A stretch of DNA of 64,000 nucleotides from Symmetrospora coprosmae (taxonomy: Eukaryota > Basidiomycota > Cystobasidiomycetes > Symmetrosporaceae): the NCBI GenBank assembly GCA_008802785.1, contig VUYT01000009.1:598744-662743 (forward strand), written 5' to 3'. The notes below the pieces were generated by a model. The model had not been told where the DNA came from, searched no databases, and saw only the letters and a list, made by a program, of their open reading frames with translations. Position numbers and translations under genes: made by a program. Positions 1-64,000 of the stretch are shown in pieces; within the stretch, counting starts at the first letter, position 1; each line of letters begins with the position of its first letter.

Positions 1-2063
1 ATTTGCTGGAGCGAGAGCCAACGATGTCAGTCCATCCCATTCACCGAGGACCCCGTGCTTTGAACGTTATTCACCTCGGCAAAACGCGCGACCAAGCTGT
101 CCTTTGCCTTTTCGTACCGCGAACCACTCGTCGCCCGCTTGTACTTCGACCCGTCCGAAGCGGTCCGCACGGCATCTGCGTCCTGGTCTTCTGCGATGAT
201 GTCTGCTCCAGCTGCCTGGGCGAGGTCCTTGAGCCTGCGCTGGTGCTTGACCATGACATACTCGACGAGGTCCGCGGCTTCCTCGAGTGACTCAATTTGC
301 GCAAAGGTGTCGGTAAAGTGCTCGTCTTCCTCGATGCCGAGCTTGCCCCACAGCTTGAGCAGGTTTGCCTTGCGGTCGAGCATGGCGCGGTATTTAATGG
401 CGAGGTGGTAAATCTTCCAGAGGTCGTCGCGGTCCAGCAGCGTCCTCTCCCGGTTGGCCGCGTTGGAGGCTGTAGGGTCGTGGTGGATGAAGTAGTCGCG
501 CCGGTGCATCCAGATGAAGGGGACCTCGAAGCACTGCTCGCAGAGGAACTGCAGCACCCGCTGGATGGCAGTGACGAATACACCGCGCAGCTCGGGAATG
601 TGCCCGTCCGGCGTGAGAATGTACTCGCGTGTCAGGTCGTCAGAGATGCGCGTCGAGATCCAGTTGGCGGCGTCGCCGAGCTCGGAGCGGAAGAGCAGGA
701 GGTCGCTGCTTTCTGGCTCGGCTGGCGTTTCCTCCCCTTCGAGCACTGTCGGCGGAGGCGGGGTGCGGTGGGTTGAGATGCCCGTTTGCGCAATCTGCAT
801 CCGCTCGGGAATGTCCGTCGCGCGAATGATGTCGTCGGCGTCCGTCATCATGCGCTCAGCGATCTCCGAGGGCTCGAACACGTCCTGCATCCGCGGAGCA
901 GGCTTGCCGTCCTCTTCGTCGGACTCGAGCGCGTCGTCGTAATCGTGCCCGTCGCCGAACACTTCCTGGATCTCTCCCCACGCTCTGCGGACGGAGATGG
1001 GTTGAGTCAGCTATCTGATCAACGTCTCTGTGGGTGCTCGTGGGAGTTCACGCACTCTGCACCCATGTCGAGCCCTCCAATGGAAAAGCCGCCCTTCTGC
1101 TTCTTTCGTCGCTCGCGTTCCTTCTGCTTGCGTGCGAGGCGGGCCTCCCTGTCGCGCACCTCGCCGGTGCCGTCCTCGTCCGGACTGTCCTCCTCGATGA
1201 AGTCGGCCATATCGTCCTCCTCCATGAGGTCGGCACCCAGGCCGTCGGCGTCCCCGTCGCCGTCGTCGGCGGCATGGCGCTCCTGCGCGCGCCGCTTGCC
1301 CTTGTCCTTGCGGGCGCGCGAGCTGATGTCGTCAAAGAGGTTGGCAATGTCCGGCGCGCGCGCGTCGCCGGAGTCCTCCTCATCCTCGTCGTCCGAGGCT
1401 GCACCGGCCCGCTTGAGCTTCTTGAGCTTGCGCTGCACAGGTGTTGAGGTGTGGACGAAGGTCAGGGCGAACGCACACTGTGAAGCCCCACAGAGGCTGC
1501 GACAGGCAGACTCACGCCCTCTGGCCGCTCAATGCGCACGCCCGTGTTCTGCTCGACGAGGTCGAGGTCGTCCTCCGAGAGTGCCTCGAATTCGCCTGTG
1601 CGTGTCGGGTGCGGTCCACAAAGACGGCTGGGCTTTCAGGAAGGGGCAGTCCACGAGCAGAGCATAGCAGGGACACGACGCACGCTCTCTGTTCTTCTTC
1701 TTCTTGTGCTTCCTGCGCTTCCTGCGCTCGCGGGCTCCGTCGTCCTCGTCCTCGTCCGCAATGAAGCCTGTGCGTGCATGTGCGCCCCCCGGCGGCGTGG
1801 CACAAGCATCAGCGTCCAACCCGCTGCATACAGGCAGGCAGAGCATCGCAGGGGAAGATGGACGCACCCTCCCGGATGCGCGCCTCCTCCTCTGCATCGT
1901 CGTCGTCGTCCTCCTCGCTGCTGTCCCCGTCGCTGTTCATGAGGTCAATCCCTTCCTCGTCGCTCGACCCGGGCGCGCCTCCATCCTCATCGTCGTCCTC
2001 ATCCCTGCGCCTCTGCTTCTTCTTGGAGGCGCCATTGCTGCCCGACGCCGGTTCAGAGGACAT
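1..2063 (-). CDS. SPT6: Transcription elongation factor Spt6, N-terminal part (runs off the left edge)
   Basis: Histone chaperone and elongation factor that travels with RNA polymerase II. Exons read 2063-1868, 1767-1684, 1595-1516, 1432-1056, 986-75 and 5-1 (continuing outside); all junctions keep phase. The start is the ATG opening an acidic leader (MSSEPAS, followed by DEDDDEDGG). Family hallmarks follow in order: GFIADEDEDD with a basic RKRRKHKK stretch, ALSEDDLDLVEQNTGV, a second acidic block with a FDDIS-like motif, AWGEIQEVFG, the DIPERMQ motif and the start of the helix-rich core (YHLAIKYRAML, KHQRRLKDL). About 550 residues are visible of a family usually near 1400-1700. The last intron (74-6) has a GTGAAT donor, a CTGAC branch site and a CCAG acceptor, so the in-frame stop just inside it is intronic, not a truncation. 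Identification is firm. Confidence 0.93.
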
Positions 2064-2252
2064 TGCTGCTATCGCACTTGCTGGCTGTCCGCGCTGCAAT
2101 TGGCTGGCTGCAGTCGGAGAAGAGCAGGGGACGGTGTCTGATAGCCAGGACAGGACAGCTCGAGAAACGGCGTCGCAAGTAGGCTTGACGCATTTCGCTA
2201 TGGCTACACTCTGGCATACAATACGAAACTTCACACACGCGACGACTTCACG

Positions 2253-3811
2253 TCATGACTGGGCCACGTCTGCATAGCAGTCGAACCGCCTCTGACCCGA
2301 GATGGGTATATTGCGGCGCGTCGTCTTGACGAGGTCGATGTCTGGCAGCACGCGGCCCGGTGCAGATGCATGCGAGTCAGCCACAGCGCAAGCATCGGGC
2401 GTGAGGAGAAGTATGGGCCCGGCACCCACCGACTTCGCCGTAGGCTATCCCCTCCGTCTCGTCGAGCTCGGTCTGGATGCGGCCCATCGGGTCGACAATC
2501 ATGCTGCGTGCGTATGAAGCGTCAGCCCATCGCATCTCGGACTGCCAGAGGGTCCCACACAACCAGCATGGGCGGCGCACCTGTGCCCCCAAGCCGGGTA
2601 ACCTTCCTTGGCGCGCGCCGGACTGCACGTCGCCACAAACATCTGGTTGTCTGTCGCCCTCGCCCGCGCGAGCAGCGCCCACGATACGGGTCCTGTGGTC
2701 GTGTTGAATGCGCCTGGGTAGATCATCGCGATGCACCCTTTGCGAGAGGCGATCATCGCAGGTTCGGGGAAGCGGATGTCGTAGCAGATGCCCTGCGTCC
2801 GACCCGATAGCAACGCGCGACGAGATTAGCGGAATTCGCCCACTAGCCCAATTGCAGCATTGCAGCACTGCAGCACTGCGAGCTCTCACCAGGCCGAGCT
2901 TGCCGTATCCTGTGAGCTCGCGAAAGCGACGTGAGACCCGGTCAGAGTCAGCTGCTGGTGGTGCTGTCCGCACTCCTGGAGGAGTAGCCAACCCACCCGT
3001 GTCGACCGTGACGAGCTCGTTGCCGGCGCTGAGAGTCTCTGACTCTTGAAAAGTAATGCCGCCTGGAGTATAGCGAGCAGCGAGCATGTCAGTGTCTGCT
3101 TGGTGGACCGGGATATGGCCATGCCATCCGTCTGTTGCCGTCGCCGGACTGACCGGGAATGTCAATGTCGAAGAGATGCATCTTGCGGTACTTGGCGACC
3201 ATCTTGCCGTCTGGGTTCCAGACGGTCCTACAGCGAACAGCATCAGTGAGGATCAGCTTCTCGATGCACACCCAAGCGGCAAACAGGCCACCGCACGACG
3301 TGTTGTAGAGCTTCCCAGCCTCATCGCGCTCTGGTATGCTCCCTCCCACGATCCACTTTCCGAGCTCCTTTGCGAGCTGCGAGAGCATCCGCGTCGACTC
3401 TCCGCCCTGTCCTGCATCGCCCGTGATGTGCTCGGCGTACGTGTCGAAGTGTTCTGCGGGTCATGCAAGCCTACCCTACGTGAGCGGAGAGCTATCGCTG
3501 AAGGAAGCGAAGCCCCGGCGCCGGCGGCACGCACGAGTCCCGTACAGGCTGTTGAAGCACTCTGGCAGCACGACGAGATCCACCCCTTCGCTGCCGTCCT
3601 TGCCCTTTGCGGCGCGCGTGACGAGCTCCTTTGCGCGCAGGAGGTTGTCTGTCTTGCTCGAGGATGTCTCGCCGAGCTGGACGAGGGCGAGCCTGAAGGA
3701 GCGGCCGGCGACGGGGGCGGTCGCACTCGACATGGCTGCGCGGCGTGTCGATGTCAGTGGGCTGCTGGTGATGCGGCTGCGACTACCGAGTGCGAGAGCT
3801 CGTGTGAGCAT
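2253..3811 (-). CDS. NIT2: Nit2-type omega-amidase (carbon-nitrogen hydrolase), probably mitochondrial
   Basis: Nitrilase-superfamily amidase; Nit2 enzymes hydrolyse alpha-ketoglutaramate-type omega-amides. Eight exons: 3811-3535, 3453-3297, 3227-3154, 3062-2997, 2909-2890 (20 nt), 2792-2581, 2503-2430 and 2341-2253, giving 322 residues. Catalytic-region motifs seen: VVLPECFNS, the lysine segment [14 protein letters not shown] and the nucleophile segment [19 protein letters not shown] and DPMGRI follow. The C-terminal [14 protein letters not shown] resembles Nit2 tails. I chose the first ATG because the leader ([17 protein letters not shown]) is Arg/Ser-rich without acids, like a mitochondrial presequence; an internal ATG at 3733 would give a cytosolic form. 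It lies 189 nt upstream of SPT6 on the same strand and faces the next gene across a 370-nt divergent promoter region. Confidence 0.93.
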
Positions 3812-4181
3812 GCCTGGTGGAAAAGTGGAGAGGCAGGGGATGGATGTGGACGACTGCGGCGGAATCGCACCCCGTGCCTGACTCGGAATACGCTTCGGTC
3901 ATCTTGGAGCTGCAGGCAATGACCACGGACTGCACGACTGTACAGTGCACTGTATCTGATCGACCAAACTCTGACTGTGCAGCAAAGTGTCCATTTTGAC
4001 CCCCGTTCCTTTCTTCCTGGTCACCCGGCGTGACGCGACACCGTTCGGCTGCGGTCGGGTACGCGCAGAGAGAGAGAGAGTGCGCCTGCAGATCTCCCTT
4101 CTTTCCTCTCTGCACACTTCGAGCACGACAGGATAATGGCATAGGGCTGAGCAGGATACACAGACTAGACAGCAGGAGCAG
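3812..4181. promoter_or_regulatory. Divergent intergenic region, NIT2 / unrecognised gene
   Basis: 370 nt between two start codons pointing apart, so it should hold both promoters. It contains a short GA dinucleotide run near 4067-4080 in the leader of the plus-strand gene. I see no clear TATA box. Confidence 0.5.
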
Positions 4182-7100
4182 ATGGAGTACCACGCTCACA
4201 TGCACGCGGTCGCGGGAGGAGCTGCTGGAACGGGCAGCACGCTCAGCACCGGTACCACCTCGACCTCGAACAAGCGGGCCTCGGTCATTTCAACCGCGTC
4301 GACCAAGCAGCAGCAGCAGCAGCGTCAGCCGCACCACCATGGCAGTGGGATTGTGCACAAGTTCGAGGTGAGTCTGCTTGCCCTGTTGTTGTCGTCGGCG
4401 GCGTCGTCCCTGCATGCATGCATGCTGACGGGATCCCTGCGTGTCAACCCCTATGTTCCGGGACCTGAAAACTGATGGTGTCCCTCATCCCTCATGCACG
4501 CCATGCACTGCTGATTGTGATATCACCGACAGCGCCTCGTCGTTGTCAGAGCCCCACCTTCGCAGCTCCGGCACCCGCTGAACCTCCAGGTCCAGCTCAT
4601 CAACACGTCGGCAGGCGGAGGTGGAGGCCACAGCGGCAACGGCAACGGCAACGCCAACGGCAACGCCAACGGCAACGCCACCAGCGCCGGCGGCGGCCGC
4701 ACGGCAGGACATGCAGGCAACTCGTCGACCGAGCTGTCGCGCAGCACCACCGAGGGCTCCTTCGGCGCCGTCGCAGAAGCCTCCGTGTCGGGCCTGCCGC
4801 CCTCGTCCGCGTCCGTGCACGACGACCAGACCGCGCTCACCACGCCGAGCGCACGGACCCACTCGCGCGCAAGCATGTCGCGCACCAACAGCTCCGAGTC
4901 TGGCATTAGCGCCGCAGCTACATCCGAGCAGCACCAGCACCAAGCAAGTGAGGACACGATGCACCACGGCAGCCTCCCAGGCGGGGGCGCCTCGCTGTCT
5001 CGCTCGGCCTCCGTCCGCTCGAACCGCAGCACGACATCCATGGCTTCGTCGACCGCGTCGGGCACGTCGGCGCTGAGCATGCGCAAGGTGCTGCCCTGCT
5101 ACAACCTCGAGTTTCACAGCCTGCAGCCGTCCGTCGTGACGGACGCGGGGACGGACGCAAAGATTGCACGTATCCACAAGCGCGGAGTAGAGCTGCTCGA
5201 CCTCGCGCTCCTCGATCCCGTGTTCGTCGACCAGGCAAGAGACGTGCCCACGCTGCTGCAGAGGGAGGAGAGCCGGCGGCGTGCGGTCGAGCAGAGCGCC
5301 CTGGGCAACGGCACGGCTGGAAAGCGCAAGGAAGGGAAAGCGGGCTCCTCGGCGGGCGCCGGAGCGCCTGGCGCAGGGGGAGCAGTAGGCTTCGCAGCCG
5401 CGGATCTCAAGCCGACAAATCTTCTGAACAAGTTCAAGCGGTTCAGCTTCAAGAGCGGGAGCGGCGGCGGCGCTGCCTCGTCCGTCGGCGACAGTCTGGC
5501 AAACGCGTCAGCAAACACTTCTGCTGCATTCGCTAGACCGCCGCCTCTGCAGCCCACGGCGTCTCTCGTGCCCTCCGGATCCAACGGGCAGACACCAAAG
5601 GAGAACAAGCGGTCTTCCTTTCTCGGGTTCGCCAGTTTCGGCTCAATGGCCGGGCTGGGCAGCCCCACCACGCCTACGAACGCTACGCAGGCGCAGAATC
5701 AGCTTCAGCAGCAGCAGCAGGCCGCCCGAAAGCCCGCTGGTACTGCAGCGGCGTCATCCTCTTCCTCTTTGGCAGAGCCACAGGTCGCGCCGCCTGCGCC
5801 TGTGCACCCGTTCGTGGTCCCCGCCGTCCCGCTCTTCCGGGACAAGTCCTCCCTCGACCCAGACCAGGCACTCATCAAGGGCGCGCCTGAAGGCTTAAAT
5901 GTGCGCATCACACGGCACGCCCCTGGGTACGCGTGGGTCGTGCGCCACTGGATACGCGCAGACATCCTCGCTGCAGGCCTCGACGGGATCGCCGAGGTCA
6001 GCGTCGAGTGGCGCAAGAAGCGCCGCCGCGGCGCACGCGGCAGAGATGGGAACCACCATCACCACCAGAGGTCTGCGCACGCTGATCGTCACCAAGAAGG
6101 GGGCGACAGCGACGTGCAGGTCAGGGATCTAGCGGCTGCGCGCGCGCAGAGCCGGGCGAGCAGCCGGAGGAACTCGCTGCAGATGCCCCGCGCGTCTGTC
6201 GATGGCTCGGCGGCCGCGGTCACTGCGAGTGGCCAGGCCGGGACGACGAGTCCCCCTCGTGCTGCCGTCGTTCCGAGCACGCATGTGCACACTCCTTCAA
6301 ACGATGCAGAGGCCGGCACGCCCACGAGCAGCCGCGGCGGCACACGGTCGTTCGAGATCAACAGGAGCAGATCGGGTGCTGCTGGAGCACCGCAGGAGCC
6401 TGAGGCACGCACCGACGGTGGAAGCGCAGCAGGAGGAGGAGCCGGCGGCGGGCGCAATGCCGCAGCAATGCTCAATGCTAACTCGCTGGGAAGGCACAGG
6501 ACCGCGCCACACCTAGGTACAGCGAGCCCGAGCGACCGACAGCCCTCGCACCCTGCCGCTGTTGCCGCGGAGAGCCCGCGGCGGACAGACAGCCTGCCCC
6601 TTCCGGGCTCTGGGAACGCAAGCTCGGCGGCAGCTGTGACAGCGAATGCCGGGACTGCAGGACAGGGCAGGAGCGCCAGTCCCGTCTCGTTTGCAGGCAC
6701 GGATGGAGAGAGCGGGAGGCAGAGCCGGCAGTCGTCTCATGCGACAAGGCCCGTCTCTGTCGTCGGCTCATCGATGCAGCACGATCCTGTCGACGAAGGG
6801 GAGGAGAGCGACCCCGAGGATTCGGAGAGGCCCTGGATGTGAGGTTGATCTGCATCTCTCGTTGCTGCTGTGCGGGATAATACACACTGAGCCAAACTTC
6901 CTCCGCCTATGTGCTCAGGTGCGAGCTCGTCATCAAGCGTCCTGTGCCGTCATTAATACTGCCTGCGGCTGATGCGGGGGGTCGCACGTCGCAATCGACG
7001 ACGTACACTACGCAGCGCATCCTCCTCGGGACGCTCACGCCAGCGCCGCATCACCCCAAGCTTGTCGCGCACCTTGCGATACCGCTGACGCTAGCGCCCG

Positions 7101-7441
7101 TCGATCTGCTCGTGCGCGCTGCCGATGGACATGCTGCCTCGGGCGACAACACAGGCGCAAGTGGGAAGGCGCTCTCGAGGAGCGCGACGCTGTCTTCGAC
7201 CGCGTCCTCCCAGGGCGGCCGGGGCAGCAGGGCGCCCTCGCCGTCTGTTCCCACCACCACCAGCGCCGCTGCGTGCCCGGCCGAGGTGGTCATTACGAGC
7301 GAGGAGATGAAGGACCTCATGACGGTCACTGGGCTGTGGCTCGTCGTGCGCGAGAATCTGGGACTGGGGGGTATCCACAAGGCTCGCAAGAACGACGGAG
7401 CATGGAGGTTCGCGACGCCTGCGGCACTCAAAGCCGGGTGA
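4182..7441 (+). CDS. Unrecognised 1004-aa protein with long low-complexity inserts
   Basis: Three exons (4182-4367, 4533-6838, 6919-7441), all in phase. Ordered-looking segments are separated by disordered Ser/Gly/Ala-rich stretches: an N-terminal segment after exon 1 (RLVVVRAPPSQLRHPLNLQ), a second with YNLEFHSLQPSVV and KRGVELLDLALLDPV, a third with NVRITRHAPGYAWVVRHW and VSVEWRKKRR, and the C-terminal exon with ELVIKRPVPSLILP and LMTVTGLWLVVREN. Between them are a GN/AN repeat (near 4632-4682), a polyQ tract and several hundred polar residues. The scattered beta-rich blocks ending in a VEW..KK strand remind me of arrestin-like beta-sandwiches, but I cannot name a family. It stands alone on the plus strand between NIT2 and IPI3. 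Confidence 0.75.
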
Positions 7442-7785
7442 GGCCGGGCGACAAGCAGAATCAGAGAAGGAGGGCGTGTGACAGTCCGGGACTGCCGCCC
7501 CCGGAGGAAAGAGTCTCCTACGCTCTTGAGTTCGCCGTTGGCAGTAGTAGCTAGTGCGCCTTTCAGTGCTAATTCATTCCCTTGTGTACCCTCTGTACCT
7601 CGTTGTTGTGCACCAGTCAATCGTCTCTCTGCCGCAATTGACTCGCTTGACCTCTGTCCTGTCCTGTCCTGTCCTGTCCGCTACCTCTGACGCAGGCACA
7701 CGTAGAGTAGGCACCGAGCCCACCGACAGGTCAGCGCACGTGTTCGCAGCTTCAGCTTGAGCTTTCTCCGTCATCAGCGCTCACC
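7442..7785 (+). promoter_or_regulatory. Intergenic region upstream of IPI3
   Basis: 344 nt between the stop of the previous gene and the IPI3 start, both plus strand. It should hold the 3' end of one transcript and the promoter of the next. The only structure I see is a short 5-bp repeat at 7655-7679. Confidence 0.4.
7655..7679. repeat. 5-bp tandem repeat (gtcct, about 5 copies)
   Basis: Uninterrupted pentamer repeat about 105 nt upstream of the IPI3 start codon. No function is evident. Confidence 0.8.
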
Positions 7786-10148
7786 ATGTCGCATCTGCAA
7801 GAGCTCATCCTCTCATCCTCATCTTCGCTGACGTGCCTGCACGATCTGCGGACGGGCTCGCTATTGACGTCCTTCAAGGCATCGAGCTCCGGGGCCGGTT
7901 CGCAGCATGGCGAAATTTCCACACTCGACGGAGCGAATGGCAATGGCAAGGGCAAGGGCAGGGCGAACGCAGGCGCGAACGCGAACGGCGCAGACAGGAG
8001 CACAAGCGTGTACCGGCGCACTGTTGACGTCCTCGAGGGCGCGGACGGGCAGGGCGGCCTCGTCGTAGCGGCCGTCCCGGGGAGGGGTGCCATCAACGTC
8101 TGGGGCTTCCAGAAGGTGGGTCGCATTGCATTCCCGTTTCCCCAGGATAGCTTCATCTCTGTACAGTGCGGTACGCTGATGGTCTGCATGCATGTCGATG
8201 CACGCACAGGAAGCGCCCATCCATCGCCTCCTCATCCCCGTAAAGGTCTCTTGCCTCGCCATCAGCAAGAACGGCCTGTACCTTGCCGTCGGGGCGCACG
8301 ACGGCCGGCTCCTGCTTTGGGAGGTGCGTAGCTGGGCCTGAGTCATGCCCCGCCCACCCTTCACCGAGGATCCGTGACTGAATTCAACAGCCTACACCTA
8401 CCATCACGATGTCCCGCAGCTCTCCTCTGGCAATCTCGTCGCAAGCTTTGATGCGCACTACCGCGCAGTCACGTGCCTCGCATGGACGGACGACAGCGCC
8501 GCACTCGTGTCCGGGGGCGACGACGCTGCCTGCCATGTCTGGTCGCTCCCAGTGTGCGTCGCTTCTCTCTCTCTCTCTCTCTCTCTCTTTTTCTCCCAAT
8601 GCTCCGGAGGGATCGTCCATCTCGCGCAGCAGCCCTGCTGACATCATCCGGGCTCACGCCACGCTTACCCGCAGCATGCTCGCCTCACCCGACAACCCCC
8701 TCCTCCCCGTCGCGCCCTACGCCTCGCTGGCCGACCACGTCCTCCCTCTATCGTCGCTCTCCGTCTCGTTCGGCGCCTTCCCCTCCGTGCGCGTGCTAAC
8801 GGCTTCGCTGGACGGCACGGCGAAACTGTGGGACCTGACGCTCGCGGCCGCAGGGCGCGCCCTGAGCGCTGCTGCCGCCGCCGCGGCCGATTCTGCCAAC
8901 GAGAGTGGAGGGCAGAGCCGTGTCAAGGCGGACCATGGCGCAGGCAGCTGTCTCGTCTCGACGTTCGGGTTCCCGCCCGGCGCGGCCGTCACGCACTGTG
9001 CGCTCGACCAGCTCGAACGCAGCTTCTTCGCCGTCTACGAGGACAGGCGGGCGCAGTCTACATCGTCGTCCTCGGATGGCACGAGCGGTTCGAGCAGCAC
9101 CAGCAGCAGCAGTGGAGGAGGGAGATGCCGCCTTGTCAAGGTCGACCTGTATCGCCGGGTGCGGAGGGGCGAGGCCGAAAACGATGCCGGCGACGGGCGC
9201 GACGATGGCAGTGACCAGCAGGGAGAGGACGACGACGACGACGAGTGGGAAGTCGTGGGCGGAGGCGGGCGGGGCGACATTGTCCGGCTGCGAGAAGACG
9301 GCCATGTCCTCAGCGCGAGCGCACCTGCGCCATCACAGACCGCCAGCGACGCTCCACCCGCAACAGGCACGCAGTCACAGCGGGACGCAGACCCGCGGAC
9401 AGCGCGCCGCTCCTACAGCACCGCCTCCGCAGCGGAGAGCATCGCGTCTCTGCACCTGTGCGCGCTCTCCTCGCACCTCCTCGTAGGCCTGACGAGCGGG
9501 CGCATCGACGTGCTCGCCCTGCCGAGCCTGCAGTGCGTCCGCACCCTCGTCCCCGCCGTGAGCAGCGCGGCGGGTTCGTCCCTCGCGCACCCAATCACGT
9601 TCCTCGCCGCCCTGCTGCGGCCAACGGACCTCGTCAGCCGCACGGGCGGGACGCGCACGACCGGCACGGGTGCAGGTGCGGGAGCGGGTGCGGGAGGGGC
9701 GGACGAAGGCGTACAGCCCCGGTATGTCGCACCGCAACTTGGCAGGAACGTCGTCTCGGCCTCGGCGCATTTCTCGAATCAGCAGGGCGGCGTCGGAGAT
9801 GCGGGCGCAGGCGGCGTCGTCAATGTCCGGCTGACGGGCTCGGGCGCGCCTGCCCTGTCGATGGATCCGCCATCATGGAGCTCCCTGCGTGACACGCGGA
9901 CGTCGTCATTGTCTACAGCGGCGCCAGCGCGCAGCTTGCCTCTCTCGCGGGGGGCAGATGGGCAGCCTGCGTCCGTGTCTGTGTCTGCGTCGTCCGCTGC
10001 GCTGCAGGAGGAGAATGCAAGGCTGCGGGAGCAGCTCGCGCGGAGCATCAAGCTCAATGAGCGCATGTGGGAGGAGATGGTCGACGGGGCACTGGCCGAG
10101 GGCAAGCGGGCGAGTAGTGGGACTAGCATGCAGGCCGACCGGCAGTAG
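7786..10148 (+). CDS. IPI3: Pre-rRNA processing WD40 protein Ipi3 (WDR18 family)
   Basis: Subunit of the Rix1-Ipi1-Ipi3 complex needed for ITS2 processing and 60S maturation in the nucleus. Exons 7786-8115, 8210-8323, 8420-8553 and 8630-10148 give 698 residues. WD-type segments: LTCLHDLRTGSLL, VSCLAISKNGLYLAVGAHDGRLLLWE joined to LSSGNLVASFDAHYRAVTCL, a DDAACHVWSL blade end, and VRVLTASLDGTAKLWDL. The WELSSGNL junction spans intron 2, which supports the model. The C-terminal helix (ENARLREQLARSIKLNERMWEEMV) is the coiled segment typical of WDR18/Ipi3 ends. The third blade region is broadened by Ser/Asp/Gly-rich inserts, making it longer than yeast Ipi3 (about 555). The third intron start (after 8553) is less certain because it sits in a CT-rich stretch. 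Confidence 0.88.
8564..8588. repeat. CT dinucleotide run inside IPI3 intron 3
   Basis: About 12 CT units just 3' of the donor, within the 76-nt intron 8554-8629. It probably acts as part of the intron pyrimidine tract. Confidence 0.85.
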
Positions 10149-10273
10149 CTGCATGCCGACGTCTTTGGATCAATGCGATTTGCAGGGTACATGGTTGACG
10201 AGGCGCGCCTAACGATACATGTGTGCGGTCTGCTGTTGCAAATCTCTTGCTTTGCTGTGCATTGCTTCGAAAA

Positions 10274-10308
10274 GGGAGGGCTGTGGGGAGGGCTGTGGGG
10301 AGGGCTGT
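10274..10308. repeat. 12-bp tandem repeat (ggggagggctgt, 3 copies)
   Basis: Three direct copies between the convergent 3' ends of IPI3 and the small minus-strand gene. G-rich on the plus strand. Could affect transcript ends, but no function can be read from the sequence. Confidence 0.8.
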
Positions 10309-10345
10309 AAAGGGACGCCCGGGCTCCGACGCGCCACTGGTATGT

Positions 10346-10925
10346 CTACATGACCTTTCCAGCGGGCTGCTTGATGTTGAACTGGTTGTTCCCCGCCGGG
10401 TTCTTGTTGTTGATTGCCTGCTTGACAGCTTCGTAGGTCGGCTTCTCCTTCTTTGTCTTTTCGTCCTTCTGCTGCTCCTGCTGCTTCTTGGTGTCGTGCT
10501 CGACGTGCTCGTGCCCCTCTGGGCGGGGGTAGTCCTCTTTCTTGGACTCCTTATCCTTGTCGGCTGCGTCTGCGTCTTTGGTCGCGGGCGGCGAGGTGGA
10601 GAGGCTGTCGGGTGGCGGAGGGAGAGAGCCGGCAGTCAGGTCAGGTTGCGCCAGCAGTGCAGACGCACATGGTGCCATGCCACGACAGCGACAGCACGCA
10701 CTAGCTCTTGACGGGGGGCGACTTGGATACGCTCAGTCGGCGGCCTCCGACTTTCACTGTTGGGTGTGGGTGTGGAGGAGCGAATGAAGAGGTGGAGACG
10801 CGGGTCGGGTGGACGGATGGACGGAGTCAGCACCCGACACGGTGGGCAAGCGCACAGAGGAGCCAGGATGGAGCAGCAAGAGAGAGCGCACTTGCGACGG
10901 GGTGTCCTGCGAGTGTGCTGGCCAT
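10346..10925 (-). CDS. Small charged protein of unknown function (115 aa)
   Basis: Three exons: 10925-10892 (34 nt), 10756-10702 (55 nt) and 10604-10346, all joining in phase. The longer apparent start at 10678 lies in intron 2; that intron has a GTGCGT donor, a CTGAC branch sequence and a pyrimidine-rich CAG acceptor. The protein begins MASTLAGHPVAMKVGGRR, continues with RLSVSKSPPVKSY, then a very polar Lys/Glu/Asp/Gln-rich middle (HVEHDTKKQQEQQ) and a neat C-terminus (AINNKNPAGNNQFNIKQPAG). No signal peptide or membrane segment. Probably mostly disordered and soluble. I do not recognise the family. It converges with IPI3 and diverges from the acyltransferase gene. Confidence 0.65.
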
Positions 10926-11510
10926 CTTGCTGGGGTTTGTAGGCTGCATCAATGGGGCCCCAAGGGCTCATCAGCTGACGCGCCTTGTGGAGACGGGGGC
11001 CTGCCCTCGAGCACAGGACAGATATGCTCACTGCTCGTCTGTCTGTAGCTGTATGTGCGAGTGACTGATACTGGCAGGTCCACAATGAAGTGAATCCTGT
11101 GTGGTTGATCAGAAGCAGAGCCAGCAGGGAGTAGTGCACTCTGTCCCTTTATAGTATTGTAGGCGAGCTAGCCGGTGGCGGCACGGCGAACAGGCAGGCA
11201 GGACCATACAGACAGGGCAAAGGAGCGCGCAGTAGCGATGCCGGTTTGAATGGACATAGTACAATGCACGATGCTGGTGCTGATGCCGACGCAATGCAGC
11301 TTTTCTCACGTGTGTCGCCGTTGGTGCCGGTATTCATCGCCGGACCTAGCTGCAGCTGGACCCCTGCTCGGCTCGGAGCGCTGCCTTGGACCGGCCTGAC
11401 ACGCACAGGCCACAGAGCATTACCAGGATAGCACAGGGTGCAGCTGACCGTCCACTGACTGATTCATCGAGGCCACTCTCCGCGCTGTCGCCCGTCACTG
11501 CGCTGCGACC
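10926..11510. promoter_or_regulatory. Divergent intergenic region, small gene / acyltransferase
   Basis: 585 nt between opposite start codons. No ORF, repeat or obvious structured element stands out. It should contain both promoters and 5' leaders. Confidence 0.4.
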
Positions 11511-13794
11511 ATGCCGTTCGGGCCGTCCCACCCCATCCTGCGCCGTCTGGCGAAATGGACCATGCACGGTGCGGGCGCACAACCGCACAACGAGCTGCTG
11601 CACTGAGCAGCAGCTTCATCCGACTGATCCCGCCTTCCCTCTGATCTCCCTCCGCTTTTTGCTCGTCGCTACCCATGCCTTCCTTCTCACAGGCTTCTTC
11701 TCGGATATCCAGGTCATTGATGCCGAGAACGTCCCGCAGGATGGCCCGCTCATCGTCTGCTGTACGCATTGGAACATGATTGTGCGTGGACTGGCAGTCG
11801 GCCCGTCATAGGAAGCTCCTTGCCAGGGTAATCTGACGACGTTCCTTTGGCCTTGGCACCCCTTCACATTCGTCCATCCCTCCATCCGTCTATTCGTCTA
11901 TCCGTCTGCCTGGCTGCGTTGACCACTATACAGGTGGACGTGAGTAGCTGCCGCGTCATCAACAAAGACGTCAGCGACGGCTGATGGAACAAACCTGTTC
12001 CTGCGCAGCCGGCCGTCCTCTCTGGCTTCTTCCCACATGGTCGGATGCTCCACTAGTGCGTGCCCTGCGACACCACGCATGCATACGCAATGCGCGCCCT
12101 GCGGCTCACTTTGACAAATTAACTGACTCGCCTTCATCATCCAATCGCAGTTGGGCCAAATCCACTATCTTTATCAACAAGCCCGTGTCTGCCCTCCTCA
12201 AAGACGCAGGGAACATTCCCGTCGACCGCAAGAACAAGGACAACCAAGCCCTCTTCAGCGGGACTTTTGACGCGCTCAAGCTCGGAGAGGTCGTCGCCAT
12301 CTTCCCAGAAGGGACGAGCTACACCGAGCCGCACCTGCAGGCCATCAAGGAGGGTGCGAGCTGGGTGTGTGCCAACCCCTCCACGCTTGTTCCCTCGGGT
12401 GCTGTACTGACCTCTGCGGGTACTGTCCGCCTCGACTCAACAGGCCGCCCTCGAGTATGCCAAGAACATCCGCGCCGTCGACGACACGGCACAACGCGAT
12501 CCTGCCGTCAAGGATCCGCAAGTCATTGTCGCGTCTATCGTCTACACCCAAAAGACCAACTACCGGAGTCGGGCAGTCATGCAGTGCGTCAACGCGACTC
12601 TCCGCTCACGGTCGCCTGATGCGATACCTGATGCGATGCGATGTTCTCTCTGACCGATCCCGCAGATTCGGCAAGCCAATCCCGATGAAGGAGTACATCG
12701 ACAGCTTCCTCAATACCCCAGACGGGCCAAAGGGCGCCGTCAAGGAGCTCACAAAGGAGATCAGGGACCAGATGATTGCAATGACGGTGGATGCGCCAGA
12801 TTGGTGCGTGCGCACCTCTGCTTCCGTAAAGCGAGTCGAGATTGGCCCAGCTGACTTACCAACCTGGCGCGTTAGGGACACGCTCCGTGCGGCAGAGACG
12901 GCAAGACAGCTGCTATGGGGCGATGATGACAGGATACCGCTCAAGGATTTCCGCGCCGTATCGCAGAGGTGCGTGCATGTCCGCCCTGTCCGGCTCGATA
13001 CGCCCCAGCGCTAACGTCCGTACTGCTTCAGCCTCGTGGACCTCTTCTCGTCTGCATCACCCCGATCCTCGCAGGCTGCATCAGCTCGCGCCGTCCTCAT
13101 CGAGTACGAGAGCGTGCTCCGCAGCAACGGTTTCACCAACGCTTCCCTGAACGCGCTGCCTTTACCCCGCATCCTGGACCCGCGCACGCCGGCCGCCCCT
13201 CCCGCGCGCCTGCGCACGCTGTGGGCGCTCATCAAGACGACGCTGACGGCGGTGCTGCTGCTGCCGTTCTTCCTCCTGCCGCTGCTTGCGCACCTCCCCG
13301 TGTACGCGATCGGCAAGTCGACCCAGCTGTACCTGAACAGCGTCGAGGCCGAGGCGTTTGCGCAGAACAAGATTGTCTTCAGCCTCCTCGCCCTCATCTT
13401 TGCAGTGTACCCCGCCATCTTCTTCACCACATGGGCACTGTGGCTCTTTACCCCGCTTGGCCTCGTCGTCGCCCTCGCGTGGACGGCCATGTTTGCAGTC
13501 TACCACACACGCCTCGTCGACCGCAACTACGGACGCTGGAAACGACTGGTGGCAGCATGGAGAGTGCTCGTGGGCATCTGGTGGCCGGAGGTCAGCACCA
13601 GCGATGCACAAGGCGAGACAAAGACCCGGAGGATGCTCAGGCTCAGATCGGAGGCCGCAAAGAGTATCGCGGACCTCGTGCTGACTCTGGAGAGCGAGAA
13701 GGAGGGCAAGGAAGAGGTGCAGTGGTACAGAAGCTTGGGCGCGAGGGTGGCATCGCCCGGTGGAGAGAGCGATCACAAGGGGAGGTTGCAGTGA
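11511..13794 (+). CDS. Glycerol-3-phosphate / dihydroxyacetone-phosphate acyltransferase (Gat1/Gat2 type)
   Basis: ER enzyme of the first acylation step of glycerolipid synthesis. Nine exons: 11511-11568, 11693-11781, 11934-11939 (6 nt), 12009-12055, 12151-12364, 12444-12583, 12666-12803, 12876-12968 and 13032-13794, giving 515 residues. Acyltransferase motif I reads CTHWNMIVDPAVL across three exons; its aspartate comes from the 6-nt exon. Motif III is FPEGTSYTEP, preceded by NIPVDRKNKDN. The C-terminal third has hydrophobic membrane segments (TAVLLLPFFLLPLLA and FSLLALIFAVYPAIFF), as in yeast Gpt2/Sct1, followed by a charged tail. Yeast members are 740-760 residues, so this one is compact. 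The start ATG is the only one in frame with exon 2. Confidence in family is high; substrate preference cannot be read. Confidence 0.9.
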
Positions 13795-14221
13795 TGGCGA
13801 TGCGGACATCGTGTACGACGCACGTAGCAGTGATCTAGACGCCGAACAGGGTAGACGCGGAATGACAGCAGTTTCCGGGGATGCTCGAGAGAGGCGACCT
13901 GGAGCATCGTCCAAGTCGACAGAACGTGTGGTCTTCTCCTAACGCCGGCGCTGTGAGGGCGCGACCCTCACCGTCCGCGGAGAGCCTTTCTCGACGCCTC
14001 TCGATGCCATACCTGCCCGGCCCGGGTCTGTCGTCGAGCACCGGTGCGCATCCTGTCTGTGTCAGGATTGCAGCGATCATCCTATAGGAGTAAAGTGCTT
14101 GATCAACATAATGATTTCCTTCTCTTCACAAATTTCCTGCAATGCCCTGATGGTCGAGACGCGACGCGACCGCAACCATTAGCATGACTCGGTGGCATAG
14201 CAGTGGTCCAGCGGGATGGCC
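13795..14221. other. Convergent 3' intergenic region
   Basis: 427 nt between the stops of the acyltransferase (plus) and the F-box gene (minus). It holds both 3' untranslated regions. Nothing else recognised. Confidence 0.4.
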
Positions 14222-15969
14222 TTACTGCGAGCCAACTTCCATGGCCTCGGCCGCAGCGTCTCTCCCCCATTCTGAATCTGTTTTTTTTTCCACCGTCGCC
14301 TTTGGAGACATTTGGCACACACTGAGACGTGTGAGGCTTGGCCATTCGTGTTCCGCAAGGATGGTAGCGAGCTCGAAGGCATAGGCATCGGGGAGCAGGC
14401 AATGCTCCAGACCCAGTGTATGGAGAACGGGGAAACTGCAGTTTCGCAGTATGGTGGTGAACCTTCTCCAAAAGCGGTTTGCCGCAGATGCTTCGCTGCT
14501 CTGGCCTGGGATGTAGAGGCCGTGCACCGGACAGCCGAGTTCGAGATACTCCAGCTGCCGGAAATCGAGGGAGCCGTATTGGAAGAACTCCTCGACATCG
14601 CACTCTTCTAGTCCAAGCTGCTCGATAGACAAGTGCATGAAGCGTACATCGCTTGCTATCGCGCTGAGGGGATAGATGGGGAAGGGCTCGTCCTCGATAT
14701 CCCACGATATCGTCAGAGAGAGGTTGACGCCGCGGAAGCTGCACTGATCAGAGAGCTCCGCGAGCCATCGCGCTACATTGTACGAGCAGTGGGCAGCGGG
14801 CTGGAGCTGGAGTTGCTGAAGCCGAGGAAAGCCATCGAGTAAGCTCCAGAGAGGAACGTCGTCAGCTTCCACTAATATCTCGAGTTCCGAGACATTTGGA
14901 CCCTGTATGGCGTGGAATAGGATATTTGGGTCGGAGGCCGGTCCGGCGTAGATGGTGACCGCCAGCGAGCGGAGTGCTGGGAAGACGATGGGCGGCAAGT
15001 GAGCCGGCTGGAACCACCTGCTACACTCCAACGAGAGGAAGGCGAGGGTTGCCGCCTGTTTGCTCAGAAGGCTCCACAGGCCTTCCCACTCCGCAAGCCC
15101 ATCGTCTTCCGGGGTCCAATTCACGACTTTCAGGCGTGAAATACCTTCGATCTCCCGGAGAGCACCGAAATCTGCCGAAGATAGCTTGAAGGAAGTGACA
15201 GGCCCGGCGAGCGTAGCAGCCTTGACAATTTCCGCATCTGCACGAGCCAAGGCGACCGGGTCCGTGATCTTGTCCTGGGGATACCAGTACGGCAGGGAAA
15301 GATGCGTGACGACCAGACCGCGCGGAGCGCCGGCTAGACGCTCCAGGAAGGTGATGCACGCCCTGAACTGCGCGCCGGGCATGCTTCGGTACATGGCGAT
15401 ACCAAGTGACAGCTTCGATCCTACGCCGGCAATCACAGCGAGGATGGCGGCCGTTTGTTCCCACATCTGAGCGACGGTCTCGAGAATGAGGGCGATCTTC
15501 GCGGGATCGGTCGCCTGGAAGACAGATGCGCCCGGCGCATCCGAAGGTTTGGGGAGAATGACCTTGAGAGTGACGAGACTTGGGCGCGACTTGGTGATTG
15601 CAGCGAGGACCCATTGCGCCCGGATGGTTGAGTAGCCGTGGCTAATGCGGGGCGCATTGATGTCGACCTTGATGCTCCTAACAGCCTGCCAAGCAGTCGA
15701 CGACAGATCCTGCTCCATCTTGATAAGCTTCCAGTCCGGCTGCTTGCTGACATCCACATGTCGGAAAAGCGACTGCGGCGGAGAACCGGCGGAAGCGGGT
15801 TGTTCAGCTAAGGTGATCCGGGCCCTCACACTCTGCGAGGCTTGGACAAACGCACCGCGATCGCATTCATGCGGCGGCTCACAAGCGAGAAGCTCTTCCT
15901 GTCTTCGAAGGCCATGCACTCGATGATGAGCTCGAGCGTCTCGTCCGGGAGATGGGTGAGAGCAACCAT
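14222..15969 (-). CDS. F-box protein with leucine-rich-type C-terminal region
   Basis: Probable substrate adaptor of an SCF ubiquitin ligase. Two exons: 15969-15856 encodes the F-box (LTHLPDETLELIIECMAF, then SLVSRRMNAIA) and 15772-14222 the rest, 554 residues in total. Exon 2 opens SLFRHVDVSK, the usual link after an F-box, and continues with many irregular Leu-rich segments (RSLAVTIYAG, LELGCPVHGLYI, PVLHTLGLEHCLL) suggesting a divergent LRR solenoid. A longer reading frame at exon 2 has ATGs upstream of the acceptor, but those belong to the intron. The arrangement (short F-box exon, one intron, long LRR exon) matches the tandem pair at 41.5-45.7 kb, although similarity beyond the F-box is weak. 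Target unknown. Confidence 0.85.
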
Positions 15970-16403
15970 GTTGGCGAGGGCGTTTCAGAGCAGCCGGACC
16001 GAGGGGAGGAGCGATACGTGCTCAATGACCGCTGCAGAAATTCAGCACCGAGGCACGGAGTGAGTTGGCACAAGGAGGAAAGCACATTTGGATTGCTTTG
16101 GTCACTCGAAGAGGTCGGAGCATGAGCGGAGGGTCTGAGCGCGAAAGTCGATCGCAGCTAGTGATGCGGGGGCAATGATTGCGACGAGCTTCACCACGTA
16201 AGTGCTGCTCATCGAGTCCTATTGGAGTCTTTGGTCCTTCTTGAATAGTGCGAAGCAAACGTGCGCCGTCCGGCGGCGAGTCGGAGTGGACTAGAGACGC
16301 GCAAATCCCAGGTAGCTATCGCCATGCCAGCAGTCTGTACAGCAGGTACAGCAAACTGGACTGGGCGCCTACAACATCGCCCAATGAGCTCAAAACTGGG
16401 CGC
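15970..16403 (-). other. Intergenic region upstream of the F-box gene
   Basis: 434 nt between the F-box start and the stop of the next minus-strand gene. Probably promoter plus a 3' UTR. No coding signal that I can support. Confidence 0.35.
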
Positions 16404-17650
16404 TCATTCATACGTCCGCCGGTAGAGCTCCTCTCGACATGGATCCAAATGCAGCTCGGCAAGGTAGGCCAGCCGGAACTTCGACATCTTGACGTCCTTG
16501 TGGCGGAGAAGTGGCCGATGAGGGTGGTACAGAGGAAGGTTCCGGTCCAGAACTACGCGTAGATCCTCTGTGATCAGCTCAAGTGCCTCACATCGTCCAG
16601 ATAGATATTGGCGATTTGCCTCGACACCGCTAGAGAGCCTCTTGCCCCTGGCTACCCGGGCCGGCACGGCCATGCCGATAATCTCCTCTGCTGTAGGCAT
16701 CTCTGCTAAAGCGAGGGTTGTGGATGTCAGCCCATCTTGCGCAGTGTCGCATCATCATCCTCCGGAAGCACGACCGACGTACGCGTAATCGGAAAGAGCT
16801 CGCTGTCGGGCTCAGCAAAGCCTGAGGTTCTCGCCTGGGCCTGCGTTTCGGATTTAGATCCTCGGATCGTATAGCGATACGGGATATGGGACTGCGACAG
16901 CTGGGACGGCGTGTGAGCCTTCAACACCGAAGCTTGTAGGCTGGACCGTTCGCGGGTCTCCAGCTCGCTTTGGCGCCTGTCCAGATCGCCCTCCCGCGCT
17001 TCCAGCTCCTGATCGAGCGTATCCAACGCATTCTCGCGCAGGTGTAGCTCATCCTCGCGCGCCTTAGTTTCGCGCCTCCGCTCCTTCAAGTTGGCTTCAC
17101 GAGCCTCTATGGCCTTCTCCCGCGCGTCCAGCTCCTCTGTGCGCGCGTCCAGCGCGCCCACCTGAGTCGCCAGCCTGCTCTTGCGTGTCTCCAGCTCATG
17201 CTCGCCCAGCTTGAGCTTGGCTTCCTGTGTATCTAGTCCAGTCCTCCGCCATGCGAGCTGCGCCTCGAGCGTTGTCAGGCTGCTCTGGCGCTCGTCCAGC
17301 TCGCGCTTGCGCGTATCCAGCTGGCACCTGAGCGTCTCCAATGCGGCCATTGCTTCGGAGAGCGGGCTGCCAGTCTCCCACGGCCTGAATTGCGACAGGC
17401 CCAGGGCGGGAGAGCCTTCGCGACTGAGGATCTCCGTGCTTGCTGACGAGGTAGGGCTGCATGATCCCACAAATCCCGCAGCCGTAGGGTCGTACTTGCC
17501 GGCGAGAGGATGAATCTGCACGAGGGGAGGAGAGTCGAGAGTAGGGGTGGAGCAGGCGTCCTTGTACACGCTTAGATTGGGCGACGAGGCCAGCTCCGAG
17601 CAGTGAATGGCTCCAGCCATAAGAGTGGATGGAGCGTGGGAAGACCACAT
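16404..17650 (-). CDS. Coiled-coil protein of unknown function (389 aa)
   Basis: Two exons: 17650-16783 and 16705-16404, in phase (a nearby alternative acceptor starts exon 2 at 16702 and changes one residue). Residues about 100-230 form a long heptad-rich region with recurring units such as LDTRKRELDERQSSL, LEAREGDLDRRQSELETRE and LDAREKAIEAREANL; this is a strong coiled coil and probable dimer or scaffold. The first 100 residues are polar and Pro/Ser-rich. The last 100 (AEEIIGMAVPARVARGKRL, RPLLRHKDVKMSKFRLAYL) look folded but I do not recognise them. There is no membrane segment. Single-copy in the window, same strand as the F-box gene downstream. Confidence 0.7.
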
Positions 17651-18127
17651 GCTGGAATGAGCTCAGGCTGAGATGCGAAGGGAAGCGATGGCGAGCAGCA
17701 GAAAGGCCAGCTTCCTGTTAGTGGGCTCGAGGACAGGGAAGATTCAGCGGGACGGCCGGCGTTGTCGGGGTGGAGCGGACGTGAGAAGGTTGCAGGGACA
17801 GGTCCAGTGGAAAAGGTGAGCGAGTGTGCTTGCACAAGTCGGGCCAGTTTCAAACGAGCCCAGGCCCATTCCGCCATGTCGCAGATGTATCGCGAGGCTC
17901 TTGGGGGCACTTTGCGGCAGCATTGCGAGCACGACAGGCAGAGCGAAGCGACTGTACAGATCAGGCTGCTGTGCAATTTGACCTGCGCCATCGATCTCTG
18001 TCGCATATACCACAATATTCGAGCTGGGTGGCAGGAGACAGAGCAGCAAGGCAGCAGACCACGTCGAGCTGCACCTCATCCCGGGGGTCCATGAGACTCC
18101 AACTGCACCGCTTATTTTCAGCAGGAC
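17651..18127. promoter_or_regulatory. Divergent intergenic region
   Basis: 477 nt between the coiled-coil gene and the tubby-like gene, which point apart. A pyrimidine stretch ending in ttttcag lies 6 nt before the plus-strand ATG at 18128, so a 5' UTR intron (or an unseen first exon) is possible. Confidence 0.4.
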
Positions 18128-18987
18128 ATGACCAAGCTCCAAGGCACTGACTATGACATTGTAGCCAAGCACACCATCGAAAAACGCTCCTTTGTCGTCT
18201 CTGCCGCTTCCAACGCCATCTGGTCCACCGAACGCGTGCTTCAGCGCGATGAGATCATCGAGGTCGTGTCAGAGCTCGCTGGGCCATCGGCAGTGACCAT
18301 CCACCAGTCAGCTCCACCTCGCAATCTTGTTGGACACGTCTCCAGCAGCCACATCTGACTTCCTCTCTGCTCGCAGACCCGTCCGAGGCTGGTACCTGCT
18401 CCTCAAATCGCGTGACGCTGCCTTCACAGCAGCTCAGCCGCACGTCAACCTCGTCCCGTCTCGCACGAATCCCAGGACGCACTTTGGCTTCACCGTACAC
18501 TCGCTAACGAGCGCGCCTGTGCAGGATGGGAGCTCTGGCACGGTGCGCCCCTCGCACTTCACTGTTCACCCGCAATCACATGCCAAAGAAAGCGCGCGGC
18601 TGTCCCTCCGCGCGCTGAAGGAAGTCTTTGCGAGCGACCGCAATTCGTTCTCGTGAGCTGGTACACTCGACTGCTGAATTGTCTCGAAGCTGACGCTTGT
18701 GTCCGAAAGCATCTCCCTTGACGCCGACGGGACCGAGCGCGAAATCGCACACTACGAAGACCACCCGTCGCTCTTGCACTCCGATTCAAAGGGGACGTTG
18801 ACGCTAGACAACACCGCGATTTCAAGTCTCAACGTCGAAAGGACATTCTTCGTGGCCGTGGCAATCGCCTACCTAGGCTTCATGGAGGATCAAGCAGTGA
18901 GCCGTCCTGCCCCAATTTGGGTATAGTGACAGGCCCCCGCTGACCGCACTGCGCAACACTCAGGCTTATAAGGCAGCAAGCGAATGA
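18128..18987 (+). CDS. Possible tubby C-terminal-like / LURP-one-like small protein (221 aa)
   Basis: Four exons: 18128-18306, 18377-18652, 18710-18896 and 18964-18987, all in phase; each intron carries a CTGAC-type branch sequence or CAG acceptor. The protein is a string of likely beta strands (YDIVAKHTIEKRSFVVSAA, RGWYLLLKSRDAAF, THFGFTVHSL, KGTLTLDNTAI) closing with a hydrophobic helix (ERTFFVAVAIAYLGFMEDQ) and a short tail. A beta barrel wrapped round a buried C-terminal helix is the tubby/LOR/scramblase-like plan, so that is my structural guess; no sequence motif proves it. The donor of exon 1 (GTCAGC) is less usual but is the only one keeping frame. Function unknown. Confidence 0.65.
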
Positions 18988-19098
18988 GTTTGTAGTGTTA
19001 TTCGCAAGCAGTACACTGTTGATGTACATGGCGCAGCTCGAATACTTCATATTCTGTTTCGCGGTCCCAACATACGATACTGCGCTTCGTGCCGAGAG

Positions 19099-20679
19099 CT
19101 AGTAATTCAGCTCTGGCTTCTGATACCTGTGTCTGGAGCAGTCAGCCGCGTGACAGAGAGCGATACACGAGTCTGGTCGCCCCACCTGCTTCTCCTCGCA
19201 TACAGCGCCTGCACCCATTTGAGCGGCAGGAACCCTGCTCGCTCCTCCTTGGACGTCTTCCTCGCTTGCATTTCTGCGACCTCGGTAGGCGTAAGCTGAC
19301 GCAGCGCTATTGAGTGGTCTGCAGCCGTGAAGGTGATTCGGAACACGGGCGCGGCGTGCTCTTGTGGCAGCTCGGTGAAGGCCTTGACGTGCGGATGCTC
19401 GGCTAGCTGGCTGAGAACGTAAGAGAGGATCTGGTGGCCGGAGTTGAAGCAGGAGGTCGCGTGCCAGCCGTGAGGTTTCGAAGCAACCCTGCAGGTAGAC
19501 ACAAACGCGCGCAGCCTCAGCACATTTCGAGCTAGGCCGAGTACGCTTCAACTGACAGAGTCGGCAGATCTAGCGTGTCAAAGGACTGTATGCCAGCAAG
19601 CACGCCGTTGGACTGTCGAAAGCCGATGATGACTGAGGGAACACCAAGCAGCACGCTCTGAACATAGTGCTTAAGCAGCTTGTATCTGTTAAGGCAAGCG
19701 CTATTAGCGAACGGCCCGGCTCGCACCCAAAGCGACGAACCAACGCACCTCTCGAAAGTGATAGTATTGCGCTCGCCCTCGATGACCATGTTCGTCTTGA
19801 GTTCGAGGAAGGATGATGTATCCAGGGGCTGGTCGACACCTGCTCCCGCCTGAACGCAGTCCACCTCTCCACCCAGGATAAGCGGCAAGTCGCCCAGCTT
19901 GGTCCGGACAACTGATCCCCATTGAACATTGGTGTTCACGTCGCCTCCCCACGCCTTATCAGCAGATGGCGCGGGCGGTGCCTCAGGGTCTTCAGACGTG
20001 CAGTACGACTCGAAGGAGTACCCGAAGTAGGACTGAAGTGACTGCTGGTCTGTCTGCTTTTCTGAATTTGAAGGCCCCTTGCTCTCCTCGAGGTATAACG
20101 TCCCCTCGACGAGCATGGCATTCATCTCCCAGTCTTCGCGCTCCTCGTAGACGCACGTCAACAGCTTGGTGAGCATCCCGCGCCAGCTGATGACGGCGGT
20201 ATTGCGGACGAGGTCGGACATGGCCGCGCCGGTCTTGGGAGCTTCAAGAGCATGAAGAAGACTGTGCAGGCGTAGCAAGCCTTCACTCAGCGCATCAAGA
20301 TGCATGCCTCACGCCAGCTCGGGACGCACGTGTGTATCAAGCCATCGATGCCCTCGTCGAAGTCCTCGCTCCGCCAGGTGCATCGCTCGTAGCCAAAACG
20401 CAGATCAAGGCCTGCGTAAGGCACATGCAGTCAGTTTCGCGCCGCGTTCTGGCTACGAGATTGAATGTAGCGCCAGGCGGAGGTTGTCCGAGGCTCACCG
20501 AGTGCAGGCTGCCGGTGCCATCTCAGAGATGCGTCCTTCTCTTCTTGACTCAGCAGCAAGTTGCGATTCTCATCGTAGGAGAAGGAAGCGATGTGCTGCG
20601 GCGCGGCGAGGATCGCGCCATTGGTCGCATTCGAGCAGTACTCGCTCGGGTGAGCCAGCTGGAGCGGTGCAGGACCCAT
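19099..20679 (-). CDS. RAI1: Decapping exoribonuclease Rai1/DXO family
   Basis: Rai1/DXO enzymes remove incomplete or non-canonical 5' caps and, in yeast, partner the nuclear exonuclease Rat1. Six exons: 20679-20499, 20411-20330, 20285-19749, 19685-19545, 19488-19186 and 19126-19099, giving 423 residues. Family motifs in order: IASFSYDENRN, the acidic YFGYSFESYCT, the metal-binding GGEVDC and FLELKT. The Rai1-like core helix segment YKLLKHYVQSVLLGVPSVIIGFR follows. The chosen ATG is the first in frame with the FSYD exon; the N-terminus before that motif is variable in the family, so the start could differ slightly. The intron between exons 2 and 3 is only 44 nt. Confidence 0.9.
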
Positions 20680-21127
20680 GCAGTTCGAGCGGAGGGAAGA
20701 GACGCAGCTGTAGCGTGGACAAGGCGGAGACCGTCCGCGAGAGAGCGGACGGAGACAGAGAAGCGTGCAACTGACGCGTATAGCTTCTTCCCCTTCATGC
20801 AGGCGAACGAGCACATTGCGCCCTTCGCTCCCCATCCGCAGGTACCGACCCGCGTCTCCACGACGCGAGCATCCTTGTCGCTCGGGCATGCGAACTCCCT
20901 TGACATGCGCATTGAGGCCATGCGAAGCGCCTCACAGCCGGCGGGTCAGTCACCTCGACGCGCCTGACGGACTGACGCTGTCTGTTTCTGCGACTACGGC
21001 TAGGAGCCTCGTCCGCCGCAGTGCCGCTGACGTGTGGCAGCCTGCTTGACCAGCGTGTGAAGTTAGACGCTATCTCCATTAGCTCTTCCACTCCTCTGGC
21101 TCTGCCTGTACAACGTCTGCCTTCCAC
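20680..21127. promoter_or_regulatory. Divergent intergenic region, RAI1 / low-complexity gene
   Basis: 448 nt between opposite starts. No recognised element. Confidence 0.35.
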
Positions 21128-22684
21128 TTGAATTTCCCTCCTGTTCGTCCCAGGAAGACATGCAAGGCTAAGATGCAGCACCAGCCGAAGACATCGTACA
21201 TGGGCTATAACGATGGCATTACTGCCTCTCCACCTGTAAGAAGACGCGTCCGGAGCAGCAACTTCCAGGCTGCCCCGCCGCCTCATCTCAGCGTCAGTTG
21301 CGAGCTGCCGCCGCTGTGGCTGAGCATTGTTACCAGGCTGATTCGACAGAGCCCTTTGCAGTCTGCCCTTCCATGCGATTTGCTCTTATCACCATTTCAG
21401 TCAGCTCACCCAGAATTACTGCAGCCCTTCACACCAAACCCTGCCACTCAAGGTATCCCGGAGGCATTAGGCAGAAGCCGCGCGAGCAGGTCCCGTAGAG
21501 GGACACTGGCTACTCGTAAGCTTCAAACAGTTGCATGCAGGACTTGTAGTTCCGTCTCAAGCCTCTTGCCTGCAGCTTTCCACGGGCTTTCCAGCCTTCC
21601 ACCTTTATCGTCGCCGCTTGAATCCGCCAGCTCTCTCACTTGGTCAACCGTTCAGCTCCCTAGCTTGCCCTCTCCATTCACGCCTGTACGACAGGACAGG
21701 AGACAGATGCAACAGTCGCCCCGAGAAACGCTGCCGACGCCCAATCTGCTTGCAAAGGGCAGCCGCTTGCCAGATCCTCTGCACATTCCGAGAGTGCTTC
21801 CGAAGGTGCAGCCGCCTGCGTCCCCGTTCCTCGCAACTTTCGCGGACGAAACGCTCAGTCCGGCACCACTCGCTCGCAATGCTTGGCCAGGAAGCCTGCC
21901 AGACCTGCCTTCATTCCAACCTATGCCCAACTCGACGATGGACCCGCGAGATTTACACCTGGACTACCTGACGCCAAGGAGCCGGAGCCTTTCGATGGCG
22001 ACGACATTCACCGAATGTCCGAACACCGATTGGGCCACCGGCTCCGCCAAAGCGCAAGGGTCGTCTCCATCGTCGAGTACCTTGAGCCCGAGCGGGGTTG
22101 GGGAATTGCGGCGCGCCCGGCGGCAGTCGCGGCGACAACTCAGCCTAGAAGGGGAGTTAGGGAGCATAGAAGGGCCCTATGGCCGATCTAAAAAGATGGA
22201 AAGGATACCTGCTCTTCCGCCTCTGCCGCCTCTATCGAGCCTGACCAAGCCAGCTTCAGGCCGGCTTGTGGCTTCGGAAACGCCGCCATGGAGCATACCC
22301 TCCACCTCCGACCGCTTCTCCAGTCAGAGGCGGGCATCTCCTATGCCTGCTTCGTACGATAGTCTATCACCCTGCAATCCTGAAGGGACAAGCCCATTTC
22401 CCTTCGCTGTGCCCGCATCGGGCCCATCCCGCGCTGCGACTCAGTCGGCTAGTATCGCGGATAACGCTGCGAGCCCGACTTATTCATCCTCCGGTCGAAT
22501 TCTGCAACGAAGAAAGTCGCAGCTCGATCTCGTGGCCGCTGCCATGGCAGACCAGGAGGCCAGGCGGGGAAGGCCTGCCACTCCAGAGGTTGCAAGCCGG
22601 GCTCTATCGAGTCCTTCAGGGACCGGCGATCGTGGAACAGGGAGAAGAGATGGGTCACGTCGGAAGAATGGTGCGGAGGAGTGA
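21128..22684 (+). CDS. Ser/Pro-rich, probably disordered protein of unknown function
   Basis: Single open frame of 518 residues, rich in Ser, Pro, Leu and Arg throughout. The second half looks the more protein-like: SPFLATFADETLSPAPLARNA, RRKSQLDLVAAAMADQEAR and repeated PALPPLPPLSSL segments. The first ~190 residues read more like 5' leader sequence, and an in-frame ATG at 21707 would give a 325-residue protein. Basic and short proline-flanked motifs could be kinase or SH3 docking sites, but that is guesswork. No family recognised, no membrane segment, no homologue in the window. Confidence 0.5.
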   Translation: MNFPPVRPRKTCKAKMQHQPKTSYMGYNDGITASPPVRRRVRSSNFQAAPPPHLSVSCELPPLWLSIVTRLIRQSPLQSALPCDLLLSPFQSAHPELLQPFTPNPATQGIPEALGRSRASRSRRGTLATRKLQTVACRTCSSVSSLLPAAFHGLSSLPPLSSPLESASSLTWSTVQLPSLPSPFTPVRQDRRQMQQSPRETLPTPNLLAKGSRLPDPLHIPRVLPKVQPPASPFLATFADETLSPAPLARNAWPGSLPDLPSFQPMPNSTMDPRDLHLDYLTPRSRSLSMATTFTECPNTDWATGSAKAQGSSPSSSTLSPSGVGELRRARRQSRRQLSLEGELGSIEGPYGRSKKMERIPALPPLPPLSSLTKPASGRLVASETPPWSIPSTSDRFSSQRRASPMPASYDSLSPCNPEGTSPFPFAVPASGPSRAATQSASIADNAASPTYSSSGRILQRRKSQLDLVAAAMADQEARRGRPATPEVASRALSSPSGTGDRGTGRRDGSRRKNGAEE

Positions 22685-22922
22685 TAGACAGGTCATTGGG
22701 TAGAAAGCCGTGACTGTGCTATTATTGACGATCATCTTGCTGTAGATGCGAGCATACTCATAGACCGCGTCCCGCTGGACAGTCCAGCGTGCGACGTGCT
22801 GCTGATGGGATTGTGTGCAATCGAAGTACTAGATATGCTACATCACGAAGCGGCGTCTGGCAGCTTCTTTCCGAAAAAGTCGCCACCCGAGATGGGTCAG
22901 CAGCGAGAGCGCGCCCGAGGGC

Positions 22923-25177
22923 ATGCCGGCGAAGAGCCACTCAGGGGGTCCGCTCTCTACCGACACCTCGCTTGAACCGACAATAGCAGGAGCAGCATCA
23001 GCGGAGATGGGGTTCTCACGGTCCGCGAGGATCAAAACGCTTCTTGCCATTGACACGGTGCGTGGAGCTGTTGCGTGCCCAGTCCCGCGCTGGCGCCATC
23101 ACTGACGAGCCTCTGCGGCGGATCCGCTCGACGTTGCCGCTACGCAACAGGCTTTCTTCTTGTGAGTCCGAATTCTTCTGCCGAGATGACAGGTGGTCAG
23201 CGCTCACGTCAGTCTTGACTGTGTTTTCCGTCCGGCTCCGTCCGTTCCTTGCTCCCCCACGACAGCCTGGAAATCATCGTCGGATACTCGGTCGGCTCTT
23301 TGGCACTGGTCGCGGACTCCTTCCACATGCTCAACGATGTCATGAGTCTGATCGTTGCACTGTACGCGCTGAACGTGAGTCACGGTAGACTGGAGGAAGC
23401 TAGCCGTCGCCTTGTGTGCGCGAGAAGCAAGGAGAAAGGCTGACTAGGCGACTGCGCACGCATCAGCTGGCAGAAAGCGGGACACGCTCCAACAAGTACT
23501 CGTACGGCTGGCAGCGTGCCGAGATTCTCGGCGCTCTCGTGAATGGCGTGTTCCTGCTCGCGCTGTGCTTCTCCATCTTCCTCGAGGCGATTCAGCGCAT
23601 GTTCGGCGCGCCAGAGGTCAGCTCGCCCAAGCTCGTCGTCATTGTGGGCAGCATGGGTCTCGCGTCCAACATTGTGGGCCTCTTCCTCTTCCACGAGCAC
23701 GGGCACAGCCATGGCGGAGGCGGGCACGACCACGGGCACTCGCACGGCCCGAAGCAGGTCAAGGACGCGAGCGCGGCCGCGGAGGAAGGGCACTCCCATG
23801 CTGTCACGTCCAAGAAGAGCAAGGTCAACGGCAGTGCGGGTTCGCACTCGCACGGCGCATCGTCCGAGCGTACCCCGCTGCTCCAGCACAGCGCGACTGC
23901 ACCGCAGGCCTCGCCCAAGCCGGTCACCGGCACGTCTGGTACAGAGACGCCATTCGAGGACGAGGAGGGAGGAACAGACGCCATCGAGGACTTACTCGTG
24001 CACCCGGCTCGCACGCGAGAGGCCATCGTCAGGCAGGCGTACGATGCTGGTTTCGGCAGCCCGCGCGACACGTCTGGTCTCGGACACCGTAGGACCCTCT
24101 CTGTGCCATCGCAGCAGCAGCGGCAGCGGTCGAGCAGCGCGGGTGCAGAAGGGGCCAAGTCTGCGGACTCGAGTGCGAGCGCTTCTGGGCACGTACACAC
24201 GCATGACCATGCTTCGGGAGATGGACATCTGCATGAGCACGAGGACGACGATGAGCATGACCACGACCACGGAGACGAGGACGGCGATGACCACCATGGG
24301 CACTCGCATGGTGGACATTCGCACGGCAACATGAACATGCGGGGCGTCTTCTTGCACGTTCTGGGTGATGCGGTGAGTCTGGTTTGCAGTTGACTGCCGC
24401 CCTGAGGCTGATCCATCCCCCTCCGCCAGCTCGGGAATGTCGGTGTCATAGCAGCAGGCCTTGTTATCTGGCTCACCAAGTCGCCCTACCGCTTCTACTC
24501 GGACCCCTTGATCTCCTTCATCATCACCTGCATCATCTTCTCCTCTGCCTTGCCGCTGGTCCGGTCCGCCTCATTCATCCTTCTGCAGGGCACCCCCTCG
24601 CACGTTCCGCTCGAGAAGGTGAAGAGTGCCATTCTGCGGATTCCGAACGTGATTTCCGTTCATGGTGCGTTCTGACTCGCATGATATAAGTTGCGCTGCG
24701 CATAGGCTGACATGACTCGCGCAGATCTTCACATCTGGTCGCTGAGCGAGTCCAAGCTCGTAGCGTCCATGCACATTCTCGTCAAGTCACACGAGGAGTT
24801 TACACAGTGCTCGAACGATGTGCGAAAGCTGCTGCACCGGTTCGGCGTGCATTCGAGCACGATTCAGCCGGAGTTGCTGGATGGGAACGGGCAGACCAAG
24901 GCGGCGAGCGTGTTGATGGCATCATGGAATGCGAGTGTGGAGGGACTTGTGCCGGGCGAGCTGGAGCTGGATGTGGGTGATATCCGCATGCTGACGGCCT
25001 ACATGAGCAGAGCGCTGACCGTGACCCTCGCATTCACAGGACGGCAACTGCACGGTCCAGTGTGTCGATGACAGCTGCGTGGATAGCGCCTGCTGCCCTC
25101 CAGCGGTCATCCAGACGCAGAAGTCGGCACAGTCCCTGCGACCGGCGTCACAACACGACCACGACCACAGCCATTGA
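22923..25177 (+). CDS. ZRC1: Vacuolar zinc transporter, CDF family (Zrc1/Cot1 type)
   Basis: Zn2+/H+ antiporter storing zinc in the vacuole. Seven exons: 22923-23057, 23151-23161 (11 nt), 23266-23374, 23467-24372, 24430-24664, 24725-24972 and 25040-25177, giving 593 residues. Transmembrane zinc-site motifs are present: FHMLNDVMSL (helix II, HxxxD) and LHVLGDALGNVGV (helix V, HxxxD, split by an intron). Between helices IV and V is a very long loop of about 200 residues with His-rich ends (HEHGHSHGGGGHDHGHSHG and HDHDHGDEDGDDHHGH-like). The cytosolic domain shows ISVHDLHIWSLSE, typical for CDFs, and the tail has a Cys cluster (NCTVQCVDDSCVDSACC) before a DHDHSH end. The family call is firm; zinc versus cobalt preference is inferred. 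Confidence 0.93.
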
Positions 25178-25853
25178 GCAGACGATCCCTGCCATCCTCC
25201 TTCGTTGGTTCTCATTTCGGAGGCTCTCTCATGGTAGACCGAGGGCACCGATTAAATCACCTCGGCGTATCGGTGAACTAGTTCCTTACTCTGTTGTACA
25301 AGCTCTCACAGTCTAGCAAGAGCATTAACACATCCTCAGATCCTGTTCCTGTGCTCGAGCTTCGACTCGCACGCCCTTGCCACCGCTATGTATTTCCAAG
25401 TGACCTCCGCACCTCTCCACGTGCGTGCATGATGAATATTGTGCAGCCGTGGGTCCCGGCCTGAGGCCGGTGTGCATGACAGCTCGATACGTGGAGGCGG
25501 CTTATGCGGAAGTGATGCCGATGATTTGAGCGGACTCCTCGGAGGTTGCGAACTGTTGTTGACTGTTTGACGATTTCATGTGCCTCGCTCGAATCAGGCG
25601 CAGGCACGAGGAGCAAAGGGGAGTGACGTCGCGGGCCTCGACCCAATCGGGGAGTTCCAGCCTCGTCCGCTCGCTCTTTCCCCTTTTGGGGGGCGGGGCC
25701 AGGCAGCGGGCAGCGGGCAGCGGGACAGCCGCTCGGGAGGTCGCACGCAGGCAGCCGCCCTTCTCCTCCGTTCCAACATCGTTCAGACACAAGTACAAGG
25801 CTGCGAATCAGTACAAGCCATACAAGCACATTACACAAATCACATACACAGCA
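25178..25853 (+). promoter_or_regulatory. Intergenic region upstream of SLM1-type gene
   Basis: 676 nt between tandem plus-strand genes. A G-rich tract with three gcagcgg heptamers lies near 25702-25724, and the last ~60 nt is an A/C-rich leader ending in acagcaATG. No TATA box recognised. Confidence 0.4.
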
Positions 25854-28246
25854 ATGGCAGACGCTAGAAGCACCCGTTCGGGCCAGACCGGGATGAGCCG
25901 TCGCAGCAGCATGAGCAGGCGTGAGTCGCATCAAGGCATCTACGAGTGTAGGAGGAAGATAGAGAAACAACGCTGACTAGGACCTGAAACAGAGAGCATG
26001 CTCATCAAGAAGGCAACTGGCACGTCTCTCCACCTCCTGGCCGCTGGCGACGAGGCTCCAACGCCCATCGCGGCAGCCCGCCTTCTCCGGACTCGGGCTA
26101 ACTGACGACGCCTTCTACCAACAGGCGCTTCCGACTTGAGACCTTCGGACATTCTGATTGAGCGATTCCAATCTTGGAAGATGATTACAGCCGGTTGGTG
26201 GTCCTTCCCCAGCCCTCTTCTCCCCTCTTCTCTGCTGAGATCCCCTCTCCTCTTCCCTTCCTTTTCCCTTCTTTCTTTCCCGTTCCCTTCCTTTTCTCCA
26301 TAGATCTCATCGCATATTTTCAGGTATGTGCTCCTTTCTTTTGCTCCTTCCCACTCTCCTCTTTCTCCTCCTCCCGCTCCATCCCGTCAGCCGCGGTGAA
26401 ATGGAAGCCACGCTGACAGTTGAGCACGTACCTTAGGGCATCGCGGACATCGAGCACAACACGGCGACCTCCCTGGTGAAGCTGGGCGGTGTGATTCACG
26501 TTCCTTTCCGCGCCGGGTGCGTCAGTCTGGCGCCTAGACTCAACGATACCCATCTCTGACCTGTTCATCCAACCGTAGAAACCAGTTCCTCGGTGAGGGC
26601 GGTGTCCAGGATGTCTTCTTCTCGATCGTGAGCATCGCATCGCCGTTGTGGAATGGGCCGTGCTGATCATGTCTGTCATCTCCAGCGCGAGCGAACCCGC
26701 AATATCTCCGACCACCACGCGAACCTCGCCAAGACGGTTGAGGGCTCGATCGTCCAGCACCTTGAGAAGCTCCGTGCCGAGATCAAGGCGCACATCAAGA
26801 ACATCCAGATGGACACTGGCAAGCTCGCTGCTGTGAGTTCGGACGACACCTGCCCAATTGAGAAGGCACTGGCTGACCTGAATGACTACAGACCGTCGCC
26901 AAGGAGCGCGAGATGTCCACCAAGGTCATCACCGACCTCGCCCGAAGCATCACCATGCTCAAGAACACCCCGATGGGTGTCACCGCCAAGGAGGACCCTT
27001 GGTACACCAACCAGCTGGTCGCCGTCCAGCTCCAGAAGCAGGTCCAGGAGGAGAACTCGCTCCAGAAGTCCATCATCATCATGCAGCAGAACTCTGCTCA
27101 CTTCGAGGAGGGTGTTGTCCGAGCGATCCAGTCCGCCTGGGAGACTTTCGACACCTGGTCGGGACGGTGCGTTCCTCGCAACGAGATAGCGACTAGCTTA
27201 TCATAATCCGCTGACATCGCGATTGCATTTCCAGAATGTCGTCGTCCGTCCAGCAGACCTGGGAGGTCATGGGCCAGCTCATGAAGAACGTCCAGCCCGA
27301 CACCGAGTGGATCGCCTTCGCTGCCCGATCCGACCACCTCCTCGACCCGGAGACCCCTCTCCGAAACCCGGAGCACATCAACTACCCCGGCAAGGACGAC
27401 CCGTCGGTCATCCCCGTCCACACTGGTCTGCTGGAGCGCAAGAAGCGATTCACAAAGTCGTACAAGGAGGGCTACTACGTCCTTACCCCGGCCGGCTACC
27501 TGCACGAGCACGCCTCCTCCGACTCGTACATGGGCACGCAGTCTGCACCCAAGCTTTCGATCTTCCTGCCCAACTGCACGCTCGGCGCGCCGTCTGGCGC
27601 CCACGCTACTTCGCACAAGTTCCACATTGAGCCCACCAAGAAGGGCATGGGTGGCCAGGCCTTCACGATCCGCGCTCGCTCGCACGACGAGATGTACGAG
27701 TGGTGGAACGACATCAAGCAGCTCTCCAAGGTCTACCTCACCGCTTCCGAGTCGATGGACCGATCCGGCCCCGTCCCCGCTGCTGTTCGATCGGCCGGCT
27801 ACCTGTCCGAGGATGAGGACGAGGAGGAGGGTGGATCTTCGGTCGAGGAGGAGGTGACCGACGATGAGGAGGAGGAGGAAGAGGAGGATGACGAGGACGA
27901 GGAGGTCGACAATGCTGCCACCAACACGTCTGCTGCCCCTAGCATCCGCACCACCGGCACGACCGAGACTGCCCAGGCCAACCGCCTCTCTGCTGCCCAG
28001 CAGTCGATCCAGTCTGCCCAGTCCGGCGAGGCACCCGCGTACGACGGGCCATCGACGGCCTCTGGCGTAGAGGTCGGCTCGTCCGGCTACGCGACGGAGA
28101 AGAAGACTGGCGGCGACAATGCCAGCACGAGCGGCGGCAACAACAACGCCAGCAGCTCGGCTGCCTCGACGCACACGGCCGAGACTGGCAACACTGCCAC
28201 CGGCGCCGAGATGCACCCCACTGGCAACACGCTCTCGTCGTCGTAA
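25854..28246 (+). CDS. SLM1: Slm1/Slm2-type PI(4,5)P2-binding PH-domain protein (TORC2 effector)
   Basis: Plasma-membrane adaptor between PI(4,5)P2, TORC2 and eisosomes. Nine exons: 25854-25920, 25993-26019 (27 nt), 26125-26193, 26304-26323 (20 nt), 26437-26516, 26579-26627, 26686-26832, 26892-27166 and 27235-28246; 581 residues. An F-BAR-like helical region runs from SDILIERFQSWK through IADIEHNTATSLVKLGGVI and SDHHANLAKTVEGSIVQHL to AHFEEGVVRAIQSAWETF. The PH domain follows (HTGLLERKKRFTKSYKEGYYVLTPAGYLHEH, then FHIEPTKK and MYEWWNDIKQL). The tail is acidic (DEDEEEGGSS, EEEEDDEDEE) then Ser/Thr/Asn-rich. Exon 2 needs a GC donor (intron 26020-26124); skipping it also keeps the frame. Codon use is strongly biased to C-ending codons, which suggests high expression. 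Confidence 0.93.
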
Positions 28247-28932
28247 GCGACGTGCGTCAGTCTGAGGGTGAAAATGCCCGAGCTTCTTTCTCGAAACATC
28301 TGAGCGCCAGGGGCCTATATAGTCCCTGGTCCTTCTTTTCACACACACACTACCTCCTTACAACAAGTCACTCTGTTTATATACACACATGCGTATCGTA
28401 ACATTCTGCCTCTGCCCAGTCTGACAACTCTTCCCAATATGTGCCTCTTTTACAAAGCCGCTCTCCCCCGATTAGACTTGCGCGGCGTTGTGTCTTTAAA
28501 CCTGATGCCAGTGCCAAGAGGTCGCGGATAATGGACATTATGCAATGGTCTGCTGTTTCTCGCATCTGTTGCACTGTGGATCTGCATTTGCGTGCCCTTC
28601 GGCGCTCCGCTCATCCCAAGTGGCCCGAGGACCCTATCGGGCGAACATTGCTTGCCCTCGTGACGATCCATCCGCTTTCCCCTTACCCAGCGAGCCAGAC
28701 AGCCAGCCGGCACCCTACAGTCCCACAGCAGCGGCATATCAGCGCGCTCTCCTCGTGCCAAATCGCGCCTCAGCCAGCCAGCCATGATGAGTCTGAGAGA
28801 CGCGCGACCACCGCACTGCCCGGGCCAGGGTCCCGCCCGGACGCCCGATAGCGGAGGGAGCGGGCGGGGCCAGGCCAGGGCAGGGCAGGACATGGCCATG
28901 CTGATGTGATTCTCGCGCGCGCGTGCTCACAG
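28247..28932. other. SLM1 3' region and UBC8 5' region
   Basis: 686 nt. The first ~150 nt are probably the SLM1 3' UTR and include a tatata stretch near 28316 and an AC repeat. The UBC8 promoter and its unidentified first exon should also lie here; no in-frame ATG with a consistent donor could be fixed. Confidence 0.4.
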
Positions 28933-30167
28933 CTCTCCCAAGCGCCGCATAGAGACGGACGTCATGAAGCTGTCAGTCCTGGCTGTTGCCTCGCTCCTGC
29001 CGAGTCAGTGCGGTGCGGTGCGATGCGACTGCCCAGCTGACGCGATGCCTGCCTGCATGGCATGCCCACAATGCCCTGGCGTGCACCCTTGCAGCCTCAT
29101 GTCCGACTACGAAGTCACGCTCGTCAATGACAACATGCAGGAGTTCTACATCCGCTTCAATGGGCCTGCAGAGAGTGCGTCCCCGCCTCCGTTCGCAGCT
29201 GGGCTGCCTGCCTGACTGACTTGAGCCGCGGTGGCGTGCTGACCATGACACGACACTCGCTCGCTCGCGTTTGATGGCTGGCCATACCATCCTCAACGAA
29301 CCTCGACACGGCGCATGGTCCACTTCCACTTCCGCTCTGGATCGATTGCATCTCACAGCCCCTTTTGCCGGCGGCGTCTGGAAGATCCACGTCGAACTGC
29401 CAGATCAGTACCCCTACAAGAGCCCGTCAATTGGTGAGCAGCGCCTCGCGTGCAGAGCAGGCTTCAACCTCGCGTCTACCAAAGCTCAGAGGGTGCTACT
29501 GGCTGTCCCTTTCCTGTAGGCTTCTGCAACCGGATCTTCCACCCAAATATCGACGAGTTGTCCGGGAGCGTGTGCCTGGATGTCATCAACCAGGTGAGCA
29601 GTCGTCCTTTCGTCTTTGTCATTCTTCCATACCTCAAGAAAGCTCAACTGACATGCACCTCCATTCAATTGTGGTTGCTCCACAGACGTAAGCCTCTGTC
29701 TGCAGCGCTAGACCTTTCGAACTGCACCGCATACTGACGCATCTACTGCCATGATGTACACTGGTCAATCTTCCGTCTCCGCACCGGCAGCTGGTCACCG
29801 ATGTTTGACATGATCAACATATTCGAAGTCTTCCTTCCACAGCTGCTCCGCTATCCGAACCCTTCTGATCCGCTGAACGGCGAGGCTGCGGCCCTGCTCA
29901 TGCGCGAGCCTAAATCGTACGATGCCAAAGTCAAAGAGTACGTGCAGCGGTACGCGACAAAGCAGGCGGCGGAGGAGGCGGCGGATGAGGAAGAAGAGGA
30001 GGAGGAGGAGAGCGAGGAGGAAGACGAGGACAGTGACGCGTCTGACGGCGAGGACGAGGCGGGAGAGAGTGAGTGGCGGCGCTCTTTGCTGCAATGCTGC
30101 ATAGTTATCGCTGACCTGTCTCCTATGTCGACTGTCTCTCTGTCTCCGGTTGCCAGTGGAGCTTTGA
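28933..30167 (+). CDS. UBC8: Ubiquitin-conjugating enzyme E2, Ubc8/UBE2H type (first exon not located)
   Basis: E2 enzyme; yeast Ubc8 acts with the GID ligase on gluconeogenic enzymes. Exons found: 28933-28971, 29095-29174, 29359-29433, 29520-29593, 29686-29687 (2 nt), 29791-30068 and 30157-30167. The protein runs [57 protein letters not shown], then the active-site segment [18 protein letters not shown] with the catalytic Cys, and [19 protein letters not shown]. These are near-identical to UBE2H. The acidic tail ([15 protein letters not shown]) also fits. Exon 28933 begins in mid codon, so a short upstream exon must supply the Met and two bases; I could not find it. The Thr of NQTW is encoded as AC|C, requiring the 2-nt exon. 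Confidence 0.9.
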
Positions 30168-30659
30168 TACACCTCGCCCTCTTGCAGACGGCCTATTCGC
30201 CCTTCGATCAGCTTCTTTGATGCACCTCTCGCTGTTCTCGGACTCAGGCATTCAGTCAGCTCGAGCAAACCTCCAGCCCTTGTTGACATCAACAGCCTCG
30301 TGCACCTCCGTTCTCCTATCCTCATTGTAGCGCCTGGACCTCCGCCGATGCCCTCCCTGCTCATGCTCTTTCCGAATGTATGGCGTATCGCAGTGCAGTC
30401 TTATACATGCAATCCATCTCCTTCTACAGACTGATGCAGGCCGTCCTGAGCAAGACAGGCTCATGATGAATCGGCTATGGCAGAAAGCGGTACGAGAGGC
30501 AGACCAGCCGACGGAGCGTATGCTGCCTGACCGGGCTGGACCTTTGCTAAAACCCTTCTCCAGATCTGCCTATGCTACATTGGCTGTTTTCGCTGCGTTC
30601 TTCCCTAGTCTGCCACCACCGACCACGAAGGCGGCGATCACTGAAGACCCATTGAGCCC
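30168..30659. other. Convergent 3' intergenic region
   Basis: 492 nt between the stop of UBC8 (plus) and that of the unrecognised 643-aa gene (minus). Nothing recognised apart from presumed 3' UTRs. Confidence 0.35.
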
Positions 30660-32702
30660 TTACTGCAGGGCTGCGAATCGGCTCACTAGAAGCCCCGTTC
30701 TGCCCGCCTTTGCTGGGCTATCTTCCAACCCTCCCTCTGTCCGAGCCAAAGCCTCGTCCGCCGGCAGATCCACCACGACGTACGGATCCCAGCACCACAC
30801 TTCTGCGTCATGCACTAGGAGTGCATGCAGGTCCGCAACATTCGCGGGGACCGCGAGGCTCCTGCTGCGAGCGGGGAAGGCGAGCGTGCCCTGAGATTGT
30901 GCAACACCGTGCGAGTCGCGTTCCTGCTCCGGCGGAGGTGGAGGTGGAGGCGGGCGACGTGCGAGCGAGAGCGGCGTCGGTGCTGCGCCGCTCGATGCGC
31001 GCGCATGGCAAGTCAGTGAGAAAATCACGAGGCCCTCTTTACGTGCTGTGCTGTGCTCTTCCTCGGCCCCTCCGCCGAGCTCGACACCGCGCCCGCCGGC
31101 GTCCCCGTCAACCGTGTCCGCGTCCGTGCCGGGTTCATCCAGGATGCGACACGCGCACGCGAGCACCTTCTCCCCAACTCCTCCCGTAATGAACCCCATC
31201 CCGTCCTTTGCGCGGCCGAGGCTCGCAGGCGTGTTGCTGAGGACGTCGAGGATGCGCAGCCGGAGCTGCGGATGTACGTCGTGCGCGAGCGTCTCGGCGG
31301 TGTGGATGCGCGGGGCCTCGCGCTTCACCCTGTCTTTGTCGGGCGAGGAGGCCCGACCCACACTAGCATTAATGGTGCTACCCGTGCCTGATGTCGTGGG
31401 TTGCAGCAGGCGGGAGAGCTCGTGCACCCAGAGCGTGTGCGAGGTCTGGCTGCGCTTGATGAGCTGGGAAGCGCGCTCGGCCAGTCCGGCGCTGACGACG
31501 GGGCAGAATTGCATGACGAGCAACGTTCAAGTGGGAGGCTAGTCAGTGTGCTAATTCGCCCTCGCCAGCCAGGGGCACCTGTCACGAGCAATGCCGACTC
31601 ACGCCACCCATCCCCTGCGCTTCTTGCGCGGGCTCAGCAGGTCTGCTACGTCCTGCTCCTCTGTACTCGCGGCAGGCAGCTGTGCCCAACTCGGACCCGA
31701 ACGAACAGGCTTGACTTCCTCGTCACCCGTCTCCTCTGTCTTCCCGGGCGTGGGCAAAGCAGAGGCTGCCCGCGCCGTGGCGTCCAACGAGTGCAGCGGC
31801 TTCTTCAGCGGAGTAGCCCCGCTCCCGCTGCCCCTCCCGCTGCCGGGCAGTTTGAAGCCCTGCTTGAGCGAGGAGAGTGAGGTGATCGCGATACTGGGCT
31901 TGACATCCTCGCTGGCGCTGTCGCTGTCGCGGCGTGAGGAGGGGCCCGCTGCGCTGTCTGGCCCGCCCGGGAGGGACTGGCGATTCCGCTGCGGCCTACG
32001 TGGAGTGTTGAACGCTGCGTCTGAAGGAGGACCCCTGTCGGGCTGCGCGGTAGATGCTCTCGCAGTTGTGGCTGGGCGTCGCGCATCGAGACAGTCAGCA
32101 TCGCATTGTGTAGAGGAGCGCCTGGGCTCCAGACGGCCGACACGCGCACCCTGCTCCCTGGCCGCCTTGCGGGCGGACGTGATGCCAAAGTCATCGTCAG
32201 AATGTCTCTTGGGTGGGTTGCGTTTGGCTGTCGTTATTGTTGAGGGCACAACTTGCGAAGCGTGTGTTGGAAGAAAGGCGTTTGCCCGCGCAGATGGACT
32301 TGCTGCCTCGACAACGTCAAGAATCGGCCAGGCGGGCCCGGACGAGCCATCAGTCGACGATCGAAGACTGAAGAAGACAAGGTGACCCGCACCCGCAACC
32401 GCAACCGCTGCAGCTCCTGTCTTGTTGCTCTTCGGTGCAGGCGCCTTTCTGACCGGCGGCGGGGATATCCCAAAGCTCGCCTGAAAGCCCTGCAAGGCCG
32501 CAGCGATTCCTCCCGTCTTCTTCTTTTTCGCTTTCGGTGTCGCTGAAGCAGAAGACGCGTGCTCTCGCTGCTCTGTTTGCGTCACCCCGTTGACATTGCA
32601 GTCTTCGAGTTTGTCGTTGTCGAGCCCCCGCTTCTTCCGCGAGCGAGGTCCAGCGGCGCCGCCGCTTCTCGCGCCGTCATCTGGCGATGATGATGCCGGC
32701 AT
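30660..32702 (-). CDS. Unrecognised 643-aa protein
   Basis: Two exons, 32702-31603 and 31491-30660. The junction was chosen because exon 1 ends in phase 2 at a GTGAGT donor and only the acceptor at 31492 (GTCAG) opens the good downstream frame. Exon 1 is polar and basic with KKKK and RKKRRGWVA stretches, suggesting a nuclear protein. Exon 2 has folded-looking segments: ERASQLIKRSQTSHTLWVHEL, HPQLRLRILDVLSNTP, GVGEKVLACACRILDEPG, and a C-terminal block ending LHALLVHDAEVWCWDPYVVVDLP, separated by a Gly/Pro-rich insert with a run of eight prolines. The Trp-rich end looks like a beta-barrel (OB-like) strand pair, but no family comes to mind. Another short intron in the proline insert cannot be excluded. 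Confidence 0.6.
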
Positions 32703-33077
32703 TGGGCGTCCCTCGACAATGTCATGTCATGTCATGGGCCACGAGCGAAGATCTGGATCAGGATTAGAGCAACGGATGCGCGCTGCATCGCTCAGTCGGT
32801 CCGGATCCAACCAGTGGCAGTTGTGGCAAACGTGTGCTCGGCTGTGACGCGCCCTGGCCTGTCCAGTGTGCCCTGCTCTCCCCTTACACCAGCGTATAAG
32901 TAACATCACCACATTCACTTCGTCGTCTCGGTTCGCCTCAGTCCGGTATCGTTCGCAGCATAGCACAGCGTTGCTCGCCAGCGCACTCAGCTCTTCGCAC
33001 TTTGTCCGAGAGCGCACCGTGCTCAAACAACCGGCGGCGCGTCACTTTCTGCTCAACTCCCACAATAGTCTGGCAGG
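32703..33077. promoter_or_regulatory. Divergent intergenic region, unknown gene / chitin deacetylase
   Basis: 375 nt between opposite starts. Three direct atgtc copies sit near 32719-32735, close to the minus-strand start. Otherwise nothing recognised. Confidence 0.4.
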
Positions 33078-35680
33078 ATGAGGGACACCACCCTGGCTAG
33101 CATTGCAGGCGCATCGCTGTTTGCTGCTCAGCTCGTATCCGCGCAGATTGCAGCTGGCACGTCTGCAGGCGAAGGGGCCGTTGGCGCAGGCAGTTCGTCA
33201 GAGTGCGTACCGGCAGCTGGCAGCAGTGCCAGGACGGATCTGCATGCTCATGAAGCATTACCACCACACACAGAGCTGCGGGCTACTCTTGCAATCCCAG
33301 TCAGTGCAGGCTGCCCAACTGCCATGTGAGTGCCAGTACGGGATACAGTAGTGCTCGGTCGCGTCCCTCCCCTTCACCGCCTCGCCTCGCCTCGCCCTTG
33401 GCCTCGGATATGCAGAGTTTGGGTCGACAGGGTGGCCACGAGGTGGACCTGCAGGCTACCTAAGCTGACACGCTGCTACGTCGTTCGTACTCTCGCATCC
33501 GCAGTGCGCCTCGACCGACATCCCGGGAGGACTCGCGCGCGATGAGACACCCATGTTCATCAGTAAGTGGCGAATGTCTCGACCCGGAGTGGGCAGACAG
33601 AGCTCTGCGTGCGCCCCTCGCGTACCAAACGCCAGTCATTCTTCGCTCACTGCTCTGTACCCTTGCACGCACAGCCTGGACAAACGATGACGCTATCCAG
33701 AGGTACACCATCGAGGCGGTCGACCACTTCCTGGCTCAGCGCAAGAACCCTAACGGTGCGCCTGTGCGCTCGGGTGGTCCCAAAGCGCCGCTGATCTGAT
33801 GTCGGTGTTCCGGTACTCCTCGCAGGCTGTCCCGTCAAGTCGACATACTTTGTATCGCTCAACTACACGAACCACTCGCTAGTCACCGACTGGTATGTCT
33901 CTGGCAACGAGATTGCGGATGTGGGTATCATGGCATGGCGCATAGAGTGGATGTCCTGCCTGCACGGCAAGCTGACATGCGCCCCGACGAATCAACAGCA
34001 CACCATGACGCACGTAGGAGGCGACGACGCGACACAGGAGCAGATCAACGGCAACATTGCCGCACTCAACGCCTTCTCGGGGATCCCGCTAAACGCAATC
34101 AGCGGCTTCCGCGCACCGTATCTGAACTACACGGCCAATGTGCTGCGTCATCTCCAGTCGGCGCAGTTCACGTACGACAGCAGCGTGTCGGCCGTTAGCC
34201 CCGTCACGGCACCAGACACGGACGCCTTCTGGCCCTACACGCTCGACTATGGCCTCACGAACGACTGCCTGAACGGAATTGCGGGCACCTGCAAGGGCGA
34301 GCCAAAGATTCCGGGCATGTGGGAGATCCCAATGTACACTGTCCACGACAGCGCCGGCAATCCGCACTTGTGAGTTCCTTCTCCCTTGTACAGCCGCGTG
34401 CAAGTCAGCCTTGGAAGATGGAACAGGCTGACACCCTTTTTCGATGAAATTGCAGGATGGACGCATACCTTGACGGCAATGTCTCGGACGTCCAGTCCTG
34501 GTACCGCAACACGTTCACGGCGCACTACGAGAACAACCGCCAGCCGTTCGGTTTGTATCAGCACCCAATCCACCTCGCGGTGGGCTACCCGGGCGTCGAA
34601 GATCCGCTCGAGGAGCGCACCATGATCAACGAGTTTCTTGATTGGGCGCAGCAGCAGCAGAATGTTTGGATCGTTACGAACCAGCAGCTCATTGCGTGGA
34701 TGAGGGACCCAAAACCCGTCAGCGTGAGTGACGGCATGCATCTACGTCTGCTCCGTACGATCACGAGAGCAGACCTGAAAGCGCGAGACAGGAGCTGATG
34801 CGGCTGTCCTCACTCCCTCCACCACAACTCGCGGAACAGCAACTCAACACGATTCCAGAGTTCCAGTGCCAGACGCCTGAAGTCACCGAGAACATTTGTA
34901 ACGGCATGGTGGGTCTCGTCTGTACCTCATTACTGAACCTAGCTAGCTCCGGAGCTCAAGCTGACCGGCGTCGTAACCGTTTGCTTCGCGCAGTATCCCA
35001 ACCAGGTCGGACTTCTACAGAACTGCCCCTTCGCGGACTTCCCATGGTGAGGCCTTGCCAATGTTTCTTGTTGCATGTCTGCGTCTGGGCCATCCCGGCT
35101 GATGGTGACCATAATCCTGGCTGTGCGCACCCAGGACCACATGCTATGGCTGTCCCGTCGAGCCGCCCTCGCCGAGCAACCCGATCCCGGCACAGGCATC
35201 TGCGGCAGCTGGCCAGTCGCTGCGCTACCGTCTGCCCAACAACTGCTCTACGCCTTTCTGGGAGTGAGTCCGCACTGATCCGCTTACATTCAAATTGCGT
35301 CCGAGGGCGAGCTGATTGACGGGCATCTGCTGCACCAGCCCAATTGGCAACAAGTGCCTCTGCGAGTCTGACTCGTGCAAGTTCCAGGACGCGACCAAGC
35401 CCATCGGGCCGAATGGCGTCGATGTGAGGCACTGCCTCGTCTACACTGCCTTGTTCTCAATCTGATTGCTGACGCCTGTCACTCAATCGCCACCCTTCCT
35501 TCTCAGCTCACCGGCGGGGGCACGGGTACGAGCAGCGACGGCAGCAGCACGAGTGCCAGGCCGAGCTACGTGCCTTTTGGCGCTGCTGCCAGAAGCTACG
35601 GGCTGTCGTCCGCTACAATCCTCTGCGTCGGATTCACCGGCATGGCTGCCCTCGTTGGCGCCCTGGCGCACCTTGCTTGA
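33078..35680 (+). CDS. GPI-anchored chitin / polysaccharide deacetylase (CE4 family)
   Basis: Converts cell-wall chitin to chitosan at the surface. Twelve exons: 33078-33202, 33301-33325, 33505-33562, 33675-33755, 33826-33920, 33999-34369, 34456-34723, 34840-34908, 34994-35046, 35135-35263, 35339-35423 and 35507-35680; 510 residues. It has an N-terminal signal peptide (SIAGASLFAAQLVSAQ), a Cys-rich start (QCRLPNCHCASTDIPGG), catalytic motif 1 as TWTNDDAIQ (Asn where Phe is usual before the Asp pair), motif 2 as EIADHTMTHVGG (metal-binding HxxxH), and motif 3 as GFRAPYLNY. The C-terminal Cys-rich region (NCPFADFPWTTCYGCP) is followed by a Ser/Gly linker and a hydrophobic tail (ATILCVGFTGMAALVGALAHLA), the pattern of a GPI signal. 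Splice phases agree at all eleven junctions. Confidence 0.92.
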
Positions 35681-36326
35681 AGGGGCCCATCGCTTCAGTA
35701 GCGACCCTGGCAGGCCGAATGCGCAGCCTCTCGCAAAGAAGATGGACACTACCTTGTGCTTGCATCTTTACGCTGTATCGTCATCGCCTCCCCTCTCGCA
35801 CGCAGCAGCAGCCAGCAGCCAGCATCCCTCCACTCCTCGTTTCTCCGCATTCTACTCGTTCCCTTCCTCTCCGTCCTAATGTCGAGTGTAGTCCATTGCT
35901 TTTGTTCTGCTGCAAGGATGTCCGTCGTTCGTGACTTTCGGATGTGTGTATCGCACTGCAGCGAGCTTCTACAGGAAGCCCTGCGCTTGCCGAAGATAGG
36001 GGCTACTCGTACATAGGTGAAAGCCGGGCCGGTGACGGAGATGACGACGAAACGGCGGAGGCTGTTGAAGCAAACCGCTATGGCACCGGATACGGCTGCT
36101 CGCTAGGATTCCTAGTAAAGTGAAGGTGCTGCTGCTCATACCACTGGAGCTGCTCAACTGTCGTCTATACCGCATCGCATCCTTGCACCTCAGGCTGGCC
36201 GCTGTGCCCTGTGCCTGATCGCCTCAACGTGGTCGCGCCTCGCCTGGCTCCCCTCCCCGTTGTTTGCCCTCTTGACCACCATTGCATAACCTGCAGCCCA
36301 TAGCAGAGCACAAGCAGCACGAGGAA
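35681..36326 (+). promoter_or_regulatory. Intergenic region upstream of TPS1
   Basis: 646 nt between tandem plus-strand genes; presumed chitin deacetylase 3' UTR and TPS1 promoter. An in-frame ATG at 36282 could extend TPS1 by 15 residues. No stress-response element is clear enough to call. Confidence 0.35.
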
Positions 36327-38553
36327 ATGGCACCGACCACAAAGACGGCGCCATGCAGCGACGCCTCGCCCAAGCTGTCCGAGCTCGGACAGGGGCAGCG
36401 CCTCATTGTCGTGTCGAACCGGCTCCCCGTGACCATCAAGAAAGGCGACGACGGGGAATGGCACTTTAGCATGTCGTCAGGCGGCCTCGTGTCTGCGCTG
36501 AGCGGGTGCAAGAAGCAGATGGACTTTACGTGGATTGGATGGCCTGGTGCGCGCTCTGCTGTGCTGCCTGCATTCTCGAGTTGCTGCGACTGTCGAGCGG
36601 CGCTGACGTGCTGTTGCTGCTGCTGCTGCTGCTGCTACTGTGCCGTCAATCCATCATCATGCGCGTGTGCTCGCTCGCTCGCTCGCTCGACACGCCAAAC
36701 AGGCCTCGACGTGCCCGAAGAGGAACGCGAGCACGTCTCGCGCCGTCTCATGGACGAGTACAACTGCCTGCCCGTTTATGTCAGCGACGAGATTGCAGAC
36801 AGGCACTACAATGGCTTCTCAAATTCCATCCTCTGGCCCTTGTTCCACTACCGTCAGTAGTCGCGAATTTCACCCCTCTTGGCGCCTTTCAGGCGTCACT
36901 CTGCCGTCCGGAAACGCTGACACGGACTGCGCTGGCCTGGCGAGCGTTTCCAGACCCCGGAGAGATGCTCTTTGACGAGACTAACTGGCTCGCGTACCGC
37001 GAGACGAACCTGCTCTTCGCAGAAGCCGTGCGAAAGGAGGTGAAGGCGGGCGACATTGTCTGGGTGCAGGACTACCACCTGATGCTGCTGCCCATGATGC
37101 TGCGCTCGCTGATCGAGAGCCCGAGCGAGCACGGGAGCAGCACACGGCAGGAGATGGCCGACATCCGCACGGGCCTCGAGATGAGCGACGCGAGGCGCGC
37201 CGACCTCTCTGGCGGCGGCAGGACCACCGACGGCCAGAACGGCAGGGGCAAAGTCCGCATCGGCTTCTTCTTGCACACTCCCTTTCCGTCGAGCGAGATC
37301 TACAGGATCCTGCCTGTTCGCAAAGAGATCCTCCTTGGCGTCCTCCACTGCGACCTCATCGGATTCCACACGTACGACTATGCACGGCATTTCCTCAGTA
37401 GTTGCGCAAGAGTGCTTGGTCTCCCGACAATGCCAAATGGTAGGTAGTCACCTGGTGGTCACGACAAGCGAGATCATTGCAGCTGACGTGGGCCTTGCAT
37501 CACTTCGGTAAGGCGTCGAATTCGATGGACGGTATGCGCACGTCGGGACGTTCCCCATTGGCATTGACCCTATCCAATTCATCAACGTGGGTCGGGCTCT
37601 GCGCTGCCACCTCGTTCGTACTTGACAGAGCTCCCTGCTAACCCATCCTCACCGTGATGGCACTATGTCAACAGGCCATCGACCGGCCGGCGGTGGACCA
37701 GCGCATCTCGGAGCTCAAGCAGCGGTTCAAGGGTGTGCAGATAGTGGTGGGGATCGACCGGCTCGACTACATCAAAGGCGTGCCTCAGAAGTTGCATGCA
37801 CTTGAGGCGTTCTTGACCGCGCACCCAGAGATGGTGGGCAAGGTCGTGCTCGTGCAAGTGGCAGTCCCGTCGCGGGGCGACGTGGAGGAGTACCAGAACC
37901 TGCGCGCAAGCGTCAACGAGCTCGTCGGGCGCATCAACGGGCGCTTTGGGACGGTCGAGTTCATGCCGATACATTTTATGCACAAGAGCATACCGTTCAA
38001 CGAGATGTGCGCGCTGTATGCCGTCGCCGACGCGTGCCTGGTTAGCAGCACGCGCGACGGCATGAATCTGGTGGGTCACTGCGGTCCCTCAGACTGGATG
38101 AGGCTCATGGCAGCGAGCTGATGTCATTCAAAACGGATGTGCCGCGCTCAGGTTGCATACGAGTACATCGCGTGCCAGCAAAAGAACCACGGCTCGCTCA
38201 TCTTGTCCGAGTTTGCCGGTGCTGCCCACTCGCTGAACGGGTCCATCATTGTCAATCCTGTGAGTGCGGTCATTGCTTCAGCCAATGCATGGACGGCGAA
38301 GGGGCCCCGCTGATGCTCATCGAATCCCTGACTGACCTTCCAGTGGAACACGGACGAGCTGGCGAACGGCATCTACCAAGCCATGTCGATGGACCCCGAG
38401 TCGCGCTCGGTGAACCACGAAAAGCTCTTCAAGTACGTGACAAAGTACACTGCGGCATTCTGGGGCACGTCGTTCGTCAATGAGCTCGTGCGCATCAAGG
38501 CCGACGAGGACAGCAAGCGGTTCGCCTCGACAGCGGACATCGGCGAGGCCTAG
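36327..38553 (+). CDS. TPS1: Alpha,alpha-trehalose-phosphate synthase (UDP-forming)
   Basis: Makes trehalose-6-phosphate from UDP-glucose and glucose-6-phosphate (GT20), in the cytosol. Seven exons: 36327-36546, 36703-36852, 36954-37439, 37513-37586, 37675-38070, 38152-38259 and 38344-38553; 547 residues, a normal length. Motifs in order: RLIVVSNRLPVTIKK, SSGGLVSALSG, WIGWPG, PLFHYHPGEMLFDETNW, WVQDYHLMLLPMMLR, GFFLHTPFPSSEIYRILP, DLIGFHTYDYARHFLS, VGIDRLDYIKGVP, RDGMNLVAYEY and LILSEFAGAA. A short polar insert (about 30 residues after LIESPSE) breaks the first Rossmann domain and is unusual. Intron 1 contains a CTG repeat. No phosphatase domain, so this is TPS1 rather than TPS2. Confidence 0.96.
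36615..36636. repeat. CTG trinucleotide run in TPS1 intron 1
   Basis: About seven CTG units within the 156-nt intron 36547-36702. In-frame coding is excluded because the flanking exons join precisely over it. Confidence 0.8.
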
Positions 38554-39266
38554 TACCGGTAGGGCGAGCCTGGCGAGAATTTGAGTGTCGGGGAGCGTCC
38601 GACCGTGCAGGCAGTGCGCCGCACGCACGCAGCACTCCTACTGCTTCTACGGGTGGTGGAGCAGCGGCATTTCAGACGCGTCATTGAGGGAGTGGCGTCA
38701 GTGAGGCCTGGAACTTGAAGTGCAGTGAAATCTGTACAACGAGCTCGAGTGAGAGCGGAGGTTTTCGCAATGCAGATACACGGATCCAGCCAGCTTCGCA
38801 TGATATCCTAGCGACTCGGTGACCCGTTTGTTGTCCTTGCAGTTGACCGCGTGTGTGTTTTTGGGACTCGGACCGCTCTGGCGTTGCACTCTTCGCCTCG
38901 TCCGAGTTTCGAGAGTCGCCTCTGCTCCGATAGGATAAGGCACGGCCAAGGAAGAAGGAAGGAGCCTCGTATCATAGGCAAGGAGCAGCTTTGGCATTGA
39001 TTCACAATCGCAGTCGCAACCTCATTCCCTCTCCTCCCCGTTCCCTTCGTCTGTTCTGCATTCGCCTCCGTCGCGCGCAGCTCAGCCAAAACCTCGAGTG
39101 GCGGCGATACAGGCACGCACGCTCGACAGCAACAACCGCAGGCAGCAGCAGCAGCAGCAGCAGCGACAGGGACAGCTCCAGCAGCATCAGCATCGCCGAT
39201 CAACGGACCTGCTAGCACACACCTTAGCTTGTAAACCACCACCCGCGCGTCGTCTCGTTGCAGACC
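38554..39266 (+). promoter_or_regulatory. Intergenic region upstream of ERG11
   Basis: 713 nt between TPS1 and CYP51, both plus strand. The last ~150 nt form a CAG-repeat-containing leader. I could not identify a sterol-response element with confidence. Confidence 0.4.
39142..39164. repeat. CAG trinucleotide run in the ERG11 5' leader
   Basis: About seven CAG units, about 100 nt upstream of the ERG11 ATG, probably within the 5' UTR. Confidence 0.8.
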
Positions 39267-41288
<2,022 letters not shown>

Positions 41289-41554
41289 ACGGTGGCAGGA
41301 GGATTCTCGCACGGGTGCAGTCAGATGAGCATGGAAGCGCAGATGAGGCTTGCTGTGTATCGCAGCGCAGGTAATAGATCGAGCCGCTGCTCACCTGAAA
41401 ATTTCGACCTCCGCTCAGGGTTGCCCTGACGACGGGGTCCCGAGGTCGCCAGGCTTCCTTCTTCCTGACCGTGCTCTCCTTCTCACCATCATCGACACAT
41501 CTCCTCAACGTACATTTACTGATACAAGATCGTCACAAGCCGTCATCAGACCCG

Positions 41555-43460
41555 ATGCAGACCCTCCCATCGGAGATGATCGAGCTGCTCGCCATGCAGC
41601 TTCCCCACTGGCAACTGATCTCGTTTTCGAGCACATGCAAGGCGTACAGGCATATTTGTGTACGTATGACCTCGTCGCAACAGTCTGGCGAGTCTCTCAG
41701 CAAGTCTAGTGACAAGACGTTAAGACGAAAATGGCTTGGTCTTGCAGTTCCCTCTCATCTTCCGGAAGTTGGTGCTCGTGTCCGATCGCGGGCAGCAGCA
41801 CACGGGGCGGCAATCACCGTACCACACGCTCAGCGACCTCGAAGCTACTTTCACCCACACTCAGCGATCTCGTATCCCGACATTTCACTTCGATCCGTCC
41901 GCCTACGCCCGGCTGAAAGAGCGTGCCGACTGGAACGATTGCCGCTTCAGCAGTTCCGCGGAGCAGGCAGGGAACGATCTGCTTTCTGGGCTGGCGGCGC
42001 ACGAGTCGCTCATCTACGCGGTCAACTTCGCTGATCTCGACAGATCTGGCTTGCAGCAAGGATTCGTGAGCGACTGGCAAAGTCCCCCCTTCCTCACTCA
42101 CCTCGAGGGGCGCAGACAGATCAGTCTGGAAATCGTCAGCGAGTCTGACAGCCTCGACGATCTTGAGCACCAGTGCCAGAGCATGCAACGCGTCCTGACG
42201 GCTGTCAGAGAAGCTCAGCACGTCGATGTTCGTATCGGCATCCACCTTGATCCTGCGGCCGACTATCAGGATGAGGTTGAGCTGCGCCAGCTCATCTGCG
42301 ACAGAGCAGACATCATCGCACGTCTCTTGTCGCCATTGCTGTCGTCACTGCGTGGCCTACAGAGCGCGGAATTGCTCGGGGAAGCTTCGCTGCTCTATGC
42401 ATCTGTCTCGCGCGTCGCAGCGGCGTCGCTAGACTTTGGCCACAAAGAATGGGCAGATGACGCTATCTTCCAGCCGTCCGTGCCTTCCGCCGTCCGACAC
42501 TTCCTCACCCACAGCGCGCAGACGTTGCGGAGCATCCGCTTCTCCTTCATGGACGCGGAGGACCAGGCATCCCTCGTCTTCGGATCGGGCGATCTCACCT
42601 TTCCGACACTACCGGCCTTGTCCTTCCTGCATATCACCATGCGTCACGCTATCCCACTGGACGTTAATCCTTTCGCGAAAATGCCCGCTCTGCGAACGCT
42701 CGCAATCTGGTCTAGAACCCAGATCAAGGTCGGCAGGCTCGGACTTCGGCTGCACGCCGACCCGCTCTACCTGCCTTCCCTTCGCAACATTACTTTGCGC
42801 TCGTTCACATCGGCGTTGCGGATCGTCGGAACCACCTACAAACGGCCGGCGCCCATGGCCTTCGGCGAAACGCCGACGATTGAATCGGACGATGATGGTC
42901 TGGCCGAGCTTTCGATGGCAAGCCCCGCGCGACACATCCAGCTTCAGCTCTATCAAGCGTATCTAATTTCATCCATTGATTCATATACGGCACTCCGACA
43001 CACTCTCGATGCGCTCGCCGGTACAGATCACTTAGTCCAGCTCGCCATCCATCTATCTGGGCAAACTGCATTGCGCCTTGCCGGGGCAGTCGCCGTGCAG
43101 CGTCCCTTGCTCAGTCAAGCGCCACATACAGCCCTGCAAGAATTGCGATATCAACAGATTGGCCCACCAGAGCCTGACGGTGCCACGAGGGAGAAAGTCC
43201 AGACCTTTACGGATAGCGACGAGAACCGCCAGTGTCAGATCGAGAGTTCGGAGTTCTGCATGCATCCTCTGCGCGATATCATTGGATATGCACCACAGCT
43301 TGCTCGCGTCTCGCTAGGGCACCGACTGCAGCTGGCAGAATCCCGCACCTTCCTTGATCTCGCTGCTTTCGTGCAAGGTGATGCCTTCCCCAAGCTGAAG
43401 ACACTACACGGAACAGTCTGTGTTCCCTCGAGTGAGACGGAAGACACAGATAAGGAGTAA
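41555..43460 (+). CDS. F-box protein, tandem paralogue A
   Basis: Probable SCF adaptor. Exon 1 (41555-41659, 105 nt) encodes the F-box: LPSEMIELLAMQLPHWQLISF then STCKAYRHIC. Exon 2 (41748-43460) starts FPLIFRKLVLVSDR and carries a long Leu-rich solenoid (RGLQSAELLGEASLLYAS, PTLPALSFLHITM, ALRTLAIWSRTQIK); 605 residues in all. It is paralogous to the next gene: same exon 1 length, same intron position and phase, and matching segments such as LSSLRGLQSAELLGEASLLY versus STLSGLRSAQFDGEASLLY. The stop codon TAA lies inside a consensus donor (GA|GTAAGT), and an acceptor at 43527-43528 would give an alternative C-terminus ending at 43649. Target unknown. Confidence 0.85.
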
Positions 43461-43844
43461 GTCGCGATCTTTGTTGCGTGAGATAGCCCGGATCTGATAC
43501 ACTCTCACGTCTGCCGCCATATGCACAGCTTGGCAGTTTCGTTAACGTCCGCATTCGGGGAGCGCAACCGCGGGGCAGGCTGTAGTTATGATGGTCTGAA
43601 GGTCGAGATGGGCGGGGTAATATATGGCAGTGAAAGCAGTATAGTCTGATCCGTAGCAGCTGTACATTGTCCCGCGAGCGCGTTCCTTTGATAGTGCCGT
43701 TCTCACACTTCTGCCCAAACCGCGAGTCTTCGAGCTGTCGTCCACGCCCACCGGGTCCAGGTCCGGCGTATTAGCAGTCAAGGCTTGCTTCACTCGGATC
43801 GCATAAACAAAGAAGAGTCGTACACGCCAGTTACATGGGCAGCA
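43461..43844 (+). other. Region between the two tandem F-box genes
   Basis: 384 nt. It may hold a third exon of paralogue A (43529-43649) plus the promoter of paralogue B. No other feature seen. Confidence 0.4.
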
Positions 43845-45694
43845 ATGCAGAGACTTCCAATCGAGCTCGTCGAGCAAGTCCTCCCGTTCCTCGAGCAGGA
43901 CGACCTCGTCCGCTTCTCCGAGACCTGCCGGACGTATCGAGACATCTCCGTACGTCTGAAAGCGCACGCTCCATGTCCCGCAGCCACTGACACGTACCGA
44001 CACAGTTCCCGCACGTCTTCAAGACGGTGTACCTGTGCGGTACACGACGCGTCGACATGGCGCAAGCAGCGCCCCCAATGTCTCCGCAGTTGCGGACCGT
44101 CGGCGACCTCCGCGCCACATTCACCGAAGCACAGCGAGCTCGCATCGGCACTTTCAAGCTCGACCTGACCACATACGGTCAAATTCTGTGGGACGCGGAA
44201 GGGATGCGACCTAAAAGCCGTTTCTTCGCGGACACGGCGCGGCAGGCCATTGTTGGCCTGCTCGAGGGATTGGCCGACAATAAGGCGCTCACATACATCG
44301 TCAATCTCGGAGCTCTCCGTCTCGACGTCCAGAAGGGCGTTCTGGCAGCGAATGAGTTCCTGGCACACCTCAGCAAACTAGCACGTGTCAACCTCGTCCT
44401 TTTCGGCGCATCCAATCACTATGTGTCCAACCAGTTCTTACTCGAGGAGCAATGCACGGTGGTCCGAGATGTCCTATCCGCCGTCAAGGATGTACCGCAC
44501 GTCGGACTCCACCTCGACTTGCATTGCTTAGGGGGGATGCCCTCCCCTAGGTCTGGTTCTTACGTTATCTCCAGGGAGGCAGTCATCCGTCGCATTCTTT
44601 CGCCAACAGTCTCTACGCTGTCTGGGCTGCGATCAGCTCAATTCGACGGTGAAGCTTCCCTTCTGTACCGGTGCATTGCGCATTCGCGCGCGACCTCGCT
44701 CTCGCACGGCAAGCGGGAGTGGAAGGGGCCTGGACTGCGACAGGCGTCGATGCCACCCGCCGTCTTGCATCTGCTCGGTCTCGCATCGCAGACGCTTCGT
44801 ACCCTGCATCTCACCTTCACAATTGAACAAAACCGGACCAATATCGATCCAAGGCATATCATCCAAGCTCCCGCCTTTCCGCTCCTGCCGAAAGTCACTG
44901 CCTTCACCATCGAGACCGACTACAAGGTCTCCCTCGACGCAGTACTACCCGCCAAAATGCCAAGACTGCAGACCCTCGTGGTAGACAGCGGCCATTGCAC
45001 ATGCGCGGTCCACCATGAGCTCGGACATCGATTGCAAGCCGATCCGAAGATGTACCTGCCAGACCTCAAGGCCATTTCACTGAAATCCAGGGCATCATCG
45101 GATCCTGCTCAGGGCTTGGACGAGCTCTTATGGCTATCCACCGCCTGCACCACACGAGGTGTTCAGCTCCACCTGGGACGAAAGTACTATGTAAACTCGC
45201 TCGAGTCCGGCCAGGCTCTCACGCGCATACTCGTTGCGCTATCTGGCACCAATCACCTGGAACGCCTCGACATCGAAGTTACCGGCGACGTCGCTTCCGA
45301 GATCATGCACAATGGAAGCATCACACAGGAGAGTCTCCAGGACGCAGGACGACACGAGGGTCTGACATCGCTGTCCTTGGCACTAAACGATCCCGTAGGT
45401 ATACCCTTCGACTATCAGCAGAGTCCGGAAGGCACTCTCGTGCAGGTACATCGGCAGGCGGGACCCGCAGGTCGAGATTTCTTCCTGCACGTACTCCGTG
45501 ACCTCGTCGGACATGCTCCACAGCTCAGGAGCATGCACCTTAGCGGCTCTCGTTCGAAACTTTCTCTGGTGGAATGTAGCGCTCTTAGCGACTTTGCCGG
45601 TCTGCTCGCGGGAGGCGCGCTCCCAAATCTCCGAAAGATTACTGGCACCCTTTCCGTACCGTACTACGATCGAGAGGAGGAGGTAGCGGAGTGA
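43845..45694 (+). CDS. F-box protein, tandem paralogue B
   Basis: Probable SCF adaptor and tandem duplicate of the preceding gene. Exon 1 (43845-43949, 105 nt) encodes LPIELVEQVLPFLEQDDLVRF and SETCRTYRDIS; exon 2 (44006-45694) opens FPHVFKTVYLCGTRR and continues with Leu-rich repeats (ALTYIVNLGALRLDVQKG, SQTLRTLHLTFTI, MPRLQTLVVDSGHC, LERLDIEVTGDV); 597 residues. Like paralogue A the stop (TGA) overlaps a perfect donor, GA|GTGAGT; splicing to an acceptor at 45755-45756 would extend the protein by about 108 residues to 46081. Divergence between A and B outside conserved Leu positions is large, so the duplication is not recent. Confidence 0.85.
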
Positions 45695-46156
45695 GTCGTC
45701 GCCGAAGGTGATTGCGGCATGGTGAGCGCTGACGGTGAAGGGGATGCGAATCGCAGGCCAGTGCAGGCTCTGATGGAGGCGATGCGAGCGATAGATATAA
45801 AGGAGGGGCCTGAAATCATAGGACACCAGGGTGGGCAATCTGATATAGTGTCCATGCTGCAATGGTCAAGTCCTAAAGCGGTGCTGTTGGTGCTCCTCAG
45901 TCTACAGGCAGGAGACGTTGGCTCAGCCGGGCCAATCCACATTCGCAGCGGCTTCCTCGTGGCACTGGTGAAGGGGGTTCTGACGCTGGATGGCCTTCTC
46001 CGCAAAGCCCCTACATGCATGAGAAAGATGTTTAGTGTCTGTTTTCGCTGGCAGGTGCCAGTCATACGATGTCGCATGTGACTTGCCCAACGTGACACCT
46101 AACGGTTTAGTTACTCTGCTGTTATACAATACTGCACCTCGATAACCTCGATACCA
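45695..46156. other. 3' region between F-box paralogue B and SFT2
   Basis: 462 nt between convergent genes. It contains the open frame that could serve as a third exon of paralogue B (45757-46081), with a CTGAC sequence and CAG acceptor just upstream. Confidence 0.4.
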
Positions 46157-47045
46157 TTACACAGGCAGCAGATTTCCTGCGCCGCGCAGGGCCATCCGTC
46201 CTCCAAACTGCAGCGTCGTCCACCCTCCAGGGAAGTAGGCGACGAGATAGCTGACGAGCGAAGCCAGCTGAATGATTGCGCAGATGAGCGTTGCGAGATA
46301 TGCTTTCCGCTGAGGACGGTGACGGCGAATCAGATTGACTTCTCTGGCATTTGACCCATTGTACTTACGCCTATCGCAAAGAAGAGCGTGAGACCGAGAC
46401 TGCCTAGCCATGCTGCTGTAAAGGGCAGCCGCTCTTTTGACGTAATGTGCTTGAGATGCGCGAGCGGGCCGGCCATGATGGCGAAGCTACGGACAGCGTT
46501 CAGAGATGGCGGGCGCGAAACGATCAGCGGGGAGTACATTCATATCTTCAAGGCGGAAACCAGCCCCCACCCAAGCATAAAGAGCAAGCTTCCCATGCTA
46601 AAGGCCACTGCGAACTTGCGCGGCCGGACGGCAATGAGGGGGATGGTGAGGAAGGCGACAAAGAAGCAGACGGCCGCTCCCGCACAGCACAGCAAGAAGC
46701 CGAGGAAGCGCTCCCAGCGCGAGAGGGCAAAGTAGGCTTCCTCCTCGTTTGTCCGTTCGCTAGACCGGAGGGGGATGTATCCGGAGAGGCCGAGCGTGTT
46801 GCTCAGGCGCGAGAATGGATTGGACGAGTTCGGGTCCCCGCTTCCGGCTGGCGCTCCTGCTGAATTGACGGAGTCATCCTGTACGCCTCTTGCCCAGCGG
46901 AAGCTGCGTGTGCGTGTGGGACACGATGGGCTCCATCAGCCGAACTGCGCCCGGCGTTTCGACGTGGCCACGCCCGTCCTCCGACGTTCGTGCGCGTGCG
47001 GGCGTACCCTTGAAGCTGGTTCCGGAATGATTGCTCTGCGGACAT
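46157..47045 (-). CDS. SFT2: SFT2-family vesicle-transport membrane protein
   Basis: Golgi tetraspan protein linked to t-SNARE function in endosome-to-Golgi fusion. Four exons: 47045-47008 (38 nt), 46903-46571, 46486-46369 and 46309-46157; 213 residues, normal for the family. After the short start (MSAEQSFRNQLQGFRWARG) come SRLSNTLGLSGYIPLRS, ALSRWERFLGFLLCCAGAAV with helix I, FFVAFLTIPLIAV, RKFAVAFSMGSLLFMLGFA (helix II), the signature loop GPLAHLKHITSKERLPFTAAW, and two more membrane helices (LGLTLFFAIG, ATLICAIIQLASLVSYLVAYFPGG). Exon 1 was found by matching its GG leftover to the exon 2 frame; this restores the FRW motif common near the N-terminus. Confidence 0.93.
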
Positions 47046-47388
47046 GATGGGCAGTGAGGCAGTATATGCGCTATGGCCGTGCTGCAACCGTCAATGGGAT
47101 ATTGGTCGAAAGGGATGAGGGAGGAGCAACCGAGGTCGCCCGGCCTGATCAGCATGACGGCCATGTCGACGGCGACGGCGAGGCCCACTTCGCCAGGTCG
47201 ACCGGATCACAACTGGCATAGCAGGATCACTGCCCTGCAGCACAGCGCCCTCTTCGCGCGAGACATACACACACCAGAGACCCACCATGCTGCGACTTCA
47301 GCGTTCGCCTGCCTGAGGACAGCCTGCGACCGTCCTGAGCCTCCGCGCGACGTGCTGCACCTTTTGACGACGACGAGCAAGATACAAT
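47046..47388. promoter_or_regulatory. Divergent intergenic region, SFT2 / NIPA-like
   Basis: 343 nt between opposite starts. No clear core promoter motif. An open frame crosses it on the plus strand but lacks support. Confidence 0.4.
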
Positions 47389-50108
47389 ATGGTCCCGATG
47401 CCCTCGTCGAGCTATGTCGGCAGCGCAATCAGCATAGCAGGGAATGTCCTCATCGCATTCGCACTCAAGTCGGTCTACGCCCATCGGATCGGACGGAGAA
47501 TGCTGAGCTGGCACGGACTGACGTTGATGACGCTCCTCTCGCCTCGCACAACGCATCCTCGCAGCACGCAAAAGCTCGCACACCAGCGTGCATCCGCAGT
47601 ACCGACAGCCGTGCCCGCAGAGGCCGAGACAGAGGTCGACAGCCCAAGAAAGGAGTCCGAACGCGCGCCTCTGCTGCTGACCGCGCAGTCGGATCACAGC
47701 GCACGAGCGGGACGCGAGCGGCGGTCAAAAGCAGCAGCAGCAGGAGCAGCAAGCAAGAGCACCGTTCCGATACAGACACCATCGCTCAAGGTGTACACGG
47801 TCTCGCCCGTGACCAACGAAATCACCGGGACCGTCGCCCATCCAAAGCGCGTGATCCGCGATCTGGCAAAGGATGGGACAGAGGTCCAGCAGCGGGATGG
47901 CAGGTCTGGGAAACCCAGGAGGAAATGGCTAGCCATACGCAGCAAGTCACAAGACAGGCAGCGGCAGAGCAGTCATGGGTCACCGCGCGGGCAGAGTAGC
48001 GATAGGAGCTGGTCCACCACCGCCGGCTCGGGGCCACCCGGAGACCATCCAGCACCTAGTCCGGATATCCCCGATGGCGAAGAGGCGGATATGGCGCGGT
48101 CAATGCCCGATATCGGCATCGGGGCAATGGCTCGCAAAAGATCGCGGACGGACTCACGGGCCAGTTCAGTCTTCAGCTCGGCTTCAGCCAAGTTCAAGAC
48201 TGTCAAATCCAAGCTGACCGGGAAAGGTAGCAAGCGCCAGGCTGTATGGAAGAGCAAGGTGAGAAAAATCGCACTCGAAGAAGGCGGGACGGCGTCCCTC
48301 CATTGCCCGAGAGGCTGATCCTGCTCCCGCTCTCGCGCAGCTGTGGTGGTTTGGCGTCGGGCTGATGGCACTGGGCGAGACAGGCAACTTTACCTCGTGC
48401 GTGTTTACTCATCCGTTCATCCCGTTCATCCCGTTCATCCCGTTCATCCCGTTCATCCCGTTCATCCCGTTCATCCCGTTCATCCCGTTCATCCCGCGCA
48501 TCGCTGATGCGTCCTTCGTTTACAGATATGCCTTCGCACCGGCATCCATAGTGGCACCGCTCGGCACGACGGCCCTGATAGCCAACTGCTTCATCGCGCC
48601 ATGCCTGCTGCACGAAAAGTTCCGCAAGAAGGATTTGCTCGGCATCGCACTGAGCATTGTCGGTGCGCTCGCCGTCGTGCTCAGCGGCCGGAGCGAGAAC
48701 AAGAGTGTGAGCTGTGCAATTGCCGCTGTTGGTCCGCAGAGGGCTGATGAAACACCCATCTTGCAGCTCTCGCCAAGCGAGTTTTTGCATGCCATTGCGC
48801 AGCCTGCCTTCATCGTATACTCGAGCATCTCGGTTGGACTCATTGCGTGAGTCTGCTCGCGCGACTTGTGACCGGTCTCGCTGTTTCAAGCTGACTCGTG
48901 TGACCCCTCTGCCTTCCGTCAGATTCCTCATTACCCTATCGCACACCCGCATCGGCGACAAGTATCTCGCCATTGACATTCTCATCACTGCTCTCGCTGG
49001 AGGATTCACTGTCCTGAGCACCAAGGCCTTCTCTTCCTTCCTGACCAAGTCCTTCTTGGATTGGTGAGTTCCGCCAGCGAAGTACCCTGTCCCGGGCTTA
49101 GCGCTGACATCGCTCTGATACAGCTTCAAGCAGCCAATCACCTACCCGATCCTGCTCGTCCTGGTATCGACGGCCATCCTGCAGCTCACTTACCTCAACC
49201 GCGCCCTGCAGCGCTTCGAGTCGCGCGTCGTCGTTCCCGCGCAATTCGTCTCATTCACCATCTCGGCCATCAGCGGCTCAGCCGTACTGTACCGCGACTT
49301 TGAGAACGCCGATGCGACGAGCGCCACGCTGTTCTTCGCGGGCTGTGTGGCGGTCTTCCTGGGTGTTGTCGTGCTCACAAAGGGCAAGGGCAACGGGAAC
49401 GCAGGGTCAGGTATCTCGCACGTGCAGGGGCGGGAAGAACGGCGGCAAAGGCAGAAGCAGCAGCAGAAGCACAGTCGGCCCAGGCAGGAGGACATCGAGG
49501 CCAACGAATCGGGCATATCCGCCTCATCGACCGGGTCGGCTGAGCTCGACGGCGTCACCCTGCTGAACGACCCGCCTTTGAATGCAAACGCAGACACACA
49601 TGCACGGCGGCAGAAGGCCGCACTGGCAGACAATAGCGTCCGGCCATACCCGAGCACGGCAATCCCCGGCCTCCGACAGGTGCGGAAACACTCGTCCTTT
49701 GGCACCTTCCCGACCTCGCGCTCGTACACTGGGCCATCCTCGACGGCCTGGCCTGGAACTGCGGTCGCGACACCGCTCGTCAGACCCACGAGGATGCCCT
49801 CGCTCACGACGACAAAGGTGTTCAGTCCAGGCTACCTCCTCATCGCTGGAGGCGGGTTCGGCGCGCTCGAGGATATCCTTAGCAGTAGCAATGAGAGCGG
49901 GACCGAGGACGAAGAGGGAGGGCATCAGGACGGAGGAGGCAGGCAGAGCAGCGGTAGTGACAGCGGTGGTGAGGATGAGGATGAGGATGAGGATGAGCAA
50001 CTCCTCTCTCAGCTGGAGGGGCCGGATCCACAGCCCGAGGACGCGCGTCACGAGGACGGCACGACGATGACCAGCTCCCAGATCATGAGACGCTCTGGTA
50101 CGATATAG
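47389..50108 (+). CDS. NIPA-like (DUF803) putative magnesium transporter with a large loop insert
   Basis: Multi-pass protein of the NIPA family, implicated in Mg2+ transport in animals. Six exons: 47389-48258, 48341-48396, 48526-48706, 48767-48846, 48923-49063 and 49124-50108; 770 residues. Helix 1 (YVGSAISIAGNVLIAFALKSVYA) is separated from helix 2 by ~240 polar, Ser/Arg-rich residues, which is unusual. The core then matches NIPA closely: LWWFGVGLMALGETGNF, YAFAPASIVAPLGTTALIAN, LLHEKFRKKDLLGIALSIVGA, KYLAIDILITALAGGFTVLSTKA, YLNRALQRFESRVVVPAQFV and FFAGCVAVFLGVVVLTKG. A disordered tail with an acidic GEDEDEDEDE patch follows. Intron 2 carries a minisatellite and is stop-free in frame. Substrate is inferred from family only. 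Confidence 0.88.
48416..48496. repeat. 9-bp minisatellite (ttcatcccg, 9 copies) in intron 2 of the NIPA-like gene
   Basis: Nine perfect tandem units, 81 bp, inside the 129-nt intron 48397-48525. The unit length is a multiple of three, and the intron as a whole is 3n and lacks an in-frame stop, so retention would insert a (Phe-Ile-Pro)n stretch between the second exon and the YAFAP segment. Copy number is likely to vary between strains. Confidence 0.95.
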
Positions 50109-50212
50109 ACCAGCGCTTTGCAGATCCACGACGGAGCAATGCTCGAATGACTGTTGTTGTGTCCTTTTGTGGAGGCAGCGCGGATGCGCTCGACAAAGCC
50201 TGATTGGCCATC

Positions 50213-52355
50213 TCAATCGAAGCGCTTCTGCTGGTACAGGAGCAGGTAGGCTACAGGCCCTTCGCCGCCTCCTTCCAACCCTAGCACGCTATTGTCGTCG
50301 ACGACCGAAACCTTGGCATCGTCGAACTCTGGAGTGCGGCAGGAGTGGCAGCATCAGCGCGTGCCATCGACGAGTGTCATCGCTCAAGCAAGCATGGACC
50401 CACTGAACCACGAGTTCTCCTTGCCAACGCACTTCGCCCATGACATGTAATGTCCGCCGCTGCATACGAAGGAATAGCATCAATATGGCAGGCCAGTGCC
50501 CGCGGCATGGTAGCAGCACTCACTCTGCACTGGAGCCCTTGTGCGCGACTATGCCGATCAGGTCATATAGCCCGCTGACGTTCGCCCCTTCGTCTTTCTT
50601 CAGATCCTCGTTGACGAGTTTCTCGAGCTCTGCCTTCTCCTCGGCGCGCCGCTTGACCTCCTCGTCCGATTTGAGGAACGCCTCTCCAGGGTCCTCGCCC
50701 AGATTCTGCTTCTGCGTGCTGGCTGTAGGATCGGCCTTTGTCCGTTTGGCCACCTTCAAGCGCTCTGCGCGCGCCTTCTCAACTTCCTTCAGCTTCGCAT
50801 TGACGTGCCGGACTTTTGCTTTTGCCGAGTCAGACATGATCTCTGTCGCATCGAGCTCGAAGGGAAACTTGATCTTGCGCATGATCTTTGTTTTCTCTGC
50901 GTGTCGGTGATGAATACGTCAGAGGCAAGGCCGCGGGCGATTGATCAAGGCAAATCGCAAGGCAGGCAGGGACACGCACTCCGGATGTCGGGCCTCCAGA
51001 AGAAGCGGTTCAGGTGGATAGTCAGATAGGCTGGCGCGCGTGAGATGGTGCTCGTCGACGTGTACATTGCGTTCCGTCCGAGGCTCGGGCTGTTTTTCTC
51101 AAGCTGCTGCGTGAAGCCTTCGTTGAGACCGCTGACGAGGTAGTTGGTCGCACTCGAGATGCTGCACGTCAAATTCGAGAAGCCTTCCTCCTTTGTCGTT
51201 GCCTCCTCGTCTGGCGCTTCTGGCGATTTGGTCACTGTCGTGAGCGAGCCCGTCATGTACTTTTCTGCGAACCGCCCGCCGAGCGTCCCTTTGAGCGCCG
51301 TGACAATGCTGTTATAGCACTCCTCGGCGTCCTGCTGCGAGAAGTGGCCGTGATTATCCTGCTGGTCGAACTGCGGGCGGAAGCTGCGCAGCATCTGCCA
51401 GAAGAGCAGTGGCGGGTAGTCCGAGGTTGTCTTGTCGAGGCCCGTGTACAGATCGCGCAGCCCAGCCACCAGCCGGCGCTCCGGATCGGGCGAAGCAATG
51501 TTCTCGGTGTAGCTGTTCAGGGCAGTGTGCAGTTCGGGAATCTGCCGCAGAACTTGTACTGTGCTGTTCATGTAGCACTGTGCACCGATGCGAGGGGAGG
51601 AGTCATGTCAGCATGGGCCGGAGCTGGCCGTGTGGGCTGCTCAAGCGCTTGCGGTAGCGTACGGTGTTGCCCATGTTCTGAAGGCCGGCCGGGATCTTCA
51701 TCTAAATGTCGGTGGGCCCATATCGCCGCCTGTCAGCCTGGTGCTCTAGTAGCAACAGGTGCTGACCCGCCTCCGCACTCACGGCCTGAGCCAGCTCGCT
51801 CTCGTCCATATCCTCGACGAAGCGGATCTGATTTGCTGGAGGGGCTTTTGGGATCTCTCCTGCAGTCCCGATGAGCTGTAGACGGTGGATGTAGGCATTT
51901 AAGCTCCTACCGTCTGGACAAGCGGGACGCCGACATAGCGCACTCACGGTGATCTGCTGGCCCTGGAGCAGCGGGAAGCCCCCCCGAAGAGGACGCGGTC
52001 AGCCTGGCTGGGGCTGCATCTCCCCCAAGAACCACTCGCGCATCTGCCCACCTCCTTGATACCGAGCTTTGCGAGGCTGGCGTCATCCTTGAGCACGCCC
52101 TGCGGTCAACGGATACGCGCACTGATGTCAGCTGCCAGGCCCGCCTCACCGCACCCATGCATACAATCGCGCGCGCGCTCACACCACACACACCTTTATG
52201 AGGATCTTCATGCGCGCTGGTGCGACGCCTGTCTTGTTGTAGAGCATCTCCTTGAGCTCCGGGACCGACATGGACGTGTCGAGGTCGATGGCGTGGCTCT
52301 TGCCCGCGTGCTTAATGACGACGGGGATGGCCGAGGACATGGACGAGGACGACAT
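50213..52355 (-). CDS. UBP6: Proteasome-associated deubiquitinase Ubp6/USP14
   Basis: Removes ubiquitin from substrates docked on the 26S proteasome. Nine exons: 52355-52194, 52099-52052, 51962-51948 (15 nt), 51875-51783, 51701-51663, 51577-50980, 50896-50524, 50459-50404 and 50328-50213; 499 residues, the same length as yeast Ubp6. The N-terminal ubiquitin-like domain (PVVIKHAGKSHAIDLD, LKEMLYNKTGVAPARMKIL, LAKLGIKEGQQITLIGTA) precedes the Cys box MGNTCYMNSTVQVLRQIPEL, with the nucleophile Cys as the first residue of exon 6. QQDAEECYNSIV, YLTIHLNRFFWR, and the His box GGHYMSWAKCVGKENSWFKFDDAKVSVV complete the fold. The intron 8 donor was placed after TGGTTCA because an earlier GTGCGT breaks the frame of WFKFDD. 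Confidence 0.94.
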
Positions 52356-52818
52356 GGTGTTGAACGGTGCAGCTGCGCAACTTGACCCTGGACCTGCACT
52401 CTCCGATATCACGGCCAGAGGCGAAGCAGCTGAGGTTGGCGCGGTGGTGGCGGCGAGAGGAGCACAACGAAGGGAGGGAGGGCGGGGGGCACACGGGGCA
52501 ACGCCACCCAGCAGTCCGGACATCTTCCTCTCGTTGGCATTCCCTCTGAGTGACGGGTACAAGTACAATGACAGTGCACAGAAACTGTCCATACCGGATT
52601 ACTGTCTACTGTGTGGGTGTGCTAATGACTGCTGCTGCTTCGTTATAGGCCTGGGCGGGTAGGGCCACACGCGGCCTGGTACGCGTGAAGGAGTGTCGGC
52701 TAAAGGCTAGAACTGCTTGATGCTGATGACTGATCTGAGCGATTGTGTGGTTGCTTTGATATAGCACGAATGGAGAATGAGGTGGGGTGTGATGATGGTG
52801 TTCGTCCGCGGATTCACG
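52356..52818 (-). promoter_or_regulatory. UBP6 upstream region / LTE1-like 3' region
   Basis: 463 nt between the UBP6 start and the stop of the LTE1-like gene, both minus strand. A minus frame runs up to the UBP6 ATG with upstream in-frame ATGs, but those residues lack ubiquitin-like character. No other signal recognised. Confidence 0.35.
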
Positions 52819-55800
52819 TCACTTCTCGCAGACACCGGAGAGCTGCGAAACGAGAGCCGGCGAGAGGCAGGTGAGCATGAGGCATTTGCGATATGTTGCC
52901 AGCTCTGGCTCATAAGGGTAGCAGTCCGCGAGCTCCTTGAACGTCATGACCTTCTGGATGGTCGCGGCGATCGAGCGATACTTGTGCACATTGACGAGGG
53001 GCCGTAGTGCCATGTCCGCGGGCAGTGGTGGCAGCTCGGCAAATGTGCTTGGATCAGAGTACCCAAAGAGGTACCCTGTCTCCGGGTTGATGACCGCAGG
53101 TGCACGAGGGGAAGAAGGGTCCAGCAAAGTCAGCAGTTCCGAGGACACTGCCAGATCGCGGAGAATGAGGCCTGTAGGTAGGCACAGACTACGCATTAGC
53201 TCGAGTGTCGCAGCAGCATTGGCGGACATGATTGTGCACGCACCAAAGAAAGGAATGACGCCTGGCACACCCGGGAGTTCTACGGGAGCAGAAGCATCCT
53301 GCCCCGGCGGACCCCATTGTGAAGCGAGACTGTCGGACGCCTCGCGGAGTAAGCGAAAGTTGCGAAGATGTGAGCAGAAGAACCTGAGCTGTCCAAAGAG
53401 CCGCATCTCGTATGCCGGCACCCGGTTCCAGGTCCTCTTGAGACGCTCAATGTCGGCAGACTGCAGGCCGTGCACCAGCTGCGTGACGGTCTGGAAATTG
53501 TTGACACGATAGCATTTCTGTCCGGCGAGCAGATGCAGGCCCAGTCAGCAGATATGTCAGACATTTAGGCAATCTCGAAGTTGCTCACAAAGGCCAAGCG
53601 GATGATCTTGGCGATGAGGAGAGCCCGCGTGACAGTGCTTGTGGTGAGTACGACTGCGGACAATGAGACGTCAGCATGTTGCCTCCGAGGCAGGCATGCA
53701 AGCCTTCGGAGAACGCACTCTCGGAAGCGATCCAGTTGCACATGAGGTTGAAGCGCTGGATGATCGTCTGGACATCTCCGACCTTCTTGCTTCGAGCACT
53801 GCCGTACGGTCCCACAGCCGCAATCTGCGTCTGCAAGCTAGCATTGAGGCGCGCCCGCTGCTTGAGGTATGCATCCCAGCCAGTGACTTCGCCAATCTCT
53901 GGACGGTGTCGCCACTCGCCGCCAACCAGCTCCTGCCAGGTGACCTTCTCGAGCAGGTCCCGCTCAATAATGCAAAAGTGCTTTGCGAGGGCGTCCGTCT
54001 TGTAGTCAAAGATGAATGAGCGATGCGTAGAGGACGACCCTGACGAGGCGGGAAGGGCAAAAATGCGCGGATTAGGCACCGCGGTGCTGTCGGGAGTGGC
54101 GGTGCGCGCTGCCACGGATGTGCGCGAGCCAGGGAAGAAGCGTCGTATTGACGATTTGCGCTGGACACTCTTGCGATTTCCGAACACAGAAAGTCGCCGG
54201 CTGTCCTCGGGTGGAGGCACGCTCACCGCCACACCCTCGCGAGTGCTCTCTACGGCTGCCGGTGGGTCGCTGATATGCACGGGGTGAGAAGCGACAGCCG
54301 GTTCTTCGCTGATCACGATGCTCGTCGATTGCCCTTCATTATCCGGGCCGCGTTCTGAATCAGTACTCTCTCTCGCACCATTGACCACGCGCAGAGCTCC
54401 ACCACCAGTCGGCTCATCTCCAGTCTCCAGATCGCGCGCCTCGACTGCATCGGGAGGAAGATACCCGCCATTGGCTTTGGCATCCTCCGACTTTTTGAGA
54501 TATAGCTCGACCTTCTTTGCTTTCGACTTCTCCTTGTCCTGATCAACGAGTCCTTCGAGTCGGCGCAGCGCAGCCTCGACATCCCCTGGCTCGTCGTCGT
54601 CATCGCTGTCGTCACCCATTGGGACGAAGTACGGCACGACACCATCCCCGTTGTTCATGACGCCGTCGGTATCCCCGTCGTTCGCAAAGGAGTCGTGCGA
54701 GTCGTAGGTCGAAAAGGAAGGAACGCGGATCGCAGGTACTGTCGGGAGACCGTACGAAGAGATCGTGTCGATGGAATGCCGATACGACAGGGACCGGTCC
54801 TGACCGCTGGTAGCAGCGCGGAGATCCCGCGCAGCGGGGAGCCGCCGGATCTTCCGGACCATATTGGTCGTCCCGCCGTAGGAAGACTCGTCATCGGATG
54901 AGTCGCAATCATCCAGTTGAATTGTCCGGCGTGACTGGTCGTGCCCACTGAGGGCAGGCGACGCCGGACGCTGCACAAAGGCTGGCTGCAGCAGGGCCGA
55001 GTCTTCGGAGGTGTATTGCCGGGTCGACCTGGTAGAGTTGCGGGAACGGACCGAGTCGGCTTGCGACTCTCGCCTGATCGTCTGGGAGCTGGCGGCATGA
55101 TGCAGGGGCGGCGGCGACCGCTTCTGATTCGCGCTCCCTGGTCCTCTCTCCAAGCCTGGCGGCGAAGCCGAGACCGAAGTCACAGCTTCTGCCCCCTCCG
55201 TCTCGTGAGCAGATGCAGTCAATGCATAGATGCCAAGCCCGGGCTGCTCGACAGTCAGCATGTCAGGCGATTGCCGTCGCTCTTGGCTGCTCTGCCGGCT
55301 TGCCTGGCTAGAATAGCGGGTGCGAGCAACGGCGCTCGCACTTTGCCCCGTGTGAGGCAGGTGCGAGTCAGAGGAAGCTGAAAGGCCAGGTGATCGACTG
55401 AACTCTGTAGGATATGGCAAGGCAGGCGCATGCGCATGCGAGCCGGGACCTTTGCTGCCCATCATCCGCTTGAGCTTGCCGAGCGAGCCTACCGTCGACG
55501 TCAGGTAGCGCGACAAGCGATTATTGTCCGGCATACCGGGCAGAGCCGACAGAAGCTTCGGGGACTTGTCGCTCCCGCCAAGATGAGGCGACCGGCTGTT
55601 GCTGCTTGCTGTAAGCCCGATGCGAGGCGAGCGGTGCGTGCGCGGCCGCGGTGGAGAGATGGGGATGACGGGAGGGAAGCTAGGCCTCTCGTCCGAATCG
55701 TAGCCTGATGCGTGAATGTCAATCTCGAGATCGACGTCCTCCTCCGAGGAGGATGTTCGCATTTTCTCGCGTGTCAAGTGAGTCGCGCCAGTCGCGGCCG

Positions 55801-58800
55801 ATGCGGGTGTCGATGCCGAAAGCCCGAAAGTTCGCTGTGGCTGTTGCTGCTGCTGTCCGAGCATGTCTCTGCTCTTCTGCTTCTTGAGTGTCTTGGGTGG
55901 TAGTAGTACGTTGACCTTCTCGTCCGCCGAGCTCGCCGACGCCGAGGTAGACGCAGTTTGTGCCCTCGCTCTTCCTGTCGCGAGTCCGTCGGTCTGCTGG
56001 TTCGGCTTACCCGCTGTACGAGCGGCTTCAGCACCCGGCGTCGAGTAGGCGGCCTTGAGCTTCTTGACGACCTTCTTGAGGCTCTTGACGAGTCTGAGGT
56101 CGGTCGGACTGGAGCGTAGCCTCTCGTCTTTGCCGAGGCGATTGAGCCATTCGGTAAGAACGGTCCGCAGCTCGCGGTCGGGCAGAAAGTCCTCGTGGAA
56201 GTAATTGAGGAGCCAGTGACGTACGACGACGTACGTCCGCACGCGAACGATGCGGCGCCCAGCGATGTCCTCGGCCGACTCTGGCGAAGCGGAGAGCGCC
56301 CATTCAAAGCGCGTGATGAGGAGATGGCACAGCGCAGTGGGCGTGAGGAAAGCGCGGTATGTGAGGAAGAAGTCCGTCATCAGGTCGACCTCGATCTTGC
56401 TTGTCATCTCCGCGATCCACCGCTCCACGCTCGCCGCCATGAGAACTTTCGTTCCCGACGTTCCCTTTGCCGAAGTCGAGCTCGGCGAAGGCTGAGCCGG
56501 GGAAGGCGATAGTGAAGGGCTGGTCGGCGCAGTAGGGGAGGGCGAAGGCTCCGAGAATGTGTAGCGGCGACTTTTGGCGACATTTCCCCATCTGGAGCTT
56601 CCGCTCTGACTCGTCCCGGCGCTGCTGCTTGTATTGCTGACTGGGCTGTCCAGGTTGCCGGATGAAGAAGCTGCGGAAGGCGTTTGGTGCAATTGCCGCT
56701 GCTGCGAGCGGGCTGGCACCTGCTTTATGCCCCAGATGACGAAGCGTGGATCATCGCCCGGACTCGAAGTGACGGTGATCTCGTGCGCCCGGTCTGGGTT
56801 GGATGTCACAGAGGTAACAGACCGAAGTGAGGCTATCGAGGCCAGCGAGGTAGAAGACATGCCCCGCTGGTGGTGCCTAGGGTCTGTCTCGTTGACGCCA
56901 AGACTCGCACGGCTGCTCATGGCGCTCTGGCGACCGCAATTGCCCAGCTCGAATTCCTGCATGATGTCGAAAATACGGATATCGATGTCGGACACGGGTG
57001 TTGGTACCCGAGCTGGAGCTGGACCCTCCTGCGAAGCCTTGGCAATCCTGCTCGCCAAAGGTGTCGAGCAGTCACCACTGCCATCCCGCTCGCCATGACC
57101 CTGCGGTGCGCTGTCGGAATCGACAACGCACATTGCAGGAGCGGTCGGCAGGGCGGGATGGCTCTCGTCTACGTACGTCGAAGTGCGTATCGTTTCGCTT
57201 GACGCTACCTCCCTCAGGATCCTCGAGCTATCGTCTCGCAAATGCGAGAACGAGGACTGCACGACTGCCAGAAGTTCCGCATCCATCTCCATGTCGGACA
57301 TCGCGACCGGCTCGGGCAGGCCGTCCGGCCGTCCGACCGCAGTAGCGGCTGCATCTTCCTCGTCCTTCATCTGGCCGAGCGAGGATGCGATATTTGGCAA
57401 CTCGCCCATGCTCTTTCTCCGCCGCACCAGTCTGGTCGGCGAGCTGGGCAAGCGCACGCCCGAGCCAAAGGGTGAGCTCGAAGCGGCGTGGCTCACGGAG
57501 CGGTCCGTGCCGGACGGACCATGCGGACGCGCGCTGCCTATCGGCGTTCCCAAACCTAGCGCAAGAGCATTTGGTAGGCGCGACGTTGTCGCTGCACGCT
57601 GCATGAGCAGGGAGGCTTGTGGCGTTGCGTTGCTGTTCGCCTGCGGTGTAGTGTTCGGCGAGAAGCTCTGGGGAAAGGCGTTGGCAAGCGGCGTCTGCAG
57701 ATCTGGCGGGCGAGAGTCGTATGGGACGACTGGCTGGGCTTCTGCCTTGGCGGGAGGTAACTCCGCTGTCGACTGAAAATGTGACGTTACGTTGCTGGGC
57801 AGGCCCTCCTGCTCGTGCATTTGCGAGACGGCCGGGACAGCACCTGCGTCGTTGGCGGGAAAGACCGTTGCTGCGGGTGATGCTAGATTGTCTGTCTGAT
57901 GCGTCCGTGCGGTATGAAATGAGTCGAGCTGAGGCACAGCTGGCCTGTTGGCGAGAGGTAGTGCCTGCTGCGAGATTGTCTGCGACGATGAGCCGGCCCG
58001 GCGCAGGTGCGACTGGAAGGCAGAGCTGGCAGGCACGCCTTCAGCAGAAGTAGCTGGCGGCGTCGAATAACTCCATCCGATGAGCCTCCCAAAAACGTCG
58101 CCGTCTGGGACCGTGTCGCGCTCTGCGCGCAGGTTGGGTATGCTGAGAGCAGTCGTAAGGCTCGTGTTTCTGGGACGGCTGTCTGCGAGAGCATGCCGCC
58201 CTGAGGGCTGTGGTAGGAGATGGTGCGTCGAATCTGGCGGCGCCTCAAGGTACTGGCCATACGGCGAGTCGGTCGGAGGACGGTAGAACCCATCCTGGTC
58301 CCGGTGTATGGGCGCGAGCGTGCTGGGACCTGCGCCAGAGTTGGACCGGAGGTTGGGTATGGAGCGCGTCAAGCGGATTGACGGGGCTCGGAGTGCTGAC
58401 GTCGAAGTAGCTGTTTCTCCTGTCTCACCGCGCGGCTTCTGCGGGCTGCTCGTCCCAGTCGCGGGTCTCGAGCGCGGTCTGTGCGCGAGTGTGCTTTCCC
58501 GGTCAGTCTGAGGAGTTGCGCGCGCGCTTCGAGCGGCCAGTGAGGAAGCAGCCCACCTGATGCGATAGATCTTCTTGCCATTCTCCACCCTTGCTACGAC
58601 GACGTAGTCCTCGGTGTTGGCCAGGTTGCGCTCCTGGCTCCCTGCGCCGTCAGGTAGCCTGAGTGGCTCGTCCGCCTGCAGCTGTCCGACTGTATCATCC
58701 AGCAGCTGAGGCTGAGCAGCATCTCCCGCAGCCTCGTTTCTTCCCCTCTGGACCCGCTCTTGAGCATGAGCATGTCTAGGCCGCAGTGCACCCACTCCAG

Positions 58801-59398
58801 CGCCGCCACCACCACTCCTATTCTTGACCTGAGTATTCCAGTACTGCGCGAGAGCGAGGGCCGCATGTGCTGAGGTCGTCTCGACAAAGCTGCCGTCGTC
58901 CATGTCGATACCTTTGCTGCTCGTAGTCGCGGCTGTCGCCCCTGTCACGCCTGTATTGATATTGGTGGTGCTGCCGGTGACGGCGTCAGGTGGAGCGCGT
59001 AGGGTGGCCATGGACGGCGACGGAAACGACGAGGTCTTGCCCTGTGCTGGCCCAGGTGAGGACGACGAAGGAGACGACAGCAGGGTAAATGGCAACCTCC
59101 ATCGAGGTGTGCCTGCTCCTGTCGCCGTCCCTGCTCCTCCTCCCGTATTGCCATTGCCGCTGCTGCTGGCCCTGTGCGACTCTGGCGTGGGAAGCGTCGG
59201 ATTGCTCGAGAACGGCACGCCGGTCCAAGAAGGCGGCGATGACGATGAAGAGGCTGAGGCTGAGGCTGTCGTGTCATCCGTATAGCAGCTGCCTCTGCGC
59301 GCCTCATTGCTGCTGCTGCTGGTGGTGGTGCTAGTACCGCTGCCGCTCCCGCTGTAAGTGGCACCGTCCGCCTCGACCATCCTCCTTGTCGAGCTCAT
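52819..59398 (-). CDS. LTE1: Lte1-like Ras-family guanine nucleotide exchange factor (2147 aa)
   Basis: RasGEF protein; yeast Lte1 promotes mitotic exit at the bud cortex. Exons 59398-53719, 53653-53589 (65 nt) and 53517-52819, in phase. The first ~980 residues are Ser/Thr/Pro-rich and apparently disordered, with one ordered patch (EDYVVVARVENGKKIYRIRWA). The RasGEF N-terminal domain is near 985-1110 (SVERWIAEMTSKIEVDLM, FFLTYRAFLTPTALCHLL, TYVVVRHWLLNYF). A second disordered stretch of ~680 residues leads to the catalytic domain near 1795-2147: SFIFDYKTDALAKHFCIIE, VTWQELVGGEW, IIQRFNLMCNWIASEIVLT, VNNFQTVTQLVHGLQS, RLKRTWNRVP, FFGACTIMSAN. A split N-module and C-terminal GEF domain is the Lte1 layout, though it is longer than yeast's 1435. 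The start is the ATG after an upstream leader frame; the leader might also be translated from 59590. Confidence 0.88.
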
Positions 59399-60024
59399 TC
59401 TCGCACTGCCATGGCGGACAGCCTGTACGCTGTGCAGAGAGCGCTCGCTTGAGCTCAGGCTAGATGCACAACTCGTATGAGAACAATGCAGAGATGTTCC
59501 TTTTGCTTCTCCTTGGTCACCTTTCTCAGAGACGAGAATAGGGGTATGTCGGACCACAGGATGGCCAAGGCGAAATGATTGCGAATACACGAGGACATAG
59601 GCGCAGGAAGCGATGACGTTCGCGTAGATAACCTAGTTACTGATGCGGGAGACGACAGAGGGAGTACACATATCAACAAAGTCGGAACAGCATGCGGACT
59701 GGAAGAGGAGACGACGCGCAAGAGAGCAGAGGAAGGGGAGGGACTGGATACAGAGCAGCACAGGATCATAAGGGTCCTGCGTGAAGTGTGATGAGGAAGG
59801 GCGGCACGATCTGCGTGGAAGCAGGCCATCTGTGCAAGGCTTGTTGGCTGAATAGCCTACCGCGTTAATGGCGTTTGGCCGAGACGGATGGCGCATGTCT
59901 GCATGCGTACCGATTTGTCATTATCGTGAAGAGAGTATCTTGTGCGTGTGTGTGTGGTTGCTGAGCCCGTCCATATGTGCATGCGAGACGAGGTATCTGT
60001 CGCAGCTTAACCATCGTAGACCCA
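59399..60024 (-). promoter_or_regulatory. Upstream region of the LTE1-like gene
   Basis: 626 nt between the LTE1-like start and the RHO2 stop, same strand. Includes the RHO2 3' UTR and presumably the LTE1 promoter. A GT-rich run lies near 59942-59955. No ORF supported. Confidence 0.4.
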
Positions 60025-61269
60025 TCACAGGATGACGCAGCATCCCTTCGAGTGGTCGGCAGGCTTGCCTCCGGCGCTGGCGCCTCCGTCTCCGCTCTGC
60101 AGGATGGTCGACTTGCGCCTGTCGCCCTTCTCTGCGAGGCCATTCGCGCCGCCTCCCACGCCGCCTGCGCCGGATCCCTGGTGGTGGTGGTGTGCGCCCT
60201 GCGACGCGCTCCGCACGAGCATGGCTTGCCGGGTCGCCTGCTCAAAGATCTCGTCGACTCCTTCCATGCGCAGGCTGCTGCACTCCATGTACATTTTCGC
60301 GCCAATCTCGCGCTGCACCGCCTGTGCGCGCGACGTGCTCACCCAACGCGGGTTGTCGTCTACGCTCACGTCCTCCCCGCGCGCCTCGGCGTCGTCCCGC
60401 AGGTCCTTCTTCAGGCCCACGAGCATGACGGGGATCTGCGTCCCGCAAATGTCCTGCACCTCGGGCGACCACTTGTAGCAGCAGTTCTCGAGGCTGTCGG
60501 GCGTGTCGAGCGAAAAGGCGATCAGGATGATGTGCGATTTAGAGTAAGATAGTGGACGGAGGCGCTGTGGACCATGGGTTTCAGCATTGAGGACCTCAAT
60601 GACCGTACCCAGTGTCGGGACGTACCTCGTATTCTTCTTGGCCTGCCGTGTCCCACAACGCGAGCTGGACGCGCTTTCCATCGAGGCTGTGCGATGAGCC
60701 AAGAGCCGGTCAGCGGGACCTGACCACGCAGGGAAGAGGTCAAAACGACTGACCGGATCTCCGCTACGTAATTCTCAAAGATTGTAGGATGGCTGGGAGG
60801 ATAGGAGATATCTCGGCGTCAGCAAGAACAGCGGACGTCCAGAGTGGGACCTGTCCAGAGTGGGAACCTGCTCACTACTCCTTTGGGAACTGGCCCATCG
60901 CAAAAACAGAGAGCAACGACGTCTTGCCTGACGCTCCATCGCCTGGTGCATGCCGGAACGTGAGGGGCCATTCGGGCGCAGGTCGCGCGCAGTTACGGAC
61001 ATGGAGACGGCGACGGAGACGAGAGCGATGGACGGCGGGTGAGGGACAGCGATGGGAGACCGTATCAGCATGATAGCTATCATGAACGTAGCTGTCTGCA
61101 GCTGATCCTTGTGCCCATGCTTCCGCACTGACCGACAATGACGAGCTTCCGACGGATCTGCGTCGAGGTCGTGGATGTCAGCCCAAATAGCCTACGCAGC
61201 AGCAGCAGCAGCAGCGTCGTTTCGACTGCCACGCCACGCGGGACAATGGCTCACTGCAGGAGGGGCCAT
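60025..61269 (-). CDS. RHO2: Rho-family small GTPase, Rho2 type
   Basis: Membrane-anchored switch for cell-wall and polarity signalling. Six exons: 61269-61255 (15 nt), 61157-61133 (25 nt), 60942-60876, 60792-60754, 60686-60626 and 60564-60025; 248 residues. It starts MAPPAIRRKLVIVGDGASG (P-loop GDGASGKTS), then the effector segment FPKEYHPTIFENYVAEIRLDGK, switch II LWDTAGQEEYERLRPLSYSKSH, PVMLVGLKKDLR, and the Rho helix with ECSSLRMEGVDEIFEQATRQAML, the last typical of Rho2. The variable tail has a His run and Gly-rich stretch and ends GCCVIL, a CAAX box with an extra Cys that could be palmitoylated. Leucine at the X position predicts geranylgeranylation. Short leading exons are supported by exact phase and P-loop continuity. 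Confidence 0.93.
61197..61215. repeat. CAG/CTG trinucleotide run in RHO2 intron 1
   Basis: Six CAG units within intron 61254-61158. One of three trinucleotide runs of the same kind in the window, all non-coding. Confidence 0.8.
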
Positions 61270-61711
61270 GATTTGGATGCAGGTTGTGAGGAGTGCAATG
61301 GGGACCCTGAAGAGCGTGCTCGTCCGTGCTCTGGGTGCTATCCGAGCCAGCCAGCGAGGCGGAGGGAAAGAGGGCGAGTCCGGTGTGGCCAAGGCCCCCG
61401 GGCGTTCGATGAGAGCGCATTTCGACCAGCTGCCAACGCCATCTCCTCGTCGCACATCGGGAGCACTGGCATGGCATACAGAGTACCGTCTACACATGGT
61501 CTGCGTGCACTGCATCGTACCATCGTACGCATCCCCTTGGGCCTGGCACCAGGACCCTTCTGCAGGCGGGGCTCTCGGGCGTACACTGGCTCGCATCCAA
61601 GTCCATGCTCACCTGGACACTCGGCCGCCAAGCTTCTCCCGTAGATGCACACCAGGTCGTCCGCTAGCGCAACGTTGCGCGAAGCGTTGTTCCGCTCCCT
61701 ATCGCCTCTGG
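61270..61711. other. RHO2 upstream region, no supported gene
   Basis: 442 nt upstream of the RHO2 start. Open frames exist on both strands but none shows family motifs or consistent splicing. Probably the RHO2 promoter and the 3' end of a doubtful small minus-strand gene. Confidence 0.35.
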
Positions 61712-61938
61712 TCAAGCGCTTCGGCTTGCCATAGACCACGCCGAGATCCAGTCGCGGCTCTCCACACTCACTCCATGACGGAGCACGACCTTGCGCAGCG
61801 TGGCAAGGCCCAGCAGATTGAGCAGCATTGTCCCTGCCACACCGGCTATCTTGTGACCTCCCTTTCACAGTTCCGCCTGTCGAAAGTGCCCGGATCGGCG
61901 GCGCGCCCTTTGCCCAACAGCGGTGTCGCATCGCTCAT
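61712..61938 (-). CDS. Doubtful small membrane-type protein (63 aa)
   Basis: ATG at 61938 opens MSDATPLLGKGRAADPGTF; removing a 35-nt GTGAAA...GCAG intron (61868-61834) joins it in frame to a hydrophobic segment (TMLLNLLGLATLRKVVLRHG) that ends at 61712. The hydrophobic helix with flanking basic residues looks like a single-pass membrane protein. The intron is shorter than any other in the window and no family is recognised. A further donor (GTGAGTGTGG) follows RHG, so the C-terminus may differ. Low confidence. Confidence 0.25.
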
Positions 61939-62046
61939 GATGCTGCCTCCCCTAACCTGCAGTACAGGATCTGTCCTTTGCTCATCTGCTCTCTCATCAT
62001 CTCTCTCTACCAATCTGCGATACTTCTCAGTTAGCCTCTCCGCGCC

Positions 62047-62325
62047 ATGGCAGCTCGTCTAGCAACCCTGGCACTTACGCCGGTCCGCGCGCAACTTGGG
62101 TCCGCATCTCTGACGGCATCATCGATGGCAACCATCCCAGCTACGCACGCAGCAACAATGCAACTTTTCAGCCCCTCCGCAACTGTTGCAATAGCGTATC
62201 TGCCCCGGCCCATCGGCCTCCGCAAAGCTGTCATGCGGGCGATCGCAGACAGGCAGGGGCGCGTCCTCTACATCCACTTCAAGGACGGCTCGTCCAGCAG
62301 GCTTGTGGACATCGGTGTCGCTTAG
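62047..62325 (+). CDS. Doubtful 92-aa ORF
   Basis: Short open frame with a good ATG context (gcgccATGG). The N-terminus (MAARLATLALTPVRAQLG) is basic and free of acids, like a mitochondrial targeting peptide; the rest ends RVLYIHFKDGSSSRLVDIGVA. No family recognised and no splice evidence, so it may be chance. It stands alone in the gene-poor right end. Confidence 0.2.
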   Translation: MAARLATLALTPVRAQLGSASLTASSMATIPATHAATMQLFSPSATVAIAYLPRPIGLRKAVMRAIADRQGRVLYIHFKDGSSSRLVDIGVA

Positions 62326-62724
62326 TTGGCTCGTTAGTACCCCCTCGTGGTGGTTGCTATGACGCGGGCAGGAAGACTCGCAGCGACTGGATAGGGCAGG
62401 TGATGAGAAGGGCAAGGCCTGGCGCTGGTTGCTATAGGCATGGATGTACTCGCTGGAGCGGATCTACACTGAGACGCTGATCACCGCGCCCTGTGATGGC
62501 GGAAGGCGAAGGCCGGCTGATTGGTGCAAGTGTAAGGACGCGTTATTGCGGCGCTGGTCGCCAGTCACACACATACCGGCAGCATGGCACAGCAATGACA
62601 GAGTGAAGAAGCGTTGACTGGCTGGTTCTCGCTCTAAGCCTTGCATGGACCGGGCTGAAAGTTTCCGACGGAACTATCCGACGGAACTAATGGATCCCTC
62701 TCACTCTTGAATTGCGATGTCTGG
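62326..62724. other. Gene-poor stretch left of the transporter relic
   Basis: 399 nt with no supported gene. If the relic came from a full sugar transporter on the plus strand, earlier exons should be here; none of the usual transporter motifs can be read in any frame. Confidence 0.35.
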
Positions 62725-63099
62725 CAGGGCAAGAGGCGATGGCTCACCGATTTTGTCATCCAGCAAATCACCCCCTTATGCCCTCAAGAACATCGCGACC
62801 AAGACATACTCTATCTTCAGCAGCGTCTTCATCTGCGGTGCACCTTTCATCTACTTCTTCGTCCCCGAGACGACCGGCCTCTCGCTCGAGAATATGGTGA
62901 GTAACTCGAGCAACGCCCTCAGGCCACGCTCCACTGACTATCCCTATCGGCACCGTCACAGGACAAGCTCTTTGGTGGAGAAGGGCAGCCGCCCGATGCG
63001 GAGCGCGCCAGGGCTGACGGGGACAAGACCGAGCAGCAGGCGATTGAGGGCGTTAGCGAGTTGCGTCCCGAGCCGAGGATGGAGCGGATCGGCGCGTAG
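62725..63099 (+). pseudogene. Truncated, frameshifted sugar transporter (MFS) 3' end
   Basis: Remnant of a hexose-transporter-type MFS gene. Only the region of the last two membrane helices and the tail can be read: DFVIQQITP in one frame, then, after a run of five C at about 62769-62773, YALKNIATKTYSIFSSVFICG in the next frame, a membrane helix (SSVFICGAPFIYFFVPETTG), and the signature PETTGLSLENM. An intron (62897-62961) joins DKLFGGEGQPDAERARAD and a polar tail to a stop at 63099. The ~400 residues that should precede are absent. The single-base shift could be a sequencing error, but the missing 5' part points to a relic. Confidence 0.6.
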
Positions 63100-63648
63100 G
63101 CTTGTCCGCTATCTCATTAGTGCATTGTGCGGATTTCCCAGGGCTTAGTATCCTTGTGGTCCAGTCTTGCGTGTGAAGAAGTACTCGCGTCTGCGAGTGA
63201 CACTACGGGCAATCGGGCTTCACTTCTCAGTGAATGATGTGGAAAGTGAAACCGGCGCACTTTTGTGTCACTTCACTCGCCCAACAGCCAATGAGTCACT
63301 CAACGACCATGGCTGTGGCGCGACCAGGAGATATTGACACATGGCTACGCGAGGTTTGAGTGCATATGTGACTATGTATAAAAGATGATTGCATAGCTGC
63401 AGGAAGGGTCATTGTCAATTCCTCCATAGCCATACATGGTAAGACCGCTTCAGTTCTTGGTACGAGCGCTGCTTCCGATCGCAAATGTATGGTATAAGCA
63501 CTGCTTCATGATGCAACTTCTTGTGTACACTGTGAGCTAAAGTCTTGCTAGGTGAATCAGGGAGGCGAGCCAGCCCCCGCCCGATGCATTCCTCGCAACC
63601 GTACGGGCGCTTCCACATCATTTAACCATAAGAGTGACCGTCGGATAC
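63100..63648. other. Gene-poor right-hand stretch
   Basis: 549 nt without a supported gene. It holds a CCAAT sequence directly followed by TGAGTCA (a Gcn4/AP-1-type site, about 63289-63298) and a TATAAAA near 63377, both on the plus strand, but no ORF follows them. It could hold further exons of the minus-strand gene at the edge. Confidence 0.35.
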
Positions 63649-64000
63649 TCACGGCACCGTCGATCCAACTTCGACGTACACGCTACCTAGACGCGCCTTG
63701 AGCAGGAGGATGGTTTCCGGCTCTCCAATTTCATTATCCCTGACCCTTTGCAAAGCATATAAGGACAGCCGGTCCACCCGTGATACGGATACTGCTGGAA
63801 CAACTTGCAGCACCTCTTCGCCGAAGATCTCTACGAGTAGGCAGAACTTGTGAGCTCTCTGAAGCCGTTTCGTCCACGCGAGCTGACCGTTAGGCGAGGC
63901 TAAGTATGCCAGATCCCGGTAGATCGCAAGCTTCTGCCAGATAACGTCTTGTTTGGCGCGTGAAGTCCTCCAGCCTTGTGGGCCGTGGTCAATTGCCTGT
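63649..64000 (-). CDS. Partial exon of an unrecognised gene (right edge)
   Basis: An open minus-strand frame of about 116 codons enters from outside the window and has no Met inside. It reads QGWRTSRAKQDVIWQKLAIYR..., FCLLVEIFGEEVLQVVPAVSV, DRLSLYALQRVRDNEIGEP and ends ARLGSVYVEVGSTVP before a TGA. That stop lies in a consensus donor (CC|GTGAGT), so the exon probably ends about 63652 and the gene continues leftwards. The composition looks like real protein; the family is not recognised. Confidence 0.55.
   Translation of the reverse strand, partial: QAIDHGPQGWRTSRAKQDVIWQKLAIYRDLAYLASPNGQLAWTKRLQRAHKFCLLVEIFGEEVLQVVPAVSVSRVDRLSLYALQRVRDNEIGEPETILLLKARLGSVYVEVGSTVP

Follow-up and report, generated by a model that had tools for sequence, protein, structure and literature searches.

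The described systems closest to the locus reported here are genes with exons of a single nucleotide. In plants, Arabidopsis APC11 has a 1-nt exon that was validated by cDNA and reporter constructs (PMC4674806, whose abstract gives 3 nt as the size of the smallest alternatively spliced exon before it), and VPS55 has a 1-nt exon for which cDNA evidence is described (PMC8831610). The P450 gene CYP621A of Fusarium carries another, reported for 20 orthologues (24 genes in the Discussion of the same paper) and 18 reads (PMC12940212). That paper also states, second-hand, that exons of 2-5 bp have been found in Arabidopsis, Drosophila and human, and it suggests that a cryptic exon may make up for a base that has been lost close to the edge of an intron. 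Two 3-nt exons are mentioned for a duplicated fungal gene (PMC5639578).

Here we describe a candidate exon of 2 nt, the dinucleotide AC, in the UBC8 gene of Symmetrospora coprosmae. As those papers portray APC11 and VPS55, it resembles them in being an ultra-small exon held between an AG and a GT, in a conserved gene whose reading frame needs it; it resembles CYP621A in that the neighbouring exons are out of phase within a conserved motif and an AG-N-GT type of site lies inside an over-long intron (PMC12940212). It differs from all three in being 2 nt rather than 1 nt long and in being proposed from sequence, whereas the plant exons are backed by cDNA and the Fusarium exon by orthologues and reads; unlike APC11 and VPS55, it also lies in a fungal gene. 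Literature searches, judged by title and the start of the abstract, found nothing on a 2-nt exon or on UBC8 together with a microexon, and further searching brought up nothing closer to the AC exon than the systems named here. Because exons of 2-5 bp are stated to exist in PMC12940212, we do not claim that its size is unprecedented: the AC exon belongs to a rare kind that is already known, and not to a new kind.

Stwintrons (PMC9024468 and others) share with UBC8 neighbouring U2 introns, consecutive reactions and occurrence in fungi. As described, however, one intron of a stwintron interrupts a splice signal of the other, whereas both introns in UBC8 are complete and AC would stay in the mRNA; we rejected this classification, as in the genomic sequence no donor, branch motif or acceptor of either intron is interrupted. 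The recursive-splicing exons and cryptic microexons of human cells (PMC6224609) are alike in having a donor that coincides with an acceptor or follows it by a few nt and in the use of that donor in a second step, but the human cryptic microexon is described as EJC-repressed, whereas inclusion of AC is required for the UBC8 protein. A zero-length recursive splice site was also rejected, since the sequence here reads AG-AC-GT and loss of AC costs the Thr codon and the frame; recursive splicing, offered as an alternative in a preliminary description of the locus, thus fails in its strict form, where zero-length use of an AG-GT site leaves no AC.

The UBC8 gene and its protein

In the stretch of DNA analysed (the window, 64,000 nt, with a GC content of 0.58-0.65 along its length), a UBC8/UBE2H gene lies at 28933-30167 on the plus strand, and translation of its listed exons gives 185 residues through EMEL-stop. 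A homology search of the genome (20.05 Mb, 77 contigs) that scored only the best candidates found UBC8 once, the other E2 matches being four fragments 33-40% identical. Compared with the PDB by phmmer, the protein had Ubc8/UBE2H-like chains as its first five matches (E 3.4e-70 to 4e-57), the best being 8pmq (3.4e-70), which we take to be yeast Ubc8, and 8pjn (1.7e-67), named Ubiquitin-conjugating enzyme E2 H and presumably the human protein; other E2s appeared from rank six onward, far behind, at 4.4e-26 or worse. Full-length closeness to these chains, the catalytic Cys and the acidic tail place the gene in the UBC8/UBE2H class, and its C-terminal MEL-stop matches the end of UBE2H entry 8pjn. 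Intron-rich genes, the CTGAC branch motif and the nearness of this protein to yeast Ubc8 are in keeping with a fungal, perhaps basidiomycete, source.

Coding exons identified by translation and homology lie at 28933-28971, 29095-29174, 29359-29433, 29520-29593 (containing the catalytic-cysteine segment SVCLDV and ending in VINQ) and 29791-30068, all on the plus strand and all except the first also recovered by the genome search, and the last coding exon, 30157-30167, ending in MEL-stop, was identified by translation and the 8pjn alignment. Apart from the junction discussed below, all junctions from 28933 on are GT-AG and keep the frame. The start-codon exon lies upstream of 28933, and 28784-28932 offers it no good GT donor of fitting phase; one possibility is an ATG at 28784 with a GC donor at 28864, a 69-nt intron and a CTGAT whose distance to the acceptor is 28 nt, and the same region holds ATGATGA directly before a GT, where one base is lacking for the required phase. 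Introns 29175-29358 and 29434-29519 have no CTRAY within 70 nt of their acceptors, unlike most introns resolved in the genome, and the CTGAC motifs of the former are far upstream, close to its donor. The upstream neighbour of UBC8, at 27236-28246, encodes a PH-domain protein (PH_20). Elsewhere in the window, the minus strand encodes RasGEF_N and RasGEF domains in an open frame of 2001 aa (53585-59590), with a Ras-like match close by, at about 60223-60691.

Two nucleotides restore the conserved motif

The exon that ends at 29593 reads AACCAG at its edge, followed by GTGAGC, and the exon that begins at 29791 opens with CTGG. Joined directly, the two give VINQ-LVTDV-stop, so that the frame is broken, as the preliminary description had it, although the stop that it called immediate (TGA) comes only after five residues. 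With AC (29686-29687) spliced in, the translation becomes VINQTWSPMFDM, AC providing bases 1-2 of an ACC codon (Thr) whose third base, followed by the Trp codon, starts the exon at 29791. The motif is better written as N-x-T-W than as the universally conserved NQTW first proposed: N, T and W stand at the matching place in 5/5 of the best PDB alignments, but the residue between N and T varies, with NSTW in the best PDB match and NQTW in the other four alignments shown.

On either side of AC lies a putative complete intron. The upstream one, of 92 nt (29594-29685), runs from GTGAGC to CACAG, ending in CTCCACAG at 29685, with a donor of 9.7 bits and an acceptor of 7.5 bits; the downstream one, of 103 nt (29688-29790), runs from GTAAGC to GGCAG, ending in CGGCAG at 29790, with 5.6 and 4.4 bits. 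Each contains a CTGAC branch-point motif, at 29648-29652 in the first (its A 34 nt from the acceptor) and at 29734-29738 in the second (53 nt). The positions, CAG acceptor, GTAAGC donor and branch motifs first reported around AC were therefore exact.

We then enumerated splice combinations around the junction, allowing donors (GT or GC) between 29521 and 29830, acceptors (AG) as far as about 29860 and introns of at least 30 nt. None of the 212 one-intron combinations yielded VINxTW, and exactly one of the 6,028 two-intron combinations yielded VINxTWSPM, namely the proposed AC exon. Likewise, NQTW was absent from all 70 stop-free single-intron solutions listed, whether they started with GT, GC or AT. 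Four near fits with other internal exons (CCTCT once, C three times) were rejected for poor sites and an altered motif. RNA structure across the region was unremarkable (z-score 0.78), and scans of a viral-contig and a genome-contig collection returned no orthologous DNA from a relative.

The AC exon is thus required for the reading frame of a conserved protein and is flanked by complete introns with the usual donor, branch motif and acceptor, the downstream donor being weak but within range. No other canonical arrangement was found that would restore the conserved protein, and we consider it probable, at roughly 0.87, that UBC8 has a genuine, constitutive 2-nt exon, AC at 29686-29687, between two complete U2-type introns.

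Splice signals against the genome's own introns

Splice-site profiles were built from homologous junctions elsewhere in the genome, with UBC8 left out. The 103 junctions, chosen by hand, belong to kinases, E2s, chaperonins, proteasome subunits and Ras-like proteins. From 25 E2 and 150 kinase rows came 49 pairs, and further pairs came from 29/31, 23/27 and 37/46 rows; any pair that broke the profile order was left out and not counted. One GT-AG intron resolved 78/103 of these hand-picked junctions, with lengths of 58-385 nt (at most 92 nt in 58/78, at least 166 nt in 10/78) and CTRAY as the best branch motif in 61/78; the remaining 25 had no such solution at threshold, and in many of these the fragments were separated by missing profile positions. 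Against 80 reference introns, the acceptor upstream of AC scores higher than 95% and the downstream acceptor (ending at 29790) higher than 42%, but the downstream donor, GAC followed by GTAAGC, is weak, scoring higher than only 7%. The donors, acceptors, branch motifs and lengths flanking AC are within the range of the genome, and the weak downstream donor counts against the AC exon.

When GC donors were allowed, one intron solved 72 of 78 profile-contiguous junctions (UBC8 being among these 78), two of them as GC-AG. UBC8 is one of the six left unsolved, which speaks for the AC exon; by eye, two of the other five look like in-frame inserts and one like an intron beside an insert, and two are unexplained E2 fragment pairs. 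Kinase junctions L047 and L036 fit GC-AG introns by eye, and the genome seems to use GC donors.

The 103 junctions, to which UBC8 did not belong, also served as a screen for other tiny exons, with two-intron modelling restricted to junctions without a good single intron. Such models were proposed for five junctions, with exons of 18, 20, 24, 41 and 57 nt, of which those of 24 and 41 nt look poor and the other three good; in the best-scoring models the small exons are those of a kinase (L040, 18 nt), a proteasome subunit (L081, 20 nt) and a Ras-family gene (L099, 57 nt). That small exons of this order occur in the genome supports the AC exon. Among the 103 other junctions, 18 nt was the smallest exon length called, and UBC8 alone had a shorter exon in the two-intron modelling; an earlier run, whose profile drew on fewer introns, had proposed a 12-nt exon at one kinase junction, which the later run did not list as unresolved.

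Chance and alternative explanations

Another way to view the AC site is to ask how often a comparable one arises by chance, which we estimated with the first splice-site profile (from 44 introns). AG-AC-GT occurs 32 times on both strands of the window (128 kb), seven times with both site scores at least 3 (0.0108 per 197 nt), and once with such scores and a CTRAY 12-60 nt upstream (0.0015 per 197 nt), this site being included in each count and the only member of the last. Among 20,000 dinucleotide shuffles of the 197 nt, AG-AC-GT leaving introns of at least 50 nt appeared in 1.8%, in 0.245% with scores of at least 3, and in 0.015% when branch motifs in both introns were also required.

These figures bear on the alternative that survives best, in which there is one intron of 197 nt, the assembly (or strain) lacks two bases at an exon edge and the AC site is a coincidence. 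Such an intron is compatible by length, since 10/78 resolved introns reach at least 166 nt. It would, however, need a 2-nt error at the junction in addition to a coincidental AC exon with good sites, at 0.0015-0.011 per 197 nt. Moreover, four of the five short-gap junctions shown are explained by ordinary or GC-AG introns, by an inspection by eye that is not a systematic test of error rate, the fifth (an E2 fragment pair) being unexplained. We regard missing bases as quite unlikely.

A different splice pattern is very unlikely to be the main one. The donor at 29594 joined to an acceptor at 29842, for instance, has good sites (9.7 and 6.4 bits) and is in frame and free of stops, but loses 18 residues, a block that aligns without gaps in the five PDB alignments shown; its product would be a minor isoform at most. 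Decay of UBC8 into a pseudogene with a 2-nt frameshift is hardly credible: a start-codon exon with no good GT donor speaks for it, but this is the sole UBC8-like gene found in the genome and the rest is in frame from 28933 to a C-terminal MEL, as in UBE2H.

Order of intron removal

If AC is an exon, each flanking intron could be recognised by intron definition, with a donor, CTGAC and acceptor to itself in a span of about 100 nt. Factors on an acceptor and on a donor 2 nt away would overlap; the two sites could hardly be bound at once, and the introns would thus be removed in sequence, most likely one after the other with AC retained. The upstream intron, with the stronger sites, would most likely go first, leaving CAG-AC followed by GTAAGC, and the weaker downstream intron would go second. 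As the upstream exon and the upstream intron both end in CAG, the trinucleotide that precedes the second donor is GAC whether or not the first step has taken place. We think that this sequential, recursive-type pathway, which yields the same mRNA with a 2-nt exon, is the favoured route. In an mRNA from which AC was left out, the stop codon would precede the last exon junction by 260 nt, and nonsense-mediated decay would probably target such an mRNA.

In human cells the EJC is reported to repress donors a few nt 3' of a fresh junction, and a reporter with a 6-nt microexon is described as having been used in part-spliced form only (PMC6224609). The genome analysed here encodes homologues of Mago and UPF1; a search of it for Btz gave no match, an empty result that is uninformative for this query. 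Given the human repression and the Mago homologue, the removal of the upstream intron first is counted against unless the EJC acts differently here, and with both homologues encoded, EJC repression and decay of the skipped mRNA are live questions. A bolder proposal is that the AC exon is a regulated switch, in which inclusion gives active Ubc8, skipping gives a truncated, decay-prone mRNA, and splicing order together with the EJC sets the level of the enzyme, which in yeast is the E2 of the GID ligase; we consider such a switch unlikely. As for its origin, it is possible that the AC exon arose through loss of a base near an intron edge and rescue by a cryptic exon.

Significance

The AC exon would rank with the smallest exons on record and would offer a good test case for an exon too small for its own recognition: exons of 1-2 nt are hardly recognisable by exon definition, which implies that the introns are defined alone and removed in sequence. 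Gene prediction that does not allow for such tiny exons would truncate the Ubc8 protein. With a 2-nt exon in a conserved gene, in a genome with Mago and UPF1 homologues, the order of intron removal and the second donor's escape from EJC repression would become testable.
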